Part shown: one piece after another, positions 1 to 64,000 of the stretch
How positions within the stretch are numbered: position 1 is the first letter of the stretch
Layout of the letters: every line of letters begins with the position of its first letter
NCBI RefSeq assembly: GCF_016765585.1
Contig: NZ_JAESWC010000001.1
Coordinates: 310,001-374,000, forward strand
DNA: 64,000 nt
DNA from: Clostridium rhizosphaerae
GTDB taxonomy: Bacteria > Bacillota > Clostridia > Clostridiales > Clostridiaceae
Direction: 5' to 3'
Program-made: the position numbers and the translations under genes
The notes under the pieces: model-generated
What the model was told of the DNA's origin: nothing
Database searches by the model: none
Seen by the model: the letters and a program-made list of their open reading frames with translations, nothing else

Positions 1-436
1 TCATAGCAAACATAGATATATTCTCTTGTTTTATTTCTTCAATACCTTCAATCACTATGTTGTTCGCATTTACTAAATTTCCTTCCTCAAAATTTAGTTT
101 AAAGCTTTTAAAGCCTGTTCCAAAGTATATTCTCCAGTCATCGTTATAAAACTCTTCTACAATAGCTTCTATAGTACTCATAGGTATAGTTTGATGATTA
201 ATTACACTACCACGCTTATCTAAAATCAGCGCACCATTTAAAAGTATGTAGTAATCTACATCTAGATTATATTGTTTCTGCAGAGCTTCTATATGGTCAT
301 ACGCCCTGCCAGTAGCTATAGCAAAGCAGTGTTTTAAATCTTTTAACTTTTTGATATAATCAAGGTTTTCTTCAGTTATAGATACATGATTTTCTAAAAG
401 TGTTCCATCCAAATCAGTTACAAATAGTTTTTTCAT
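1..436 (-). CDS. HAD-superfamily (Cof-type) sugar phosphatase, 3' end beyond window
   Basis: The protein begins MKKLFVTDLDGTLLEN, which is HAD motif I (DxDGT/L) with the nucleophile and acid/base aspartates at residues 8 and 10. It continues with IATGRAYDHIEAL and YYILLNGALI, typical of Cof/YidA-type hydrolases that dephosphorylate sugar phosphates or flavin-type metabolites in the cytoplasm. The start is fixed by a GGAGG about 5 bases upstream (442-446). About 145 residues are visible; the cap domain and motifs III and IV lie beyond base 1. The gene upstream is separated by a terminator, so this gene probably has its own promoter or depends on read-through. Substrate cannot be told from the sequence. 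Confidence 0.88.
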   Translation of the reverse strand, partial: MKKLFVTDLDGTLLENHVSITEENLDYIKKLKDLKHCFAIATGRAYDHIEALQKQYNLDVDYYILLNGALILDKRGSVINHQTIPMSTIEAIVEEFYNDDWRIYFGTGFKSFKLNFEEGNLVNANNIVIEGIEEIKQENISMFAM

Positions 437-452
437 AGCTGCCTCCTGTAAA

Positions 453-487
453 CAAAAATCAGGGACAGTTTATAAAACTATCCCCTG
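453..487 (-). terminator. Rho-independent terminator
   Basis: Read on the minus strand, CAGGG and AGTTT arms pair with AAACT and CCCTG and are followed by ATTTTTG. It lies directly after the stop of the membrane protein gene and just before the HAD gene. Confidence 0.75.
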
Positions 488-501
488 CTCACTTAATTAT
501 A

Positions 502-2013
502 TCATAATTTTATTTTCTTTTTTATAAGATTATTTAAACACCATAAAACGGAAGCAAAGATTATAATGTCAAAAGTAAAATTAAATAAATATAACTGTTT
601 TGAAGTATCTGCCTGACCATTTCCCATATAAGACATTGGAAACTGAAGTATACTTATAAAAAATATTGCCCAAAAAAGCTGTATTTTTGCTTTGACCTCT
701 GTATTAAGCCTATTCCTTAAATATATAAGTATTGAAGAAGCTAAAATAATAATATAAATTAGAACTATAAATACGAGCTTCTTAGGCGTGCATTTTAACC
801 TTAAAGAAGACCATGTCGTAAATCTATCGAATTTTCTTATCGGTACTTCACTATAGCTTCTTTTATATTTTCCCAAATAAGTACTTGTATCAAAAGAATG
901 CGCTGCTGTGTACTCCATTCCTTGTATAAGCCTTAAAGGATGAGTTATATAAAACTTAATCAGTTTTCCATTGCTCATTCTGCTGTAAAATTCTTTTTCA
1001 GTAATTTCTGTGTGAGGTATATATTTTACATAATCCTTTGTAGGAGAATATGAGTTTTTTCCTGCCTCTACGACCATATCGGTATTAAGACCTAAATCTA
1101 TCAAATCCTGTCTTGGATTTTTTGAATCCTTAAGTATGCCATAAAAAACAGAATTATAGTTTGTATCCTCACTAAGAGGTTTGTGAATAAGACTAATATC
1201 TATTGGGTAAGCCACTAGAATTATCAGTAGAATTAAAAGTATGCTCTTTTTCATCCAAGTCAGCATATTTCTATTATCCCAAATAAGCTTAGCAAACATA
1301 AGTGATACAACAGGCAGGGCAGAAATAACCTGAAGCTTTGAACCTATAAACATAAGTGATGCTATAAAAATCAGTATAATCTTCGAAAATATTTTTTCGC
1401 TTTCTTTTAAAACTTCTTTGCAGTAAATATAATACATCCAAGATGACAAATACAACATGAAGGTTGTTATCATAGCAGGTTCACCGTATAGGCTATTAAA
1501 CCATACAAGGTAATTCCCATCAAAAAATATAAACAAAGTCAATAAGCATACTATTATACATTTAACTTTACCTTTTATATTTATATATTTTAATATCATG
1601 ATAATGGAAAACAAGTATACTAAACAATAAACGCCTGCTAGATATTCAGTACTAAATAGCTGTCGGCCAAGTATTCTGCATATAATACCTCCTATAGTAG
1701 TAAATACTGAAACTGTAGTTCCTATTATTCCAACAAACATTCTTGGTACACCTTTATCAGGCATCTTATAATCAGTAATAATATAGTCTAAATATCTTTT
1801 AAGATTAGGATTATTTTTATCTTCATCTGTAAGCTGAAGCCCTGAAGCAAACATAACTCTATTAAAATCCCCCTGATCAGCAACCCCTGGCCTGGGATAT
1901 TTAAAAAGCACATAAGATATAATTATAATTGCTAATAAAACAAAAATAATAAATATATATTTTCTAAATATCTTTTCCTTATCTGTAAAATTCCCCTCAT
2001 TTAAGCTGCACAT
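502..2013 (-). CDS. Polytopic membrane protein, possible GT-C-type glycosyltransferase
   Basis: 503 residues with roughly ten hydrophobic segments: one near residues 18-38, then a soluble loop of about 50 residues, then a membrane block, a second large outside loop (about 285-395) and two C-terminal spans. The first loop contains RPGVADQGDFNRVM. An acidic DxGDF-like motif in the first outside loop is what is expected of GT-C lipid-linked-sugar glycosyltransferases, and it recalls WsfD-like glycan hexose transferases; this resemblance is my inference, not a firm family assignment. The gene is monocistronic: terminators flank it on both sides. It could equally be a membrane protein of unknown function. 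Confidence 0.6.
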   Translation of the reverse strand: MCSLNEGNFTDKEKIFRKYIFIIFVLLAIIIISYVLFKYPRPGVADQGDFNRVMFASGLQLTDEDKNNPNLKRYLDYIITDYKMPDKGVPRMFVGIIGTTVSVFTTIGGIICRILGRQLFSTEYLAGVYCLVYLFSIIMILKYINIKGKVKCIIVCLLTLFIFFDGNYLVWFNSLYGEPAMITTFMLYLSSWMYYIYCKEVLKESEKIFSKIILIFIASLMFIGSKLQVISALPVVSLMFAKLIWDNRNMLTWMKKSILLILLIILVAYPIDISLIHKPLSEDTNYNSVFYGILKDSKNPRQDLIDLGLNTDMVVEAGKNSYSPTKDYVKYIPHTEITEKEFYSRMSNGKLIKFYITHPLRLIQGMEYTAAHSFDTSTYLGKYKRSYSEVPIRKFDRFTTWSSLRLKCTPKKLVFIVLIYIIILASSILIYLRNRLNTEVKAKIQLFWAIFFISILQFPMSYMGNGQADTSKQLYLFNFTFDIIIFASVLWCLNNLIKKKIKL

Positions 2014-2104
2014 TATATTTCACTCCAAACTCCTATATATATTTACTATTATTGACAATAATATAACATATCTTTCAAGCTTGAAGTGGTTTTATCGTAA
2101 AATA

Positions 2105-2144
2105 GAAAAACTAAAACAGAAGCCCGTATATAGACTTCCGTTTT
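2105..2144 (-). terminator. Rho-independent terminator after the chemotaxis receptor
   Basis: On the minus strand AAAAC-GGAAG pairs with CTTC-GTTTT and is followed by AGTTTTTC. It sits 25 bases after the receptor stop codon. Confidence 0.7.
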
Positions 2145-2170
2145 ATAATAATCAATTTAATTTGTTTATA

Positions 2171-3883
2171 CTATATTTTGAATTTATGTACCATTAAACT
2201 TAGCTTCTCTGCCATTTCTGCTTGGCTTTGAGCTGCTTTTGCAACTTCCTCTATAGCCATAGTAGTTTCATTGACCCCATTTAATATTTCCGAGGAGCCT
2301 GCAGCTGTTTCTTGTGCCGTTGCTGATACAGTTTCTAATGCACTTCCTACTTGTTCCATAGACTCTGAAATCAATTTTGTGCTTTCCAAAATATTCTTAG
2401 ACATATCACTTACATATACAGAATCCTTCTCATAACTGTCTGCCGTACTGCTTAAAAGCTTATAGGTAGGCTCAACATCAGTCACTAAAAACTGAAGGAT
2501 ATCCTTGCCGCTTTGTGATAAATTGTCAAATGCATTCATAACTTGGCTAACAATACTTTGAATATTACTTACAGTTTCAGAAGACTGCTCTGCAAGTTTT
2601 CTAACCTCTTCTGCGACAACGGCAAATCCCCTTCCGGATTCCCCTGCTCTTGCTGCCTCTATTGCTGCATTCAGAGCCAATAAATTTGTCTGTGCTGCAA
2701 TACTTCCTATTGTATCAGACATAACTTTAACTTCATGTACAACTTGCCCTTCTTCAATGGCCTGATTAATTCGCTCCTGAGTTTCGGTGTATTTTTTAAT
2801 TCCCGACTGCATTGCTGTTTCAGCTTTACCCTTAACCTCAACCGCTCGTTTTTCTATTTCATCAAAAGATGTGCTTGCTTCTTTTGCCTTCCCTGCTAGA
2901 CTAAATACAGTAGAGTTAACCTCCTCGCTGGAGGCGCTTACTTCTTCTGAAACAGTGCTTACTTCTTCTGTTCCTCTTGATATTTCTATTGAAGACTCAT
3001 TTATCACATTCATCTTTGAAGTAATTTCCTCTATAGTGGCAGATAATTCTTCACTTGAAGCACTTATTTCTGAAGTGCTGTAATTAATCTCAGAAATTAG
3101 TTCTCTAATATTATCTGCTGCTATGTTAAGGGTATTTGCCATAGTTCCTATTTCATCCTTAGTATCAATTTTTACTTTATGAGTCAAATCTCCATTTCCT
3201 ATAGCCTCTGCAAAAGCCGATACTTTGTTTAAGTTCTTTGAAATCATTTTAGCAATTCCGTATCCTATTGCTATAGAGATTAGAACACAAAAGACTACTA
3301 TACCTATCGTTAATTTGTATGTTAAATTGAATAATGAAATATTATACTTATTTTCATTCTCTGCATTACTAATATTAGCTTGTACTAGCTCATCTAGAAC
3401 ATTTTCCATATCTTCTCTAGTTTTGGATGCTAAATTTAGTGCATTGACCCCTTCTTTATAATTATTATCATTCACGGCTTTTATTATTGCTTCTCTATCT
3501 TTTCTGTACTGGAGAAGATATTCTTTAAACTTAGGATAAAGTTCCTTTTCCTTTGCAGACATATTTGTCTTTTCATAAGCTGCCATAAGATTATTATCTT
3601 CATTTACCAGCTTTTCGATGTCTTTTTCATAGTCTGCAATCCTTGCTCTATCTCTTTCATAAACAAGAAGCAAACTATCACTCTTAATTTCAAGTAAATT
3701 AGTCTTGATGGTTTTAACCTCATTCAGCGGCATCAAATTATCATTGTACATGGATATAGCATTACTATTAATCCTAGACATATTCACAATACTAATAATC
3801 CCATTCACCGCTACCAACACTGCAACTACTAAAAAACTTAATATGAGTTTCTGTGCTATTTTTAAATTTCCAAACCATTTCAT
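2171..3883 (-). CDS. Methyl-accepting chemotaxis protein
   Basis: 570-residue transmembrane receptor that signals to CheA/CheW. Membrane spans are at about 10-30 and 191-212, with a mostly helical sensor between them of the four-helix-bundle type ([17 protein letters not shown]). A HAMP linker follows (about 212-265), then the cytoplasmic coiled coil with the highly conserved hairpin tip at 393-431 ([37 protein letters not shown]). Start supported by GGGGG 8 bases upstream. No C-terminal CheR-binding pentapeptide is present; the protein ends MVHKFKI. It stands alone without chemotaxis neighbours, as orphan receptors in clostridia usually do. Ligand unknown. Confidence 0.95.
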
Positions 3884-3963
3884 GTCGCATCCCCCTTGTC
3901 ATAAGTAAATATTGATTAATTTATTAAATAACATAAACAAACAAATAATTGAAACAATCTGAC

Positions 3964-4545
3964 CTATTCTATACTTGTTATGCCTCTCCAATACACATTA
4001 AAAACTTTTTTCATAGTTTCAGATGAAAATCCAGGACTTCTATAAGAGGTTAAAAAGGTTCCTTGAAGAAAAACCATAAAGGAATAAATTAATTCTTCCA
4101 TCGGCTTAGGAGTTATGATACCCTTACGCAACCCTTCATTTATTATTCCACTTACTATTTCAACAGTTCTATCCCTAAAACTCAGCGCTCTCTTTCTTAT
4201 TTCATCATAAAAGCTTAATTTAGAGAAAAACATTATTCCTATCCAAAAGCTGCTTACATATTCATGTTCCTTAACATAATCAATGCAATTTTCGACAAAT
4301 ATAAACAATTTTTCTTCTTCGTTCCTACCTTCAAAATATTCTACTATATGATTTATATAGATTAAGAATCTTTCAATTTCTTTATCCAAAACTTCTAAAA
4401 ATAACGCTTCCTTACTTGGAAAATGTGCGTAAATTGATGGTTTTTTTATCCCTACTTTTTCTGCAATATCCTTTAGGCTTGTTCCATCATATCCTTTCTG
4501 CGCAAAGAGCAAGAAAGCTTCTTCCACAATTTTATCTCTCGTCAT
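3964..4545 (-). CDS. TetR-family transcriptional regulator
   Basis: 193 residues. The N-terminal helix-turn-helix is typical of TetR proteins (FAQKGYDGTSLKDIAEKVGI, then KPSIYAHFPSKEALFLEV, residues about 12-52). The C-terminal ligand-binding part is helical and carries no recognisable specificity. A perfect inverted repeat lies 12 bases upstream of the start, so the gene probably represses itself. No efflux pump or enzyme is adjacent in the same direction, so the regulon cannot be named. The start is preceded by GGAGG with good spacing. Confidence 0.92.
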   Translation of the reverse strand: MTRDKIVEEAFLLFAQKGYDGTSLKDIAEKVGIKKPSIYAHFPSKEALFLEVLDKEIERFLIYINHIVEYFEGRNEEEKLFIFVENCIDYVKEHEYVSSFWIGIMFFSKLSFYDEIRKRALSFRDRTVEIVSGIINEGLRKGIITPKPMEELIYSFMVFLQGTFLTSYRSPGFSSETMKKVFNVYWRGITSIE

Positions 4546-4556
4546 AATTTCCTCCT

Positions 4557-4570
4557 ACCTATCGTTAGGT
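4557..4570. promoter_or_regulatory. Putative TetR operator
   Basis: ACCTA-TCGT-TAGGT is a perfect 5-bp inverted repeat in the leader of the TetR gene. It resembles the CCTAACG-type half sites bound by many TetR regulators. Autoregulation is an inference from position. Confidence 0.55.
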
Positions 4571-4692
4571 TGTTATTTATATTTTATACAAATAATGCAA
4601 GCAAGTCAATAAACGTTTGCAGAAAATTTGAAACACTTCTATTCTCTACTACAGATACATGTCGATAATTGTAAATTTAAATTTAGTTCTTT

Positions 4693-4734
4693 AAATAAAA
4701 ACGAGTACTAAATTTTTAATAAGTTTAGTACTCG
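4693..4734 (-). terminator. Rho-independent terminator after GNAT gene
   Basis: On the minus strand CGAGTACTAAA pairs perfectly with TTTAGTACTCG (11 bp) and is followed by TTTTTATTT. Confidence 0.9.
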
Positions 4735-4744
4735 AAATAAATAT

Positions 4745-5308
4745 TTATATAAATTCTTTAATATTTTTATAATCCTCATCTAGTATAGCAAGCACCTGAT
4801 GATCTTCCCATTTTCCATTTATGTTTACATTTTTTCTTGCTATGCCTTCCTTAACAAAACCAGCCTTTTCCAAAACTCGCATAGATCTTAAATTATGAGG
4901 CATTACTCCTGCTTCAATTCTATGCAGCTTTAACTCTTCAAAACCAAACTTTACTGTATGCATAACAGCTTCAGTCATATATCCCTTACCATTACACTCT
5001 AAATCTAAATAGTATCCAATGTAGCAGCTTTGCAGAGGCCCTCGAAATACTTCTGATAAAGCTATATTTCCTATAAGAGCATCATTATTCTTTTCGAAAA
5101 TTCCAAAAGAGTATTTTTCATCTCTTTTACTTTGTTCATTATTACTTTCTATAAGCTGTCTTTGAACTTCAAGAGTATAGAACTCACTGTTTCTGGTAGA
5201 CACATATTTTTGAAAAAACTCCTTATTTCTTAATTGTAGATCTAATACTGCTTCTGCATCGCTTTCTTCTAAAAACCTAATATAAATATTATTTCCCTCT
5301 AATTTCAT
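4745..5308 (-). CDS. GNAT acetyltransferase, RimJ/RimL type
   Basis: 187 residues. The pattern YIRFLEESDAEAVLDL at the N-terminus, GYYLDLECNGKGYMTEAV (acetyl-CoA pyrophosphate loop, about residues 97-114) and LHRIEAGVMPHNLRSMRVLEKAGF are hallmarks of the RimJ/RimL/YdaF branch of Gcn5-related N-acetyltransferases. Such proteins acetylate protein N-termini, amino acids or antibiotics; the substrate here is not evident. A second GNAT gene follows about 60 bases upstream on the same strand without a clear terminator between them, so the two may be co-transcribed. Confidence 0.9.
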   Translation of the reverse strand: MKLEGNNIYIRFLEESDAEAVLDLQLRNKEFFQKYVSTRNSEFYTLEVQRQLIESNNEQSKRDEKYSFGIFEKNNDALIGNIALSEVFRGPLQSCYIGYYLDLECNGKGYMTEAVMHTVKFGFEELKLHRIEAGVMPHNLRSMRVLEKAGFVKEGIARKNVNINGKWEDHQVLAILDEDYKNIKEFI

Positions 5309-5371
5309 ATAGTATAAATTCTCCCCTTTCCATTAAGTAAAAACTTTATAGATTATATGATCTATTATTAA

Positions 5372-5827
5372 TTACATTTCCAGTTCCATTATTTCATTGC
5401 TACTGGAAAATCCCTGCCGTTCATAGAAGGCTACTGATCTTTGGCTTGGCCAAACAAATAATAATTCAATTTTATTATTTATAGCCCATTGTTTTACTTT
5501 TTTCAAAAGTTCTGTTCCTATTCCTTCATTTCTAAATTCAGCCTTTGTGTGAACATTTGTTACATAACCTATCTCTGCAAATAGTTTTTGTGGCTTGGGC
5601 ACTTTTCTTATTCTATTTATGTAAACATTAGAAATAACTTTATTGTTTTCTTCTGCAATCCAATATTCCCAACTGCCGCTTTTAAGGCCATCAACTAAAA
5701 ACAAATTACATTCTTTAATAAAATCTTCTTTAGAAATATTGAATTTTCCTTCTTCTTCATATTCATGTTCCCATCTCATTTCTGAAAGCATTGAAACATC
5801 ACTTTCTGTTGCTAATCTGTATATCAC
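5372..5827 (-). CDS. GNAT-family acetyltransferase
   Basis: 151 residues, GTG start preceded by GGGG. The fold is seen from IYRLATESDVSMLSEMR at the N-terminus, VTNVHTKAEFRNEGIGTELL (acetyl-CoA-binding motif A, about residues 90-109) and the C-terminal SVAFYERQGF. This is a generic Acetyltransf_1 protein. Substrate unknown. It precedes the RimL-type gene on the same strand and may form a two-gene unit with it. Confidence 0.88.
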   Translation of the reverse strand: MIYRLATESDVSMLSEMRWEHEYEEEGKFNISKEDFIKECNLFLVDGLKSGSWEYWIAEENNKVISNVYINRIRKVPKPQKLFAEIGYVTNVHTKAEFRNEGIGTELLKKVKQWAINNKIELLFVWPSQRSVAFYERQGFSSSNEIMELEM

Positions 5828-5955
5828 ATTACCCCATCCTTATACTCAATTTTTCTCAATTACGAATTGATTCTATTATATAATAATCTTACAATACTTA
5901 CTATAATTGATATGTATTGCTTCAGCACTTTTATTTAATATAGTCTAATATAATA

Positions 5956-5997
5956 GAAAAACAGACCTAAGCCTCTGACACATCGGTTTAGGTCTGT
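5956..5997 (-). terminator. Rho-independent terminator after the MerR gene
   Basis: On the minus strand ACAGACCTAA pairs with TTAGGTCTGT (10 bp) and is followed by TTTTC. Confidence 0.85.
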
Positions 5998-6009
5998 AAG
6001 TGTATTCAT

Positions 6010-6756
6010 CTATATGTTATTTGAATATACTTCTGCAGCCATGCAGAGATAATAACCTAATCCAATCTGCATATTTTCCAGCATTTCTCTGTGAAAATCA
6101 TCTTGTAAAAAGAATCGTGTCTGCTGAACAAATCCTTGTGCATCAATATTTATCCCAGATTTATTTAAGAATGCAATATGCTCTCTCACTCTCTTCTGAA
6201 GTCTTTCATCATCGCTCTTCCACTTATTAACTAAAGCTTCTTTTATATAATTAAGAAAATCTTGAGCCTCTGCTGCTTTTTCATTCATGCTTTGTACTTC
6301 TATTTCGTTGTTCTCAAGTATGTCATGTTTGTATTTATCTTTTATATATTCTCTTTGCTCTGAAAGCGCACCTTCCCATTGTTCTTTATTTAATCCTTTA
6401 AACATTTCTGATTTATCCATAATTTCTCCTTTCATACTGCTTTCTATAGATGTTTTTATTGTTTTTAACAGGTCATCCATTCTTTTTCTTCTAGATATAA
6501 TCATCTCTTGCTGTTTAATTAAACATTCAATTCTATTAGGCTCATTCTCTAAAGCTTTTTTAACATCACTAAGTGAAAATTCAAGTTCACGATAAAACAA
6601 TATCTGCTGCAATCTTTCAAGTTCATTTTCTCCATATAATCGATAGCCAGCTTCACTTATATGGCAGGGCTCAAGAAGTCCTATTTTGTGGTAATGATGC
6701 AGCGCTTTTATTGTGACACCTGACAGCTTTGCAACATCTTTAACAGTATATAACAT
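6010..6756 (-). CDS. MerR-family regulator with TipAS-type ligand domain
   Basis: 248 residues. The winged-helix MerR head is clear (YTVKDVAKLSGVTIKALHHY, HKIGLLEPCHISEAGYRLY, residues 3-40), followed by the dimerisation helix (IECLIKQQEMIISRRKRMDDL). The C-terminal half (ALSEQREYIKDKYK to LGYYLCMAAEVYSNNI) matches the TipAS antibiotic-recognition domain found in TipA, Mta and related multidrug regulators. I start at the ATG at 6756, which has AGGTGA 6 bases upstream and begins MLYTVKDV; an in-frame upstream ATG gives a 12-residue extension with no good ribosome binding site. The gene has the 19-bp-spacer promoter expected for self-activation. No efflux gene follows it; the promoter is its own. 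Confidence 0.9.
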   Translation of the reverse strand: MLYTVKDVAKLSGVTIKALHHYHKIGLLEPCHISEAGYRLYGENELERLQQILFYRELEFSLSDVKKALENEPNRIECLIKQQEMIISRRKRMDDLLKTIKTSIESSMKGEIMDKSEMFKGLNKEQWEGALSEQREYIKDKYKHDILENNEIEVQSMNEKAAEAQDFLNYIKEALVNKWKSDDERLQKRVREHIAFLNKSGINIDAQGFVQQTRFFLQDDFHREMLENMQIGLGYYLCMAAEVYSNNI

Positions 6757-6811
6757 AATTTTCACCTCATTAATAATCTTATCTGTGCGCACATTTCTTG
6801 ATTACATTTAT

Positions 6812-6842
6812 ATAATAATGTCTCCTCTAAGGTAAGAGTCAA
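6812..6842 (-). promoter_or_regulatory. MerR-type promoter with 19-bp spacer
   Basis: On the minus strand TTGACT (6842-6837) and TATTAT (6817-6812) are separated by exactly 19 bp, CTTACCTTAGAGGAGACAT, which contains a partial CTC/GAG dyad. MerR proteins activate promoters with 19-20-bp spacers by twisting the DNA, so this fits an autoregulated MerR/TipAS gene whose start lies 56 bases downstream. Confidence 0.75.
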
Positions 6843-6863
6843 CACGTATTTCAAATTTTTATT

Positions 6864-6909
6864 TAAAAAAGTACCGAGTGCTGATTTATAATAAATTCAG
6901 CACTCGGCA
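6864..6909 (-). terminator. Rho-independent terminator after GNAT gene
   Basis: On the minus strand TGCCGAGTGCTGA pairs with TCAGCACTCGGTA (12-13 bp) and is followed by CTTTTTTAAA. Confidence 0.9.
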
Positions 6910-6916
6910 GTAATAA

Positions 6917-7810
6917 TTAAATATCATATTTATAACACGCAACTGCTTCAACCTGCTTAAAACCTTCCTGAAGATATAAAGCTTTTGCTCTATCATTTTC
7001 TGCATTTACGCAAAGCACGGTTCTGGAATATCCGCTCTTACCTGCAAAGGCAAGAGCAGCTCTTAATAAAATTTTTCCTAATCCTTTTCCCTGGTATTCA
7101 GGTATTATAGCAAGAGGTCCTATATTTAAAGCAGGTAAATCTTCGTACTCATCCTTAGATGCTCTTACCACCCCTACAGCCTTATTTCCATCGTAAAGAA
7201 TCATAGCTCCGCCTTCTACATAATCCTTTCCGGAATTCATCTTTGAAATCATTTCAGGAGTTTGCGGCGTTTCGCTTCCAAGAAGCTTTGCAAAGCTTGA
7301 ATTTCTTACTTCACACCAGATTTCTTCATCTCTTCCTCTTTGAAAAGACCTTATTATATATCCTTTAGGCAAAACAACCTCTGGTATATCTAAACTTTCT
7401 CTTAGCAGAAAAAAAGAATATCTCTCTGCATTAAAGTTTAACTTCTCCAATGTGCTTGTAAATTCTTTATTTATAATTGATGAAAAAACCATTATCTTAT
7501 CCAGCCCTTCTGTGTGATTTAGTATACTCCTAAGAAGCATTTTATAATGCTCTAATTGCTGTGAGCTTGAATGAAATATTCTAAATCTCCCTTTCTTTCC
7601 TTTTTTCATATAATCATCCACAATTAGTGATGCTGCAGCTGTTATCTTATCCCCATCATCCACAATTATATATGTGGGATTTTCTAAATCAGGTGTAAAT
7701 CCTTCTAAATCTTCATCATAAAGAAAAGATTCATCAACCTCTCTTCGATATTTTTTACAGTAATCTATGAATTCTTGAACTCTCTCATTTTTTAAAGCTT
7801 CTATCCTCAT
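6917..7810 (-). CDS. Two-part GNAT acetyltransferase
   Basis: 297 residues, about twice a single GNAT domain. The C-terminal domain is the recognisable one: IRSFQRGRDEEIWCEVRNSSF, GPLAIIPEYQGKGLGKILL (acetyl-CoA loop, about residues 229-247) and VNAENDRAKALYLQEGF. The N-terminal half (about 1-145) looks like a degenerate GNAT-like fold and lacks a clear acetyl-CoA motif. Tandem GNAT proteins of this type include mycothiol-synthase-like enzymes and many uncharacterised ones; function cannot be assigned. Start supported by GGGGGAGAG upstream; the gene is followed by a strong terminator. Confidence 0.85.
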   Translation of the reverse strand: MRIEALKNERVQEFIDYCKKYRREVDESFLYDEDLEGFTPDLENPTYIIVDDGDKITAAASLIVDDYMKKGKKGRFRIFHSSSQQLEHYKMLLRSILNHTEGLDKIMVFSSIINKEFTSTLEKLNFNAERYSFFLLRESLDIPEVVLPKGYIIRSFQRGRDEEIWCEVRNSSFAKLLGSETPQTPEMISKMNSGKDYVEGGAMILYDGNKAVGVVRASKDEYEDLPALNIGPLAIIPEYQGKGLGKILLRAALAFAGKSGYSRTVLCVNAENDRAKALYLQEGFKQVEAVACYKYDI

Positions 7811-7879
7811 AATCTCTCCCCCATAAATTTAGTTGTATATATTATAATTCTATAAAAATCCAAAATTTCCTCCATATAT

Positions 7880-8677
7880 TTACAGTTTATTAATTATCAA
7901 ATTCCCTGATTCGTATTTTTTAAGCCCCTTATAAAACATAGAATAAGCAATCCCTATCCAGATAAGAGCCGCTCCCATGACCTCTAAAAACAGCACAGGA
8001 TTAAATTCATTTATGACTCTTGACGGTATATATACCATAAAGCCTGCCGGAATCAAACTATAAAGTATATACTTAAGACCTCCCTTGAATATTCCTTCAG
8101 GATATATGCTGAAGCTTATTAAAAATTCCGTAGTAAGCTGAGCCAACCCCTCTACATTGCCAGCGTAAAAGCTTAAAGCATGTATAGTTACAAGCACAGA
8201 AGCAAACATTATACTAGCTGTTACGCAGAATAATAAAAACAGCAGAAAGCCTTTAATATCAAAGCCTTTTACTAGGAAAAACAATACTATTCCATACAAG
8301 GTATCTCCCCAAGCTGACACTATAGTTTTAGAGCAAAGTATATTAATAAGAGGATCTTTAGGCTGAAGCAGATACGTGTCCAGCTCCCCGTTTAGTATCA
8401 TTCTTGTAATCTGCCCTACATTCCCAAAGATAACAAAGCATAAACCATAAGCTGAAGAAGATAAAGCCCACAAAAGCATTACATCTTTAAAGCCGTAGCC
8501 TCCGATGCTGTTAACATTGTTAAACAATATCCACCAAAAGAATATAAAAGCAGCATTATTTATAACCATACCAAAGCTTTGAATAAGAAAACTAACTCTA
8601 TATTCCATGACAGAGGATATATTAAATCTAAAATAATAACCCATTAATTTAAAAGCCTTTTTAACCTCCATTAACAT
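7880..8677 (-). CDS. ABC-2-type transporter permease (second subunit)
   Basis: 265 residues with six hydrophobic spans, including WWILFNN near residue 48 and a central LDTYLLQPKDPLINIL loop. That loop is typical of the uncharacterised exporter permeases usually found as a trio (ATPase plus two different permeases of the COG4587/COG3694 type). The gene overlaps the end of the preceding permease by 17 bases, so translation is likely coupled. It works in the membrane with its partner permease and the ATPase encoded first in the operon. The exported substrate is unknown; the riboswitch-like leader of the operon is the only hint. Confidence 0.88.
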   Translation of the reverse strand: MLMEVKKAFKLMGYYFRFNISSVMEYRVSFLIQSFGMVINNAAFIFFWWILFNNVNSIGGYGFKDVMLLWALSSSAYGLCFVIFGNVGQITRMILNGELDTYLLQPKDPLINILCSKTIVSAWGDTLYGIVLFFLVKGFDIKGFLLFLLFCVTASIMFASVLVTIHALSFYAGNVEGLAQLTTEFLISFSIYPEGIFKGGLKYILYSLIPAGFMVYIPSRVINEFNPVLFLEVMGAALIWIGIAYSMFYKGLKKYESGNLIINKL

Positions 8678-9458
8678 TTAGATTCCTTGCCCCCTTTCTA
8701 TATAAAGCCATTGCTAAAGTAAAAAATACACCCAAATAAATTAGCTGCACTGAAAACTGACTTAAAAAGCTAGTTAAGGAAAAATCCACTGCAAGCTTTG
8801 AAGGCACATAAGTTACGTAAGCAAAAGGCATATATTTAGCTACGCTTTGCAGCCAGTTTGGAAACATGTCTATAGGCATAAGCATTCCCCCTAAAGTAAA
8901 CACAAGCTTAGAATAGATCCAGAAAAAAGCACTGTTTTCCTCAAACCAAAAGGAAGTTAAAGCCAATATTATATAAATAAAAAAGTTTATTGTGCAACCT
9001 GCTAATATTGAAAGCATAATTAGCGGAAAATAAATAAAATTAAAGTTTTCCAATGGCCCAACATAAACAAGACCAACCACAATACCTGCTATTGCATTGG
9101 TTACAAGTTTAATGCCTATTTCACCTACAAAATAAGAAAAGCAGTACAACACGTAATTGTAGGGTTTATTTAAAAGGTAAGCTATATTTCCTGTTTTAAC
9201 ATCCTCGTTAACCTGCGAATGTATATCTGTTCTTGAAAGAGTAACAAGCTCTGTAACAACAAGATACCAAATCATTTTATTTATTGATAATCCACCAATT
9301 GTTCCACCCTTTTGTCCGTATATATTTCTCCAAAGCATAAGATATATGAACATGATAAATACAAAAAACAAATTTTTGCTTAGAAAGTTCCAAAAGTATA
9401 CGAGGCTGTTTGACATTGTTATCTTTGAAACCTCCATATATTTACGAATTGATTTCAT
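8661..9458 (-). CDS. ABC-2-type transporter permease (first subunit)
   Basis: 265 residues with six predicted spans and the same layout as the next gene (VNEDVKTGNIAYLLNKPYNY, a loop resembling LDTYLLQPKDPL in its partner), so the two permeases are distant paralogues forming a heterodimer. It overlaps the ATPase gene by 17 bases at its start and the second permease by 17 bases at its end. Family: ABC2_membrane_6-like. An export direction is inferred from the family. Confidence 0.88.
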   Translation of the reverse strand: MKSIRKYMEVSKITMSNSLVYFWNFLSKNLFFVFIMFIYLMLWRNIYGQKGGTIGGLSINKMIWYLVVTELVTLSRTDIHSQVNEDVKTGNIAYLLNKPYNYVLYCFSYFVGEIGIKLVTNAIAGIVVGLVYVGPLENFNFIYFPLIMLSILAGCTINFFIYIILALTSFWFEENSAFFWIYSKLVFTLGGMLMPIDMFPNWLQSVAKYMPFAYVTYVPSKLAVDFSLTSFLSQFSVQLIYLGVFFTLAMALYRKGARNLNVNGG

Positions 9459-10443
9459 ATACAGCCCCCCTTTTCTGCTGATAGATATATGATATTATCT
9501 CTTCTAAAGGCGGTTCAGAAATGGTTATATCATCAACCTTTCCATATTTAATCAGTTCCGTTAAAACCTCTTCTATATCCTGCTTTGAAGTATCAACCTG
9601 AACCTTTAAGGCACTGCCTTTTCTTTTAACAACATTTATATTAGGATCATCTACCTTAATCTCCTGATTATATTTAATACTTATTTCCTTTTTGTTTAGG
9701 TAATCATATTTAAGACTTTTTATGCTTTCATTCAAAACTACCTGACCATGATTAATAATTATTGCTCGCTTGCATAGCTGCTCAATATCCCCGGCATCAT
9801 GAGAGGTTAAAAATATCGTTGTCTTTTCTTCCTTATTAAGCCTTAATATAAGTTCTCTTATTTTCTGCTTAACAACTACATCGAGTCCTATAGTAGGCTC
9901 ATCTAAAAATATTATTTCAGGCTCGTGAAGTATTGAAGCTGCTATTTCACACCGTATTCTCTGCCCTAAGGAAAGCTTTCTTACAGGCACATCCATTAAC
10001 TCTCCTATTTCAAAGGTTTCCTTTAAAAATTCTATTCTGTTTTTAAGCTTTGCCTTATCCATTTCATATATATTACCAAGCAGATTGAAGCTGTCTAGAG
10101 GCGGCAGGTGAAACCAAAGCTGCGACTTTTGCCCAAAAACTGTTCCTATTCTAAAAGACAGCTGCTTTCTCTGGGTAGACGGGTTCAAACCTAAAACCTC
10201 AATGTTTCCTGAGGTTTGATGCAGAATCCCTGTAAGCATTTTAATAGTAGTAGACTTGCCTGCTCCATTAGGGCCAATAAAAGCCAATATCTCTCCCTTC
10301 TCAACTTCAAAGGAAATGTTATTCACCGCTTCAATCTCTCTATAACTTGGTGAAATTATAGATCTAATACTCCCCTTCAAACCTTCCTCTTTAGTCTTTA
10401 CTTTAAAATTTTTATAAAGATTTTGAACTTTTATGATGCTCAT
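9442..10443 (-). CDS. ABC exporter ATP-binding protein
   Basis: 333 residues from the chosen start. Walker A GPNGAGKST (57-65), signature LSLGQ (157-161), Walker B IIFLDEP (177-183) and the switch histidine in TSHDAGD are all intact. The N-terminal insert before Walker A (GLKGSIRSIISPSYREIEAV) and the C-terminal extension mark the COG4586 subgroup that works with two ABC-2 permeases. I start at the ATG at 10443 because it has GGGGGCGATG upstream; a longer in-frame reading would begin inside the terminator of the leader. The operon is preceded by a sigma-A promoter and a ykkC-like leader with an intrinsic terminator, so expression is probably ligand-controlled. Confidence 0.93.
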   Translation of the reverse strand: MSIIKVQNLYKNFKVKTKEEGLKGSIRSIISPSYREIEAVNNISFEVEKGEILAFIGPNGAGKSTTIKMLTGILHQTSGNIEVLGLNPSTQRKQLSFRIGTVFGQKSQLWFHLPPLDSFNLLGNIYEMDKAKLKNRIEFLKETFEIGELMDVPVRKLSLGQRIRCEIAASILHEPEIIFLDEPTIGLDVVVKQKIRELILRLNKEEKTTIFLTSHDAGDIEQLCKRAIIINHGQVVLNESIKSLKYDYLNKKEISIKYNQEIKVDDPNINVVKRKGSALKVQVDTSKQDIEEVLTELIKYGKVDDITISEPPLEEIISYIYQQKRGAVYEINS

Positions 10444-10468
10444 CACATCGCCCCCTTTAAATAAAGAT

Positions 10469-10523
10469 AAAAAAATAAAGCCTAAGAACAAATCTCTTTA
10501 TAGAGACTCGTCCTTTAGGCTTT
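10469..10523 (-). terminator. Riboswitch expression platform: intrinsic terminator
   Basis: On the minus strand AAAGCCTAA (10523-10515) pairs with TTAGGCTTT (10485-10477) and is followed by ATTTTTTT. A small internal hairpin TCTCT-ATAA-AGAGA lies in the loop. The 5' arm overlaps the GCCTAA segment of the aptamer, so aptamer folding and termination exclude each other. This is the geometry of an ON switch. Confidence 0.75.
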
Positions 10524-10600
10524 TTTCCTAAAAGTGTAGATTGAAATCCTGTACCGCTCGGACCTGACATCTATTGACCGGAACCCTAGATACACTCTCT
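10502..10600 (-). promoter_or_regulatory. ykkC-family (guanidine-I-like) riboswitch candidate
   Basis: The minus-strand leader contains CTAGGGTTCCGG (from about 10589), a short variable hairpin, then GGTCCGAGCGGTAC (10564-10551), and later AGGAAAAAAGCCTAAAGGA. These three blocks match the order and wording of the ykkC aptamer (CUAGGGUUCCG, GGUCCGAGAG, GGAUAAAAGCCC). A closing stem AGAGA/TCTCT brackets the region. ykkC RNAs sense guanidine, ppGpp, PRPP or nucleoside diphosphates depending on subtype; the third block is divergent here, so the ligand is left open. Confidence 0.65.
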
Positions 10601-10610
10601 TATTGTTAAT

Positions 10611-10639
10611 ATTATAATACGATTGTTAATTTGTGTAAA
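10611..10639 (-). promoter_or_regulatory. Sigma-A promoter of the ABC exporter operon
   Basis: On the minus strand TTTACA (10639-10634), a 17-bp spacer and TATAAT (10616-10611). Transcription would start near 10604, immediately before the ykkC-like element. Confidence 0.8.
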
Positions 10640-10643
10640 CAGT

Positions 10644-11900
10644 TTATTTCCAATTTTCGAGCAAATATTTCTCAGCTTCTACACACCACAATCCTTTGTT
10701 TCTCTTAACTATCTCAGCCAAAGCAGCAAAGTGTGGATTTTCCTTTCCCTTTTCTTCAAAGTCTTCAATAGCAGTCAAATCCATATCTATGTGAGTATAG
10801 ATAAGCTTCTTTCCTCCAGGTATCTTTGGAAGACTTAGAGTAGTTTCTGCAACACAATTAAGTCCTCCTATATGAGTTACCATAACTGCAGGGTTAATCT
10901 TTTTCTGCTCAGTCAGCTTTAAAGATTCTATTAAGTCATCCGTATTTCCGCCGGTAGTCCCCATAATGTGAGTTGCAGCATAGTGAACATTGTAGTAATT
11001 TATTTCTCCGGAGAACTTAGTATCTGTTGGGCCTGCAAAGAAATTAAGGCAACCATCTCTTCCAAGTATTCTATCTGCCTGCTCTACAACTGCTTTAACA
11101 GGTGCAAAGGCGAACACATCGTCATAGCCTGTACCACTTGTTATATTTAATAGATATTCTTCTGCATTCTCAATATTTTTAGTGTTTACAAAGATAAGCT
11201 CAATACCGCACTCCTTTGCTTCTTCCTTGCTAAAAATTTGCTCTGCTCTTTCAAGTCTTCTATCATCAACATCAGTAACTACTAAAAGGCTTGGTCTTCT
11301 ATCACAGTGAAGAGCGTAATCAATAGCTCCAAGTCCCATAGGACCGGCTCCGGCAAGTATGGCCATCTTTCCGCCTTCTTTAATTCCCATGTGATGTACG
11401 TATTTTCCCATCTCAGTATGATAATTTGCATGGAAGGCTCCTATAATACAGGACATCGGTTCTGCTAAAGAAGCTTCGTAGTAAGCATCTCCCTCATAAT
11501 TTAAAAGGCAGCCTATTTCCATAACTTCTTGAGGGATAACTATATAAGTTGCATCTCCTCCAAAGTACATGTATGAATATCCTGGTGAAGCCATGCTCCC
11601 CTTGTAGTTAAGAGCGGGCTGCTGAGCAAACTTAGTTCCAGGCTTGAATTGATTCTGCCACTTCTTTCCCACCTTAACTATGTTTCCTGCAAATTCATGT
11701 CCGATTATTATCGGATTTTCATGTACGTCCTTCGGCACCCTTTTATGATTTTCACCTAATATTGCACATTTATAACTAGACATACATATGCTGTCTGAAA
11801 CTACTTCAACTAATATTTCATCATCTTTTATTTCAGGAAGTTCAAATTCCTCTAATCTTAAATCATTTGATCCGTATAATCTTACTGCTCTAGTTTTCAT
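10644..11900 (-). CDS. Zinc-type sugar(-phosphate) dehydrogenase, SorE-like
   Basis: 418 residues, medium-chain zinc dehydrogenase. GHEFAGNIVKVG (catalytic-domain His-Glu), the active-site region SICMSSYKC and a Rossmann loop AGAGPMGLGAIDYA are visible. Its length and the late GTTGGNTDDLIESL segment fit the L-sorbose-1-phosphate reductase (SorE) branch, which interconverts a ketose-1-phosphate and a hexitol phosphate at C2. The structural zinc cysteine cluster of ordinary alcohol dehydrogenases is not apparent. I start at 11900 because AAAGGCGG precedes it by 8 bases; a longer start at 11924 overlaps the previous stop as ATGA. It is the last gene of the mannitol-type PTS operon, where mtlD would be expected. 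Confidence 0.82.
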   Translation of the reverse strand: MKTRAVRLYGSNDLRLEEFELPEIKDDEILVEVVSDSICMSSYKCAILGENHKRVPKDVHENPIIIGHEFAGNIVKVGKKWQNQFKPGTKFAQQPALNYKGSMASPGYSYMYFGGDATYIVIPQEVMEIGCLLNYEGDAYYEASLAEPMSCIIGAFHANYHTEMGKYVHHMGIKEGGKMAILAGAGPMGLGAIDYALHCDRRPSLLVVTDVDDRRLERAEQIFSKEEAKECGIELIFVNTKNIENAEEYLLNITSGTGYDDVFAFAPVKAVVEQADRILGRDGCLNFFAGPTDTKFSGEINYYNVHYAATHIMGTTGGNTDDLIESLKLTEQKKINPAVMVTHIGGLNCVAETTLSLPKIPGGKKLIYTHIDMDLTAIEDFEEKGKENPHFAALAEIVKRNKGLWCVEAEKYLLENWK

Positions 11901-11920
11901 ATCTATTACCGCCTTTCTAA

Positions 11921-12853
11921 TCATTTTATATATTCGAATTTTACATCCTTCATAAGTCTTGATATTTCATTAATATCAGCAGGCTGCGTACCCGAAGTCA
12001 TAACATTGGCTGCGCTTGTTGCTACTGAAAGTATAACTGTTTCTTCTAACTTATAGCCTTTCTCCATTGAATATGCCAATGCAGCTACCATCGAATCCCC
12101 TGCCCCTACTGTGCTTTTAACTTGTACATTTAATCCATGGGCAAGTATTGTCTCTTTCTTATTTATAAACAGTGCTCCGTCTCCACCTAAGGAAACAACT
12201 ACTTCATTAATTCCATAGTTAAAAAGGCATTTTGCCGCCTCAATCACAGCCTCGGTGCTTTCAAGCTTCTTATTAAAAAGCTTTTCCAGTTCATGAATGT
12301 TTGGCTTTATCATATAAGGCCCCGCCTCTATCCCTTCTTTTAAAAGCTCCCCATCAGCATCAAGTATTGTCTTTATTCCAAGCCCCTTTGCTTTATTTAT
12401 CCACTTTCCATAAATATTCTTTGGTATTCCTTGAGGAACGCTGCCTGAAAATATTACAATTAAACCTTGGGACAAATCCTCAAATATGCTTAACTCAACT
12501 TTTCGTAGGTCTTCCTCTGATACAAAAGTACCAGTTTCATTTATATCTGTGTTAGTACCATTAATTTTATCTATAACCTTAAGATTTGTTCTTGTCTCAC
12601 CATTTACAAAAACGAATTTATTATCAATTTCTATCGAATCTAAATAGCTTTTAATAAACTGGCCATTTCTACCTGCTAATACTCCCAGTGCTTTGCTTTC
12701 TCCGCCTAGGCTTTTGATTACCTTTGATACATTGATACCTTTTCCCCCTGCATCAACTCTTTGAGTGGACACTCTGTTTACATTTCCTACTTTAAAGTTA
12801 TCAATCTCCACAGTTTTATCTACCGCAGGATTTAGAGTTATTGTTCTTATCAA
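11921..12853 (-). CDS. fruK: PfkB-family kinase, 1-phosphofructokinase type
   Basis: 310 residues, TTG start with GGAGG 7 bases upstream. It has the FruK/LacC signature: TLNPAVDKTVEI at the N-terminus, the GGKGINVSKV substrate loop (about 37-46), and the C-terminal VGAGDSMVAALAYSMEKG (catalytic Asp in GAGD, about 250-253). Enzymes of this branch phosphorylate fructose-1-phosphate or tagatose-6-phosphate with ATP to give the 1,6-bisphosphate. Its position between mtlF-like EIIA and a SorE-like dehydrogenase suggests it acts on the ketose-1-phosphate made from the hexitol phosphate. The exact sugar is inferred; tagatose-6-phosphate kinase is the alternative. Confidence 0.8.
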   Translation of the reverse strand: MIRTITLNPAVDKTVEIDNFKVGNVNRVSTQRVDAGGKGINVSKVIKSLGGESKALGVLAGRNGQFIKSYLDSIEIDNKFVFVNGETRTNLKVIDKINGTNTDINETGTFVSEEDLRKVELSIFEDLSQGLIVIFSGSVPQGIPKNIYGKWINKAKGLGIKTILDADGELLKEGIEAGPYMIKPNIHELEKLFNKKLESTEAVIEAAKCLFNYGINEVVVSLGGDGALFINKKETILAHGLNVQVKSTVGAGDSMVAALAYSMEKGYKLEETVILSVATSAANVMTSGTQPADINEISRLMKDVKFEYIK

Positions 12854-12868
12854 TTTTATGCCTCCAAT

Positions 12869-13351
12869 CTAAAACTCCGTAAAAGTTTTGTAAATATAAT
12901 CAACATCCTCAGTGTCCCTTAAGATACTTACAGTATTTTCATCTTCTCCTATTATAGTTGCTATATTAGATAATATATTTAGGTGCTCGTCTCCAACACC
13001 TGCTATTCCAATGACAAGGTAGGCATTCTCCCCACCAAAATCTATCCCCTCAGGAAACTGCAGAACAACTAAACCTGACTTTTTTATAAATTCTTTTGCC
13101 CTGCCAACACCGTGAGGAATAGCAACTCCATTTCCCATATATGTGCTCAGATCATCTTCCCTTTGAATCATGGCATCAATATAATTTTCATCAACATATC
13201 CACTTTCAGCCAAAAGCCTTCCAGCCATTTTAATTGCCTCATACTTATCTACAGCTTTTAATCCTACCTTTATATTATTTTTCGATAAAACCTCATTTTC
13301 TTCTGACTTTTTATTTTTGTTTCTGAAACTAGAAAAAAAACCAAAGCTCAT
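12869..13351 (-). CDS. mtlF: PTS fructose/mannitol-family EIIA (MtlF-like)
   Basis: 160 residues. After a short basic N-terminus (residues 1-25) comes an EIIA-Fru/Mtl domain with the phosphorylation histidine in GNGVAIPHGVGRAKEF (about residue 90). The domain passes phosphate from HPr to the EIIB domain of the cognate permease. It is encoded as a separate protein, complementing the EIICB protein encoded upstream, which lacks an EIIA domain. The preceding gene (the PTS regulator) ends 37 bases upstream. Confidence 0.9.
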   Translation of the reverse strand: MSFGFFSSFRNKNKKSEENEVLSKNNIKVGLKAVDKYEAIKMAGRLLAESGYVDENYIDAMIQREDDLSTYMGNGVAIPHGVGRAKEFIKKSGLVVLQFPEGIDFGGENAYLVIGIAGVGDEHLNILSNIATIIGEDENTVSILRDTEDVDYIYKTFTEF

Positions 13352-13388
13352 ATCTAATCTCCTTTTTAAATCAAGCTATTTTTTTGAA

Positions 13389-15485
13389 CTACTTTTTCAT
13401 TCTATAAAATTCATCTAATATCTCGTTAAGCCTCATGTATAAATCATCCCTTGAATTAATCAGCAAAGCTTCTATAAACTCAGGTTCTTCAATAAACTTT
13501 GTACTTATAAAGCTTATGGCCTCTATATATTCTTTATTGCAATTATCTGGTGCAAGCATAATTATTGCGAGCCTTATATTTTCCTTTTCATCTTCTGCAT
13601 TTACCAAAGACAAACCCTGTTTTATTCTTACCGCTCCAAAATATAACTCTTCTACTCCTTTTGTCCTGCAATGAAGTAAAATTGAATTAAGCCCAGTAAG
13701 TATTGTACTTCCCTTTTCTTCTCTTTCTTTTAATGACAGCTTAATATTTGTCTTATTCTCCTCATCAACTGCAATACCACTTACTATTTCAATTATTTCT
13801 TCAACACTTCTAATTTCTTCTTTTTCAAAAATAAAAAAGTTATTTAAAAGCTGAAGTATTGCATCAGTATAAAGCTTTTGTTTTGAGAGCTTTTCCTTCA
13901 GACTCACGGACTTCACATTAGGTTCCGAGTAGTTTCTAGCTTTATCTTTTAAGGAATGTATGAATTCACTGATATTTTGCTTATCTTTTTCGAAGAGCAG
14001 CGGATTAACTACTACAACAGGCAGCTTAGAAAACTTTATATTTACCGTTGAAATGATAAAATCTATGGACTTGCCTATCAAATAGTCTTGATTAAGATGT
14101 AATGTAGACGCAACCTCCACAATCTCTATATTTTCATACTCCTTTTCTATCCTTGCAGCTAAAAGAACTGAAGTTCCAATTCCTGTAGTGCATACAATTA
14201 CAGTTCTATAACTTCTCTTGCCATACGATCCTCTTTTTTCAATCGCAGCTCCAAGATGCATTGCAATATAAGCAATTTCTGATTCCGGCATTTTCATTCC
14301 TATATATTTTTCTACTACCTTGGAACATTTGGAGGCTAATTTGAAGAGCTTAGGATAGAATTCCTTTATCTCATCTAAAAGTGGATTTCTAATATCCATA
14401 TTCATCTTCATTCGATTAATAACTGGTCCAAGATGATTTACTAAGCCTTCATAAAGTCTTTCATTCTGCTGAAGAAAAATCCCTGTTTCTGCTTCTGCGG
14501 TTTTAATAACTTCTTTTGCTATACTCTGGACATCTAAATCATTATTTGATGAAGCCTCAAGACCTCTTGAACCTCTAATATGCATAGTTACATATCCAAC
14601 TTCATCTTCTGGTATTTCTATATTAAAGGTTTGCGATATTTTCTTAGCCAGTTCTTCAGCTATTTTATATTCTTCATACTTTTTAAGCTTCGATAAATAT
14701 TTTTTGTCCATGCTTATTTTTTCATTTTTTATTATTCTTTGAATAGCTAAAGTTAGATGAACTAAAAGGCCTATAAAGGCATTGTCTGCAAATCTATAAC
14801 CTAAAACCTTCTCAAGTTCAAATATCAAAGCTTCAAGTTTTTTAACTGTACCTTTGTCTATTAAATTTAGCAGTCTATTTTTAGTATCTTTATCTAAGGC
14901 TTTATACTCCTTATCAAGCATTGTTATATTTTCTTTTATCAAATCTACAAGCTGACTTTCATCAATATTTTCATAAAATAAATTTATTATCGCTCTTCTA
15001 ATCGAATCTTCCTGTCCTTCTATATAAACACCTAAACCTGGTTTTCTAATCAATTTTAAATTATATTTTAAAAGCCATTCTTCGATTTTATCCAAATCAT
15101 TGCTTACAGTTCCTTCTGTTACCTTAAGGAGTTTTGTAAAGCTATATATTTTTACCGGCTCTCTGTTTTGTAAAAGTTCACTTATTATGATTATTTGCCT
15201 TTCCTTAGGCGTATAGCTTTTTAATTCTTTTTCTTCTTCCAGATTATCTAATACATCCCTTCTGGCTTCCATACTTCCGTTTAATCTTATTCCTAGTCCG
15301 GACTTTTTATCTAAGCAGCAATTATATGGCTCAAGCCATTTGTCTATGTTAGGTAATTCTCTTAATACAGTTCTTGCACTAATGCTCAGCCCCTCTGCAA
15401 TTTTTGAGATTGTTATATACTTATATTCGCTGCAGATTTTTTCTAATATTTCCTTCTGTCTTAAAGTGATTTTTATTTGACTCAT
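13389..15485 (-). CDS. mtlR: PRD/EIIB/EIIA-containing PTS operon activator (MtlR-like)
   Basis: 698 residues with the full MtlR layout: two N-terminal helix-turn-helix segments (SEYKYITISKIAEGLSISAR; KIYSFTKLLKVTEGTVSND), PRD1 (about 190-290), PRD2 (about 300-410, with YIAMHLGAAIE), a GatB-like EIIB domain (VIVCTTGIGTSVLLAARI, active Cys near 431) and a C-terminal EIIA domain (STILTGLNSILLHCRT). Such activators are switched by HPr- and EII-dependent phosphorylation so that the operon is on when the substrate flows and glucose is absent. It lies inside the operon it should control, between mtlA and mtlF. Confidence 0.93.
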   Translation of the reverse strand: MSQIKITLRQKEILEKICSEYKYITISKIAEGLSISARTVLRELPNIDKWLEPYNCCLDKKSGLGIRLNGSMEARRDVLDNLEEEKELKSYTPKERQIIIISELLQNREPVKIYSFTKLLKVTEGTVSNDLDKIEEWLLKYNLKLIRKPGLGVYIEGQEDSIRRAIINLFYENIDESQLVDLIKENITMLDKEYKALDKDTKNRLLNLIDKGTVKKLEALIFELEKVLGYRFADNAFIGLLVHLTLAIQRIIKNEKISMDKKYLSKLKKYEEYKIAEELAKKISQTFNIEIPEDEVGYVTMHIRGSRGLEASSNNDLDVQSIAKEVIKTAEAETGIFLQQNERLYEGLVNHLGPVINRMKMNMDIRNPLLDEIKEFYPKLFKLASKCSKVVEKYIGMKMPESEIAYIAMHLGAAIEKRGSYGKRSYRTVIVCTTGIGTSVLLAARIEKEYENIEIVEVASTLHLNQDYLIGKSIDFIISTVNIKFSKLPVVVVNPLLFEKDKQNISEFIHSLKDKARNYSEPNVKSVSLKEKLSKQKLYTDAILQLLNNFFIFEKEEIRSVEEIIEIVSGIAVDEENKTNIKLSLKEREEKGSTILTGLNSILLHCRTKGVEELYFGAVRIKQGLSLVNAEDEKENIRLAIIMLAPDNCNKEYIEAISFISTKFIEEPEFIEALLINSRDDLYMRLNEILDEFYRMKK

Positions 15486-15503
15486 TTTTATACCACCTTA
15501 TTA

Positions 15504-15640
15504 TTGAATGAGGAATGAGGTAATGAAGAATGGAGAATTGAAGGCAGAAAATTCCTTGGGGGATTTTCAATTAATTAATTCAAAGTTTCTCTTGCGAAAC
15601 CTCCTTTAACTCTCCATTCTTCATTCTTAATTCTTCATTA
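15504..15640. repeat. Inverted-repeat intergenic element (MITE-like)
   Basis: Two arms of about 38 bases, both built on AATGAAGAATGGAGA, face each other across about 60 bases that contain ATTCCTTGGGGGATTTT. It fills the space between mtlR and mtlA. A related shorter palindrome is at 61321-61361. No transposase gene is present. Confidence 0.7.
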
Positions 15641-15664
15641 CACAGTTTACTGTGTCCTCTACTT

Positions 15665-17059
15665 TTATGACAATCTCTTTACTAAAGCATCATATTCCGG
15701 GCTGTTCATGAAATTTTTTATTGATATATGCTCAGCATTCGGAGCTTTGCTTCTTGCTCTTTCAGCTAAACTTTCGTGAGTAATAACAATTTCCGAGTCA
15801 AAAGGTATTTCGTCTACCGCACAGTGAACAACTTCAATATTAAGACCAGCTTTTTTAAGCTTGTTTCTTAAAGTAGTAGCTCCCATTGCACTTGAACCCA
15901 TACCAGCATCGCAGGCAAATATTATTTTGCTTATATTTTTCTTAGCTGATACATTTTTAAGTTCTTTTACTTTATCTTGTGCTTCAGCAAGCTCTGTATC
16001 ATTCATCTTATCAGCACTTCTCTTAACAAAATACGAAGCTACCAAGAAGGATACTACCGTTGACACTATTACTCCTGCAAGCACTCCAATATATCCGCCT
16101 TTTGGAGTCATTGCAAGTAGTGCAAATATACTTCCTGGTGATGGAGTTGCAACTAAGCCTGCTCCAAAAATTGTAAAAGTTAATACTCCACTTGCTCCAC
16201 CAGCTATAACAGCAAGTATTAATACTGGGTTCATAAGAACATATGGGAAATATATCTCATGAATTCCACCTAAGAAATGAATTATGATAGCTCCTGGTGC
16301 TGACTGTTTTACCATTCCTTTTGAGAATACCCAATATGCAACCAATATACCAAGTCCTGGTCCTGGGTTTGTCTCTAATAGGAAGAATATTGATTTTCCT
16401 ACGTCTTTAGCTTGTTGTATTCCAATTGGGCCTAATATCCCATGATTAATAGCATTGTTTAAGAATAATATTTTACCTGGCTCTATAAATATGGATGCTA
16501 ACGGTAGCAAACCTGCATTTACTATTCCCTCAACACCTGCTTTAAGCACATTGTTTAATCCTTGAACTACTGGTCCAATTCCTGAATAAGCAAGTAATGT
16601 AAGTAAACCACCTATAATTCCTGCAGAAAAGTTATTAACGAGCATTTCAAAGCCTGCTGGGATTTTTCCATCTACAACCTGGTCAAATTTCTTTATAATA
16701 TAACCGGCTAGAGGCCCCATTATCATTGCTCCTAAGAACATTGGCACTTCTGCGCCAACAATTACGCCCATAGTTGCTATTGCTCCAAGAACTCCTCCTC
16801 TAGTACCGTGAACCATCTTACCGCCTGTATAACCTATCAAAAGAGGTAATAAATATTTTATCATCGGATCTACTAACTTTGATAAATATGCATTTGGTTT
16901 CCAGCCTGTAGAAATAAATAATGCCGTTATTAATCCCCAAGCTATGAAGGCGCCTATGTTAGGCATTACCATTCCACTTAGGAAACGTCCAAATCTTTGT
17001 ATACCTGCTTGTGCATTTCTGCCAGTTTTAACACTAGCATTTGTTTGAAGATTTGACAT
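15665..17059 (-). CDS. mtlA: PTS mannitol-specific EIICB
   Basis: 464 residues. The EIIC membrane domain (about 1-340) shows classic mannitol permease sequence ([53 protein letters not shown] with the GIHE motif). A linker and an EIIB domain (about 375-464) follow, with the phosphocysteine in [14 protein letters not shown]. The separate EIIA is encoded downstream. The protein imports and phosphorylates mannitol to mannitol-1-phosphate, but with the unusual downstream enzymes another hexitol is possible. GGGGGAAAGG precedes the ATG. A CcpA-type cre lies about 90 bases upstream. Confidence 0.92.
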
Positions 17060-17149
17060 TAGCCTTTCCCCCTAAATAATTATTTTCGTAATATTATAAT
17101 AGAGTTTCTGCAGAAATCCTTTTTCATTACGTTAATTAAATTATAGTTT

Positions 17150-17163
17150 ACTAAACGTTTTCA
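17150..17163 (-). promoter_or_regulatory. Catabolite-responsive element (cre) upstream of mtlA
   Basis: TGAAAACGTTTAGT on the minus strand matches the CcpA consensus TGWAANCGNTNWCA except at the end. Its position in the mtlA promoter region suits glucose repression. Confidence 0.6.
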
Positions 17164-17524
17164 TTCAATCTTAAGATATTATGGATAAGTCTGCAATACA
17201 TAGTGACAAAATTAAATAGTCACTTTTCATATTACAGAAAATTGTATCAATTTACTTATGCCGAACTCGCTTCTCTTCAAGTAAGATCTCCATTGAAACT
17301 TCCATCTTAAATTGATGTTTAATAACGAAAAATACTACTCTAAACCAACATAAGGTGATTTCTATATTCACAATTACGCCAGACTCTAAATAATGCAAAA
17401 TATCAAAAATAAATATATTTACAAATAAGTCTACAGTCTTAACAAAAGAGAATATACATTAATTAAGACATCATCATTATTTATTTTTTTGTTTATTATT
17501 CAACACTTTATAGGGGGAAATCGC
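17164..17524. other. Divergent intergenic region without recognisable gene
   Basis: AT-rich space between the divergent mtlA operon and the E2-like gene. It must hold the promoter of the latter, but I could not fix -35/-10 boxes with confidence, and I see no small gene or strong hairpin. Confidence 0.5.
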
Positions 17525-18412
17525 ATGTCAAAATATAAAAAGCGTTTTGGGGACAGATATGACGGAAGACTTTTAAGAAAAATTGATCCTTTCTTTAAGC
17601 TTATACCGTACATAATGAGAACACGATCTGATTCTCAGGTTTTCTTTGATGATAAAATATATATGGATAAAGTTGAAGAATTTCTCAAAGAAAAAAGAAG
17701 AGCAGGAACTCGTGATATAAAGTTTTTACATATTATTATAGCAGCTATGGTAAGAACTCTATCTCAAAAGCCCCATCTTAATAGATTTATAGCCGGTCAA
17801 AAAATTTATGCTCGAGATGAAATTCTTATTTCCATAGCAATAAAAAAGCAGTTAAGCGATGAAGGAGAAGAAACTACTTTAAAGCTTAACTTTGAACCGG
17901 CAGATACATTGAATCACATTGTCTTCAAGGTTAACTCAGCACTTGAGGAAAATAAAAAAGCAGATATGAAAAACGATGCAGATAAAACTGCTCGTATTTT
18001 TACAATGTGTCCAGGCTTTTTTATAAAATTTTTAATATGGATATTAACGAAACTTGATTATTTTGGTCTTATGCCAAAGGTAATTAATAAGGTAAGCCCC
18101 TTTCATACAAGCGTATTTATTACCGATTTGGGTTCCTTAGGCATACAGCCTGTTTACCATCATATATATGACTTTGGAACCACCTCTGTTTTTATGGCCT
18201 TTGGCTCAAAGCAAAAGGAAAAAGCTTTTGATATTGATAACAAAATTATTGAGAGGAAATTTGTTAACCTGAAGGTAGTGGCAGATGAGAGAATTGTTGA
18301 CGGATACTATTACGCAAGTGCCTTTAAGCTTTTTAAGAAACTTATTGAAAACCCTGAAAGGCTTGAAACATCACCTGATAGATTATTTAAAGATGCTGCA
18401 GTATATGAATAA
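17525..18412 (+). CDS. E2/chloramphenicol-acetyltransferase-fold protein lacking the catalytic histidine
   Basis: 295 residues from the ATG with GGGGGA upstream. The C-terminal segment (residues about 210-275) reads HHIYDFGTTSVFMAFGSKQK and VVADERIVDGYYYASAFKLF, which is the strand-turn pattern of the 2-oxoacid dehydrogenase E2 catalytic domain, where the motif is normally DHRxVDG. Here residue 255 is Glu instead of the catalytic His, while Asp-Gly is kept. There is no lipoyl domain. Stand-alone E2-like proteins of this size occur in clostridia without known function; acyltransferase activity is doubtful because of the His replacement. It precedes a DUF421 gene on the same strand. Confidence 0.75.
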   Translation: MSKYKKRFGDRYDGRLLRKIDPFFKLIPYIMRTRSDSQVFFDDKIYMDKVEEFLKEKRRAGTRDIKFLHIIIAAMVRTLSQKPHLNRFIAGQKIYARDEILISIAIKKQLSDEGEETTLKLNFEPADTLNHIVFKVNSALEENKKADMKNDADKTARIFTMCPGFFIKFLIWILTKLDYFGLMPKVINKVSPFHTSVFITDLGSLGIQPVYHHIYDFGTTSVFMAFGSKQKEKAFDIDNKIIERKFVNLKVVADERIVDGYYYASAFKLFKKLIENPERLETSPDRLFKDAAVYE

Positions 18413-18495
18413 GTCGCATAAATAAAAGGCAATTTGTACACATTAAATTTTGTGAAATTCTTTACTATGAAATTAACTTAAGGATGTGACTACCG

Positions 18496-19185
18496 GTGTC
18501 ATTATTTATGACTATTGTTTTTAGAGGAGTTATAACTTTTCTTATGCTTTTGCTGTTTTTTCGTTCTATGGGACCTAGGCAGCTAACTCAATTTACTTTC
18601 AAGGATTATGTGCTTGGGGTACTCGTAGGAAGTATGGGCGGCAGGGCAATTACAAGACCTGAGCAGGCCTACATAACTTTTCTTTACGGCATAGTCACTG
18701 TTATTATAATGCAAATGCTATTATCCTATTTATGTTTGAAAAGCGACAGGGTTAGAAGATTCATAAATGGACAGCCTATAATCGTTATAAGCAAAGGTGA
18801 GATATTAAAGAATAACTTGAAGAAGGCTAGGCTTACTATGAATGAGCTTGCTAGTTTGCTTAGAGCAGAAGGCATATTCAACCTTTCGGAGGTAGAATAT
18901 GTAATATTAGAGCCTACACGCTGTTTCAGTGTAATGCAAAAATCTGAAAGAAGTCCGGTAACTCTCAGTGATTTAAACATACAAACTGCACCTAAGGAGC
19001 TCCCTATACTAGTAATAAAAGACGGAAAGCTGATAAGAGCAGAATTGTATAGGTATAATCTAACAGAACAATGGGTTAAGGAACAGCTTCTAAAGAGAGA
19101 TATTAAAGATATTTCCGAAGTTTTATTAGCACAGGCTGACAGCTCCGGCATAGTATATACCTGTTTAAATAATACAAACAAATAA
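18496..19185 (+). CDS. DUF421 (YetF-like) membrane protein
   Basis: 229 residues, GTG start (an ATG four codons later is the alternative). Three membrane helices in the first 85 residues (VFRGVITFLMLLLFFRSMG; DYVLGVLVGSMGGRAITRP) are followed by two small cytoplasmic DUF421 domains, seen in RPEQAYITF, PIIVISKGEILKNNLKKARL and ELPILVIKDGKL. Homologues such as YetF and YdfS are membrane proteins of unclear function linked to spores and stress in Bacillus. The gene is followed by a bidirectional terminator. Confidence 0.88.
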   Translation: MSLFMTIVFRGVITFLMLLLFFRSMGPRQLTQFTFKDYVLGVLVGSMGGRAITRPEQAYITFLYGIVTVIIMQMLLSYLCLKSDRVRRFINGQPIIVISKGEILKNNLKKARLTMNELASLLRAEGIFNLSEVEYVILEPTRCFSVMQKSERSPVTLSDLNIQTAPKELPILVIKDGKLIRAELYRYNLTEQWVKEQLLKRDIKDISEVLLAQADSSGIVYTCLNNTNK

Positions 19186-19237
19186 AAACTATCCACAAAT
19201 TTATATTTTACTCTATAAATTTTGTGGATAGTTTTTA
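19185..19237. terminator. Bidirectional terminator between convergent genes
   Basis: AAAAACTATCCACAAA and TTTGTGGATAGTTTTT form a long stem between the DUF421 gene and the MYG1-type gene, with A- and T-runs on both sides. Confidence 0.85.
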
Positions 19238-19249
19238 TTTTCCTGTTGA

Positions 19250-20206
19250 TTATTTTGTTTTTTTGAACATATTTTTTATTAACTCAAAAATACCTTTTGG
19301 CTTTGACTCTTCATCTTCTTTATAATTAACTGCCAATTCAGCTAGTTTCATAATACCTTCTAAGGATTGCGCTACCGCAATAAACCTTCCAGTATGGCAG
19401 AATACCGCATCAGAAACTCCTGTTACAGAGGCCAGTTCCTCATCCCTAAGTCCAGCCCACTCCTTAGGCAGCTTCTTTTTATCTTGGCTATTTTCCCCTC
19501 TCACAGACTGCATTGCATAGCTGTCTTTTCTTGGATATATTACAAAAAGTACTTCTCTCTTTTCATCTGCTTCTCTTAGCGCTTCAGAATAAGGACAATA
19601 TCTGTCTAAAACTAAAAGCTGTGGATTTTTTCTCTTTTTAAAAGCTCTAACAACTTGTTCTTTTGATTTTAAAACAGAAAATCTCTGATTCAGCGTGTTT
19701 CTTAGTATTGCTCCTGAAAACTCCACAGCCTCATTAAAAGCTTCATTCTCGTCTTTATCTGAATTCCAAAGTGGATTAAATCCTGAAATTATTGAACTCA
19801 TATGCACTAAAGGTATATCTGTCTTATCTATCCATATACCGTTGTCCAAAGCATCCACACCCTCAATAAAGTTTCTGTCAATATAGCTAAATACAGACTC
19901 AACCTCATTTTCATCAAGCTTTGGGTCCTTAAACTTTATTACTTCTTTCCCAAACTTATTCCATATAAGTCCACAGGCGGCATACGGAGTTCCATCTTCT
20001 CTATAAACCTTATTATTCCCGTGATGGTCAAGCTCTCCGCCGCCAACATCATAAACAATATCTATCTTGCTTAAAATATCCTCATTTCTTGTTCTTGTAA
20101 GCTCTACTTCAAATATTTCTTTTAAAATAGCTGTTGCGATAACTTCATCTGCATGAAATCTACCATCATGAGTCCCAACTTTTTTAAATTCTTTTTCTGT
20201 ATATAT
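19250..20206 (-). CDS. MYG1/UPF0160-family metal-dependent hydrolase, apparent ATA start
   Basis: 318 residues when read from an ATA codon at 20206. The DHH-like N-terminus is intact (THDGRFHADEVIATAIL, residues 12-28; VYDVGGGELDHHGN with the metal-binding DHH), as is the C-terminal part (GVSDAVFCHTGRFIAVAQS). MYG1 proteins are predicted nucleases or phosphoesterases acting on RNA. There is no ATG, GTG or TTG in frame between the upstream stop and the GTG at 19858, which would remove the whole catalytic half. AAAGGAG sits 8 bases before the ATA, exactly where a start is expected, so the gene either uses AUA or carries a start-codon mutation or sequencing error. Terminators flank it. Confidence 0.82.
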   Translation of the reverse strand: MYTEKEFKKVGTHDGRFHADEVIATAILKEIFEVELTRTRNEDILSKIDIVYDVGGGELDHHGNNKVYREDGTPYAACGLIWNKFGKEVIKFKDPKLDENEVESVFSYIDRNFIEGVDALDNGIWIDKTDIPLVHMSSIISGFNPLWNSDKDENEAFNEAVEFSGAILRNTLNQRFSVLKSKEQVVRAFKKRKNPQLLVLDRYCPYSEALREADEKREVLFVIYPRKDSYAMQSVRGENSQDKKKLPKEWAGLRDEELASVTGVSDAVFCHTGRFIAVAQSLEGIMKLAELAVNYKEDEESKPKGIFELIKNMFKKTK

Positions 20207-20285
20207 ACTACCAGCTCCTTTAATTACTTTGTCTTCTAATACTATACTATATATAATGCATAAGTTCTAATAAACTATACTGCGT

Positions 20286-20322
20286 AAAAATACCGTAAAA
20301 TTCATTCTGAATAATACGGTAT
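20286..20322 (-). terminator. Terminator after cdd
   Basis: On the minus strand ATACCGTA pairs with TACGGTAT and is followed by TTTTACG. It separates cdd from the MYG1-type gene. Confidence 0.7.
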
Positions 20323-20349
20323 TAAAAGTATTTATTATCACAAATAATT

Positions 20350-20772
20350 TTATTTTAAATTTTTTCCGGTAAATGCTAAAGGAAGAAGTTCTTCTAATGT
20401 TCGTTCTAAGTATTCCTCTGTACTTTTTGCAATAATTATCTTAAAAGTTTTTAAATCACAAAACTCCGCCATAACTTGTCTGCATACTGCACAAGGTGCA
20501 CAGAAATCTCCTTCTCCCGCCTTTACTCCTTCTTTATTTCCTACTACTGCAATAGCAGTGAATTCTTTTTTCCCTTCAGAAATTGCTTTAAAGAAAGCTG
20601 TTCTTTCTGCACAGTTTGTTGGTGTAAATGCAGCATTTTCTATATTGCAGCCTTGATATATTGTTCCATCAGCACAAAGAAGAGCCGCTCCTACATTGAA
20701 ATTAGAGTAAGGAGTATAACAAAACTTCTGAGCTTCAAATGCCTTTTCTATTAATTCTCTTGCATCTATCAT
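20350..20772 (-). CDS. cdd: Cytidine deaminase
   Basis: 140 residues, the usual size of the tetrameric bacterial enzyme that converts cytidine or deoxycytidine to the uridine form in pyrimidine salvage. The zinc site is complete: Cys54-Ala-Glu56 in PTNCAERTAFF and Cys94/Cys97 in CAPCAVCRQ. The N-terminal substrate motif YTPYSNFNVGAALL is also conserved. It is monocistronic and ends in a terminator. Confidence 0.96.
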   Translation of the reverse strand: MIDARELIEKAFEAQKFCYTPYSNFNVGAALLCADGTIYQGCNIENAAFTPTNCAERTAFFKAISEGKKEFTAIAVVGNKEGVKAGEGDFCAPCAVCRQVMAEFCDLKTFKIIIAKSTEEYLERTLEELLPLAFTGKNLK

Positions 20773-21031
20773 AGTTTAATCACAAGCCTTTCTTGAAAAT
20801 TTCTAATATATTACAATTAAGTTAGGGAAATCTATTATATCACCGTTGCACAAATATGTAAATATATTCTGATATTATTTTGTAATGCTTCTATTATTAT
20901 AAATCAGACCAACAGCTTAAATAATTTATTTTACCTTTCATTGATTAACCTTCCAAATTATTAATAGGATATTGATAGTTTATGAGGGAACTATAGAATT
21001 GTGATGATATTAATTTTGAGGAGGCGCTTGT

Positions 21032-21532
21032 ATGAGTATACTTGATAAACTTTTTAGTGATACAGATAATCAGGATAGCGATAACAACAATAATAATTCA
21101 AAAACTTCAAATGAAGGAACTTTAAAGCTTCATAAGGAAGAACTAGATATAAATAAAGATAAGATACAGACTGGAGAAGTTACACTTAGCAAGGAAATCG
21201 TTGAAGACCAACAGACTGTTAATGTTCCTGTTACCCATGAAGAAGTTGTAATAGAAAGACGACCAGTAAATAGCAGCAAATCCTGCGATGCTGAAGTAAG
21301 CTCTGAAATAAGTTCTGATGATAAAGAAACTATAAGAATACCAGTAAGCGAAGAGAAGGTTAATGTTGACAAGCATACTGTAGTTACTGAAGAAGTTTCC
21401 GCTTACAAGCGTGAAATTGAAAACAATAAAGAAATAAATGAAACTTTAAAAAGAGAAGAAGCTAAAATAAATAAAAATGGTGATGTGGAAGTCGTTTCTG
21501 AAGATAATAATTCACCTGACAGCTTCCAATAA
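21032..21532 (+). CDS. YsnF/AvaK-type DUF2382 protein
   Basis: 166 residues, ATG with GAGGAGG upstream. A low-complexity acidic linker (DTDNQDSDNNNNN) is followed by a DUF2382 domain: LHKEELDINKDKIQTGEVTL, VNVPVTHEEVVIERRPV, ETIRIPVSEEKVNVDKHTVV. The domain is a soluble, charged beta-rich repeat found in Bacillus YsnF and cyanobacterial AvaK, linked to general stress. It is usually fused to a PRC-barrel domain, absent here. A paralogue follows 80 bases downstream behind a terminator. Confidence 0.88.
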   Translation: MSILDKLFSDTDNQDSDNNNNNSKTSNEGTLKLHKEELDINKDKIQTGEVTLSKEIVEDQQTVNVPVTHEEVVIERRPVNSSKSCDAEVSSEISSDDKETIRIPVSEEKVNVDKHTVVTEEVSAYKREIENNKEINETLKREEAKINKNGDVEVVSEDNNSPDSFQ

Positions 21533-21553
21533 CATTATTTCTAAACTAAGAAG

Positions 21554-21591
21554 CACCTTTCAAATTATGATTTTAGTTTGAAAGGTGTTTT
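21554..21591 (+). terminator. Terminator between the two DUF2382 genes
   Basis: CACCTTTCAAA pairs perfectly with TTTGAAAGGTG and is followed by TTTT. The second DUF2382 start lies 22 bases beyond it, so read-through or a separate promoter is needed. Confidence 0.85.
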
Positions 21592-21613
21592 ACTCACTTA
21601 TGGAGGAAAAATC

Positions 21614-22030
21614 ATGTCACAAGATATAACATCCTTTGATGAAAAACTTAAGCTTCACGAAGAAAAATTAGATATATCAAAAGAATGGATTAAAACTGCA
21701 GATGTTAAAATGCATAAGGAAACTGTAACTAGAGAGGAAACTATAAAAGTTCCTGTTGAAAGAGTGGAACTTGTTATAGAAACTATTCCTCTTGCAGAAA
21801 ACTCCTCAAGCAAAACAGAAACTATAAGAATACCTATCAGCGAAGAAAGTTTTGAAATAATAAAATACCATGTAATACTTGAAGAAGTTTCTTATTATAT
21901 CAACGAATATCAGGATAATAAATGTATTACTGAAACTCTAAAAAAAGAAAAACTAAATGTAGAGACCTCTGGTTTTACAACTGTTGTTGATAAAGAAACC
22001 AAGGATCTTCCTGATACTTCCCTTGAATAA
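21614..22030 (+). CDS. DUF2382 (YsnF-like) protein, second copy
   Basis: 138 residues from the ATG with GGAGG 8 bases upstream. DUF2382 is nearly the whole protein: KLKLHEEKLDISKEWIKTAD, EETIKVPVERVELVIETIPL and SKTETIRIPISEESFEIIKY. It parallels the first copy block by block but lacks the Asn-rich linker, which points to an old tandem duplication. No catalytic residues are recognised; a stress-related role is inferred from family members only. Confidence 0.86.
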   Translation: MSQDITSFDEKLKLHEEKLDISKEWIKTADVKMHKETVTREETIKVPVERVELVIETIPLAENSSSKTETIRIPISEESFEIIKYHVILEEVSYYINEYQDNKCITETLKKEKLNVETSGFTTVVDKETKDLPDTSLE

Positions 22031-22035
22031 ATAAA

Positions 22036-22102
22036 AGAGGCTGCCTCAAAACTGTTAAACCAAACGTGATAGATTTAACATTTTTTGAAACGGCCCTTTT
22101 TT
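22036..22102. terminator. Palindromic terminator of the GGCTGCC/GGCAGCC type
   Basis: GGCTG-CTCAAAA-TGTTAAA pairs imperfectly with TTTAACA-TTTTGA-GGCC and is followed by a run of six T. It serves the plus-strand DUF2382 gene and abuts the end of the convergent peptidase gene. Confidence 0.65.
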
Positions 22103-22110
22103 GTATATCT

Positions 22111-22140
22111 TGATATCTTCTTATCGCGATATCTTCTTAT
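22111..22140. repeat. TTATCGCGATA palindromic repeat, copy 1
   Basis: TGATATCTTC followed by TTATCGCGATATCTTCTTAT. The last bases overlap the stop codon of the peptidase gene. Same motif as at 42075, 43924, 49713 and 52153. Confidence 0.7.
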
Positions 22141-23732
22141 CTTCCTGCTTTATTCTGAACTTTTTTCATCTCCTCAGGGCTTAAAACCATTTTATCCATA
22201 GAATAATTACTTGAAGTAAAAGCATTTCTTACATAGTCGCTTGTTTCACTTCCGCATTTTTCCTTCACAACCTCTAAGAAACCATCAAAGGTCGCATTTT
22301 TAAATTTGTATCTGTCATAATAAGTTTTGAAAATATCTATGAACTTTTCCTGCCCTGCTTTTTGTCTTAAGTCTTCTAAAGCTATTGGACCTAAAGTATA
22401 AACTACCTTTGAGAAGTTTTGCCAATCAAACTTATCTGTTGGTCTGTAAATTGGTCCATCACCTTTTATAGACCTAGTCAAAAAGGCTCCCTTCACTCCC
22501 ATTGGAGTGTATTCTCCAAACTTATTTTCAAAGAATAAGGCTGTTGAATACGCAGTGAAAGATTCATCCAGCACAGGCTCTCTAAATTCATTATTTCCAA
22601 CTGTTGAAAACCACCATTGATGTCCAGTTTCATGAACTACAGCTTCATCTAAAAAGGTAAGACTGTTTTCTTTATATTCTGGCTTTAAATAATTATATGG
22701 TCCCATTTGAGTTACAGTTGGATATTCCATCGCCCCACCCTGCAAATAAGTTTCTACAACGTCATATTCCGGATAAGGATATTTTCCAAAGGTTTTATTA
22801 TAAAAACTTAAAGATTCGCAGGCAAGGTCTAACATTCTTTTAGCTGTTGTCTCCTCTGATACATAGAAGCTATTTACTCTAATGCCATCAACCTCTTTTG
22901 ACAACAGCTTGTATCTTTTACTTAAAAATAAAACAAAATCCCTGTTATTTGAAGCTTCAAAGCCTAACTTGCTTTGTGACCCTTCTTCTTTATCTGAAAC
23001 CTTAACTCCTGTTGTTGCAGCAACGATACCCTTAGGCACTGTTACAGAAACCTTATAGTCTGAGCAGTCACTATAATTTGATTCTCCTACAGGATAAAAT
23101 GGTGTCTCGTCCCAACTGCCAGCCTTTTCATCATAAATTGAAAGTATTGGATACCAGTTTGTAAGTGAATACTGCTCATTTTGATAAGCGAGCCTGTCAT
23201 TCCCTTTAGGTATTTTTAAAGTAAAATCTATTGCTATATCTATAACTTCATTAGGTTTGAGCTCTTTATTAAGCAGAAACTTTAAAACCTGATTATCTTC
23301 TGCATATCTCAGATTCTCACCATTTACAATTACAGAATTAATCTTGATATCTCCTAATTCATCTTTGCTTACCTTCTTTACAGTAGTGCCTATTGAAGGC
23401 ATTGTTTCAGCTGAGTTATAGGAATCAGGATAAAGATGAAAAACTATTTCCTTAAGACCTTTACTATATTTGTTCTTAAACTTTACTTCTTCATGACCTT
23501 TTACTGTTTTATTATCTGTGTTTAATGCTATATCCAGATTATATAAGCTTCTTTCCCCATTAAATCCTACACTGTTTTTTTCTTCTTTTTCTTGTGTTGT
23601 TATATTTTCATTAACTAAATTAGCCCGAGAAATTTTCTTTTCTCTTGCTAAACTAATACGGCCATACGCATAGTAACTTATTATAAAAAACACTACAACA
23701 CCTAAAATTATAAATGATTTTTTATTTTTCAT
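22137..23732 (-). CDS. Membrane-anchored M1-family (gluzincin) peptidase
   Basis: 531 residues. A short cytoplasmic start and one membrane span (about 7-24) place the enzyme outside. The M1 core is visible: an N-terminal beta domain (VKGHEEVKFKN; IVFHLYPDSY), a GAMEN-like loop GGAMEYP (332-338), the zinc motif H367-E368-T-G-H371 and the third ligand Glu390 in LDESFTAYS. It therefore should hydrolyse peptides using zinc. It is shorter than soluble aminopeptidase N (about 850) because the C-terminal helical domain is missing, as in other membrane-anchored clostridial members. GGGGGG precedes the ATG. Substrate unknown. Confidence 0.88.
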   Translation of the reverse strand: MKNKKSFIILGVVVFFIISYYAYGRISLAREKKISRANLVNENITTQEKEEKNSVGFNGERSLYNLDIALNTDNKTVKGHEEVKFKNKYSKGLKEIVFHLYPDSYNSAETMPSIGTTVKKVSKDELGDIKINSVIVNGENLRYAEDNQVLKFLLNKELKPNEVIDIAIDFTLKIPKGNDRLAYQNEQYSLTNWYPILSIYDEKAGSWDETPFYPVGESNYSDCSDYKVSVTVPKGIVAATTGVKVSDKEEGSQSKLGFEASNNRDFVLFLSKRYKLLSKEVDGIRVNSFYVSEETTAKRMLDLACESLSFYNKTFGKYPYPEYDVVETYLQGGAMEYPTVTQMGPYNYLKPEYKENSLTFLDEAVVHETGHQWWFSTVGNNEFREPVLDESFTAYSTALFFENKFGEYTPMGVKGAFLTRSIKGDGPIYRPTDKFDWQNFSKVVYTLGPIALEDLRQKAGQEKFIDIFKTYYDRYKFKNATFDGFLEVVKEKCGSETSDYVRNAFTSSNYSMDKMVLSPEEMKKVQNKAGR

Positions 23733-23917
23733 ATTGCCCCCCTAATATAATCTTTTTTTATTTATATGCTTTAATCATGCACTAATACTACAAATAAAAC
23801 ATCCCCTTGCTAAATTATACCAATTACAACATGTACTCTTCAATAGCTTTGCTTTATGAAATTACTTTTCCTCTTCCATTTCATAAAAATAAACAGCCAT
23901 ATTAACCTCCATAATAT

Positions 23918-23957
23918 AAAAAGGAACTTTCAAATAAAATACTATGTGAAAGTTCCT
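23918..23957 (-). terminator. Terminator after prs
   Basis: On the minus strand GGAACTTTCA pairs with TGAAAGTTCC and is followed by TTTTTATA. Confidence 0.88.
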
Positions 23958-23970
23958 CTTGCATTTGAAA

Positions 23971-25101
23971 TTATAAAACAGATTGATTTACAAGTTCTTT
24001 AATATTCCAGGTTGTATCAACTAGAGGGCTTATTGATTTATCTTTATTAACATAATCTATCACTGTAGAGATAAACTCAGACATATCTACTGCCTTAAAC
24101 CACTCAGCTTCTCTAGCCTCTTTGGGAACATAGGTTAAGTTTGTAGAATAAACTCTGTCTATAAGTCCATTTTCATAAAACTCATTAAATTTATTAACAC
24201 CTTCTGTAAATAATGCAAAGGTAGTTGCAACAAATATTCTTTTGGCTTTTCTACCCTTTAGTTCCTTGACTATATCAAAAACAGACTCACCGGATGCAAT
24301 CATGTCATCAACAATTAAAACATCCATGCCTTCCACATTTCTTCCTATATATTCATGCTGTATTATAGGATTTTTTCCTTTTACAACAGTTGTGTAATCT
24401 CTTCTTTTATAAAATAGTCCAATATCAAGTCCTAAAACACTTGAGTAATAAATTGCTCTGTCCATAGCTCCTGTGTCTGGGCTTATGGTTATCATTTTAG
24501 ACTTATCAATTTCGATATCCTCATTATTTATAAAGGACTTAACAATGTCATAAGTAGGATATAAGTTTTCAAAGGTTAATAAAGGAATCGCATTTTGAAC
24601 ATTTGGATCATGAACGTCAAAGGTATATATATCCTTTACTCCTAATCTTTCAAGCTCTTGAAGGGCCAAAGCACAGTCAAGAGACTCCCTGCTCTTTCTC
24701 TTATGCTGCCTTCCTTCGTATATTATAGGCATTATAACAGTTACTCTTCTTGCCTTACCGCCTATAGCAGATACAACTCTTTTAATATCCTGAAAATGCT
24801 CATCCGGTCCCATATGATGAGTAAAGCCATACATATCATAAGTGCAACTGTAATTTCCTACATCGCACAATATGTATATATCCTTGCCTCTTACTGTCTC
24901 TCCAAGCTTAACCTTACCCTCACCATTTGAAAATCTTACAGCATCTGTGCAAATAAGATAGCTGTCAGGACCTTCTTCATTGCTCTCTTTTCTTTTTTCT
25001 ACAAGGTATTTATCTATTTTAGCTCCTATTTCTTTACAGCTCTCTAAGGCTATAATACCAAGCTGACCATAGGGCATCTTATTAATTAAATCATAAGTCA
25101 T
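23971..25101 (-). CDS. prs: Ribose-phosphate pyrophosphokinase, long form
   Basis: 376 residues from the ATG at 25101 (GGAG 9 bases upstream). The PRPP-binding loop VLIVDDMIASGESVFDIVKE and the conserved FDVHDPNVQNAI segment (flexible-loop/ATP region) identify a PRPP synthetase, which makes PRPP from ribose-5-phosphate and ATP for nucleotide, histidine and tryptophan synthesis. It is about 60 residues longer than the usual 315-residue enzyme, with an extended N-terminus (TYDLINKMPYGQLGIIALES) and an insert DMYGFTHHMGPDEHFQDIK, so it belongs to a divergent subgroup, possibly a paralogue. An in-frame ATG upstream at 25191 would place the start inside a structured repeat and is rejected. Confidence 0.85.
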   Translation of the reverse strand: MTYDLINKMPYGQLGIIALESCKEIGAKIDKYLVEKRKESNEEGPDSYLICTDAVRFSNGEGKVKLGETVRGKDIYILCDVGNYSCTYDMYGFTHHMGPDEHFQDIKRVVSAIGGKARRVTVIMPIIYEGRQHKRKSRESLDCALALQELERLGVKDIYTFDVHDPNVQNAIPLLTFENLYPTYDIVKSFINNEDIEIDKSKMITISPDTGAMDRAIYYSSVLGLDIGLFYKRRDYTTVVKGKNPIIQHEYIGRNVEGMDVLIVDDMIASGESVFDIVKELKGRKAKRIFVATTFALFTEGVNKFNEFYENGLIDRVYSTNLTYVPKEAREAEWFKAVDMSEFISTVIDYVNKDKSISPLVDTTWNIKELVNQSVL

Positions 25102-25111
25102 AATTTTTCTC

Positions 25112-25267
25112 CTTTCAGTCGAAACACTGGGTAATCTGGAGCACTCGCTCCCTTTGGGCACTGGGTAACTTAAGATATTCGCTTCGCTCATAAGTTACCC
25201 GCTAAAGTCCATTTAGGACCTTAGCCTCGAAGATTACCCGTTGAAGTCCATTTAGGACTTCAACCTC
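25112..25267 (-). repeat. Shine-Dalgarno-associated hairpin element, nested double copy
   Basis: On the minus strand: GGAGG, hairpin TTGAAGTCC-TAAAT-GGACTTCAA, then GGGTAATCT ... AGATTACCC, CAGTG TTTCGAC and the SD AAAGGAG of prs. A second complete copy is inserted in the apical loop: CTAAGGTCC-TAAAT-GGACTTTAG, GGGTAACTTA ... TAAGTTACCC, CAGTG. See the copies at 39475, 51176 and 63131. Confidence 0.85.
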
Positions 25268-25384
25268 CTTTTTCAAAACCTTTTCATCAATTATTATTGT
25301 AATGAATTATGACGAATAATACAACCCAAAATACGACACTTTTCTGCTTTTATTTAAATAAAAAGTATTTTTGTAGAATATCAC

Positions 25385-25422
25385 ATAAAATTAAATTAAG
25401 GGAAGTCATGAAACTTCCCTTA
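25385..25422 (-). terminator. Terminator after the GH13 gene
   Basis: On the minus strand TAAGGGAAGT pairs perfectly with ACTTCCCTTA and is followed by an AT-rich, T-containing tail. Confidence 0.75.
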
Positions 25423-25439
25423 GCAGACCTTTTATTAAT

Positions 25440-27167
25440 TTATCTTATTACCTTTAAGATTTTAAACTCCATCTTATCTAACTGCAGTTCATTTTCTATT
25501 GAAACAGCTTTTCCTGAAACAAGATCTATAGTTTCTGCCGAAACTTCTACTACAGCCTTTACAGCTTCATCATTATTATTTATAGCTACGATGATTGTTT
25601 CATCTTCTAAGCTTCTTTCAAAAATTACCACATTATTTCTTAGGTATATTTCCTTGTATTCTCCATGAACTAATGCTTTATTTTCATGTCTTACAGCTAT
25701 AAGTTTTTTATAAAGCTCTAAAAGCTCTGTGTTTTGCTTTTCCTTATCCCAAACCATGCAGCCTCTGCACTGAGGGTCATCACCGCCAGCCATTCCAACT
25801 TCATCGCCATAATAGATATAAGGAACACCCATGTAGGAGAACTGGAAGGCAATAGCAAGCTTCATTTTTTCTACATCACCATCGCACTCTGTTAAAAATC
25901 TCTTAGTATCATGGCTGTCAAATAAATTCCACATCTGCTTTATAACACTGTCCATATATATTGTTCTATTCATTGTAAGTATATTGTCAAACTGTACTTC
26001 ATTTATCTTTCTCACTGCAAAGAAATCAACCATAGCGCCTTTAAAAGGATAATTCATTATAGTATCCAATTCATCCCCTCTTAAGAAGGAAGAAGCTTCG
26101 TGCATTATTTCTCCAATTATAACAGCCTCTTTGTTTACTGCCTTAACTCTTTTTCTAAAGGCTTTCCAGAATTGATGGTCAACCTCATCGCAAACATCAA
26201 GTCTCCAGCCATCTATTCCGATTTCCTTTACCCAATACTCTCCTACCTTAAGAAGATATTCCTTAACCTCTTCATTTGCGGTGTTGAGCTTTGGCATATA
26301 GGCAGCACCATTTGCAAAAGTATAGTAGTTAATCTTTTCAAGGCTTACAGGATATTCATATGGGAAATACCAATCCTTATACTTTGAGTTTTCCTGGTTC
26401 TTTAAAAGGTCTTCAAAGGCGAAGAAATCACTTCCGGAATGATTAAATACAGCATCAAATACTATCTTTATTCCTCTTTCATGACATCCCACTACAAGCT
26501 CTTTAGCAGTCTCAATAGTTCCAAACTGAGTATCTATATCAAAATAATCTGCAGTATTGTACTTATGATTTGAGGTAGATTTAAATACTGGAGTCAAATA
26601 TAAAAGAGTTATTCCTAATTCCTTTAAATAATCTAGTTTTTCAATAATACCTTGAAGATCTCCGCCAAACATAGATTTTTGAGTTATCTCTCCTCCCCAC
26701 TTTTCAGTATTTTCAGGGTCGTTAGCCTTGTCTCCATTATAAAAACGATCAGGGAAAACTTGATAAACTACCGCCTCCTGAAGCCACTTTACTTCTTCAT
26801 AAACATCAGCTTCACCGATATAAGCAAATTGGAAGCCTGTAGCTTCTGGTTTTTCTACCTCTCCTCTAAATCCCCTATCATCAAAATATATGTTGTTTCC
26901 TTCATTATCTAAAAGTTCAAAGAAATATCTATATCTATTCTTTTCTACCTTTATATCTGCTTCATAATAATCAAATAATTCCGACTGAGACATTAACTTC
27001 ATTTCCTGTACTTCAAAAGGATTTGTCCAATCATATCTGCATTTATAATAAACCTTGCAAACTTTAACGTCATTTCTAGCAGTTCTTATTCTAACGGTTA
27101 AGGTATCCTTGTCCTTTGCGTAAGCGTAGGGTACATCTACTACATGGTATACGGCATGTTTATTCAT
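25440..27167 (-). CDS. GH13 alpha-glycosidase (neopullulanase/cyclomaltodextrinase type)
   Basis: 575 residues, cytoplasmic (no signal peptide). An N-terminal CBM34-like domain (about 1-115) precedes the catalytic barrel. All four GH13 regions are present: DAVFNHSG (238-245), GWRLDVCDE with nucleophile Asp324, GEIMHEAS with acid/base Glu353, and FDSHDTKRF with Asp420. MGVPYIYYGDEVGMAGG follows. Domain order and length fit the GH13_20 group, which cuts maltodextrins, cyclodextrins or pullulan. AGGAGG precedes the ATG. An AraC regulator is divergently transcribed 194 bases away and is a candidate controller. Confidence 0.93.
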   Translation of the reverse strand: MNKHAVYHVVDVPYAYAKDKDTLTVRIRTARNDVKVCKVYYKCRYDWTNPFEVQEMKLMSQSELFDYYEADIKVEKNRYRYFFELLDNEGNNIYFDDRGFRGEVEKPEATGFQFAYIGEADVYEEVKWLQEAVVYQVFPDRFYNGDKANDPENTEKWGGEITQKSMFGGDLQGIIEKLDYLKELGITLLYLTPVFKSTSNHKYNTADYFDIDTQFGTIETAKELVVGCHERGIKIVFDAVFNHSGSDFFAFEDLLKNQENSKYKDWYFPYEYPVSLEKINYYTFANGAAYMPKLNTANEEVKEYLLKVGEYWVKEIGIDGWRLDVCDEVDHQFWKAFRKRVKAVNKEAVIIGEIMHEASSFLRGDELDTIMNYPFKGAMVDFFAVRKINEVQFDNILTMNRTIYMDSVIKQMWNLFDSHDTKRFLTECDGDVEKMKLAIAFQFSYMGVPYIYYGDEVGMAGGDDPQCRGCMVWDKEKQNTELLELYKKLIAVRHENKALVHGEYKEIYLRNNVVIFERSLEDETIIVAINNNDEAVKAVVEVSAETIDLVSGKAVSIENELQLDKMEFKILKVIR

Positions 27168-27361
27168 AATTGCCTCCTGTTTATTTTTATTATTATTTTG
27201 GTCTTTATGCTTCGTATTATATCAAAGTGAAAATTTAAGTCTTGTACTGTATTAATATTTTTTGTATATAAATTATGTGAGTTATGTATTGACCGTATAT
27301 TTTTATAATGTTAGATTAATTTTAGAGAGTAGTTTTGTATCCTTATAAAGGAGGCTGAATT

Positions 27362-28033
27362 TTGGATTTAGATTTTATATCAGATAAATATTTTTTTAAT
27401 CCTACAATATCTACTTTAATTGAATCAAATTCAAAGCAGATAATCATTGATTTAATAAAGAATAAACAATTAGAAGAAATAGAAGACGAGGTTTCTTTTG
27501 AAAATAAGAAAATAGACTTATTTATATGGAATGCAGTTTACATAAGAGAAATTCTTACAAAAGGCACTTATGCTCAGAATCTTCATCTTCTTTATAACAA
27601 GTTTTATAGGAAAATATCAAAGGCTTCAACTATAAAAGAGCTTCAAATTTTTGAAGTTGAAATTGCTTCAGCATATCTGGATTTATTAATTTACGACGCC
27701 GAGGTTACTGACAGTTTTATAGTTAATAAAATGCTTCAATATCTGCACATTAATATAGAGGCTCATACAACTGTTGAGGCTCTTGCCAAAAGCCTTAATA
27801 TATCCAAAGGATATGCTTCAGATTGTTTTAAGAAACATATGGGTGTTACTATTATGCAATATGCAAAAAAAATAAAGGTTGAAAGAGCAAAAACTCTGCT
27901 GCTAAATTCTACAAGCAGTATTCTAGAAATAGCTTCACTACTTGGCTTTTATGATCAAAGTCATTTTACAAAAGCCTTTAAAGAACTTGTCGGAGTTACT
28001 CCTACAGAATTTAGAAACAGCCATTATTTATAA
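27362..28033 (+). CDS. AraC-family transcriptional regulator
   Basis: 223 residues with a TTG start preceded by AAAGGAGG. The C-terminal part (about 120-223) carries the two AraC helix-turn-helix units: TVEALAKSLNISKGYASDCF and ILEIASLLGFYDQSHFTKAF, followed by KELVGVTPTEFRNS. The first 115 residues are helical and match no sensor domain I recognise. Divergent from the GH13 gene, which suggests control of maltodextrin use; that is inference from position. Confidence 0.9.
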   Translation: MDLDFISDKYFFNPTISTLIESNSKQIIIDLIKNKQLEEIEDEVSFENKKIDLFIWNAVYIREILTKGTYAQNLHLLYNKFYRKISKASTIKELQIFEVEIASAYLDLLIYDAEVTDSFIVNKMLQYLHINIEAHTTVEALAKSLNISKGYASDCFKKHMGVTIMQYAKKIKVERAKTLLLNSTSSILEIASLLGFYDQSHFTKAFKELVGVTPTEFRNSHYL

Positions 28034-28041
28034 TTCAATTT

Positions 28042-28079
28042 AAAAGAGTCTTAAATCATGATGACTTAAGACTCTCTTA
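28042..28079. terminator. Bidirectional terminator
   Basis: AGAGTCTTAA pairs with TTAAGACTCT around an 11-base loop between the convergent AraC and holin-like genes. Confidence 0.8.
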
Positions 28080-28092
28080 TTTAACAAACTAC

Positions 28093-28464
28093 TTACATAA
28101 CTCTCTTTCCGCCTGGGAGGAAAGAATCAATTACTCCTATAAGAAGTGCTGCTATCAGTGCACTTATTAATCCAACACGAAAGCCTGTAACAATGTAGCT
28201 TGTAAGGTATATAATAGCTGCAGAAACTATAAAGCCTGTAAGTCCTCTTCCAAATGGGCTTGCATTAAAGCCTGTAAACTTTTGTATTAGATAATCTAAT
28301 CCAGCTATTACTACAGCAGCTATGAGTAGTGTCCATATCCCATTAATAGTGAAACCTGGTGTTAAAAATGCTACTATAGCTAAAACTATTGCTGAAACAA
28401 TTATTCTTGTTATGAAATGACCTATACCAAAACCGTCATTGTCATCTCTTCTTCTGTCTTCCAT
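28093..28464 (-). CDS. Small four-helix membrane protein (phage_holin_4_2 family-like)
   Basis: 123 residues with four hydrophobic spans (IIVSAIVLAIVAFLTPGFTI; LLIAAVVIAGLDYLI; FIVSAAIIYLTSYIV; VGLISALIAALLIGVIDSFL). This pattern fits PF04020 membrane proteins, named after phage holins but widely chromosomal and of unknown role. A charged, Asp/Arg-rich N-terminus (EDRRRDDNDGFG) precedes the first helix. No phage genes are near, so a holin function is not suggested. Excellent SD (AAGGAGG). Confidence 0.8.
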   Translation of the reverse strand: MEDRRRDDNDGFGIGHFITRIIVSAIVLAIVAFLTPGFTINGIWTLLIAAVVIAGLDYLIQKFTGFNASPFGRGLTGFIVSAAIIYLTSYIVTGFRVGLISALIAALLIGVIDSFLPGGKRVM

Positions 28465-28625
28465 AAAAATACCTCCTTGATTTTATAGCTTTCAAAGTAA
28501 ATCTGCCTAAGCTTTTATAGTAGCAGTTTACAAATTGAAGCTATATAGTTGGTTTATATAACTTATTATTCTAAGTAACTTGAAATCTTATGTATGAATT
28601 CTATATGCAAATTTTTACTCTAATC

Positions 28626-29087
28626 TTAATGAGCCTCTGCCGCTGGTCCTGCATTGCCTCCAAGCCTTATCCAAAAATAATTATGCTCATCACCAATATA
28701 ATCAAAATTACCTTTATCCCATCTATCAATAACTTCAAATATATAGTTTTTATCTGGATAATTCATCTGCTTGACTATTTCTCTCACTGCTTCAAGCTGC
28801 TTACTGTTTATTTCAAGTTTGCCGCTTTTATCTTTGTGATCTGATGAAAGCTTGCTGTTAGCCATTCTATGCATTTCATCATAAATAATTATTTCATCCT
28901 TAAAATCTACTTGTGCTAGTTGACCTGAATTAAAAACTGCTGTATCAGGTATATTATTTTGTTTAACATAAAGTCTCTCTCCAAAATTAAAAGAAATAGA
29001 AAATAATGCAGCAGCTCCAAAAATACTGCAGCAAATAAGCTTACCATTTCTTATATTTATCTTTTTTAAAAAATTTAACTTTACCAT
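28626..29087 (-). CDS. Membrane-anchored or secreted protein of unknown function (DUF6241-like)
   Basis: 153 residues from the ATG preceded by AGGGAG. A basic start and one hydrophobic segment (LICCSIFGAAALFSISFNFG, about residues 16-35) indicate an N-terminal anchor or signal peptide. The remainder contains IYDEMHRMANSKL, a helix LEAVREIVKQMNYP and the C-terminus NYFWIRLGGNAGPAAEAH. The MxxEMHxMxxxKV-type pattern resembles DUF6241 of Firmicutes; this is a tentative match. No function can be given. An in-frame upstream ATG at 29141 overlaps the palindrome and is not preferred. Confidence 0.7.
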   Translation of the reverse strand: MVKLNFLKKINIRNGKLICCSIFGAAALFSISFNFGERLYVKQNNIPDTAVFNSGQLAQVDFKDEIIIYDEMHRMANSKLSSDHKDKSGKLEINSKQLEAVREIVKQMNYPDKNYIFEVIDRWDKGNFDYIGDEHNYFWIRLGGNAGPAAEAH

Positions 29088-29138
29088 AACTATCTCCCTA
29101 AAATATTTATTCCATATAGAAAGTATTAATAATCTTTT

Positions 29139-29192
29139 CATTGAGCTGTCCCAAAACGTCTAATCTTCAAGGACTTATGGGACAGCTCAATG
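29139..29192. repeat. Palindromic element (CATTGAGCTGTCCCA)
   Basis: 15-bp perfect inverted repeat CATTGAGCTGTCCCA / TGGGACAGCTCAATG with a 24-base loop and no T-run on either strand. It resembles the dispersed GCTGTCC palindromes that often end clostridial transcription units; a relative is at 40909. Confidence 0.75.
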
Positions 29193-29271
29193 TAATTAGA
29201 TTATTACTTCCTATATAAAGAATTTTGTCTAGTTAATGGTAAAGTATTCAACTTAATAAAAATAATTTAAA

Positions 29272-29436
29272 TTATTTGCCAGGCTGGCAGCTATTGTTGT
29301 CTTTAGAATGGTCATAATCATTATTTGACCAAGATATCTCACTTATCTCATCAGCTTGCTCTATATCAAAAGCACTTGTTCCTTTTATTCTGCCTCTAAT
29401 TACTTCTTTTTTATTTTTTGCATTATTTTTATCCAT
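29272..29436 (-). CDS. Small hydrophilic protein, 54 residues
   Basis: ATG at 29436 with AAAGGAG 7 bases upstream and an open frame of 54 codons. The product starts MDKNNAKNKKEVIRGR and ends DNNSCQPGK; it is highly charged with no membrane segment and one cysteine. I do not recognise a family. The strong ribosome binding site and clean stop support a real gene. It lies between the foldback element and the DUF6241-like gene, on the same strand as both neighbours. Confidence 0.65.
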   Translation of the reverse strand: MDKNNAKNKKEVIRGRIKGTSAFDIEQADEISEISWSNNDYDHSKDNNSCQPGK

Positions 29437-29526
29437 ATTAAATCTCCTTTATCTTTGTAACTTTACATTTATATTTCCCATTAAAAATCAAAATATATAT
29501 TTCAATTTTATATTTTAAGATATAAC

Positions 29527-29786
29527 TTAACGGGTTGTGCTAGTTCAGCTAACCTGCATAGATATATAAAATATGTAGAAAGAACATTGAGCAAGCAACT
29601 AGAAGTTCTTAGTGAAGGAATAGGTATAAAACTTTAGTGTTGTTCGTTTGTTTGAGGTATGAGTTTAACGAAAACACTTAGTTTTATGGCTATTCCTTCA
29701 CTTAGAATTTCTTTGCGAAGTGAACAGTTCTTGGAACATATTTTATATATCGGAGCATAGTTAGCTGAACTAGCACAAGGAGTTAA
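29527..29786. mobile_element. 260-bp foldback (MITE-like) element
   Basis: The two halves are inverted copies of each other along almost their full length: left TTAAC-NNN-TTGTGCTAGTTCAGCTAAC, ATATATAAAATATGT, GTGAAGGAATAG, TAAAACT; the right half gives the same blocks on the other strand, with terminal TTGTGCTAGTTCAGCTAAC shared. It has no coding frame of note and ends one base before the stop codon of the nitroreductase gene. RNA from either strand would form a very long hairpin. Confidence 0.8.
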
Positions 29787-29787
29787 A

Positions 29788-30699
29788 TTAATGAAATTTA
29801 ATATTTGCAAACCTTCTTTTCAATGCAAAGCTATATTTTATACTAGGGTATCCAAAAATAACCATTATGCCGTTTTTATTTTTTAATGGTATTTCATATT
29901 TTTGTTTTATTGTTTTTCCAAAAATGTTTAATAAAATATTCGGTGTACCCAGCATGCAGCTTCCAAGTCCTAATGCTTGTGCTCCAATCATTGCATAAGT
30001 TGCAGCAACATAAGGATCAGCAGGATCAGCATACTTGGATGCATGAAAGAACATTGCTAATGGTGCAGAGTAAGTTAACCAGTTTATTCCTTCATCATAT
30101 TTATTTATAAATGTATCAAGAGCAGTTGCTGCAAAGGATTTAAGCGAGTCATAATTTTCTTTACCCATAAAAGGTCTATAAATCTTAAGCATAGCAGGTG
30201 AAAAAAGCCATTTGTTCTTTTTAAGCACATTAACTAAATCCAAAGTAAATTCTTGAACCTTTTCTTTATTGTCTAATACCATAACTTCAACGTCAGAACT
30301 TCCGAGACCATTAGGTGCAGTTGATGCAGCCTCCAATATTTTTTGTATAATCTCGCTTTCAATCTTTTGTTCATTGTAATCTCTCACACTTCTGCGTGAT
30401 ATCATTAATGATTTTATACTTTCATAATCAGCTATGCTTTCATTATTAGGCATCTCAATAACATCATCCGGAGTCATATCTCTTCCGTTGACCTTTATTG
30501 CTTTATTTGGGCATACCGCCATGCATTGTCCGCATGCAATACATCCAAACACTCGATTATGATCTACTTTAACCATTTTATCCTCAATAAATAATGGTGC
30601 TCCCTTGCATACCTTAGTACATAGCCCACAAACATTGCATCTATCTCTATCTATTTCAACCTTAGCGCATTCGTAAAATCTTCCTGTTTTTAACGCCAT
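29788..30699 (-). CDS. Ferredoxin-domain nitroreductase
   Basis: 303 residues. Two [4Fe-4S] ferredoxin motifs lie at the N-terminus (CNVCGLCTKVC, about 21-31, and CIACGQCMAVCP, about 54-65). An FMN-binding nitroreductase domain follows (LMISRRSVRDYNEQKIESEI, about 100-119, and TMIGAQALGLGSCMLG near 240). Such fusions in anaerobes pass electrons from ferredoxin to flavin to reduce nitro groups, quinones or similar acceptors. The physiological substrate is unknown. The foldback element replaces any ordinary terminator downstream. Confidence 0.92.
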   Translation of the reverse strand: MALKTGRFYECAKVEIDRDRCNVCGLCTKVCKGAPLFIEDKMVKVDHNRVFGCIACGQCMAVCPNKAIKVNGRDMTPDDVIEMPNNESIADYESIKSLMISRRSVRDYNEQKIESEIIQKILEAASTAPNGLGSSDVEVMVLDNKEKVQEFTLDLVNVLKKNKWLFSPAMLKIYRPFMGKENYDSLKSFAATALDTFINKYDEGINWLTYSAPLAMFFHASKYADPADPYVAATYAMIGAQALGLGSCMLGTPNILLNIFGKTIKQKYEIPLKNKNGIMVIFGYPSIKYSFALKRRFANIKFH

Positions 30700-30858
30700 A
30701 AGTTCCCACTCCCTCTTATTTAATAAATTGTATTTTTACAAGTAATTTAAAAACAAAAGCTGCTTCCGTAACAAATGTCATAGAATCTAAAATTTTTAAG
30801 TAATATAATTTTTATTGAGCAAAATATACTTAGGATAATTGATAAAGGAGGATAAAAA

Positions 30859-31230
30859 ATGTTTCCTAAAAAAATGTTAGAGGTTTTAAATCATGAAGGT
30901 GTGGTGTCCATCGTAACACAAGGTGAAAATGAGCCCCATATAGTTAATACATGGAATAGCTACTTAAAGATTTCTGAGGATGGAAAAATAATATTTCCTG
31001 CAGGAACTATGAAAGTTACTGAAGCTAATGTTAATAAGAATAATAAAGTGCTTATGACCTTAGGCAGCCGTGAAGTTCAAGGCTTTCATTCAATGGGTAC
31101 CGGATTTTTAATAAGCGGCACTGCAGCCTTCATAAAAGAAGGGACTGCCTTTGAAGAAGTGAAAAGCAAATTTCCTTGGTCACGAGCAGCAGTTGAAGTT
31201 AAGGTTGATTCTGCTACTCAAACACTTTAA
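30859..31230 (+). CDS. Pyridoxamine-5'-phosphate-oxidase-like FMN-binding protein
   Basis: 123 residues with AAAGGAGG at the start. The split-barrel pattern VSIVTQGENEPHIVNTWNSY, IFPAGTMKVTEANVNKNNKV and FLISGTAAFIKEG matches small PNPOx-like flavoproteins, which bind FMN or F420 and reduce small molecules or handle haem. Divergent from the nitroreductase. Substrate unknown. Confidence 0.85.
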   Translation: MFPKKMLEVLNHEGVVSIVTQGENEPHIVNTWNSYLKISEDGKIIFPAGTMKVTEANVNKNNKVLMTLGSREVQGFHSMGTGFLISGTAAFIKEGTAFEEVKSKFPWSRAAVEVKVDSATQTL

Positions 31231-31389
31231 TTATTTCGTTATTAATATCAGCATGAAAATTATATTTGCTTTTAAGAATATTGGTATATAAAAAAATCCG
31301 TCTTAAATCTAGATATATGGGGATGCTGCAAAACACTCCCACTTATCTATTTCTAGTATAATGTTAGTTTCTATAGTTATAATACCTTG

Positions 31390-31821
31390 TTAATCATCAC
31401 CCAAACTTTTACAAGTAATTATCTTAAACAACTCTTCGGAATCTTTTTTGCTTAATTGAATATACTTTCCTTCATTATCTATAACGAGCTCTATCTTATC
31501 TTTATTGGGACTTATCCATAATTCATAAATAAGTTCTTTTGCTTTCTGATCTTCTCCAATATGTTCAAAATGAAATTTATATTGAGGAGGATACGCCATA
31601 CTTACTTTTGCATTTTCCCAGTTAATTCTCTTAAGAATAGTCTTTACATCTTTAACTTCTTTGCTATCGGTAATCTCATAGTAAAGCTTATATTTATCTG
31701 ATCCAATGACTTGTTTTTCAACTACTATTTTATCTCCATCATTCTCAATATTAATTAAATACCCAACTAATAAAATTAAAAATATGGCAATAAAGACTAT
31801 AATAATTTTATTTATTTTCAA
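31390..31821 (-). CDS. Secreted/anchored protein of unknown function
   Basis: 143 residues with a TTG start and GGGGGAG upstream. A single N-terminal hydrophobic segment (IIIVFIAIFLILLVGYLI, residues 6-23) is followed by a small alpha/beta domain (KYKLYYEITDSKEVKDVKTI; QAKELIYELWISPNKDKIE). No family recognised. The composition suggests an extracellular lipoprotein-like domain, but no lipobox cysteine is present. Confidence 0.7.
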   Translation of the reverse strand: MKINKIIIVFIAIFLILLVGYLINIENDGDKIVVEKQVIGSDKYKLYYEITDSKEVKDVKTILKRINWENAKVSMAYPPQYKFHFEHIGEDQKAKELIYELWISPNKDKIELVIDNEGKYIQLSKKDSEELFKIITCKSLGDD

Positions 31822-32017
31822 GCTTACTCCCCCAGAACTTTTACTTTACTTGTAATACGATGTAGTATTTCAATTAGTTTATTTAAAAGAATACTCCAAC
31901 TTCTAAATATATCATATTCTTTGTTGTCTTATATATTCACTTATAGCATGTGTCTGAAATTATTCCTGCATTTTTTCTGCAGCCTCCTTAAAATGCTGTA
32001 ATTTAATATCATTAAAA

Positions 32018-32632
32018 TCACTTCTTTCTCATAATTACAGCTTGAAAATCCATATTTCTGCCAACATCAATCTGTTCAAATTCAATTATATCGAAAACCT
32101 CACTTAACACTTCTTTAAGCTTACCTTCAGAGTATGATGAGAAAAAGCGTGGAGTATTTGCAACTTCATTTACAAACTCTCTTTCTGAATCCTCGCCTCC
32201 ATATACCCCCATATAGAATAATCCTTTTTCATTAAGTACCGAATTAATTTCATTCAAAACTTTAGGTAAATCAGTTTTGGGCACGTGCAAAAGGCTATTC
32301 ATAGACCATATACAATCAAATTTTTTATTTAAATTTGAGATATTATAAAAATCCAGTTCATACGCTTCAATGCCTTTTTCCTTACACAATCTAATCATTT
32401 TACTAGATAAATCAATAGCTATAACACTTAATCCCCAATTCATAAAGAATTGACTATCATTGCCTGTACCAGCCCCTATTTCCAATAAGGAGTTTTTATT
32501 CTCTGACTTTACATAACTTAAAAATTGATCTCTTTGACTCTTCTTCCATTCTTGTTTTTCAGATATATTTCTTAATTCAGCTTCTTGGTTATAAAATTCT
32601 TTTAAATTTAATTTCACTATATTTGTATCCAT
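32018..32632 (-). CDS. SAM-dependent class I methyltransferase
   Basis: 204 residues. Motif I LLEIGAGTGNDSQFF (about residues 50-64), the acidic residue in VIAIDLSSKMIRLCKEKGI and motif IV FDCIWSMNSLLHVP identify a Methyltransf_11/25 fold that binds S-adenosylmethionine. It starts with AGGAGG 11 bases upstream of ATG. Substrate unknown; no partner gene adjoins. Confidence 0.9.
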   Translation of the reverse strand: MDTNIVKLNLKEFYNQEAELRNISEKQEWKKSQRDQFLSYVKSENKNSLLEIGAGTGNDSQFFMNWGLSVIAIDLSSKMIRLCKEKGIEAYELDFYNISNLNKKFDCIWSMNSLLHVPKTDLPKVLNEINSVLNEKGLFYMGVYGGEDSEREFVNEVANTPRFFSSYSEGKLKEVLSEVFDIIEFEQIDVGRNMDFQAVIMRKK

Positions 32633-32955
32633 AATTTAAATAACCTCCTAATTATTTTTGTCTATATTTAATTTCCGTATTTCTTTTCAAAATTTTTCTA
32701 CCACGCTTATCTTAATCTTATCCTATTTAATACATCTTTTACAGCTTTTATTTAAGACAAAGTATGAAATATTATTTGTATATTTACGGCTATCACTTTT
32801 AATTATCATTAATTCTTCAGTTAAAAACAAAAGCAAAATATTGTGAATAATTTATCAATTTAGAAGGATATTAAAATCCTTCATCGAATATAATACAGTG
32901 ACGGAAAAATTTCATAATAAGCAATCATATTAATACTGAATAGGAGTTGATGAAT
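32633..32955. other. Divergent intergenic region
   Basis: About 320 bases between the methyltransferase and the permease. The only structure seen is GAAGGAT-ATTAAA-ATCCTTC at about 32862-32882, a 7-bp hairpin without a T-run. No gene is visible. Confidence 0.45.
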
Positions 32956-34269
32956 ATGGAACAATCCAGTACTAAATTAAAAAAAGAGCTTGGATTATTA
33001 GCATCTATAACAATAGTTATAGGAATGGTTATTGGATCAGGAATTTTCTTTAAACCAGCTATAGTTTTTAAGAATGCAGGCTCACCTATTATGGGAATTA
33101 TGGCTTGGGTCATAGGAGGACTTATTACTGTAGCCTCTGGACTTACTATTGCAGAAATCGCAGTTGCTATACCTAAAACTGGTGGTGTATTTATTTATCT
33201 AAAAGAACTGTACGGAGATAAGTGGGCATTTTTATTTGGATGGGTACAAACTGTAGTATATGTTCCCGGCTCTGTTGCTGCACAAGCTATTATACTAGCT
33301 ACCCAGTTAACTTCCTTTATAGATTTAAACCATACTCAGCAGCAGCTGTTAGCTATATTCTTCTTATTTTTTATAGCTGCAATGAATATTATATCTACAA
33401 AGCTTGGAGGGAAAATACAAGTTGTTGCAACAATAGCCAAGCTTGTACCTATAGCAGTGATAATTATATTGGGCTTCATGAATGGAACAGCTAAGGGAAT
33501 TGTACTTAATACAGGAGGACAGTCAGCCTTTAAAGGTTTGGGGGCAGCTATACTAGGTACCCTTTGGGCCTATGACGGCTGGGTCAGTATCGGAAATATG
33601 GCAGGAGAATTGAAGAATCCTAAAAAGGATTTGCCAAGATCAATAATACTAGGTCTATCCTTAGTTATAGTTGTTTATACCTTGATAAATATTGCACTAA
33701 TAAAAATTATGCCTGTTGATGCTATTATAAATTCAGGCAAACCAGCTTCAGATGCTGCCACAGTACTGTTTGGAAGTGTAGGTGCTAAATTTATTTCTGC
33801 AGGAATAGCTATTTCAATTTTTGGTGCATTAAATGGTTATATGATGACCGGAGTGCGTATACCTTTTGCTATGGCTCAAGACAAGCAACTTCCTTTCTCA
33901 GATGCTTTAGGAAGTCTAAATAAAAAACTTCAAACACCAATCAATTCTTTCATACTTGTAGTTGTATTGGCATCTTTGTATGTTTTGTCAGGTTCCTTTA
34001 ACACGCTTACTGACCTGGTAATGTTTATATTATGGATATTCTTCACAATGGCCATAGCTGGAATCTTTATATTGAGAAAAAAGTTTAAGCACATAAAAAC
34101 CTCTTATAGAGTTCCTTTGTATCCTGTAGTACCCCTTATAGGAATAGTAGGAAGTATTTATATAATTATAAGCACATTGATAACTAACATTTCCTATGCT
34201 GTTTTTGGTACAGTTATAACTTTATTGGGACTACCGGTATATTACTATCTAAAAAATAAAAAGAGTTAA
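32956..34269 (+). CDS. APC-family amino acid permease
   Basis: 437 residues, start chosen at the ATG 9 bases after AGGAG (two upstream in-frame starts are less well placed). Twelve hydrophobic spans. The first helix has the APC signature ASITIVIGMVIGSGIFFKPA, followed by GGLITVASGLTIAEIAVAIP with the PKTGGVFIYLKELYG loop, as in L-type amino acid exchangers such as SteT. It imports or exchanges amino acids. Monocistronic, ending in a bidirectional terminator. Confidence 0.92.
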   Translation: MEQSSTKLKKELGLLASITIVIGMVIGSGIFFKPAIVFKNAGSPIMGIMAWVIGGLITVASGLTIAEIAVAIPKTGGVFIYLKELYGDKWAFLFGWVQTVVYVPGSVAAQAIILATQLTSFIDLNHTQQQLLAIFFLFFIAAMNIISTKLGGKIQVVATIAKLVPIAVIIILGFMNGTAKGIVLNTGGQSAFKGLGAAILGTLWAYDGWVSIGNMAGELKNPKKDLPRSIILGLSLVIVVYTLINIALIKIMPVDAIINSGKPASDAATVLFGSVGAKFISAGIAISIFGALNGYMMTGVRIPFAMAQDKQLPFSDALGSLNKKLQTPINSFILVVVLASLYVLSGSFNTLTDLVMFILWIFFTMAIAGIFILRKKFKHIKTSYRVPLYPVVPLIGIVGSIYIIISTLITNISYAVFGTVITLLGLPVYYYLKNKKS

Positions 34270-34280
34270 GAAAGATCAAA

Positions 34281-34341
34281 AGCGGAAGCTGCAAACGGAT
34301 TTATGTGTTTCTTTATAAAAATCCTATCTGCCGCTTCCGCT
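34281..34341. terminator. Bidirectional terminator
   Basis: AGCGGAAGC-GC and GC-GCTTCCGCT close a long stem that also pairs GGATTT with AAATCC, between the convergent permease and MFS genes. Confidence 0.75.
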
Positions 34342-34351
34342 AATCATATTT

Positions 34352-35548
34352 CTATGACAAAAGTTCTTTCTTAGCATCTACACGCTTATTTAGCATCTCT
34401 ACCATTATAAACATAAGCACAAGTATACCGCCTGTGTAGAAAGGCATAAGTGAATATCCTATATGCGATGCCAAAATACCAAATAGAGGCGGCATAAAGG
34501 TGCTTCCTATGTAGGCACATGCCATTTGTACTCCCATAATTGATTGAGAATATTCTGCCCCAAAGTTCTTAGGAGTTTCGTGCAGCATACTTGGATATAT
34601 TGGTGCACAGCCTATTCCTGTCATTATAAAGCCTATTAGTGATGTAACTTTCCCAAAAGGAAGCATAATCAAAATTATACCTGCCCCAATTAAAACTTCT
34701 CCCAACCTAATCATTTGTCTATTGCTCAACTTGAGTGTAATAAAGCCTGACAAGAACCTGCCAAAAGTGATACCAAAATAAAAAAGTGATGCCCATTTTG
34801 CAGCTGTTTCTGCTTGAATTCCTTGGGTCATAACTGCAAAGCTGCTTCCCCATAGACCTGTTGTTCCTTCTATAGAACAGTAGCAGAAGAAGGCTATCAA
34901 TGCAGGTTTTGCTCCAGGAAGCTTTAAAAGCTCCTTTTTACTTATTATTTTATGCTCTTGTTCTTGTTCACTGCCAAGCTGAGTATTATTATTTGGTACT
35001 GCCTTCTTCCAAAATGGCAAGGTAATAATTAATATAGCGACCAGGCTAAACTGAATAATCGCAACAATACGATAGCCTAACTGAAAGATAGCTCCTCGCT
35101 CTAAACAATATGACATAATAATTGGTCCTGTCATAGCTCCAACACCCCAAAAGCAATGAAGCCAGCTCATATGTTTTGCTTTATATTTTAGCGCTACAAA
35201 GTTATTGAGTGCAGCGTCTACTGAACCAGCTCCAAGTCCTAATGGAACTGCAAACAGACAAAGCTGAAAAAACTTGTTGCTTATGGAAAAGCCTAATAAT
35301 GCCGCTGCTGTCATCAATACACTGATGCAGGTAACTAAACCGGTTCCAAATTTCCTGATAACCTTATCGCTAAATAAACTGGATATAATAGTTCCTCCAG
35401 CTATAATCATTGAAACAATCCCGGCATAAGAAATTGGCACCCCCATGCTTGGATACATAGACGGCCAAGCTGAGCCTAAAAGCGAATCCGGCAGCCCAAG
35501 ACTAATAAATGCTATATAAATTATAATTAATAAAACTGTTAATACCAT
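34352..35548 (-). CDS. Major facilitator superfamily transporter
   Basis: 398 residues with twelve membrane spans. ISLGLPDSLLGSAWPSMY at the start and LGAGSVDAALNNFVA, LHCFWGVGAMTGP in the N-half match the FucP/YfkF-like sugar MFS group. The gene overlaps the end of the ROK regulator gene by 10 bases, so the two are translated together and the regulator probably controls the transporter. Sugar transport is inferred from the family and the ROK partner. Confidence 0.87.
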   Translation of the reverse strand: MVLTVLLIIIYIAFISLGLPDSLLGSAWPSMYPSMGVPISYAGIVSMIIAGGTIISSLFSDKVIRKFGTGLVTCISVLMTAAALLGFSISNKFFQLCLFAVPLGLGAGSVDAALNNFVALKYKAKHMSWLHCFWGVGAMTGPIIMSYCLERGAIFQLGYRIVAIIQFSLVAILIITLPFWKKAVPNNNTQLGSEQEQEHKIISKKELLKLPGAKPALIAFFCYCSIEGTTGLWGSSFAVMTQGIQAETAAKWASLFYFGITFGRFLSGFITLKLSNRQMIRLGEVLIGAGIILIMLPFGKVTSLIGFIMTGIGCAPIYPSMLHETPKNFGAEYSQSIMGVQMACAYIGSTFMPPLFGILASHIGYSLMPFYTGGILVLMFIMVEMLNKRVDAKKELLS

Positions 35549-36555
35549 TCTTTAACTCCCCCATTTCTTTCCAACCTACTAAGTGCTATACGAACCATTC
35601 CGTATTCAAAGTCTTTTTCAATGTTCTTTTCAAATTCAATGTTCGGCAAAAAATTTCCATTAAGAAGCTTTTGAACTCTCGATATTAGCTCTTTTAAAAT
35701 CTCTTCTGTCAAAAAGTCTCCATAAAACATAATACGTTCCGGAGCTAAAACACAACTGTACACAACTACAATTTGACTAAGCATAAGAACTACTTCTTCA
35801 GAATTATTATAATCTACTTCATTCCAAGATGGACTTAAAGGTATCCATCCAACTTCTCCGGCAAAATTTTTACATCCTCTATATATCTCTCCTTTTATTA
35901 CAACGCCTGCTCCCGGTCCATACACACGTGGATAATAAAGCCCCACCACCGTTTGAACTGTTTCAGTATTTTGGCGCATATAGAATCCACATACGGTAGC
36001 ATTGATGTCATTTTCATAAAAAACTGGAGCTTGGTATTTTTCTTGATAATAAGATAAAAATTTATCTCCGATAATACCTGGATAATCATGTACATAAATT
36101 ATCCCATTTTCCTCTGCTCCCGGAAGGCCAAATACTATTTCCGAAATATTTTCATATGTTTTAAAGGCTGTCTCTATCCACTTATCAAAACTATCTGTAA
36201 CAACATTTGCATAATATTCTTTTTTGCGTTCTAAGCACTCTCCAAAAGAGTTAATAACCAGCATGTGAAACAAATCTTGATTATCATCTTCGTATCCATA
36301 AATAATTATTGCTTTTCTATAGTTTCCATTATAAACATATTGCTTAGATGGCCTCCCACCATTAGATGGAACTTCCTCCCCTTCTATCACTTCTCCTGCA
36401 GTAACCATTTCACTTATTAGAGCATTAACTGTAACAACACTTAATTCTGTTAATGCAGCTAATTCAGGCTTTGTAGCTTTTCTACTCTCTTTTAAAACTT
36501 GTCTTAAGATATTCTTATTTATCTCTTTCATCTGAGTTCGGTTTGCCTTTAACAA
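35539..36555 (-). CDS. ROK-family transcriptional regulator
   Basis: 338 residues, TTG start with AGGAGG 8 bases upstream. The N-terminal winged helix (NILRQVLKESRKATKPELAA; SVVTVNALISEMV) is followed by a ROK sugar-kinase-like fold (EIVFGLPGAEENGIIYVHDY; ENDINATVCGFYM; GPGAGVVIKGEIYRGCKNFA with GEVGW). The zinc-binding CxCGxxGC motif of true ROK kinases is absent, consistent with a regulator. It forms a two-gene unit with the MFS transporter. Confidence 0.9.
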   Translation of the reverse strand: MLKANRTQMKEINKNILRQVLKESRKATKPELAALTELSVVTVNALISEMVTAGEVIEGEEVPSNGGRPSKQYVYNGNYRKAIIIYGYEDDNQDLFHMLVINSFGECLERKKEYYANVVTDSFDKWIETAFKTYENISEIVFGLPGAEENGIIYVHDYPGIIGDKFLSYYQEKYQAPVFYENDINATVCGFYMRQNTETVQTVVGLYYPRVYGPGAGVVIKGEIYRGCKNFAGEVGWIPLSPSWNEVDYNNSEEVVLMLSQIVVVYSCVLAPERIMFYGDFLTEEILKELISRVQKLLNGNFLPNIEFEKNIEKDFEYGMVRIALSRLERNGGVKEWY

Positions 36556-36829
36556 TTAGTCAGCCTCCTGATTTTACTCTCTTTAAATGCTATAGCATTA
36601 CTTAATACAGTAACTTTATTAAGTCGCTATATTAAGTTTAGGCTAAAATACATTATTTGTCAAACCATGCTTAAAGTTTCTTTACAAATCTCATATCAAT
36701 TTCACTTTACTAATTTTTTAAATATACATAATATATATTCTGCAAAAATAAATACCGAGCAATATTGTATCTTAAATAAGACTACAATATAATTATGATT
36801 ATAATCATTGATAAAGAAGGAGAAATTCT

Positions 36830-37684
36830 ATGCAAGATGATAATAAAGGTTGTTTAGATAGAATAAAAGAGACTTATACTTCATTAAATACAGCAGAAAA
36901 GAAAGTAGCTAAATATATACTTGAAAACCCAAAGGAAATAATACATATTTCAATAACAGAGCTTGCAGACAACAGCAGCGCCAGTGAAACAACAGTTTTC
37001 AGACTGTGCAATAAGCTCGGCTATAAAGGCTATCAAGATTTAAAGATAAATTTAGCTGCTGCTATAGTTGAGCCTATTGAAAATATTTATGAAGAAATAA
37101 AAGAAAATGATGATATGTATATCTTAATGCACAAAATAATGGCTTCAAATATATACAGTATTGAAAATACCTTTAAAATAAATAAAAGCTCAGATCTTGA
37201 GGCTGCAGTGTCAATGATTTTAAAGGCTCAAAGAATTATGTTCTTCGGAATGGGAGGTTCAGGAATCATAGCACAGGATGCTCATCATAAATTTCTTAGA
37301 ACTGGCTTAAACTGTGTTTCTGCCTCTGACTCTCACTGGCAGGCTATGTATGCCTCTATGTCTAACGAAAATGATGTTATAATTGCTTTTTCAAATTCAG
37401 GAAGCAACAAAGAATTGATTGAGACTATAAATCTTGCAAGGCAAAAGAACATAAAAATCATTTCAATTACAAGTAATGCAAAATCTCCTATATCAAAAGT
37501 TTCTGATATAACACTGGTATGCTACGGAAATGAATCCATGTTTAGAAGCGAGGCAATGGAATCAAGAATTACCTCCTTAGCCATTATCGACTGCCTTTAT
37601 GTAGGGGTAGCTATAAAGAGAAAAACAGAAACCCTTAAAAGTCTTGAGGATATGAGAAAAGGTATCGCTCTTAAAAGATTTTAA
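36830..37684 (+). CDS. RpiR/MurR-family regulator with SIS domain
   Basis: 284 residues with AAGGAG upstream. N-terminal RpiR helix-turn-helix (LNTAEKKVAKYILENP; ELADNSSASETTVFRLCNKL, about residues 17-60) and a C-terminal sugar-isomerase (SIS) domain (RIMFFGMGGSGIIAQDAHHK; DVIIAFSNSGSNKELIETI) that senses a phosphosugar. It precedes gntK-gntP-gnd behind a strong terminator, so it is likely the gluconate operon regulator, sensing 6-phosphogluconate or a related ester. Confidence 0.93.
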   Translation: MQDDNKGCLDRIKETYTSLNTAEKKVAKYILENPKEIIHISITELADNSSASETTVFRLCNKLGYKGYQDLKINLAAAIVEPIENIYEEIKENDDMYILMHKIMASNIYSIENTFKINKSSDLEAAVSMILKAQRIMFFGMGGSGIIAQDAHHKFLRTGLNCVSASDSHWQAMYASMSNENDVIIAFSNSGSNKELIETINLARQKNIKIISITSNAKSPISKVSDITLVCYGNESMFRSEAMESRITSLAIIDCLYVGVAIKRKTETLKSLEDMRKGIALKRF

Positions 37685-37738
37685 ATCAGCATCTATACAA
37701 TGTAAGAACTTTTGCATTGTATAGATGCTGATTTTTTA
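37685..37738 (+). terminator. Strong Rho-independent terminator after the RpiR gene
   Basis: An 18-bp perfect stem ATCAGCATCTATACAATG / CATTGTATAGATGCTGAT with a 12-base loop and TTTTTT. It makes the regulator gene its own transcription unit. Confidence 0.95.
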
Positions 37739-37742
37739 TGTG

Positions 37743-37805
37743 GAAAATTTTTTTCTTGATTTTAAAAATCAACATGCTATAATATAAACAAAGAAAATTT
37801 TTTTC
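37743..37805 (+). promoter_or_regulatory. gnt promoter flanked by twin RpiR-type operators
   Basis: TTGATT (37756-37761), a 16-bp spacer and TATAAT (37778-37783). GAAAATTTTTTTC occurs identically at 37743-37755 and at 37793-37805, one on each side of the promoter. The sequence recalls GAAA-N-TTTC operators of RpiR proteins. Repressor binding at both would block the promoter. Confidence 0.6.
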
Positions 37806-37881
37806 ATATTCAACTTATGTACAAGCATAAAGTATTAATAAAGAAAATAATTTTTATAAATTAATATTTTTTCACATCTTT

Positions 37882-37899
37882 GTATAGGTTATCCTATAC
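37882..37899. promoter_or_regulatory. Perfect inverted repeat in the gnt leader
   Basis: GTATAGG-TTAT-CCTATAC, 7-bp arms, about 50 bases before gntK. It could be another operator or a short leader hairpin. Confidence 0.45.
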
Positions 37900-37916
37900 C
37901 TTTACAATACTATGTT

Positions 37917-37930
37917 TGTAAACGTTTTAT
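37917..37930 (+). promoter_or_regulatory. Putative cre site before gntK
   Basis: TGTAAACGTTTTAT matches the first two-thirds of the CcpA consensus TGWAANCGNTNWCA. It overlaps the leader just before the gntK ribosome binding site, where CcpA could act as a roadblock. Confidence 0.5.
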
Positions 37931-37946
37931 AAAAGGGAGGGCTATT

Positions 37947-39476
37947 ATGAAATACATTATTGGGGTTGATATTGGTACAACCAGCACAAAGTCAATTGCT
38001 TTCGATTTAGATGGAAACGTTATTTCTAAGCAAAATATTTTATATCCTATTTACAATCCTGAACCTTCGTGGAGCGAACAAAGTCCTGTTGAAATGCTTA
38101 ATGCTGTTGTTGAGTCTATTAAAGGTGTAGTTTCCGATAATAACACAAAAGGCAACGAGCTTTTAGGAATTTCCTTCAGCAGTGCAATGCATAGTGTTAT
38201 AGCTATGGATAAAGACGGAAAGCCTTTAACAGATTGCATTATATGGGCTGATACCAGAAGCAAAGACTATGCTGATAAGATTAAAACCAGCATTGAAGGT
38301 CATGAAATCTATATGAGGACAGGTACACCTATTCATCCTATGTCCCCTCTTTGCAAGCTTTGCTGGCTTAGAGACAATATGCCTGATATATTTAACAAAA
38401 CCTATAAATTTATATCTATAAAAGAATATGTATTCTTCAAGTTCTTTGGTGAATACATAGTAGACCATTCTATAGCTTCTGCAACAGGTCTATTTGATAT
38501 ATACGATTTAAAATGGAATAAAACCGCTTTAGACTTGGTTGGTATTACTGAAGACAAATTGTCTATTCCTGTTTCAACAACCTACAGCATTAAAGGTTTA
38601 AACAAGGAATATGCAACCTACATGAATATATCTATAGATACACCTTTTGTTGTCGGTGCAAGCGATGGCTGTCTTGCAAACCTTGGTGCAAATGCAATTA
38701 AAAAGGGTGACGCTGCAGTTACCATAGGAACAAGCGGAGCTATAAGGATTATTTCTGATAAGGCCAAAAATGATGAGTCTGAAAGAATCTTCAGCTACAT
38801 TCTAAGCGAAGAGCATTATGTTCTTGGCGGACCTGTAAATAACGGCGGAATAGTTTTCAGATGGTTCAGAGACAACTTCTCTCCATTGGAATTAGAAGCA
38901 GCTAAAAAGCTTAATATCGATACTTATGAAATTATGACTGATGAAGCAGCAAAGGTAGCTCCAGGGTCAGACGGACTTATATTCCTGCCTTATCTTTTGG
39001 GTGAAAGAGCTCCTCATTGGGATGCTTATTCCAAAGGTGTATACTTTGGAATTAATATAAAGCATAAAAGAGAACATTTCTTAAGAGCATTATTAGAAGG
39101 GGTGATATATGGGGTATATAGCGTTGGAAAAGCTCTTCAAGAAACAACTGGGGAAATAGACACAATCTACGCAACAGGCGGTTTTGTACGCTCTGAGCTT
39201 TGGGTACAAATGCTTGCCGATGTATTTAATAAAAAAGTAGTAATTGCTGAAAGCTATGAAAGCTCATGTCTTGGTGCAGCTGTACTAGGAATGAAATCAC
39301 TAGGAATTATAAATAAAGTAGAAGAAGTAGAAAAACTAGTACCTATATCAAAGACTTTTGAGCCTGATGCAAAGAATCATAAGGCTTACATGAAAAACTT
39401 TGCAGTATACGAAAGACTTTACGGAAAGCTCAAGGATGAATTTTATAATATCAGTTTAATTCAAGAAGAAAATTAA
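37947..39476 (+). CDS. gntK: Gluconokinase (FGGY family)
   Basis: 509 residues, GGGAGGG before the ATG. The FGGY fold is complete: IIGVDIGTTSTKSIAFDLDG (phosphate 1), ADTRSKDYADKI, VVGASDGCLANLGANAIKKG and ATGGFVRSELWVQMLADVF. The GASDGCLANLG segment is characteristic of gluconate kinases of the Bacillus GntK type. It phosphorylates gluconate to 6-phosphogluconate. Followed by the gluconate permease with one structured repeat between; the stop overlaps the repeat boundary. Confidence 0.93.
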   Translation: MKYIIGVDIGTTSTKSIAFDLDGNVISKQNILYPIYNPEPSWSEQSPVEMLNAVVESIKGVVSDNNTKGNELLGISFSSAMHSVIAMDKDGKPLTDCIIWADTRSKDYADKIKTSIEGHEIYMRTGTPIHPMSPLCKLCWLRDNMPDIFNKTYKFISIKEYVFFKFFGEYIVDHSIASATGLFDIYDLKWNKTALDLVGITEDKLSIPVSTTYSIKGLNKEYATYMNISIDTPFVVGASDGCLANLGANAIKKGDAAVTIGTSGAIRIISDKAKNDESERIFSYILSEEHYVLGGPVNNGGIVFRWFRDNFSPLELEAAKKLNIDTYEIMTDEAAKVAPGSDGLIFLPYLLGERAPHWDAYSKGVYFGINIKHKREHFLRALLEGVIYGVYSVGKALQETTGEIDTIYATGGFVRSELWVQMLADVFNKKVVIAESYESSCLGAAVLGMKSLGIINKVEEVEKLVPISKTFEPDAKNHKAYMKNFAVYERLYGKLKDEFYNISLIQEEN

Positions 39477-39566
39477 GGAGGTTAAAGCTCTAAATGGGCT
39501 TTAATGACTAGTTTATGAGCGGGAGCGAGTGGTCTAAACTACTCAGTGCTTCTGACTAAAAGGAGG
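39475..39566 (+). repeat. Shine-Dalgarno-associated hairpin element between gntK and gntP
   Basis: Bounded by AAGGAGG at 39475-39481 and again at 39560-39566. Inside: TTAAAGCTC-TAAAT-GGGCTTTAA, then GACTAGTTTA, GAGCGGGAGCGAG, TAAACTACTC, CAGTGCTTCTGAC. The right-hand AAGGAGG is the ribosome binding site of gntP. See the copies at 25112, 51176 and 63131. Confidence 0.85.
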
Positions 39567-39575
39567 AATTTACTT

Positions 39576-40889
39576 ATGCCATTAGTAGTTGTCGGTATTG
39601 GTGTTATTTTATTATTAATATTAATGATTGGCTTTAAACTTAACGGTTTTGTTTCTTTAATTCTTGTTGCTCTTGCGGTTGGTATTTTAGAGGGAATGCC
39701 TCTTCCTAAGGTTGTAAGCTCTATAACCGGCGGAGTTGGCGGTACTCTAGGAAGCTTGGCACTTATTCTTGGTTTTGGAGCTATGCTCGGAAAGATGATG
39801 GCTGACAGCGGAGCAGCTTCAAGAATAGCTACAACACTTATCAAGAAATTTGGTAAAAAGAGAATTCAATGGGCAGTTGTTATTACTGGATTTGTAGTTG
39901 GTATAGCATTATTTTATGAAATAGGTTTCGTACTTCTTATACCTCTAGTATTTTCTATAGCTGCTGAAGCTGAATTGCCATTACTTTATATAGGAGTACC
40001 TATGGCTGCTGCTTTATCAGTTACTCATGGATTTTTACCTCCACATCCAGGACCAACAGCAATAGCCGGAGTTTACAAAGCTGATATAGCTAAGACTTTA
40101 CTTTACGGTATAATTATCGCTATTCCTACTGTTATTGTAGCAGGACCTGTATTTACATTATTCTTAAAGAAAATGGAGCATCCTATTCCAACAAACCTTT
40201 ATAATCCAAAGACTTTTACAGAAGAAGAAATGCCTGGGTTCGGCGTAAGCATATTTACTGCTTTAGTACCTGTTATATTAATGGCTCTAAGAGCGATTAT
40301 AACAATTTCAGCTCCAAAATCAGCACTTATTCCTTTTGTAACTTTCCTTGGCGATCCAACAATCGCATTATTGATTGCAGTAATTATTGCTTTATTTACT
40401 TTTGGACTTAACAAAGGAAAGAAGATGCCTGAAATCAACAAGACCTTAACTGAAGCCATAGCCTCAATAGCGATGATAATGTTAATAATCGGCGGCGGCG
40501 GAGCATTCAAACAAGTACTTGTAGACAGCGGAGTTGACAAGTATATTAAAGTATTAATGACAGGTTCACACCTTTCACCGCTTATTTTAGCTTGGCTTAT
40601 AGCAGCAGTACTAAGAATAGCTCTTGGATCAGCTACAGTGGCTGGTATGACAGCAGCTGGAATTGCAGCACCGCTGATAGGCATGGGCCACGTAAGCCCT
40701 GAGCTTATGGTTTTGGCAACCGGTGCAGGAAGCTTAATATTCTCACATGTTAATGACCCTGGATTCTGGATATTTAAAGAATACTTTAATCTTTCAATAC
40801 CTGAAACCTTAAAATCCTGGTCAGTACTTGAAACCTTAATATCCGTAATGGGATTGGTACTTGTTTTAATAGCAAGTGTTATAATTTAG
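39576..40889 (+). CDS. gntP: Gluconate permease (GntP family)
   Basis: 437 residues from the ATG 9 bases after AAGGAGG (a longer frame starts inside the repeat). Twelve to fourteen spans with the GntP family hallmarks GALAxGLGxMLG-like LALILGFGAMLGKMMADSG, VTHGFLPPHPGPTAIAG (PPHPGP motif) and GAGSLIFSHVNDPGFWIFKE. It takes up gluconate with protons. Middle gene of gntK-gntP-gnd. Confidence 0.95.
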   Translation: MPLVVVGIGVILLLILMIGFKLNGFVSLILVALAVGILEGMPLPKVVSSITGGVGGTLGSLALILGFGAMLGKMMADSGAASRIATTLIKKFGKKRIQWAVVITGFVVGIALFYEIGFVLLIPLVFSIAAEAELPLLYIGVPMAAALSVTHGFLPPHPGPTAIAGVYKADIAKTLLYGIIIAIPTVIVAGPVFTLFLKKMEHPIPTNLYNPKTFTEEEMPGFGVSIFTALVPVILMALRAIITISAPKSALIPFVTFLGDPTIALLIAVIIALFTFGLNKGKKMPEINKTLTEAIASIAMIMLIIGGGGAFKQVLVDSGVDKYIKVLMTGSHLSPLILAWLIAAVLRIALGSATVAGMTAAGIAAPLIGMGHVSPELMVLATGAGSLIFSHVNDPGFWIFKEYFNLSIPETLKSWSVLETLISVMGLVLVLIASVII

Positions 40890-40908
40890 TTTTAAAATTC
40901 ATGTAAGC

Positions 40909-41005
40909 GGTCTGTCCTAAGCATATTAAACTGCTGTGTTGTTTGAATCAGACATTTCGAGGTATTTAAATAACACTCAAGGTTTACCTGTTTCTAGGAC
41001 AGCCC
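40909..41005. repeat. Inverted-repeat element between gntP and gnd
   Basis: GGTCTGTCCTAA and CTAGGACAGCCC pair at the ends, with further dyad sequence inside (AACTG... , AAATAACACTC). It could act as an attenuating terminator between gntP and gnd, although no T-run follows. Resembles the palindrome at 29139. Confidence 0.55.
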
Positions 41006-41104
41006 ATTTATATTTTAACCAAGCAAAATCATATAGCTTTAATAGAATACTTGCTTGGGAATCCATATAAATTGCTCAGTGCTACAATGAACGGAGGAAA
41101 TGAA

Positions 41105-42007
41105 ATGAATATAGGAATAGTTGGACTCGGAAAAATGGGTTATAATATAGCATTAAATTTACTAGGAAATAAGCACTCTGTTTTTGCCTATGATACTCTT
41201 AAAGAAAATGTGGACAATATAATAAGTGAAGGTGCTGAGGGTGCCTACAGCTTAAAGGCTATGGTAGAAAAAATGTCAAAAAGACGTGTAATATGGCTTA
41301 TGGTTCCAGCTGGGGAAATAGTAGACTCAGTTATAAATGAATTAGTCAATTATCTAGAACCTAACGACATAATAATCGACGGAGGAAACTCAAATTATAA
41401 AGACTCTATCAAAAGATATGAGCTTTTAAAGGAAAAGCAAATTGATTTTATTGATTGCGGAACAAGCGGCGGAACTTCCGGAGCTCTGCAGGGAGCCTGC
41501 ACAATGATAGGCGGAGAAAATGGAGCAGTTAAATACTGCGAACAAATTTTTAAAGATATTTCTGTAGAAAATGGATACCTTCATGTTGGAAAACCAGGCA
41601 GCGGCCACTTTACTAAAATGGTACATAACGGTATAGAATACGGTATGATGCAAGCCATTGCTGAAGGTTTTGAGGTTTTGGAAAAAAGTGATTTTGATAT
41701 AGATTATGAAAAAGTTGCTAAAGTTTGGAACAACGGTTCAGTTATTAGAAGCTGGCTTATGGAGCTCACAGAATCAGCTTTTAATAAAGATAAAAATCTA
41801 GATAATATTAAAGGCACAATGTACTCTTCCGGCGAAGGAAAATGGACTGTTGAGACTGCACTTGACCTAGGGGTTCCTACTCCTGTTATAGCAATGTCTC
41901 TTATGATGAGATACCGATCCCTTCAGGACGACACCTTTACAGGAAAAGTCGTAGCTGCTCTTAGAAATGAATTCGGCGGTCATGCAGTTGATGCAACGAA
42001 GAATTAA
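41105..42007 (+). CDS. gnd: 6-phosphogluconate dehydrogenase, decarboxylating, short (GntZ) form
   Basis: 300 residues from the ATG with GGAGG 7 bases upstream. NAD(P) loop IGIVGLGKMGYNIALNL, the IIDGGNSNYKDS segment, GTSGGTSGALQGACTMIGGE (substrate loop) and KMVHNGIEYGMMQAIAEGF with catalytic Lys and Asn identify it. At 300 residues it belongs to the short form without the C-terminal helical tail of the 470-residue enzyme. It converts 6-phosphogluconate to ribulose-5-phosphate and CO2, completing an oxidative route for gluconate. No edd or eda genes are present here. Confidence 0.92.
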   Translation: MNIGIVGLGKMGYNIALNLLGNKHSVFAYDTLKENVDNIISEGAEGAYSLKAMVEKMSKRRVIWLMVPAGEIVDSVINELVNYLEPNDIIIDGGNSNYKDSIKRYELLKEKQIDFIDCGTSGGTSGALQGACTMIGGENGAVKYCEQIFKDISVENGYLHVGKPGSGHFTKMVHNGIEYGMMQAIAEGFEVLEKSDFDIDYEKVAKVWNNGSVIRSWLMELTESAFNKDKNLDNIKGTMYSSGEGKWTVETALDLGVPTPVIAMSLMMRYRSLQDDTFTGKVVAALRNEFGGHAVDATKN

Positions 42008-42074
42008 TAAAGTTAGGCATTAACTCTTACTACAATCAACTTTTCAGCCTGAAAAATAGTGATGTATAAAAGCT

Positions 42075-42110
42075 TTATCGCGATATCTGGATAAGAAGAT
42101 ATCGCGATAA
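42075..42110. repeat. TTATCGCGATA palindromic repeat, copy 2
   Basis: TTATCGCGATATCT and AGATATCGCGATAA form a 14-bp perfect stem around GGATAAGA. It follows gnd and could act as its terminator, but has no T-run. Confidence 0.85.
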
Positions 42111-42231
42111 GAAAACAGAAATATAAATTTATTTTTCATGTTTTTTATATTCATACTTCATTATTATATCTCCTTTTATAAGTATCTATCTAATACGCTG
42201 GTTCACTATTAAAAAGTTTTATGAGCCAACC

Positions 42232-42561
42232 TTATTCAAAGCTTTCTCTAAATATTGTTTTTAATAATTCACATGGAACCTGTTGATTGTGAAAAATTTG
42301 CAGCATACCTTTAGGTGTTATTTTATATCCTAACAATTCATCCTTATGAAAAACTACTGATTTTGCCACAATATTAATATGGTCTTTAAAAGGAATAAGT
42401 CGAACGAAATTATCATTTACATAAAATGAAGGTAGTTTAGCCCACAATTTTTCATCAATGTTACTGGAAGTACTTTCATAAATAAGTTTATGTAAATCGC
42501 AAAATCTTTGCTTTGTTTGTTCTTCAAACTTCTCTAAATAAGTATATATATCCTCTTTCAT
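42232..42561 (-). CDS. DUF1801-family protein
   Basis: 109 residues. IYTYLEKFEEQTKQRFCDLHKLIYES, then LWAKLPSFYVNDNFVRLIPF and GMLQIFHNQQVP fit DUF1801/YdhG proteins, a small alpha/beta fold proposed to bind iron or other ligands. It starts with a weak GGGGAACTAAAAA before the ATG. Function unknown. A second DUF1801 gene lies about 400 bases upstream. Confidence 0.75.
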   Translation of the reverse strand: MKEDIYTYLEKFEEQTKQRFCDLHKLIYESTSSNIDEKLWAKLPSFYVNDNFVRLIPFKDHINIVAKSVVFHKDELLGYKITPKGMLQIFHNQQVPCELLKTIFRESFE

Positions 42562-42659
42562 TTTTTAGTTCCCCACTTCTATGATTTATTTGTGCCTACA
42601 TATTATAATAATTAATCTTTATTACTCAATTATTGAACAATATAAAACCATCCAAAATA

Positions 42660-42866
42660 CTATTTTTTATCATATTTTAACTTATATATTACAAATGGAA
42701 GTATTCCTAAAATAAAAGAATACTTCTTATCAATATAACTTCTTGTGCCGGTAATACTTCTGTGAATAGAGATTTTATCAGGTAAAATCGGCATAAGTAA
42801 AAGCATAATAATTATTGGAACAATTAATATTAATAAATCTATCATCAACTTTTTATTAAACTTCAT
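42660..42866 (-). CDS. Small membrane protein, DUF1648-like fragment
   Basis: 68 residues with AAGAGG upstream of ATG. One strong N-terminal span (LLILIVPIIIMLLLMPI) is followed by LPDKISIHRSITG, the DUF1648 signature found in the N-terminus of SdpI-type membrane proteins, and a second span near 45-60. Normal SdpI-like proteins are two to three times longer, so this is either a short variant or a truncated gene. Confidence 0.6.
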   Translation of the reverse strand: MKFNKKLMIDLLILIVPIIIMLLLMPILPDKISIHRSITGTRSYIDKKYSFILGILPFVIYKLKYDKK

Positions 42867-42962
42867 ATAAACCTCTTCTTTCTTTTTGTTAGATAAACAA
42901 TAGTTTACATAGATGAAACCATTCTATATGTATAACTACTTCGGCCTTTTAAAAAATATATA

Positions 42963-43331
42963 CTAAAACTTTCCTGATAATTTGCTGTTGAAATAATCCT
43001 TTACGTTTTGTTTAACGACAGATATAGATTGTTCATCATCATATTTGATATTAATACATCTCTTTCCAAATCTACAACTTAGCAAGGACTTTTTCATATC
43101 TGAAATATATTCTTCATCGTGGAAATGTATCGAATAGTGTTTTTTTGCTGTGGAGATACCTACATAACCATCGTACATTTTCATACCTATCCACCACATT
43201 GGCATTGCAAAACAGATTCTAGGTGTGATTCCCGGAAATTCTGTTTTCATGAAAGCAACAAAATCACAAATGCACTCTTTTCTATTCTCATCTAAACTAC
43301 TAATATAGTCATCAATTGAAGCTAAACCCAT
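42963..43331 (-). CDS. DUF1801-family protein (YdhG-like)
   Basis: 122 residues from the ATG at 43331, which is preceded by TGGAGG. ASIDDYISSLDENRKECICD, ITPRICFAMPMWWIGMKMYD and HYSIHFHDEEYI fit the YdhG/DUF1801 family, annotated as iron-chaperone-like in Bacillus. The role is unproven. The second in-frame ATG five codons upstream is part of the ribosome binding site region. Confidence 0.8.
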   Translation of the reverse strand: MGLASIDDYISSLDENRKECICDFVAFMKTEFPGITPRICFAMPMWWIGMKMYDGYVGISTAKKHYSIHFHDEEYISDMKKSLLSCRFGKRCINIKYDDEQSISVVKQNVKDYFNSKLSGKF

Positions 43332-43401
43332 GAACTTTTCCTCCATATTATATAAAAACTTTATAAGTATAATATTAATTATAATCTACAGATAAATACA
43401 A

Positions 43402-43461
43402 AGCAAAAGCCTCTGTCTTCCAATCTTTGATTTTTTTCAAAGAGGGACAGACAGAGGCTTT
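43402..43461. terminator. Terminator hairpin after the SOS-controlled gene
   Basis: AAAGCCTCTGTC pairs perfectly with GACAGAGGCTTT (12 bp). The minus-strand tail is TGCTTTGT and the plus-strand tail TCTTTATTT. Confidence 0.75.
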
Positions 43462-43485
43462 CTTTATTTGATTAACAATTATAAT

Positions 43486-43749
43486 TTACATTTTAAATAA
43501 AATCCATCTACAGGTTCGAAGCTCATATTTTAGTTCGAATATTTTTTGTGTGTTGTTGATTACACTTTGGCATTTAAAAACAAGCATATCATTCCCAACC
43601 AATCTTTCCTTGTCTACGGCAAAGACCTTATCAACTTTTATTACCTTTTCGCTTTCATCTTCGCTTGTAATCTTGAATCTAATCGGATGAGGCACGCCTG
43701 TTTTTTCAAACCAGCACACCATGTCAACGGGCTTCGCAAGAATTTTCAT
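43486..43749 (-). CDS. Small SOS-regulated protein of unknown function
   Basis: 87 residues from the ATG with AGGAGG 7 bases upstream (the longer frame is not needed). The product begins MKILAKPVDMVCWFEKTG and contains HPIRFKITSEDESEKVIKVD and ERLVGNDMLVFKCQS, an all-beta-looking small soluble protein. Its promoter carries a LexA box, so it is induced by DNA damage. Proteins of this kind are found next to Y-family polymerase genes in other clostridia as far as I recall, but no polymerase gene is adjacent here. Function unknown. Confidence 0.78.
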   Translation of the reverse strand: MKILAKPVDMVCWFEKTGVPHPIRFKITSEDESEKVIKVDKVFAVDKERLVGNDMLVFKCQSVINNTQKIFELKYELRTCRWILFKM

Positions 43750-43826
43750 AATTGCCTCCTGTATTCCTACTAAATCCATAGCAATTATTAATTGTTATGA
43801 CTGCCATGTATTTTATTTACAGGTAA

Positions 43827-43877
43827 ATTATATCAGAACATAAGTTCGTGGTCAATAGAAAATACGAATTCATGTTC
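43827..43877 (-). promoter_or_regulatory. LexA-controlled promoter
   Basis: On the minus strand TTGACC (43855-43850), a 17-bp spacer and TATAAT (43832-43827). The spacer contains GAACTTATGTTC (43847-43836), a perfect Gram-positive SOS box (GAAC-N4-GTTC). A second near match, GAACATGAATTC, lies just upstream (43877-43866). Confidence 0.85.
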
Positions 43878-43923
43878 TGTTTTTGCTTTTTCATTTAAAA
43901 AGCGCACTTAATTTATTAAACTT

Positions 43924-43955
43924 TGTCGTGATATCTTCTTTTCTTGATATCACAA
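43924..43955. repeat. TTATCGCGATA-type repeat, degenerate copy 3
   Basis: TGTCGTGATATC and GATATCACAA pair around TTCTTTTCTT. It has drifted from the TATCGCGATATC core at a single position in each arm. Confidence 0.55.
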
Positions 43956-43961
43956 TGGATT

Positions 43962-44002
43962 AAAAAACCCCGCTAGTTCTTTTTAAAACTAACAGGGCTT
44001 TC
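43962..44002 (-). terminator. Terminator after the CNNM/CorC gene
   Basis: On the minus strand AAAGCCC-GTTAGTT pairs with AACTA-GGGGTTTTTT. Confidence 0.85.
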
Positions 44003-44003
44003 A

Positions 44004-45299
44004 TTAATTTTCTGATATATCTTTAATAAGAACTTTACTAATTCTCTTCCTATCACATTTTAATATAACAAACTCGTAATTTTCAAAAACTACTTTATCA
44101 TTAATCTGCGGATAGGATGACAGCTGAGAATAAATCCATCCTCCAATAGTATCAATGTTTTCTGATTCAATATCTGTATTTAATAATTCATTAACATCTT
44201 CAAGAATAAGCTTTCCTTCTACAATATAATTTCCTTCTTCTGTTTTAATAATTTCGTCGCCTTCTTCATCAAACTCGTCCTGAATCTCACCAACAATTTC
44301 TTCTAGTATATCTTCATTAGTTACTAATCCTGAGGTTCCTCCATATTCATCAATAACTATAGCCATTTGAGCTTTTTCTTTTTTAAACACCTTTAAAAGT
44401 TCGCTTATGGACATTGACTTTGGAACAAACTTAACCTCACGAATAATATCTTGTATGTTTTGAGTATTTCCCTCAATCTTCTGCTTATATAAATCCTTAA
44501 TGTGAATAAATCCAACAATATTATCTTTGCTTTCCTTGCAAACTGGATATCTTGTCAGCTGCTCCTCTAACGCATATGCTATTATCTCATCAAAAGAATC
44601 CTCCAAATATATGCATGACATATCAGTACGAGGTATCATTACTTCTTTTACAGTTGTTTCGGAAAAGTCAAATATATTATCTACAAAGGTTAATTCAGTT
44701 TTATCTATTAAGCCATGCTTATAGCTATCTTCAACTAAAAGCTTTATTTCCTCATCTGTATGAGCTGCTTCATGTTCATCAACCTGAGAAATTCCAAAAA
44801 TCTTTAAAACTAAGTTAGTGCTGTGATTGAAAGCCCACATTATAGGGTAGGTTAATTTATAAAACAATATGAGAGGCAGCGCTGTATACATAGCTATCTT
44901 CTCTGCACTAATAATAGCCAATGACTTTGGTGCCAGCTCTCCCAGCACAATATGAAATCCTGTTATAAGTGCAAAACCTAAAACAAATGAAATTGAGTGT
45001 ACTGCACTTTCAGGAAGGTGAAATAAATTAAATAAAGGCATAAGCATATCTGAAACTGCAGGTTCTCCAACCCATCCTAGACCTAAAGATGCTAATGTTA
45101 TTCCTAGCTGACATGCAGATAAGTATGAATTTAGGCCATTAACAACCTTTAAAGTATTTTTTGCACTTTTGTCTCCTTCAAGTACCAATGTTTCTATTCT
45201 AGACTTTCTAACCTTTACCATTGCAAATTCTGTTGCAACAAAAAAACCATTCATAAATACAAGTAAAAATACAATAAGAATATTTATTAAGATAATCAT
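44004..45299 (-). CDS. CNNM/HlyC-CorC family protein with CBS domains
   Basis: 431 residues from the ATG at 45299 (GAGGAGGAG upstream; the longer frame is rejected). The N-terminal DUF21 part has four membrane spans (IILINILIVFLLVFMNGFFV to about residue 165), then two CBS domains (VKEVMIPRTDMSCIYLEDSF; VGFIHIKDLYKQKI; AQMAIVIDEYGGTSGLVTNE) and a C-terminal CorC_HlyC domain. Homologues mediate Mg2+/Co2+ efflux. Single gene with its own terminator. Confidence 0.93.
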   Translation of the reverse strand: MIILINILIVFLLVFMNGFFVATEFAMVKVRKSRIETLVLEGDKSAKNTLKVVNGLNSYLSACQLGITLASLGLGWVGEPAVSDMLMPLFNLFHLPESAVHSISFVLGFALITGFHIVLGELAPKSLAIISAEKIAMYTALPLILFYKLTYPIMWAFNHSTNLVLKIFGISQVDEHEAAHTDEEIKLLVEDSYKHGLIDKTELTFVDNIFDFSETTVKEVMIPRTDMSCIYLEDSFDEIIAYALEEQLTRYPVCKESKDNIVGFIHIKDLYKQKIEGNTQNIQDIIREVKFVPKSMSISELLKVFKKEKAQMAIVIDEYGGTSGLVTNEDILEEIVGEIQDEFDEEGDEIIKTEEGNYIVEGKLILEDVNELLNTDIESENIDTIGGWIYSQLSSYPQINDKVVFENYEFVILKCDRKRISKVLIKDISEN

Positions 45300-45459
45300 G
45301 TATAAATAGCTCCTCCTCAAGTTATAGCAAGGTTCTCGTTTATAGTTACAGAATATTATAAAATTAGTCATCTTAGATTATATCATATTTGTAGGATATA
45401 TTGAAAAGCAAATAATTTGTAAATGTTAATAGAAAAGCATAATCTCAGGTTCAAATTTA

Positions 45460-45497
45460 AATATAAAATAACTCACGAAAATTGCTTTCGTGAGTTA
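45460..45497 (-). terminator. Terminator after the nitroreductase-like gene
   Basis: On the minus strand AACTCACGAAA pairs with TTTCGTGAGTT (11 bp) and is followed by ATTTTATATTT. Confidence 0.85.
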
Positions 45498-45520
45498 ACT
45501 TATTTGATTGATATTTTTTG

Positions 45521-46267
45521 TTAAAATAAATTATATATAGCAATAGGTATTAACTCGGCTTTATCCTCTTCCTCACAAAGAACTCTCTGAAAAGTAATCT
45601 GGTTATGCAGCAGAGCTAATTCTAAAAAATACAAAAAAATCCCCATGTCAATTGAATTGTAAAATGGTACTTTGTCCTTAGGCATAATAGATTTAATCGT
45701 TGTTGTTCTGTATATTTTCAATTTATCCTTTTCAGAATTAACTCTCCAAGGCTGTGTATTGCATGCACTTGGAGCATATTTTACAACCTCTGCTATTGTC
45801 TCAAAACCTGAAATGCCGCTCCAAATCTCTTCTGTTTCTTTTCTTTTGGATTTTCTATAATCTCTTCTAAATTCGTTAGGCTCACCTTTTCCAATAGACA
45901 TCATAATGACAAATTTCAGGTTTTCATATTGTGACTCTTGAGTTTTTCCCATTCCGTACCAACATACTCCAATATCTTTAGAAGCTAAATACAAATCCAA
46001 TTGTTCAAACATATATCCAATATTTAATAAAAACTTCTCTTTTTCTTCGCTATAAATAAGCAGGCAATACTCCCCTCGTTTGCAGGTAGTTTCTTCCCTT
46101 TTCACAATACGATATTTAATATCTATACCGTCCACAAGCGCTACTAAAGTATTAATTTTTTCATTAATATCACGTAGTTCATCATTAGAGAGCCTGAGGG
46201 TGTCGTTAAATTTCCTAAAAGATTTTCTCTTAAAAATCATTTCATAGTATTCTTTATCTATCACCAT
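45521..46267 (-). CDS. Nitroreductase-family protein, TM1586-type
   Basis: 248 residues. MIFKRKSFRKFNDTLRLSND near the N-terminus (FMN-phosphate-binding Arg-rich start) and VVKYAPSACNTQPWRVNSEK (SACNxQPW flavin motif, about residue 170) place it in the putative TM nitroreductase family. In that family two half-domains of nitroreductase fold are fused. No ferredoxin domain is present, unlike the protein at 29788. Electron acceptor unknown. Confidence 0.87.
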   Translation of the reverse strand: MVIDKEYYEMIFKRKSFRKFNDTLRLSNDELRDINEKINTLVALVDGIDIKYRIVKREETTCKRGEYCLLIYSEEKEKFLLNIGYMFEQLDLYLASKDIGVCWYGMGKTQESQYENLKFVIMMSIGKGEPNEFRRDYRKSKRKETEEIWSGISGFETIAEVVKYAPSACNTQPWRVNSEKDKLKIYRTTTIKSIMPKDKVPFYNSIDMGIFLYFLELALLHNQITFQRVLCEEEDKAELIPIAIYNLF

Positions 46268-46524
46268 TAATCATTCTCCTATTTTTTAGTACACCGATGC
46301 CTGAGACAATCATACAATGCTTTAAAATGAAAAACAATCATGGGTTTAAAATTTTGGGGTTGGATTTTTTATATAGCAAATTACTTTATATAGACGCCAT
46401 TAAAACTTACTTTTAATGAAATTTATAAGAAATTGATTTCAAGTGATTATTGAAATAATGAATATTTAAATATAATATAAAGCAGGGGTAAGTAAAAAGG
46501 CACTTGATTTTATTGTAAGTTCAT

Positions 46525-47049
46525 TTAAATATGCCGTAGACCATTATTATGTTGAACAAAAATAGTAATGTCCCTTTTAAAATCTCTTTCATGCTTAAGG
46601 AGCCATTCCTTCCTCCATAACCCGCCAGCATAGCCGGTTAATTTTCCTGTGGAGCCGATAATTCGGTGACAAGGAATCACAATGCTTAATTTATTTTTGC
46701 CATTTGCACTGCCTACTGCTCTAACGGCTTTTTCATTTTCTATAGAAAGAGCTATATTCTTATAGGATCCCGTTTTGCCATAAGGTATTTTCGTTAAAGC
46801 GTTCCATACTGTTTTTTGAAAGTCAGTTCCTTCAAATTGATATGCGAAAGTAAAATCCTTACGGCAGCCCTTAAAATATTCGTCAAGCTCTTTGTAGCAC
46901 TGAATTAACGCTTTAGGGGTTTCAGCCTGTAATAAATTCTTCTTTTTGCTTTCTTCAGAAAATAGTATAGAAGTGATGGCCTCCTCAGTGCCGATTATTT
47001 CTATTATGCCAATTGGTGATTCATAGTCTAATTTATATTTCTTTATCAT
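46525..47049 (-). CDS. ogt: Methylated-DNA--protein-cysteine methyltransferase
   Basis: 174 residues from the ATG with GGAGGACG upstream. KIPYGKTGSYKNIALSI and the active site VIPCHRIIGSTGKLTGYAGG (cysteine acceptor in PCHR) are fully conserved. The suicide enzyme removes methyl groups from O6-methylguanine. It overlaps the end of alkA by 17 bases, so translation is coupled: ada-alkA-ogt form one adaptive-response operon. The C-terminus has about 12 extra residues after the WLLKHE motif. Confidence 0.94.
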   Translation of the reverse strand: MIKKYKLDYESPIGIIEIIGTEEAITSILFSEESKKKNLLQAETPKALIQCYKELDEYFKGCRKDFTFAYQFEGTDFQKTVWNALTKIPYGKTGSYKNIALSIENEKAVRAVGSANGKNKLSIVIPCHRIIGSTGKLTGYAGGLWRKEWLLKHERDFKRDITIFVQHNNGLRHI

Positions 47050-47950
47050 ATAACGTCCTCCAAAGATAAAATGTAGCATATGCCTGCCAACCTTCCCAGT
47101 TTGCTGCATATTCCTTTATTTCTTCTATAGTGGGCTTCCCCTTAAGTCCTAGCAAATTCTTTAAGGCATTATGAAGGCCCACATCCGCAATTGGGAATGC
47201 GGATGTTTGGTGTAAACTTTTCATCATAACATAATCCGCTGTCCATGCTCCTATGCCCCTTATGGACATTAATAATTTATGCACCTCATGATAATCATGT
47301 TTCTCACGCAACATTTCCTTAGTTAATTTCCCACTTTTCATATCCTTAGCAATACCAATGATATATTCAGCCTTTCTGGTGGTAAATTGAAGTTTCTTTA
47401 AATCCTCTACCTCTAAGGCTGCAATAATTTCAAAGGAAGGAAATAGCCAAAATCTTTCTCCTTCAAAGGGTATAAACTCGCCAAACTGCTCAACAAATCT
47501 CTTCTTTAAAGTGTAAGCAAAGACTAAGTTAATCTGCTGTCCTATAATTGCCCACACCAAAGCCTCAAATAAATCAGGAATACACATAATCCGTAAGCCA
47601 TAGTATTTGTGGACGAGTAACTTTAATATTTCATCTTCATTGGCTACTTGATAAAATTCATCTAAATTCTGTTTTAAGTCAAACCATTCCCAAATATACT
47701 CCCCTGCTTTTTTACGCTCGTTAGCAGATGGATTATTCATTGGAAATTCAACCTTTATTGAATTAGTGGTGCACCTAATTTTGCATAAAATCAAAGATTC
47801 CTTCACCTTTATTAGTTTATACAAAAAGCCGCCTTTAATCTGGTGAAGCACTTCAATATCAGATCTTCCTAAGAAGATTAAACACTCTTCAAAATTAAAT
47901 TCCTTTGGAGGAAAGAGTTCTATATAGGCTTCATGATCAATCCAATTCAT
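47033..47950 (-). CDS. alkA: DNA-3-methyladenine glycosylase II
   Basis: 305 residues. An N-terminal AlkA domain (about 1-110), then helix-hairpin-helix GPD glycosylase motifs: WAIIGQQINLVFAYTLKKRF, LLMSIRGIGAWTADYVMMKS (HhH) and FPIADVGLHNALKNLL with the catalytic Asp. It removes alkylated purines. The start overlaps ada by 14 bases and the end overlaps ogt by 17, so the operon is tightly coupled. Confidence 0.93.
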   Translation of the reverse strand: MNWIDHEAYIELFPPKEFNFEECLIFLGRSDIEVLHQIKGGFLYKLIKVKESLILCKIRCTTNSIKVEFPMNNPSANERKKAGEYIWEWFDLKQNLDEFYQVANEDEILKLLVHKYYGLRIMCIPDLFEALVWAIIGQQINLVFAYTLKKRFVEQFGEFIPFEGERFWLFPSFEIIAALEVEDLKKLQFTTRKAEYIIGIAKDMKSGKLTKEMLREKHDYHEVHKLLMSIRGIGAWTADYVMMKSLHQTSAFPIADVGLHNALKNLLGLKGKPTIEEIKEYAANWEGWQAYATFYLWRTLYDKEI

Positions 47951-48509
47951 TTTGAAGCTCCTTTCGATATTGGCTGGGCGAACAGTTTTTCAGGCTTCGG
48001 AAGGCTTTATAAAAATTAGAGGTACTCTGAAATCCAACCTCATAGCAAATCTCAAGGTTCGTCAAATCTGTACTTTTAAGTAGGTGTGACGCTTTATCAA
48101 TGCGTATTTTTTCCAAATAACTACGCGGCGTCTCAGAGGTTTCTTGTTTAAATAAGCGTTCCAAATAATAAGGGCTTACACCAACTTGATCGGATATATC
48201 TTTTAATTTTAAGTTTTGATTATAATGATTTACTAAAAAGCTGATTACATTCTTAACAATCTTAGCACTGGGGGATTCTTCGATTTCAGGCTGACATCTT
48301 TTACAGGGACGATAGCCAGCTTCCTGAGCCGCATTCATATCATTATAAAACTCCACATTTATCTTTTTAGGCTTCCTTGATTTGCAGGAAGGACGGCAGT
48401 ATATTTTCGTTGTCTTCACTGCTGTAAAAAACAAACCATCATATTTGCTATCACAAGCCATAATCTTCTCCCACATCTCTTCAAAGGAAAGATTGATTTT
48501 GGTCTCCAT
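47937..48509 (-). CDS. ada: Ada-type regulator with methyl-accepting zinc domain and AraC HTH (AdaA-like)
   Basis: 190 residues from the ATG at 48509 (AAAGGA upstream). The N-terminal Ada zinc domain is intact: TTKIYCRPSCKSRKP and AGYRPCKRCQPE provide four cysteines, one being the methylphosphotriester acceptor. The C-terminal AraC HTH (NLKLKDISDQVGVSPYYLER; CYEVGFQSTSNFYKAFR) follows. The second methyltransferase domain of enteric Ada is absent, as in Bacillus AdaA; Ogt is encoded separately. It should activate this operon when methylated. Confidence 0.92.
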   Translation of the reverse strand: METKINLSFEEMWEKIMACDSKYDGLFFTAVKTTKIYCRPSCKSRKPKKINVEFYNDMNAAQEAGYRPCKRCQPEIEESPSAKIVKNVISFLVNHYNQNLKLKDISDQVGVSPYYLERLFKQETSETPRSYLEKIRIDKASHLLKSTDLTNLEICYEVGFQSTSNFYKAFRSLKNCSPSQYRKELQNELD

Positions 48510-48681
48510 AACCCATCGTCCTTTCACATTAATGTTTGTTGGATTCATTTTAACAATCAATCTATCTCCAATTCGTCCTCATTCTTGCTCTTATGGTCTA
48601 AGACTAAAATAAAAAGTAAAGTTATATTGTGCTTCACCTAAAAATCTATGTAATCTATTTAATAAACTGAAAACTAAATTA

Positions 48682-49323
48682 TTAATATCCTAACTGCTTT
48701 CCAACAATAATTACTTTTATTCTATCTTTAATAAATTGTCCTCTAATGATTGTAAAATCATTGCATATTCTATTAGGACTTTTGCAGTCTACACAATAAC
48801 CCAAGGTTGTGCATGGAGTGTTTTTGCCTAGTCTTTTAGCATCAATGGGAGCAGAATAGCTTCTAACCCTTTTTTCAGCTTCTTCAATGTCCTTAACTAT
48901 TTTGTTTATTCCGGCTACTAAAATAACCTGTTTAGGTCCATAAAGCATTGGTGCAACTCTGCTTCCATTACCATCAATATTATAGAGTTCTCCATCTTCT
49001 GTTAAGGCATTTGTACTGCACATAAAGGTATCGGCAGAAAAATTTTCAATATATATTTGCTTTTTTTCTTCACTTGTAATACCTTCTCTGTACTTATCTA
49101 AAAAGTTAAACTTCTCTTCACGAAGAAAATCTTTAACACCTGTTTCAAAGAGGCTCATCGAGTCGCCTACCCCTACTACAGAATTTTCAGCTATAAGTTC
49201 TTTTAAAAGCACTTTTAATTCCATATCATCATTAACAAAAAATCCCGCCATATTGCGTTTTCTTAAATTATTTATAGTTCTTTCAATTTGTTTTTCTCTG
49301 TACCATAAAGCATTGTTATCCAT
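48682..49323 (-). CDS. LUD-domain (LutB/LutC-like) protein
   Basis: 213 residues. The DUF162/LUD pattern is present: NSVVGVGDSMSLFETGVKDF, FSADTFMCSTNALTEDGELY, NIDGNGSRVAPMLYGPKQVI and VAGINKIVKDIEEAEKRV, plus cysteines in TTLGYCVDCKSPNRICN. Such short LUD proteins are often called lactate-utilisation-like, but lactate genes are absent here and the enzymatic role is unproven. Monocistronic, on the minus strand between the repair operon and an intergenic repeat region. Confidence 0.85.
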   Translation of the reverse strand: MDNNALWYREKQIERTINNLRKRNMAGFFVNDDMELKVLLKELIAENSVVGVGDSMSLFETGVKDFLREEKFNFLDKYREGITSEEKKQIYIENFSADTFMCSTNALTEDGELYNIDGNGSRVAPMLYGPKQVILVAGINKIVKDIEEAEKRVRSYSAPIDAKRLGKNTPCTTLGYCVDCKSPNRICNDFTIIRGQFIKDRIKVIIVGKQLGY

Positions 49324-49712
49324 CTAAATATATTTCCTTTCTAGTACTAAACTTCTACTCTTTCTTAACGTAATAAGTGAAATTATACTTCCAATCAGAT
49401 AGCATTTAATATCTTTTTATTAAATCAGGTACAAACATTCTTTCATGTATTAATTATAGTTTTTATTGAATCTTCAAACAAGTACACATTTTTACAATGC
49501 AGATGAGCTTATAAGATTGCTATTAATACTTTGAAATTCAGTAGATTTAGAAGACAAAAGTTGGATTATGAGCAATGAGTAATTAATTCATATTTTTCCT
49601 ATACGACGAAGCAAAAGATCAGCTGACCTCTTTTTTAACAACTTAAAATTAATGATCACGCAATCAATTATCAAAATTATATTTTCAGCGAAAGAATAGT
49701 TGATTTCAAAGT
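49324..49712. other. Intergenic region with ancestral repeat sequence
   Basis: About 390 bases with no credible gene. From 49660 to the palindrome at 49713 the sequence (GCAATCAATTAT...ATATTTTCAGCGAAAG...TTGATTTCAAAGTA) matches, block by block, the region 52092-52164 before another TTATCGCGATA copy, so the repeat unit is longer than the palindrome. Confidence 0.55.
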
Positions 49713-49758
49713 ATTATCGCGATATCTTCTTATCTTTATAAGAAGATATCGCGATAAT
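49713..49758. repeat. TTATCGCGATA palindromic repeat, copy 4 (perfect)
   Basis: 21-bp perfect arms, ATTATCGCGATATCTTCTTA + T and its inverse, around a 4-base loop CTTT. The most intact member of the family. It follows the 70-residue gene at 49788. Confidence 0.9.
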
Positions 49759-49787
49759 ATCCTAATTGTTTTCAAACAATGACTGCT

Positions 49788-50000
49788 TTATTCTATTCCA
49801 ATATTTTTAAGGCCATCTTTTTCTTTGCTCTTGTTTACAGGTTCATCTTTGATTTCTTGAGAGCTTTCATTAATACTTTTTAGTACTATCTTGCTTAAGT
49901 TTCTTAAGTTATCTGACATTTCTTGTGGCAGCTGATTCAATATTTTATCAGCTTTAGTTAATTTATATTTAATTATATTTTTAATTAACGCTTCATTCAT
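49788..50000 (-). CDS. Small protein translated with the ArsA-like ATPase
   Basis: 70 residues from the ATG at 50000, which overlaps the ArsA stop by 8 bases (AATGAATGA), so it is translated by coupling. The product begins MNEALIKNIIKYKLTKADKI and continues NQLPQEMSDNLRNLSKIVL with a charged, Ser/Lys-rich tail. No domain is recognised. A role as partner of the ATPase is inferred from the overlap. Confidence 0.7.
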   Translation of the reverse strand: MNEALIKNIIKYKLTKADKILNQLPQEMSDNLRNLSKIVLKSINESSQEIKDEPVNKSKEKDGLKNIGIE

Positions 50001-51168
50001 TTTTGTCACTTCCAAATCTTATCTTTAATACTTCATTTTCAAACTTAGCTGATTTTATTGATAGATTTAAAAGTGTTCTTGGAAGAGTGATATTTCTTTT
50101 TATGCTTCCAGCCTTAATAATAAGTTCATCGCCCTTTTGGTTTAGTGAGAGCTCCTCTTTATTTAGAAAAGGCATATTTATGGCTAAAATATAATCCTCT
50201 CCTTCTTTAGAAACTGCTTGCGACCTTCCATTAAATTTTATTTCAACTGGATTTTCATTTTTAAAAACTGCCTCTGCCATTCTATTAAGCATCTGCATTC
50301 CTACAACCTCATTTTCAAATAATGGAGCATAATATATTGGTAATGGCGAAAAACTTTCAATTATACTTTCTCTATACTTTTTCTGAATATCCTTCCAGAC
50401 CTTAAAATAGCTGTCTGTTACATTGTCCGGAATAACTCTATTAACTACAATTGCATCCACATTAAAATCATAAATATTGAGATAGGTAAAACTTCTTTGT
50501 GCTTCCTTAATAACCATCTTTTCAGGATTAACAACAATTCTTATGCTGGTTATATCTCTATCAGAAAATATTTTTTTCATTTCATCAAGCTGATAATACA
50601 TATTGTCAATTTCATCAAGAACTTGTGAAGAAGGCATTGGTATCTTTAACATAGTCTCAGCAATTGGACCGGCAACCTTTATAGCCTTTTTCTTTATAGG
50701 AAATAACTTTTCCATCCACCATCTCAGCATTTCAGGGAAACTTAATAATGCAAGTGTCTCTCCTGTTGGTGCGCAATCTATAATTATAGTGTCAAATCTG
50801 CCTTCCTTATAATACTTTAGTATTCTTAGAAGACTTAGCAGATCCTCCATACCAGGAAAAACAGTGAGCTCTTGTGTTGTAATATCTTTTACAGTTTTTG
50901 ATGTGAAAAGTTCAGTTAAATATTTTTGAACCTTCCCCCAACCTTCTTCCACCTCATGTATTGCATCTATTTCTTGTGCCCAAAGATTTTGACTTATTTC
51001 TTGAGGTTCATTAGATAATTTTATATCCAAAGAGTCTCCAAGACTGTGAGCAGGATCAGTGCTTACAACAAGAGTTTTCATCCCTTGTTTGGCACTTTCC
51101 AAAGCTGTGGCTGCAGCAATGCTTGTTTTTCCAACTCCACCTTTTCCTGTATATAGTATTATTCTCAT
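49993..51168 (-). CDS. ArsA/GET3-family ATPase with C-terminal HSP20-like domain
   Basis: 391 residues, AAGGAGG before the ATG. P-loop GKGGVGKTSIAAA (8-20), switch STDPAHSLGD (about 40-49) and the DTIIIDCAPTGETLALL segment (about 127-143) are those of ArsA ATPases. The metal-binding cysteines of arsenite pumps are not apparent. The last 75 residues (EDYILAINMPFLNKEEL to NLSIKSAKFENEVLKIRF) are an alpha-crystallin/HSP20-like beta domain, as in the bacterial 'ArsA_HSP20' group. A MarR regulator lies upstream and a 70-residue protein downstream. Not an arsenic pump on present evidence; possibly involved in protein handling. Confidence 0.88.
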   Translation of the reverse strand: MRIILYTGKGGVGKTSIAAATALESAKQGMKTLVVSTDPAHSLGDSLDIKLSNEPQEISQNLWAQEIDAIHEVEEGWGKVQKYLTELFTSKTVKDITTQELTVFPGMEDLLSLLRILKYYKEGRFDTIIIDCAPTGETLALLSFPEMLRWWMEKLFPIKKKAIKVAGPIAETMLKIPMPSSQVLDEIDNMYYQLDEMKKIFSDRDITSIRIVVNPEKMVIKEAQRSFTYLNIYDFNVDAIVVNRVIPDNVTDSYFKVWKDIQKKYRESIIESFSPLPIYYAPLFENEVVGMQMLNRMAEAVFKNENPVEIKFNGRSQAVSKEGEDYILAINMPFLNKEELSLNQKGDELIIKAGSIKRNITLPRTLLNLSIKSAKFENEVLKIRFGSDKNE

Positions 51169-51175
51169 GATAATT

Positions 51176-51265
51176 CCTCCTTATTGTCGGAAGCACTGAA
51201 CAATTAAAAACTCTCGCTTCCGCTCGAAAATTGCTCGTTGAAGTCCATTTAGGACTTCAACCTCC
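51176..51265 (-). repeat. Shine-Dalgarno-associated hairpin element before the ArsA-like gene
   Basis: On the minus strand: GGAGG, TTGAAGTCC-TAAAT-GGACTTCAA, GAGCAATTTT, GAGCGGAAGCGAG, AATTGTTCAGTG, CTTCCGAC, then AAGGAGG as the SD of the ATPase gene. GGAAGC in the loop can pair with GCTTCC after CAGTG (pseudoknot). Confidence 0.85.
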
Positions 51266-51341
51266 ATTTTTATTTTTATTACTTATGTCAAATATTACGA
51301 TAACCGAAGTATTTCTTTTGAAAAATGCCCACTCTGGGCAA

Positions 51342-51824
51342 CTATTCAATATTTATTTTCTTTATAGTTGTTTTGTTATTGTCATCCTTAGTATCGGATA
51401 TTTGAGATTGTAATTTATTTATAATTTTAAAAACTATGTTTATCAAAAACTGCTGTTCTTCTTCTGTTAGTTCGTCAATAACCATCTTCAAATACGATGA
51501 TATCAAATTTTTAAAATTTGTAATTAATTCTGAGCCAGCGTCAGTAAGTTTTAATACAACTATCCTTCTGTCAGTTTCACTCCTACCCCTATCAATATAT
51601 CCATTCCTTACAAGTCTATCTATTATACCTGTTGCTGTACTCATTGGAGAATTAATGTATTCTACTAGTTCTGTCATTGTTGCTTCTTTATTTTTATCAA
51701 GAAACAACAGCGTAAAAATCTCAATTTTTGAAAATTTTATATCAAGGTTAATCCATTCACTAGGAAAAAATAATTTCTTGCTATTGTCAATCAGCATATC
51801 TACAATATTATCTAAATCAAACAT
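51342..51824 (-). CDS. MarR-family transcriptional regulator
   Basis: 160 residues from the ATG at 51824 with CGGAGG 6 bases upstream (an upstream TTG is inside the SD). The winged helix is clear: ATMTELVEYINSPMSTATGI, IDRLVRNGYIDRGRSETDRR with the wing DRR, and LTDAGSELITNFK. It is first in the unit with the ArsA-like ATPase and probably represses it; ligand unknown. Confidence 0.9.
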   Translation of the reverse strand: MFDLDNIVDMLIDNSKKLFFPSEWINLDIKFSKIEIFTLLFLDKNKEATMTELVEYINSPMSTATGIIDRLVRNGYIDRGRSETDRRIVVLKLTDAGSELITNFKNLISSYLKMVIDELTEEEQQFLINIVFKIINKLQSQISDTKDDNNKTTIKKINIE

Positions 51825-51869
51825 TACTTCCTCCGCCAAACACTTCGTCTCTCGAAATATATTAATTAT

Positions 51870-51898
51870 ATAATACTCCTCTATATTTTTTATGTCAA
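51870..51898 (-). promoter_or_regulatory. Sigma-A promoter of the MarR gene
   Basis: On the minus strand TTGACA (51898-51893), 17-bp spacer, TATTAT (51875-51870). Confidence 0.75.
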
Positions 51899-51974
51899 TA
51901 TACTATGCATGAGTTTATAAAAAATATTGTTGGCAGCATAAATGTATTGTGAGAAGTACTATTTCCTTCAATGG

Positions 51975-52148
51975 TCATAGAACTATTCTTGACAATGCAT
52001 ACCAATGATACATGGCATCATCAAAGTCTATAGGATTATAGGTTTCTGCGAGTTCATTATCAGCTTCATTGCTTCTTTTAACTTTGATGCTGCAATTAAT
52101 TATTACTACAACTATATTTCTAGCGAAAAGGACAATTAATTTTTTCAA
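51975..52148 (-). CDS. Possible 57-residue protein starting at a repeat
   Basis: Open frame from a TTG at 52148 next to a TTATCGCGATA sequence. The product begins MKKLIVLFARNIVVVIINCS, which could be a membrane-spanning or signal segment, and ends DDAMYHWYALSRIVL. No SD is evident and no family is recognised. The frame is unusually protein-like, but it may be a decayed gene. Confidence 0.35.
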   Translation of the reverse strand: MKKLIVLFARNIVVVIINCSIKVKRSNEADNELAETYNPIDFDDAMYHWYALSRIVL

Positions 52149-52164
52149 AGTTTTATCGCGATAA
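52092..52164. repeat. TTATCGCGATA-linked repeat, half copy
   Basis: Matches the region 49660-49724 block by block: GCAATTAATTATTA, ATATTTCTAGCGAAA, AATTTTTTCAAAGTTTTATCGCGATA. Only one arm of the palindrome is kept. Confidence 0.55.
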
Positions 52165-52182
52165 TTGAAATTAAGAACAAAT

Positions 52183-52219
52183 AAAAAGATGCTCCATTCT
52201 CATAAGAGCAGCATCATTT
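52183..52219. terminator. Bidirectional terminator
   Basis: AAAAAGATGCT-CTC pairs with GAG-AGCATCATTTTT around CTTATGAGAA-type loop sequence. Confidence 0.7.
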
Positions 52220-52242
52220 TTGTTAACCTATAGTATGTGCTA

Positions 52243-52434
52243 TTAACTTAAGTTCTCACTACTTGAGATCTTTTTATTAAAACTGTAAGCGCCAATGAGA
52301 GAAAGAATGCACACGGTTCCTTCAATAATAGGTACTATAATAGGCTTTTTTAGAAATACACTTACTATAAGAGTTATTAAAAGCACTAATGCTACATCTA
52401 TACATACAGTTCTCATTATATTAAAATTTTTCAC
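52243..52434 (-). CDS. Small two-span membrane protein
   Basis: 63 residues, probable GTG start; an ATG seven codons later is the alternative. Two hydrophobic spans (VALVLLITLIVSVFL; VPIIEGTVCILSLIGAYSF) leave a short cytoplasmic tail. No family recognised. Ribosome binding site spacing is poor, so confidence is limited. Confidence 0.5.
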   Translation of the reverse strand: MKNFNIMRTVCIDVALVLLITLIVSVFLKKPIIVPIIEGTVCILSLIGAYSFNKKISSSENLS

Positions 52435-52523
52435 AACCTCACCGCTTTGTCTTATAGCTAGTCAAATCCTCATTAAAGGCTTACGCCTCTCGAGTCCAGC
52501 TTTTTATTTAATTTAGCATCTTT

Positions 52524-53030
52524 TTATATAGCCTCATTATAATTCAATAGCTCTACACGTGTTGAAACTCCTTTGAGTGCAATTTTGTGTACTGCTTCAT
52601 TTACAGTTGTGCAGCAATCAGATAGTATCTTTACACTATATTTTTCTGCTTCTTTAGAAATGGCAGTGAACACAATACAATTTTGTGTCATCATTCCACA
52701 TACAAGAATTTCTTCTACTCCAAGCTGTGATAATACTTTCTCTAGGTTTGTCTCATAAAAGCTGTCTGCAAATTTCTTTATTACTTTCTTTGCATTTGAA
52801 GCCGCCTTTAATATCCTTGAATGAATTTCTGCTCCTTCCGTACCTTCATTAAAAAATGATGAGCTGCCATCTGCAATATGCTGAATTAAAATTACAGGTA
52901 TATTATTGTCATTCGCCTTTTCAATAGCTTTTTCCACATTATTTAAAGTATTTTCAGTATTCCATAGCGGAAATTTTCCATATTCAAAATAGTCGTTTTG
53001 TATGTCAATAACTATAAGAGCTTTTTTCAT
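52524..53030 (-). CDS. Isochorismatase-family cysteine hydrolase
   Basis: 168 residues with GGAGG before ATG. ALIVIDIQNDYFE (catalytic Asp), VILIQHIADGSSSFF, KKFADSFYETNLEKVL (catalytic Lys) and VEEILVCGMMTQNCIVFTAI with the nucleophilic Cys complete the catalytic triad. The family includes nicotinamidases and pyrazinamidases; substrate here is unknown. A structured leader with a strong terminator lies about 90 bases upstream. Confidence 0.9.
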   Translation of the reverse strand: MKKALIVIDIQNDYFEYGKFPLWNTENTLNNVEKAIEKANDNNIPVILIQHIADGSSSFFNEGTEGAEIHSRILKAASNAKKVIKKFADSFYETNLEKVLSQLGVEEILVCGMMTQNCIVFTAISKEAEKYSVKILSDCCTTVNEAVHKIALKGVSTRVELLNYNEAI

Positions 53031-53117
53031 TTTATAACCTCCTAGTTAGCTTTATTTAAATTTATATTATACCATATTCTGTAATATATAGTGCAGCTAT
53101 AATGTGATTTTTTATGC

Positions 53118-53206
53118 AAAAAAAAAAATAGCCTAACCCCGTATTATCAATAGCTAAGGCTATAAGTCTCGTTTACTTATACTACAGTTCCCCGCAACAC
53201 ATGTAG
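53118..53206 (-). promoter_or_regulatory. Stacked three-hairpin leader ending in a terminator
   Basis: On the minus strand: CTACA...TGTAG (53206-53182), TATAAGT-AAACGAG-ACTTATA (53181-53161), then ATAGCCTTA...TAGGCTAT (53163-53128) followed by eleven T. The second and third stems share three bases. It could be the terminator of the LytTR gene upstream or an attenuator of the isochorismatase gene. Confidence 0.55.
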
Positions 53207-53245
53207 AATAGATTTTTATAAATTATTGATTTGAATATTTATATT

Positions 53246-53566
53246 TTAATATTTATCTTCAGGATGAAAACTTCCCTCATTCTTAAGATAACAGTTAAAG
53301 AATTGCAATACAATTTCATAAAGCTTCTGCCTCGACTCAAACACCTTGTCCTTACAATAGATAAATACTTTATTATCTACTGCCTCAAAATAATACACAT
53401 CCGCAATATGCAGCCTGTGTATATTACATTCATCATAGCCAAGAATCACTGCTTTTTCTTTTTTTAATTTACTTATCAATTTCAGTATGCCATCATTCAC
53501 CTCATGACACCTGATTATAATCTCTTCATCAAGTTCCATACTGATTTCCTCAATTGATATCTTCAT
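53246..53566 (-). pseudogene. C-terminally truncated LytTR-domain protein
   Basis: 106 residues. MKISIEEISMELDEEIIIRC, EKAVILGYDECNIHRLHIAD and VYYFEAVDNKVFIYCKDKVF are the start of a LytTR DNA-binding protein of the short clostridial type, which normally reaches about 145 residues with the SKSxIxN and VSRxY elements. Here the domain breaks off after the LYEI helix and ends in unrelated sequence. DNA binding is therefore unlikely. No partner DUF3021 gene follows. Confidence 0.7.
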
Positions 53567-53790
53567 GCTCTCACCACTTTAAATCTAATTTTACTCTCAC
53601 AATTTATATTATATCAGGTAGAGCCTAAAAACTACCATATACTTCATCATAGTTTTATCTATGATGTTTCCACAAAAATCACCCCCATAGTTACTCAATC
53701 TGTTGAACTTTAACACACGCTATAATAAAATAGAAAATACAAGCTGTTAATCAATGTATAAACTGTGCAACTTAAATGGGGGTTACAACT

Positions 53791-54087
53791 ATGACAAAAG
53801 AAGATTTGATATCATTGCAGCAAAAGGCTACGATGCTGCGAGTTGAAGGTAAATATAAAGAAACTATTGAGAATTGTTATACCCTTCTTGAAGCTGGAAT
53901 AGAACTTAAGAATTATAAATCAATTTTAACTGCCTATATATACTTAGGAGCTTCATTTTATTGCATAGGAGTTACAAATAATTTGTCTTTAAAAGAATTA
54001 AATTTTAGTGAGTTATTTAATATTGCAGACATTAGACTCTACAAAGCTAAGCAGAATGGAAGAAATCAAGTTTGCGCTGTAAGCTAA
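53791..54087 (+). pseudogene. TPR-GGDEF fusion remnant (internal deletion)
   Basis: 98 residues from the ATG 8 bases after GGGGG. The first 60 residues look like a tetratricopeptide repeat segment (KEDLISLQQKATMLRVEGKY; AYIYLGASFYCIG). They run directly into SELFNIADIRLYKAKQNGRN, the last 25 residues of a GGDEF diguanylate cyclase (ADxALYxAKxxGRN). The GGDEF active site and the intervening several hundred residues are missing. It is best read as an in-frame internal deletion of a TPR-diguanylate cyclase gene. Confidence 0.75.
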
Positions 54088-54115
54088 TGAAGGCTTAAGT
54101 AAATTTACTTATATG

Positions 54116-54152
54116 CAAAAAAGCCACAGGAAGTTAAAATCCTGCGGCTTTA
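54116..54152. terminator. Bidirectional terminator
   Basis: AAAAAAGCC-CAGGA pairs with TCCTG-GGCTTT around AGTTAAAA, between the convergent remnant and the GH31 gene. Confidence 0.8.
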
Positions 54153-54163
54153 GTATTTTTATG

Positions 54164-57100
54164 CTATTTTCCCCTTAACAGACTATCAATTATAAAATGA
54201 GCATCAGCATTTAAAACTGTCCTTACTTTATCCTGTGCTTGGTTTCTTAATGCTTCGTTGCTAAGATGTTTTATGAAACCTTCCATGTGTTTTGCGGCCT
54301 GATCAGGTCGCCTTTTATCAATCTGGTGCTGCGCTTGGTTAAGGCTGTTGCTAAGCTGTTCTAACAGTGGTCCACCTAATTCATTTGACTTTTTATACCT
54401 ATCAATTAATACTTTCATTGATTCAATGCTTGTTTTAACATTAAACGGTAATACTGTTTCAAAGGAATTACCAGCATAGTCTCTAATAGTAATACTTGCA
54501 GAAAAATATCCAGTTTTTCCTGCCATATCTATATTTACAAGCTGTTCACCTTTGTTTATGTTATAAGTCTCCCCGCCAATATTTATTTTAGCTTCAGAAA
54601 CACCTGAAAGGTTATCTTCAACCTTAAAGATAAATGGTTGTGAGTCTTCAAATGAGCTGCCTTCGCCTAGCTGTTTTCCATCGGCTATCAACATAAATGT
54701 AGGTTTGCTTTTATCTATTCTTATAGTTTCTGTTTTGGCTTCTTCTATATTACCTGCCTTATCTATAGAACGATACTGTATTTCGTGAGTTCCTTCTTCT
54801 GTTATAGATATGGGCTTCGTGTAGTCTATCCAGTCTCCGCTTCCCCCTAATTTATACTCCGTGCTAGCTACTCCCGATACATTATCTTCAGCACTTAACA
54901 ATATAGATATATCTGATTGATACCATCCCTCTCCTTTTGTTCCCTTAATCTCTGCTTTTGTAGTTGGGGACGTTCTGTCAACTGTTATATCTAAAGCTTC
55001 TTCTGCCTTGCCATAGTAGGATTCCGCAGCTGCTTTTATAGTATACTTTCCATCGGCTATATCTTTTATCTCATAATTCCAACTTCCATCCTCTACTGTT
55101 TTAACCTGAACACTTTGCTCTCCAATTGTAAGATTTATATTGCTTGTCTTAGCACTAGTACCGGATATTGTAAACGGAAGTTCCTTTATTATTTGATTGT
55201 TATAAGGAGCTTTTACAGAAATTGGGCTGCCACCTATAAGTTTATAATCATGCCCTGGTGTCAATTGGAACTTAAAAGAGCCCGTCTTTTCTTCGTAATT
55301 AAATTCCACATTTGTATTAGCTGTAACATCTATAATTACCATATTGCTTGGATTCCAGCCTATATTATCATTGGTTATTGTGGAAGTGGTACTTCCATCG
55401 ATATAAGTATATTTATACTGCGAACCATTGTTGGCAATAGGATACACCTTCGCATAGAATTTGTTTACTTGTGAATCCTGTAATACAACCGTTCCTTTTC
55501 CACCAATAAATACAGGCATTTTATCCTTTGGGAGGCTAAAATTCTTTAAAACTTTTGGCCCGTAATAGACTTCTCCGGTCTCAAAGTCCATCCATTTACC
55601 TTCAGGCAAGTAAATATCTCTTGAGGCTGCACTTGCGTAGTCACTGCCATATAACGGTGTTACAATCATTGATGGCCCAAGCATCCACTCATATTGTTTA
55701 GTTGTCTTGTTAGCAAGATTGTAGGTATTGGCATCAGATGAAAATGCGATAGGCAGTGGGGTCATTGTATAAGGATATCCTGTATTAAAGCTGTCAACCG
55801 CTGCACTATAAATATATGGTGCAAACTTAGAGTGCCAATCTGCAGCCTTCTTTACTATTGCCTCATATTGTGTATTGTTCATTTTCCACGGACCAAGCCC
55901 CATTGACATTGCAGGACTAACAGCTGCAAACATTGCATTCCTTACAAAATACTCTTTTTGGTCAGCAGTTAAAGTATTGGGTAAGTATTTACCTGCAACT
56001 ATATCAGGGTAAAAATTAGGAGCGGCGCTTGCAGCATAGTTAAGTCCATTTATAACTGGCCTATCCTGGTCAGAGCCATACTGGGTATCTTCGAGTCTTA
56101 TGATGTCTCCCGGTACTGAATATGAAGAATTTCTTACCATTACATAGTATCCACTTCCCATAAGCTTGCCATTTGTTTCATTAGCCTTTGCATCATTATA
56201 AAGCTGACTTCCATCACCGAGCATAGTATCTTCCTTAAACCCGTCTACCCCCCAAGTATCCACAAGGGATTTATACCAGTTCACAGCTTCTGGATTCTTA
56301 TTATCCAGTAGATAGACTTTCCCCTTAGGGAAATTGACACTAAAGGTACTAGTCTTACCTGAGGAATCCTTCATGAAATATCCGTTTTTCAGGCCATCTA
56401 ACGGAAAGCTTCCATCATTAGAAGGATTATAATTACCGCCATCTGCTGCTGTCGCTTTAAAATTAGTCCTTAGTCCCAGCATAAGTTTTATGCCATTACT
56501 ATTAAAAAACTGCTTTAAGCCTTGTACATCAGGATATCTTGGGTTTGGCAGCCCATCAGTTCTGCCTGAGGAATCATAGGTATCATCCCATATGCCAAAA
56601 CTTGTTGTGCACCCCTGATTATCCTTGTTTCTATCACCCTTCCAGAATCCTGATCCTATGACACCCCATTTCAGGTTGTAGCCTTTATCTATGTAACTCT
56701 TTAAATCATTCGTAGCAGATTGCTGATAAGTGTTCCAGCCAAGTGATCCAAATGCCTCATATCCAACTTCAAAGAATTCATACTTAGGCTTATAATCAGG
56801 ATATCCCTCATTTATTCTTGCGTCCTTGTAATCCTTATATATTTGTTCCATGCTGCCTATAAAATAATATAATTTGCTCACATTATCTACATTTGCAGCT
56901 CCAAGGGTATTTTCATCAGAGTTGATGATTACTCTTTTCTTTCCATCCTCAAATAAAACCTCAGCAAACTTCTGAGAAGGGAATACAGCAAAGTTGGATT
57001 CAAAACGCTTTGCATTATCAGTGTCATGGAAGTCAGAATCTGATATTCCAAATACATTTGTGCTGCTTCCGTAACCTCCTTGGTCGCCTAATCCATATAC

Positions 57101-58132
57101 TAGCGCCATAGGAGCTGTCCTTGCATCTATTATTACCTTAGTAGATTTAATAATGGTAGATGTATTAATTGCCCAAGAACCGCTTACTTTATTCCACGAA
57201 GCACTGCCACCGTTTTGAAAATCATCGCTTAAGAGTATCTTCGAATCAGATTTTACAGCAACATCATCAAAACTGCAGGCATCTTTATAAGTTCTCAGAC
57301 CAATTGCACCGCTTGTGAGTCCTGAACCGCTATCAGTAATATTAATCTTTTCAATATCATTTAAGTAACACTTAATTGTATTACCTTCAATTTCAGCTTT
57401 TAACCTATACCAAGTATCCTTGTTGATTTTTTCATCTAATTGCTTCAAAAAGGTAGTAATCCCATTCTCTTTTTTAAAAAGCTCCAATTTCCCGCCAGAA
57501 TTTAGCCTTAGGTGGTAGTAATTATTAACATCTTTATATCTGAATAACAATCCTGATGCACTGGAGCCAATAACTGAATTTGATGCTTTTACCCTGCCTT
57601 CAACAGAATAGTCTGTCCAAGACTTGTCTCCAGTCCAGGTAAGCCCTTCTCCTGCATTGTTTGTACCTATATAAACACTTTCCGCTACCGGTTCAGTGCC
57701 ACCTGAGTTGTCTCCCGTCTGTACTCTTGGAACTATCTTGTATTTCGCAAAGCTTTCATTAGGATATATATAAACATCCGCTTCGTTGCCATTGCTGTTG
57801 GTAACCATCATATGCACTTCTTTATCGTTATAAGCTACTAGTGATGTTGTTTTTGCATCGTAAAGATCAGTACCGCCTGGTGCTGTAAACCGAAGCCCTG
57901 ATACTTTATGAGCATCTGCTATCACTGTACCATCTGGACCCTTAAATGCATATTTAAAACCTTCTTTAGTTATTACAATCTTGTAGTTTGCTTTATTAAT
58001 GATAATGTAATTACTGTCTTCATTCACCATACTTTCTGCTGTCAACGCCTTTACAGGCATGGTTGAAAGCACTGATACGAAAAGCATTATAAATGCCATA
58101 GCAGTGCTGAGTATTTTTATTTTTTTCTTCAT
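54164..58132 (-). CDS. Secreted multidomain GH31 alpha-glycosidase
   Basis: 1322 residues with a signal peptide (1-30, cleaved after PVKA). A mutarotase-like beta domain (about 35-135) is split by an inserted LamG/DUF1080-like lectin domain (about 150-295) and resumes near 300-430. The GH31 barrel follows (about 445-830), with nucleophile Asp635 in VDGFKEDTMLGDG. C-terminal beta domains lead to an Ig-like domain (about 985-1065), an OmpL47-type repeat (STEYKLGGSGDWIDY), a second one and a C-terminal FIMAH helical domain (1238-1322). GH31 enzymes cleave alpha-glucosides, alpha-xylosides or transfer glucose. GGAGGG precedes ATG. Confidence 0.9.
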   Translation of the reverse strand: MKKKIKILSTAMAFIMLFVSVLSTMPVKALTAESMVNEDSNYIIINKANYKIVITKEGFKYAFKGPDGTVIADAHKVSGLRFTAPGGTDLYDAKTTSLVAYNDKEVHMMVTNSNGNEADVYIYPNESFAKYKIVPRVQTGDNSGGTEPVAESVYIGTNNAGEGLTWTGDKSWTDYSVEGRVKASNSVIGSSASGLLFRYKDVNNYYHLRLNSGGKLELFKKENGITTFLKQLDEKINKDTWYRLKAEIEGNTIKCYLNDIEKINITDSGSGLTSGAIGLRTYKDACSFDDVAVKSDSKILLSDDFQNGGSASWNKVSGSWAINTSTIIKSTKVIIDARTAPMALVYGLGDQGGYGSSTNVFGISDSDFHDTDNAKRFESNFAVFPSQKFAEVLFEDGKKRVIINSDENTLGAANVDNVSKLYYFIGSMEQIYKDYKDARINEGYPDYKPKYEFFEVGYEAFGSLGWNTYQQSATNDLKSYIDKGYNLKWGVIGSGFWKGDRNKDNQGCTTSFGIWDDTYDSSGRTDGLPNPRYPDVQGLKQFFNSNGIKLMLGLRTNFKATAADGGNYNPSNDGSFPLDGLKNGYFMKDSSGKTSTFSVNFPKGKVYLLDNKNPEAVNWYKSLVDTWGVDGFKEDTMLGDGSQLYNDAKANETNGKLMGSGYYVMVRNSSYSVPGDIIRLEDTQYGSDQDRPVINGLNYAASAAPNFYPDIVAGKYLPNTLTADQKEYFVRNAMFAAVSPAMSMGLGPWKMNNTQYEAIVKKAADWHSKFAPYIYSAAVDSFNTGYPYTMTPLPIAFSSDANTYNLANKTTKQYEWMLGPSMIVTPLYGSDYASAASRDIYLPEGKWMDFETGEVYYGPKVLKNFSLPKDKMPVFIGGKGTVVLQDSQVNKFYAKVYPIANNGSQYKYTYIDGSTTSTITNDNIGWNPSNMVIIDVTANTNVEFNYEEKTGSFKFQLTPGHDYKLIGGSPISVKAPYNNQIIKELPFTISGTSAKTSNINLTIGEQSVQVKTVEDGSWNYEIKDIADGKYTIKAAAESYYGKAEEALDITVDRTSPTTKAEIKGTKGEGWYQSDISILLSAEDNVSGVASTEYKLGGSGDWIDYTKPISITEEGTHEIQYRSIDKAGNIEEAKTETIRIDKSKPTFMLIADGKQLGEGSSFEDSQPFIFKVEDNLSGVSEAKINIGGETYNINKGEQLVNIDMAGKTGYFSASITIRDYAGNSFETVLPFNVKTSIESMKVLIDRYKKSNELGGPLLEQLSNSLNQAQHQIDKRRPDQAAKHMEGFIKHLSNEALRNQAQDKVRTVLNADAHFIIDSLLRGK

Positions 58133-58197
58133 TATCTATCCCTCCATAATACATATATACCCTGTCTTATGGTTAATATGGATATCATCAAAAATCA

Positions 58198-60006
58198 TCA
58201 AATATTATCAGAATTATTTTTAGCAGCTGAAGGTATTGCTATAATTATACTAGTTCCATTATTAACCCTGCTTTTTATCTCTATACCGTAGTTTTCACCA
58301 AAACTAAGCTTTATCCTTTGGTTAACATTCTTTATTCCAATATGGTTTTCTTCCTTTATATATTCCGTCTGAAGTTCGTTATTAATCAAGCTGCACTTCT
58401 CTTCTTCAATCCCTGTTCCGTCATCATTAATCTCTATTAAAACCCTGTCCTCTGAAATATAGGATTTTATTGTCAAAGTGCATTTTTTATTGGTTGGTTT
58501 TATTCCATGATAGATTGCATTTTCTACAATTGGCTGTAGAGTTATCTTTGGAAGTACTGCTTCCAGAGTTTCTTCCTCAATATCATACACAACCTGGAAC
58601 TTGTCCTCATATCTCACCTTTTGTATCTCTAAGTAAATTCTTACATGCTCAAGCTCGTTTCTTAATGTATTCATATATTCCTTTGTATCAAGACCTATTC
58701 TGAGAAGCTTTGAAAGATTGGAAATCATATGGCTTCCTTCATTTTCACCATTAGTAAACTCCATAACCTTCCACTTTATATTCTCTAAAGTATTAAACAG
58801 GAAGTGTGAATTAATCTGAGACTGAAGAGCTATAGATCTTGCCTTTTTTAAAAGGCTCATCCTATTATTAAGTTCTTCCTTAAGCTGCTGTACGTCGCTT
58901 ATTGAGCTTTCCAAGCCTCTAGATATGATTTTAAGTTCATTTATCTTTGTCTTACTGTAAACTTTAGTGTCATTGAGATTTTTCTTTTCAAGTATTCCAA
59001 TTATCTCTTCTATTGGAGTAAAAAGCTTAACTGCTATAAGAAATGAAATAATAAGTACTATACTAATGCTGAAGACCAAAAATCCAATCATTAAATCTCT
59101 GATTCTGTTTACCTTAAATTTATTGTCTTTGGTGCTTACCAAAGCTACAAAACTCCAGTCATTGTAGTCAGATTTGATATTATTTATGAAGTATTCTTTT
59201 CCCTCTATGGTTATTGTGCTTCCTTTTCCTAATTTTGACACACCTATACCCTGAAGAGGCTTTACGCTGCTTATATCTTTACCCAGCAAACTCTTGTCCT
59301 TATTGAATACAATTGAATTGTTGTTAAGTATATAGAAATCTTTAATAGTAACATCTTTGTTCTGATTTATGAGCTTATTAATTCTATCAATATCAATGCT
59401 CACTGCAACTACTCCTTTTTTCTCGCTTGAGTATAAAGGAATGGCCCTAAAGAAGGATATGGTATTCTTCTCAGGAAGCACTGAGGTCCAATAGGTCTTA
59501 CCTTTGTTTTGTTTAAATTCTTTTTCGAGAGTGTCGCTGTACTTCCAATTCGCATAGTCCAGATTGCTGCTAACGATCTTATAATTGCTTTTTTCTGCAT
59601 AAATACATATAGAATTGATGAAATCTCCGTAATACACATAGGTATTCATAGCTTTTTCTATACTATTTATGCTTCTAAGCATATCAGAATTTTTTTCATC
59701 ATAGTTTTTGCTGCTGTATCTTAATATGTTTTCTACCTCAAGGTCTGTAGCCATACTTAAAAGAGTAGTCTCCACCTGTCTGCTTATCATATCTATGCTG
59801 TCCTTTGTCCTGGAAAGCGCAGCAAGATTTGCACTCATCATCTGATCCTTGTAGATGTTATTTAAATAATTGAAAGCTAAAAATACAGACAAAAATAAAG
59901 GCAGAGTTATAAAGAGATTTATAGTTATAAAATACTTAACCAAAATACTGTTAAATCTATATTCCTTTATATACTTCCATATATTTAAGCTCTTGAATTT
60001 CCCCAT
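58198..60006 (-). CDS. yesM: Sensor histidine kinase, YesM type
   Basis: 602 residues. Membrane spans near 24-46 and 305-325 frame an extracellular dCACHE-type sensor (about 50-300; FRAIPLYSSEKKGVVAVSID). A HAMP linker, the His_kinase block LQSQINSHFLFNTLENI and the ATPase motifs VENAIYHGIKP and NDDGTGI follow. The canonical motif is INPHF; here Pro is Ser, while the phosphorylated His is kept. It pairs with the AraC-type regulator encoded just upstream (8 bases apart) to sense an extracellular saccharide. Confidence 0.92.
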   Translation of the reverse strand: MGKFKSLNIWKYIKEYRFNSILVKYFITINLFITLPLFLSVFLAFNYLNNIYKDQMMSANLAALSRTKDSIDMISRQVETTLLSMATDLEVENILRYSSKNYDEKNSDMLRSINSIEKAMNTYVYYGDFINSICIYAEKSNYKIVSSNLDYANWKYSDTLEKEFKQNKGKTYWTSVLPEKNTISFFRAIPLYSSEKKGVVAVSIDIDRINKLINQNKDVTIKDFYILNNNSIVFNKDKSLLGKDISSVKPLQGIGVSKLGKGSTITIEGKEYFINNIKSDYNDWSFVALVSTKDNKFKVNRIRDLMIGFLVFSISIVLIISFLIAVKLFTPIEEIIGILEKKNLNDTKVYSKTKINELKIISRGLESSISDVQQLKEELNNRMSLLKKARSIALQSQINSHFLFNTLENIKWKVMEFTNGENEGSHMISNLSKLLRIGLDTKEYMNTLRNELEHVRIYLEIQKVRYEDKFQVVYDIEEETLEAVLPKITLQPIVENAIYHGIKPTNKKCTLTIKSYISEDRVLIEINDDGTGIEEEKCSLINNELQTEYIKEENHIGIKNVNQRIKLSFGENYGIEIKSRVNNGTSIIIAIPSAAKNNSDNI

Positions 60007-60014
60007 AATAACAC

Positions 60015-61226
60015 CTATTTATCTTCTTTGTAATTAGTTGACCTGCGTTTCATAAGCATTTCTCTATAAGTATTTGGAGTATAGCCAGTATAGTTTTTAA
60101 AAATCTTATAAAAATACTTCAGATTTTTATAGCCTACAAGATTTGATATCTCATAAACCTTTAGGTTTTTATTGCTTAACAGTTCCTTGGATCTCTCTAT
60201 CCTTGTCTTTGTAACATAATCAATAAAGTTAATACCCATCTTTTTCTTATAAACCTTGCTTAGGTACACAGGGCTCAGAAAAACAACTTCTGCTACCTTT
60301 TCCAGGGTTAAATCATCCATATAGTTTTCTTCGATATATTTATTAGCTCTTTTAATAATAAGTTCAGTATTGCTGCTGTTATTTTCTTCGATGGCATTAA
60401 CAGCTGAATCTATCCACTTTTCAAAACTCTGAAGTGCATCTTTGTAGCTTACAGCTTTGTTGATATTTTTCATTTCATCTTTTAAATCGTTTTTAATAGT
60501 GAGTCCTACGTAAGAAGTGGATATTCTATTTAACAAAAGCACCAAAGTGTTATCTAAAAACTTCAGTCCAGAATTAAAAGGCATATTTACTATTTTACTT
60601 GATATATCTTTAAAGGTATTATAAATACACGTCTTATTAAACTCCAAGAAATATTCTATTAAATGAGACTGCTGCTCTATAAGAGCCTTGTAGTCATGTT
60701 GAGCACTTTTATTATTCTCTGCTTCTACTCTTGTTTCTTCGAGCAATTCATATACATCCTTGTATATTGCGCCCTCTTTCTTTAATATTATTTTTTGAGG
60801 CTCTGCAGCCTTTTGCTTTTCCTGTTGGAGCTTTTCATTTATATCTTTCACACGATCAAGGTCATTTTTAACCTTTGTAAATTTATTTTTAATCTCCTCA
60901 AGTTCAATTGGCTTTACTATATAAGAAACAACATTATACTCCAAAGCTTTCTTAGCATATTCAAACTCCTGATATCCACTCATTAAAATCACTTTTATAT
61001 TAAGAGAGTTTTCAAATATATATTTAGCTACGTCCAGCCCTGATTTTCTGCTCATTCTAATGTCGCAAAGCACAACATCTACTGACATGGCATTTATATA
61101 ATCTATTACTTCATCACCATCTTCGCATTTCATTACAACATTAAAGCCCAGCTCAGCCCAATCAACAAAACGGCTCAAGCCTTCCCTAATATTCTTTTCA
61201 TCATCTGCTATAACAAGATTATACAT
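60015..61226 (-). CDS. yesN: Response regulator, YesN type (AraC output)
   Basis: 403 residues from the ATG that begins MYNLVIADDEKNIREG; a second ATG two codons upstream is possible. Receiver domain with the phospho-acceptor in VVLCDIRMSRKSGLDVAKYI (Asp about 55), middle helical domain and C-terminal AraC HTH (DLTLEKVAEVVFLSPVYLSK; VYEISNLVGYKNLKYFYKIF). Partner of the YesM kinase. The in-frame extension to 61337 runs over an intergenic palindrome and is not used. Confidence 0.92.
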   Translation of the reverse strand: MYNLVIADDEKNIREGLSRFVDWAELGFNVVMKCEDGDEVIDYINAMSVDVVLCDIRMSRKSGLDVAKYIFENSLNIKVILMSGYQEFEYAKKALEYNVVSYIVKPIELEEIKNKFTKVKNDLDRVKDINEKLQQEKQKAAEPQKIILKKEGAIYKDVYELLEETRVEAENNKSAQHDYKALIEQQSHLIEYFLEFNKTCIYNTFKDISSKIVNMPFNSGLKFLDNTLVLLLNRISTSYVGLTIKNDLKDEMKNINKAVSYKDALQSFEKWIDSAVNAIEENNSSNTELIIKRANKYIEENYMDDLTLEKVAEVVFLSPVYLSKVYKKKMGINFIDYVTKTRIERSKELLSNKNLKVYEISNLVGYKNLKYFYKIFKNYTGYTPNTYREMLMKRRSTNYKEDK

Positions 61227-61320
61227 ACACATCACCAGACTTCTTCTAATTTTATTTATAGACGTTACCTTATAGTATTCTTCGTAATGCTTCAAAATCC
61301 TGCAGAACTGGTTTAATTGA

Positions 61321-61361
61321 CAATTGAGAATGGACAATTGTCAATCGTCCATTCTCAATTG
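61321..61361. repeat. Short intergenic palindrome
   Basis: CAATTGAGAATGGACAATTG and CGTCCATTCTCAATTG form an almost perfect hairpin between the FAD oxidoreductase stop codon and yesN. Shares the GAGAATGGA core with the element at 15504. Confidence 0.75.
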
Positions 61362-61362
61362 C

Positions 61363-63126
61363 TTAATACACTCTAATCTCATAAATGCTAATCTGCTCAG
61401 CTCCCCATGTACTCAACGGCTTAACCCTAATCTTGTCACAGCTGATGTTATCCACCATAGTACAGCTGAGTCTTCTATGATTATCTCTAATCTCTCTCTT
61501 ACCTACCAGTATTTCCTTATCATAAAATTCTATATCATAATCTTTTACAATTTCTTTAGGAGTACCTTCCTGCTGGCGCTCTCTTACGCTGTGAGTCATG
61601 GAAACCATTATCTCTTTTGAAAGATTAGAATCAAATTTTATTCGTATTTCCTTAGGTGAAACCCTATTTTGAAAAGCTAGTTCAATCCATGGAGCCTTGT
61701 CACTGCTTTTAGCTATCCAAGCATTGATTTGATCTTTAACCGTTCTTGGGCATCCATTTATTATATTTTCTGGTTCACAGTTTTCCAGGAAACTTGAAGC
61801 GCTTACCTTTGCAGATAACGCTTGGTCATCTTTATCTTCATTTTTAAAGCCTGGTATAAAGCAATCGTCCTTCATAAGTTTCTGCTGAAGCTCACTGATA
61901 TGCTCATTAAGCCCTCTTGGTAAAATCTTTTTCTCAGTGCACATAGCAGCTGCAGTTCCGGCGGCCTGACCGATAACAGCACAGGTTGCCATAACCCTTG
62001 TAGAGCCAAATGCCATGTGAGAAGCGCTTATATCTCTTCCTGCCAGCATTAGATTGCCAATATTCTTTGAGTATATTGATCTGTAGGGTATTGTATATAA
62101 ATCTTCCATCATAATAAAATCATTTGGTTCTCTTCTTGTTCTTATTCCTCCTACAGTATGCATATCCATAGGCCACCCGCCATAAGCAATGGCATCTTCA
62201 AATATTCTTCCTGCAAACAGATCCTGTTCCCTAAGAATATAATCTCCAACTATTCTTCTGCTTTCTCTTTTTCCTGGCAAAAAGCCTACCCAGTCAAGAG
62301 CAAAATTATCTGCGTTGTGATGTCCTGAGTTTTTGATATGATCCCATACACCATATACAGCCTTTAAGAGTTCATCTCTTATTTGCTCTCCATCCTGTAT
62401 AACCTCCAGATTATCTCCACCAATTTCAATCCACCAATATCCGCTGTTTATTTCATGATGTTCTCTGTAGGCCAAATCTTCCTCTTTATAAGTATTAGCC
62501 CACTCTGGTTTTACAAAGTCTACTTTTTTACCCATATCTATAGCTGTAAACAGCAAAGTGTTCCCCATAGTATGATTATCCGGCTCATCTGGAGCATATT
62601 TTTCTCCAAATACTTTTTTACCTTCCCTTCCAGACATGTATTCAGCTCCAGATAAATAGGCAATAGTACCATCACCTGTAGCATCTATAAACACTTGTCC
62701 ATTAAGCTGAAACACTTTTTCTGTAGTTAATTGTTCTCCGATAACACTTACAATTTTATCTTCCTCTTTAATTAAGCTTGTAATATGAGTATTTAAATAT
62801 AAATCAAGGTTTTCTTGAAATCTTGTTTTTTCCCATAGTATTGTATCTAATATTGAAAAAGAGTTGCTTCTATTGACTCTTTTGTTGTCTAATAAAATTT
62901 CTTCTATTATTCCGGTCTCTCTGGCATTTTGCCTAAAACCATGATAATCTGCCCCGCATATATGCATTCTTATTTCAGAGCTTGCATTGCCTCCTAGTAC
63001 AGGCCTATTGTTTACAAGAGCAGTTTTTGCTCCTTCTCTGGCACTGGCTATGGCTGCACATACACCAGCCATACCTCCTCCAATGACTATTACTTCATAA
63101 TCCTTAATTTTATTTTTCTTATCCAT
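61363..63126 (-). CDS. FAD-dependent oxidoreductase (FAD_oxidored family) with C-terminal beta domain
   Basis: 587 residues. Dinucleotide fold YEVIVIGGGMAGVCAAIASA (residues 8-27), a second FAD contact VFIDATGDGTIAYLSGAEYM and AGRDISASHMAFGSTRVMAT near 350 identify a PF12831-type flavoprotein, common in polysaccharide loci of anaerobes. The last ~140 residues (AWIAKSSDKAPWIELAFQNR; NHRRLSCTMVDNISCDKIRV) look like a discoidin/NPCBM-like sugar-binding beta domain. No signal peptide. It is encoded between the ABC permease and YesNM. Substrate unknown, probably a sugar or sugar acid. Confidence 0.87.
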   Translation of the reverse strand: MDKKNKIKDYEVIVIGGGMAGVCAAIASAREGAKTALVNNRPVLGGNASSEIRMHICGADYHGFRQNARETGIIEEILLDNKRVNRSNSFSILDTILWEKTRFQENLDLYLNTHITSLIKEEDKIVSVIGEQLTTEKVFQLNGQVFIDATGDGTIAYLSGAEYMSGREGKKVFGEKYAPDEPDNHTMGNTLLFTAIDMGKKVDFVKPEWANTYKEEDLAYREHHEINSGYWWIEIGGDNLEVIQDGEQIRDELLKAVYGVWDHIKNSGHHNADNFALDWVGFLPGKRESRRIVGDYILREQDLFAGRIFEDAIAYGGWPMDMHTVGGIRTRREPNDFIMMEDLYTIPYRSIYSKNIGNLMLAGRDISASHMAFGSTRVMATCAVIGQAAGTAAAMCTEKKILPRGLNEHISELQQKLMKDDCFIPGFKNEDKDDQALSAKVSASSFLENCEPENIINGCPRTVKDQINAWIAKSSDKAPWIELAFQNRVSPKEIRIKFDSNLSKEIMVSMTHSVRERQQEGTPKEIVKDYDIEFYDKEILVGKREIRDNHRRLSCTMVDNISCDKIRVKPLSTWGAEQISIYEIRVY

Positions 63127-63130
63127 TTTT

Positions 63131-63219
63131 TCTCCTTTCAGTCAAAACACTGGTTAGTTTATAACGCTCGTTCACACTCGCAAACTACCCGTACAAGATC
63201 ATTTAGATCTTGTACCTCG
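63131..63219 (-). repeat. Shine-Dalgarno-associated hairpin element before the FAD gene
   Basis: On the minus strand: GCGAGG, TACAAGATC-TAAAT-GATCTTGTA, GGGTAGTTT, GAGTGTGAACGAG, AAACTAACC, CAGTGTTTTGAC, AAAGGAG. The stem sequence differs from every other copy, yet pairs perfectly. Confidence 0.85.
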
Positions 63220-63224
63220 CAATT

Positions 63225-64000
63225 TTAACCTTTTACTGAACCAGAAGTGATTCCTTGAATAAAGTATCTTTGCAGGAATATGAAAATGAGCGCCACAGGT
63301 ATGGATACAAATATTGAAGCCGCCATCATATTAGACCAGTTGTTTTGGAATTCTCCCATATAAGTTAGTGATAGCCCTGGTGCTAAGGTTCTTTTTGACG
63401 CTGAAGTAACAAGAGTCAATGAATATAAAAGGTCATTCCAACTCCATACAAATCCATATATTGCAGTAGATATTATCCCAGGCACTACAAGTGGAAATAT
63501 AATCTTATGCATTATAGTCATTCTTGAGGCCCCATCAATGTTGCCTGATTCTATTAAGGAATCGGGAATTTCATCAAAATAGGATTTTAGTGTAAGAGTC
63601 CCCATTGGCAAGGTAAAGGTTACAAAAGATAAAATTAGTGATATATAATTATCCAACAGGTTAAACCGACGCATTACAGTGTAGATTGTAAGGAGCAGCA
63701 CCGCAAAAGGAAACATCTGCGCTGTCATTACAAGCATCATGAAGGACTTTCTTCCTCTGTAACGAAACTTCGAAAAACTGTAACCTGCATAAGTGCATAG
63801 CGCTGTAGTTATAAATGAACTGAGAAAAGATACAAACAAACTGTTTTTAAGGTATGTTAATATTCTTTTATCTGTAATTACCTGTTTGAAATTTTCAAAA
63901 GTTATATGAGCAGGAATTATACTTGGGTTAACATTGAACGCATCCTTTGCAGGCTTTAAGGCAGTTATGATTATCCAGTACAGTGGGAACAGTACAAATA
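63225..64000 (-). CDS. Carbohydrate ABC transporter permease (MalG type), 5' end beyond window
   Basis: The frame is open from base 64000 to the stop at 63225, 258 visible residues. It starts inside LFPLYWIIITALKP (first span of MalG-type permeases) and continues NVNPSIIPAHITFENFKQVI. The EAA loop is present as ESGNIDGASRMTIMHKIIFP, and the protein ends FLQRYFIQGITSGSVKG, the classical C-terminus. It imports oligosaccharides with a partner permease, binding protein and ATPase probably encoded to the right. It heads the carbohydrate locus followed by the FAD enzyme, YesNM and GH31. Confidence 0.93.
   Translation of the reverse strand, partial: FVLFPLYWIIITALKPAKDAFNVNPSIIPAHITFENFKQVITDKRILTYLKNSLFVSFLSSFITTALCTYAGYSFSKFRYRGRKSFMMLVMTAQMFPFAVLLLTIYTVMRRFNLLDNYISLILSFVTFTLPMGTLTLKSYFDEIPDSLIESGNIDGASRMTIMHKIIFPLVVPGIISTAIYGFVWSWNDLLYSLTLVTSASKRTLAPGLSLTYMGEFQNNWSNMMAASIFVSIPVALIFIFLQRYFIQGITSGSVKG

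Follow-up and report, generated by a model that had tools for sequence, protein, structure and literature searches.

A family of small, apparently mobile double-hairpin elements in Clostridium rhizosphaerae, with one subfamily that ends in a Shine-Dalgarno sequence

The most probable reading (roughly 85%) is that the genome of Clostridium rhizosphaerae harbors a family of small mobile elements, apparently non-autonomous and presumably inserted in trans, and that in one of its subfamilies, a very successful one, the 3' tail ends in a strong Shine-Dalgarno (SD) sequence. Such an element appears to solve the problem of damage to its host by carrying with it the signal that it interrupts. The analysis was started from a window, that is, a whole stretch of 64,000 nucleotides (contig NZ_JAESWC010000001.1, positions 310,001 to 374,000), in which a first-pass annotation had described five copies of a structured element at four loci.

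Structure of the element and its copies in the window

An alignment of 46 rows (A1), with the 63 kb copy of the window added, was used to describe the element. One overlapping duplicate, two of the three near-identical units of locus L040 and the copy of locus L010 were excluded from it, and two matches of the regular expression were judged to be non-elements and dropped. In the 46 aligned copies, a GGAGG-like left edge is followed by hairpin 1, hairpin 2 and an SD-bearing tail, over a total length of roughly 90 nt. Hairpin 1 has a stem of 9 bp plus one further closing pair and the loop TAAAT; hairpin 2 abuts it and, above its foot G(A/G)G...C(T/C)C, varies at the top. The sequence AGTG(C)TTCCGACTAAAAGGAGG lies 3' of hairpin 2, and the tail of the SD type ends in AAAGGAGG/A. 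The double-hairpin core comprises about 66-75 nt, with about 10 pairs in hairpin 1 and a hairpin 2 that varies in length as well as in its top.

Both stems covary. When the two stems were scored together with a tentative third helix in the 46 copies, 97.1% of the cells were paired, versus 88.0% in shuffles and at most 51.3% in slid versions, and 107 cells were changed on both sides against a shuffle mean of 31.8, figures that are not to be read as probabilities because the copies are related. The covarying stem with a fixed loop, as proposed in the first-pass annotation, was thus borne out by the two-sided changes. Its 9-bp stem is present, but the preceding G pairs with the base that follows, which gives 10 pairs in total, and the stem is not perfectly paired in each copy as had been stated, since a G.T pair lies inside it in the 39 kb copy and in the inner 25 kb copy. 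A pseudoknot between the loop of hairpin 2 (GGAAGC) and the tail (GCTTCC) was also considered and is not claimed: 95.9% of its cells are paired, the changes are mostly one-sided, the tail is kept in copies that have other loops, and the permutation of loops and tails, in which 35 of 2000 were as good, supports the pairing weakly.

A covariance model (R1) was built from the 46 copies, with three of the four window loci included and the 25 kb locus excluded. The element was confirmed by this model at all four loci (E 4e-18 to 1e-26), and the only other match in the window was at chance level (47331-47414, E 0.22). No Rfam family reached its gathering score anywhere in the window, and in a permissive scan of four loci all Rfam matches overlapping the element were below threshold, with E 1.8 or worse; Rfam was also run on the context genes.

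Three of the loci carry a simple element of the SD type. The copy at 39477-39566, on the plus strand, lies between the genes for an FGGY kinase (37947-39476) and a GntP permease (39576-40889), as identified by Pfam. Its left SD (39477-39481) is followed by hairpin 1 (39481-39505, loop TAAAT), hairpin 2 (39506-39544) and a tail (39545-39566) that contains CTTCT and the new SD (39562-39566). The other two are on the minus strand: the SD of the copy at 51176-51265 stops 7 nt ahead of the ATG of an ArsA-type ATPase gene (49993-51168), and the copy at 63131-63219 precedes a gene for an FAD-dependent oxidoreductase (61363-63126). A composite element (25108-25268, minus strand) precedes the gene for a PRPP-synthetase-like protein (23971-25101). 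It had been described as a double copy at 25112-25267, and two copies are indeed present, but one is nested in hairpin 2 of the other and they are not side by side. The outer copy, of the SD type, is in two pieces on the minus strand (25268-25226 and 25151-25108), and the inner copy (25152-25225, minus strand) has the tail AGTGCCCAAAG and no SD tail.

Copy number, gene context and occupancy of sites

The further genomic copies that are expected of a mobile element were found. All of the 150 candidates scored in the C. rhizosphaerae genome matched R1 (E <= 7e-11), so that it holds at least 150 copies, and BLASTN with one copy as the query gave 62 places in the same genome at E <= 10. Among the matches listed there were 112 loci, 81 of them single, 25 double, 5 triple and 1 quadruple, which makes 31 arrays. 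The copies in these arrays stack head to tail. Adjacent pairs were less than 80% alike in 17 of 37 cases and more than 95% alike in 8, with some of these values depressed by composites; neighbors are often unlike each other, as repeated insertion with some duplication would give. Composites resembling the one at 25 kb were found at another C. rhizosphaerae locus (L037) and at four loci of Clostridium sp. OS1-26 (L210, L222, L242, and L246), and in the inner, nested copies the tail is another one, AGTGCCCGAAG or a similar sequence. The recurrence of composites within Clostridium sp. OS1-26 suggests that these, too, spread.

The gene context was read, with flanks, for 103 of the 112 loci. The start of an open reading frame (ORF) was located 2-20 nt past the element at 95 of the 103, most often at 7 nt, in a survey that started from a query of the SD type and a model built on that type and thereby favored the SD context. 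The start codon was ATG in 87 of these 95. Six of the remaining eight loci continue into more element sequence, and two precede an ATG that opens an ORF too short for the criterion used. Nearly the same test was passed by 11.4% of random positions of the window, on either strand. An earlier context table, in which an SD-like right end was required, had 55 rows, comprising 37 with a gene, 13 with a tandem copy and 5 with neither.

The two edges of the element differ in constancy. The right edge was GGAGG or GGAGA at 94 of the 103 loci, and the left edge was GGAGG at 63. At the 72 loci without a directly preceding copy, selected by a rough filter, the left motif was GGAGG in 42 and another motif in 30, such as AGAGG, CGAGG, TGAGG, AAAGG or GGATG, a few of them inside another copy. 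Since the left edge varies and the right edge is nearly fixed, the simplest reading takes the left motif as the site that was interrupted and the right one as the SD of the element itself. The view that GGAGG at both edges represents a duplicated target is therefore abandoned, while the insertion into ribosome-binding sites and their regeneration, proposed in the same annotation, agree with the ORF starts and right-hand SDs just described. Copies of the SD subfamily have an SD-like motif on their 5' side and, wherever a gene start was reached, run in the sense of the next gene; their own SD has a normal spacing to the start codon. The genes behind the copies are unrelated, as the first-pass annotation had said, and point to no single pathway: in the window they encode the four proteins named above by Pfam (PRPP-synthetase-like, GntP permease behind an FGGY kinase, ArsA ATPase, and FAD oxidoreductase), and elsewhere they include genes that, from their translations, we take to be recR-, lacZ-, galE-, fabD-, carB-, and glgC-like. 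About a hundred genes thus appear to have had their ribosome-binding site replaced, a natural experiment in how 5' leaders evolve.

Occupancy was then compared in four relatives (G001, G002, G003, and G041), three of them from the same genus and one from elsewhere in the family. These were searched with N-terminal fragments of 23 of the 37 genes behind the element, excluding ABC-type, response-regulator and other promiscuous families, and the best tblastn match was taken as the orthologue. All 37 fragments were subsequently compared with the fetched loci; for 21 of them a match with 55% identity or more was available, with 53 upstream regions, and the PRPP-synthetase-like and ArsA loci, among others, fall outside these 21. 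By the covariance model, the element was present in 5 of the 53 regions and absent from 48. A regular expression additionally flagged the L170 region, which the model did not, and the counts of the model are used.

Seventeen of the 21 sites were unoccupied in every relative compared, which, together with arrays, nesting, erosion, patchiness and the related cores in or beside RNA genes (including a filled and an unfilled tRNA-Asn gene of one C. oryzae locus), upholds the mobility of the element. The same element at the same site, taken in the first-pass annotation as the mark of a conserved leader, was absent at these 17 and present at the other 4, which were common to one or two relatives (such as fabD, occupied in G001 and G003, and the FAD gene, occupied in G001); part of the set is therefore old. 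The gntP gene and the genes presumed from their translations to be vorA-, galE- and udk-like have an ordinary SD in a relative where C. rhizosphaerae bears the element, and the best gntP match in G041 has no element. At the site of the FAD gene (63 kb), a diverged copy is present in G001 and the site is unoccupied in G041. The fabD copy is crisp in C. rhizosphaerae, decayed in G001 and G003, and absent in G002 and G041. Growth is seen at the presumed phnP-like locus (again named from its translation), where G001 has only the 3' part of the outer copy and C. rhizosphaerae has an outer, a nested and a tandem copy.

A separate observation was made in an oxidoreductase operon, in which C. drakei (G007, L109:3683-3773) and G003 (L115:2405-2495) have the element at a matching site with very similar flanks, across genera. 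This resemblance suggests that the operon may have been transferred together with its element.

Distribution of the family and cores in RNA genes

Matches to R1 were detected in 35 of 194 genomes of the family and, in a broader set of 98 relatives, in 20, of which 16 belong to the same family and 4 to another family of the order; the 20 genomes of this set that represent families of the class outside the order gave none. Up to 44 candidates per genome were scored in the 98 relatives and up to 22 in the 194 genomes, and copy counts are lower bounds. The carriers among the matches listed by a pattern scan are Clostridium oryzae, C. drakei, C. carboxidivorans, C. magnum, C. lacusfryxellense, C. 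thailandense, C. intestinale, Clostridium sp. OS1-26, and others. No match was obtained in phages or plasmids with one copy as the query, and three IMG/VR contigs match the core pattern.

The core also occurs without the SD tail. In C. oryzae it lies within a longer repeat, of which up to about 340 nt are shared, that was read at 13 places (L081-L093). At three other places of this genome (L096-L098), the core has a different right flank and represents another amplification. In a tRNA-Asn gene of C. oryzae (L228:1270-1420, NZ_MZGV01000032.1), the core is inserted in the T loop, and the intact tRNA-Asn gene of the same locus (L228:192-266) differs from it by the insert and by two bases lost at the junction. 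Just upstream of the interrupted gene, a 5S-like 3' end with an apparently inverted hairpin pair was seen by eye. The core was also found in a broken gene resembling that of tRNA-Phe, by eye. A further core lies in the variable region of a gene recognized by eye as tRNA-Ala (L201:1-130), inside which the contig starts; its T stem still pairs, and the insert could be tolerated, spliced or dead. ARAGORN made no call on the interrupted tRNA genes, and the tRNA-Ala and tRNA-Phe assignments are those made by eye.

Ribosomal RNA genes were affected in a similar manner. At L063, L064, L067, and L114, from four genera (G024, G029, G037, and G018), the 5S rRNA gene is preceded by a duplicate of its initial 25-40 nt with the core behind that duplicate. 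They look like insertions with repetition of the 5' part of the target. A related double hairpin is located directly behind the 3' end of 16S rRNA, which bears the anti-SD, in another genome (G065, L068).

Possible mechanism, alternative explanations and related systems

According to the mechanism that we favor, an enzyme acting in trans would insert the element at G-rich sites such as GGAGG, between GGAG and G, most likely at the DNA level and on folded single strands. The portable SD would make insertion in a ribosome-binding site nearly harmless and every new copy would be a new target, so that survivors would collect and stack at SDs. A clean single-strand transposition is at odds with the two bases lost in the C. 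oryzae tRNA-Asn gene and with the repeated 25-40 nt of 5S. No copy was found to contain or adjoin a mobilizing gene. RNA folding of one window copy pairs the CUUCC of its tail with the SD that it carries, and the SD was predicted to be paired in 33 of 91 copies, a predicted pairing that may lower or tune translation. It is improbable that the element goes further and is a self-guided mobile RNA or DNA element, whose anti-SD-like tail (CUUCC) would find ribosome-binding sites by pairing and would install a portable, tunable SD before about a hundred genes as a dispersed translational regulon.

The identity of the mover is a matter apart from mobility. That a RAYT-like Y1 (HUH) transposase moves the element in the manner of REP/REPIN sequences is a somewhat unlikely possibility, raised because the hairpins adjoining a G-rich tag recall REPs, and long Y1 proteins are encoded in the copy-rich genomes of C. 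rhizosphaerae, G001 and G041 and in G003, while G002, of the same genus, has neither the element nor Y1. C. rhizosphaerae has one intact Y1 (IS200-like) gene of about 322 aa (G000:C6:81325-82245) and one fragment, and Y1-like genes were detected in 98 of the 194 genomes of the family at E <= 1e-20. A strong Y1 match (E<1e-60, counted by hand) was present in 23 of the 35 genomes with the element versus 38 of the 159 without it (Fisher p 4e-6, a value that is naive on kinship). However, 12 of the 35 have no strong match, and Y1 gave no match at all in G007, where 7 copies are present. The linked Y1/IS200 transposase suggested in the first-pass annotation was sought and none was linked: the loci around the Y1 gene have no element in C. 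rhizosphaerae, G001 and G003, and in G041 one lies about 1.9 kb off. The Y1 gene is instead flanked by inverted GGGACGG...CCGTCCC in five of five genomes examined (C. rhizosphaerae, G001, G041, G019, and G023), including two, G019 and G023, in which no element was found, and these ends of its own weaken Y1 as the mover. Spread by retroposition, with a transcribed, structured RNA being reverse transcribed and inserted, perhaps while its CUUCC tail is paired to GGAGG at the target, is unlikely. It would accommodate the copies found in sense orientation in SDs, in tRNA-Asn and in the tRNA-Ala and broken tRNA-Phe genes named by eye and beside 5S and 16S rRNA, the bases lost and repeated at targets, and a tail complementary to GGAGG, and an RNA route has been suggested for the hairpin elements of Allomyces in the available text of PMC2800124. 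Reverse transcriptases (RVT_1) occur in C. rhizosphaerae, G034 and G041, but none was matched in G001 (at least 43 copies), G003 or G007, and their absence from genomes that bear copies weakens a reverse transcriptase as the mover. A DNA target of the GGAGG type with selection explains the bias to SDs as well, given that 22 of the 31 GGAGG motifs outside the rough ORF set of the window are SDs (some of these motifs belong to elements), and the hairpin pair beside the 5S-like end in L228 looks inverted by eye.

The two other explanations concern the nature of the element. A conserved, immobile cis-regulatory RNA that marks a regulon, be it a riboswitch or a leader bound by a protein, would fit the fixed position at the SD, the pairing of the SD predicted in 33 of 91 copies, the four of 21 sites common to a relative, and the fact that loops pair slightly better with the tail of their own copy than with those of other copies (a result equaled in 35 of 2000 permutations). 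The unrelated genes, the 17 of 21 sites unoccupied in the relatives compared, the stacking, nesting and erosion of copies, a hairpin 2 that differs freely and the absence of an Rfam family at gathering score nevertheless make it quite improbable. An ordinary MITE of a cut-and-paste transposon would likewise be short, dispersed and non-autonomous, but scarcely any weight is given to it: by eye the consensus has no terminal inverted repeats, its 5' GGAGGTTAAAG and 3' TAAAAGGAGG not being inverted, and no consistent target duplication is found, as judged from the 30 of 72 left motifs other than GGAGG and from the tRNA-Asn gene minus two bases.

Among known systems, IS200/IS605-derived elements have subterminal hairpins with guide bases and share the ends of their partner IS. 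Two hairpins and the lack of a regular duplication would fit that model, and the one intact Y1 gene is flanked differently. The nearest analogues in form are mitochondrial double-hairpin elements and REP-type repeats. As in the former, two adjacent hairpins form one mobile unit, here with covarying stems and nested and tandem units. Mitochondrial double-hairpin elements are also short, with two hairpins, tandem or multiple forms, copies in rRNA genes and a frequency that varies among close relatives; those of Allomyces are reported to lack flanking duplications, and their mechanism is described as unsettled, in the text available (PMC2800124). The present family differs from them in its bacterial chromosome, the loop TAAAT, the SD tail and the insertion in SDs, and it may be their bacterial counterpart. 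REP/REPIN sequences with their RAYT or TIRYT genes are similarly short hairpins of high copy number with a short G-containing tag (PMC3733652, in the part available). Unlike them, the element has no GTAG or CGTC tag, has two unlike hairpins in the sense of the gene, and does not flank the Y1 gene, whose GGGACGG inverted repeats are TIRYT-like.

Yeast mitochondrial GC clusters are small mobile palindromes that merge and shuffle, with a putative two-base target duplication (AG), according to the accessible text of PMC4478555; the element is small, mobile and palindromic as well, but has no regular duplication and another genome and target. Rickettsia palindromic elements are likewise small palindromic insertions tolerated in genes. 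Nearly half of them are said in the accessible text of PMC10969869 to be in open reading frames, whereas the present elements occupy SDs and RNA genes. No element that is inserted into an SD and restores it is described in the open-access literature searched, including the available parts of PMC4478555, PMC2800124, PMC3733652, PMC10969869, and PMC2229807. Surveys of clostridial leaders and riboswitches could mistake the element for a regulatory RNA. Additionally, RAYT-like Y1 genes with inverted GGGACGG(TTAACA) ends, which form a TIRYT-like unit, were observed in several Clostridiaceae (L104:5055-6332, L101, L102, L181, and L182).
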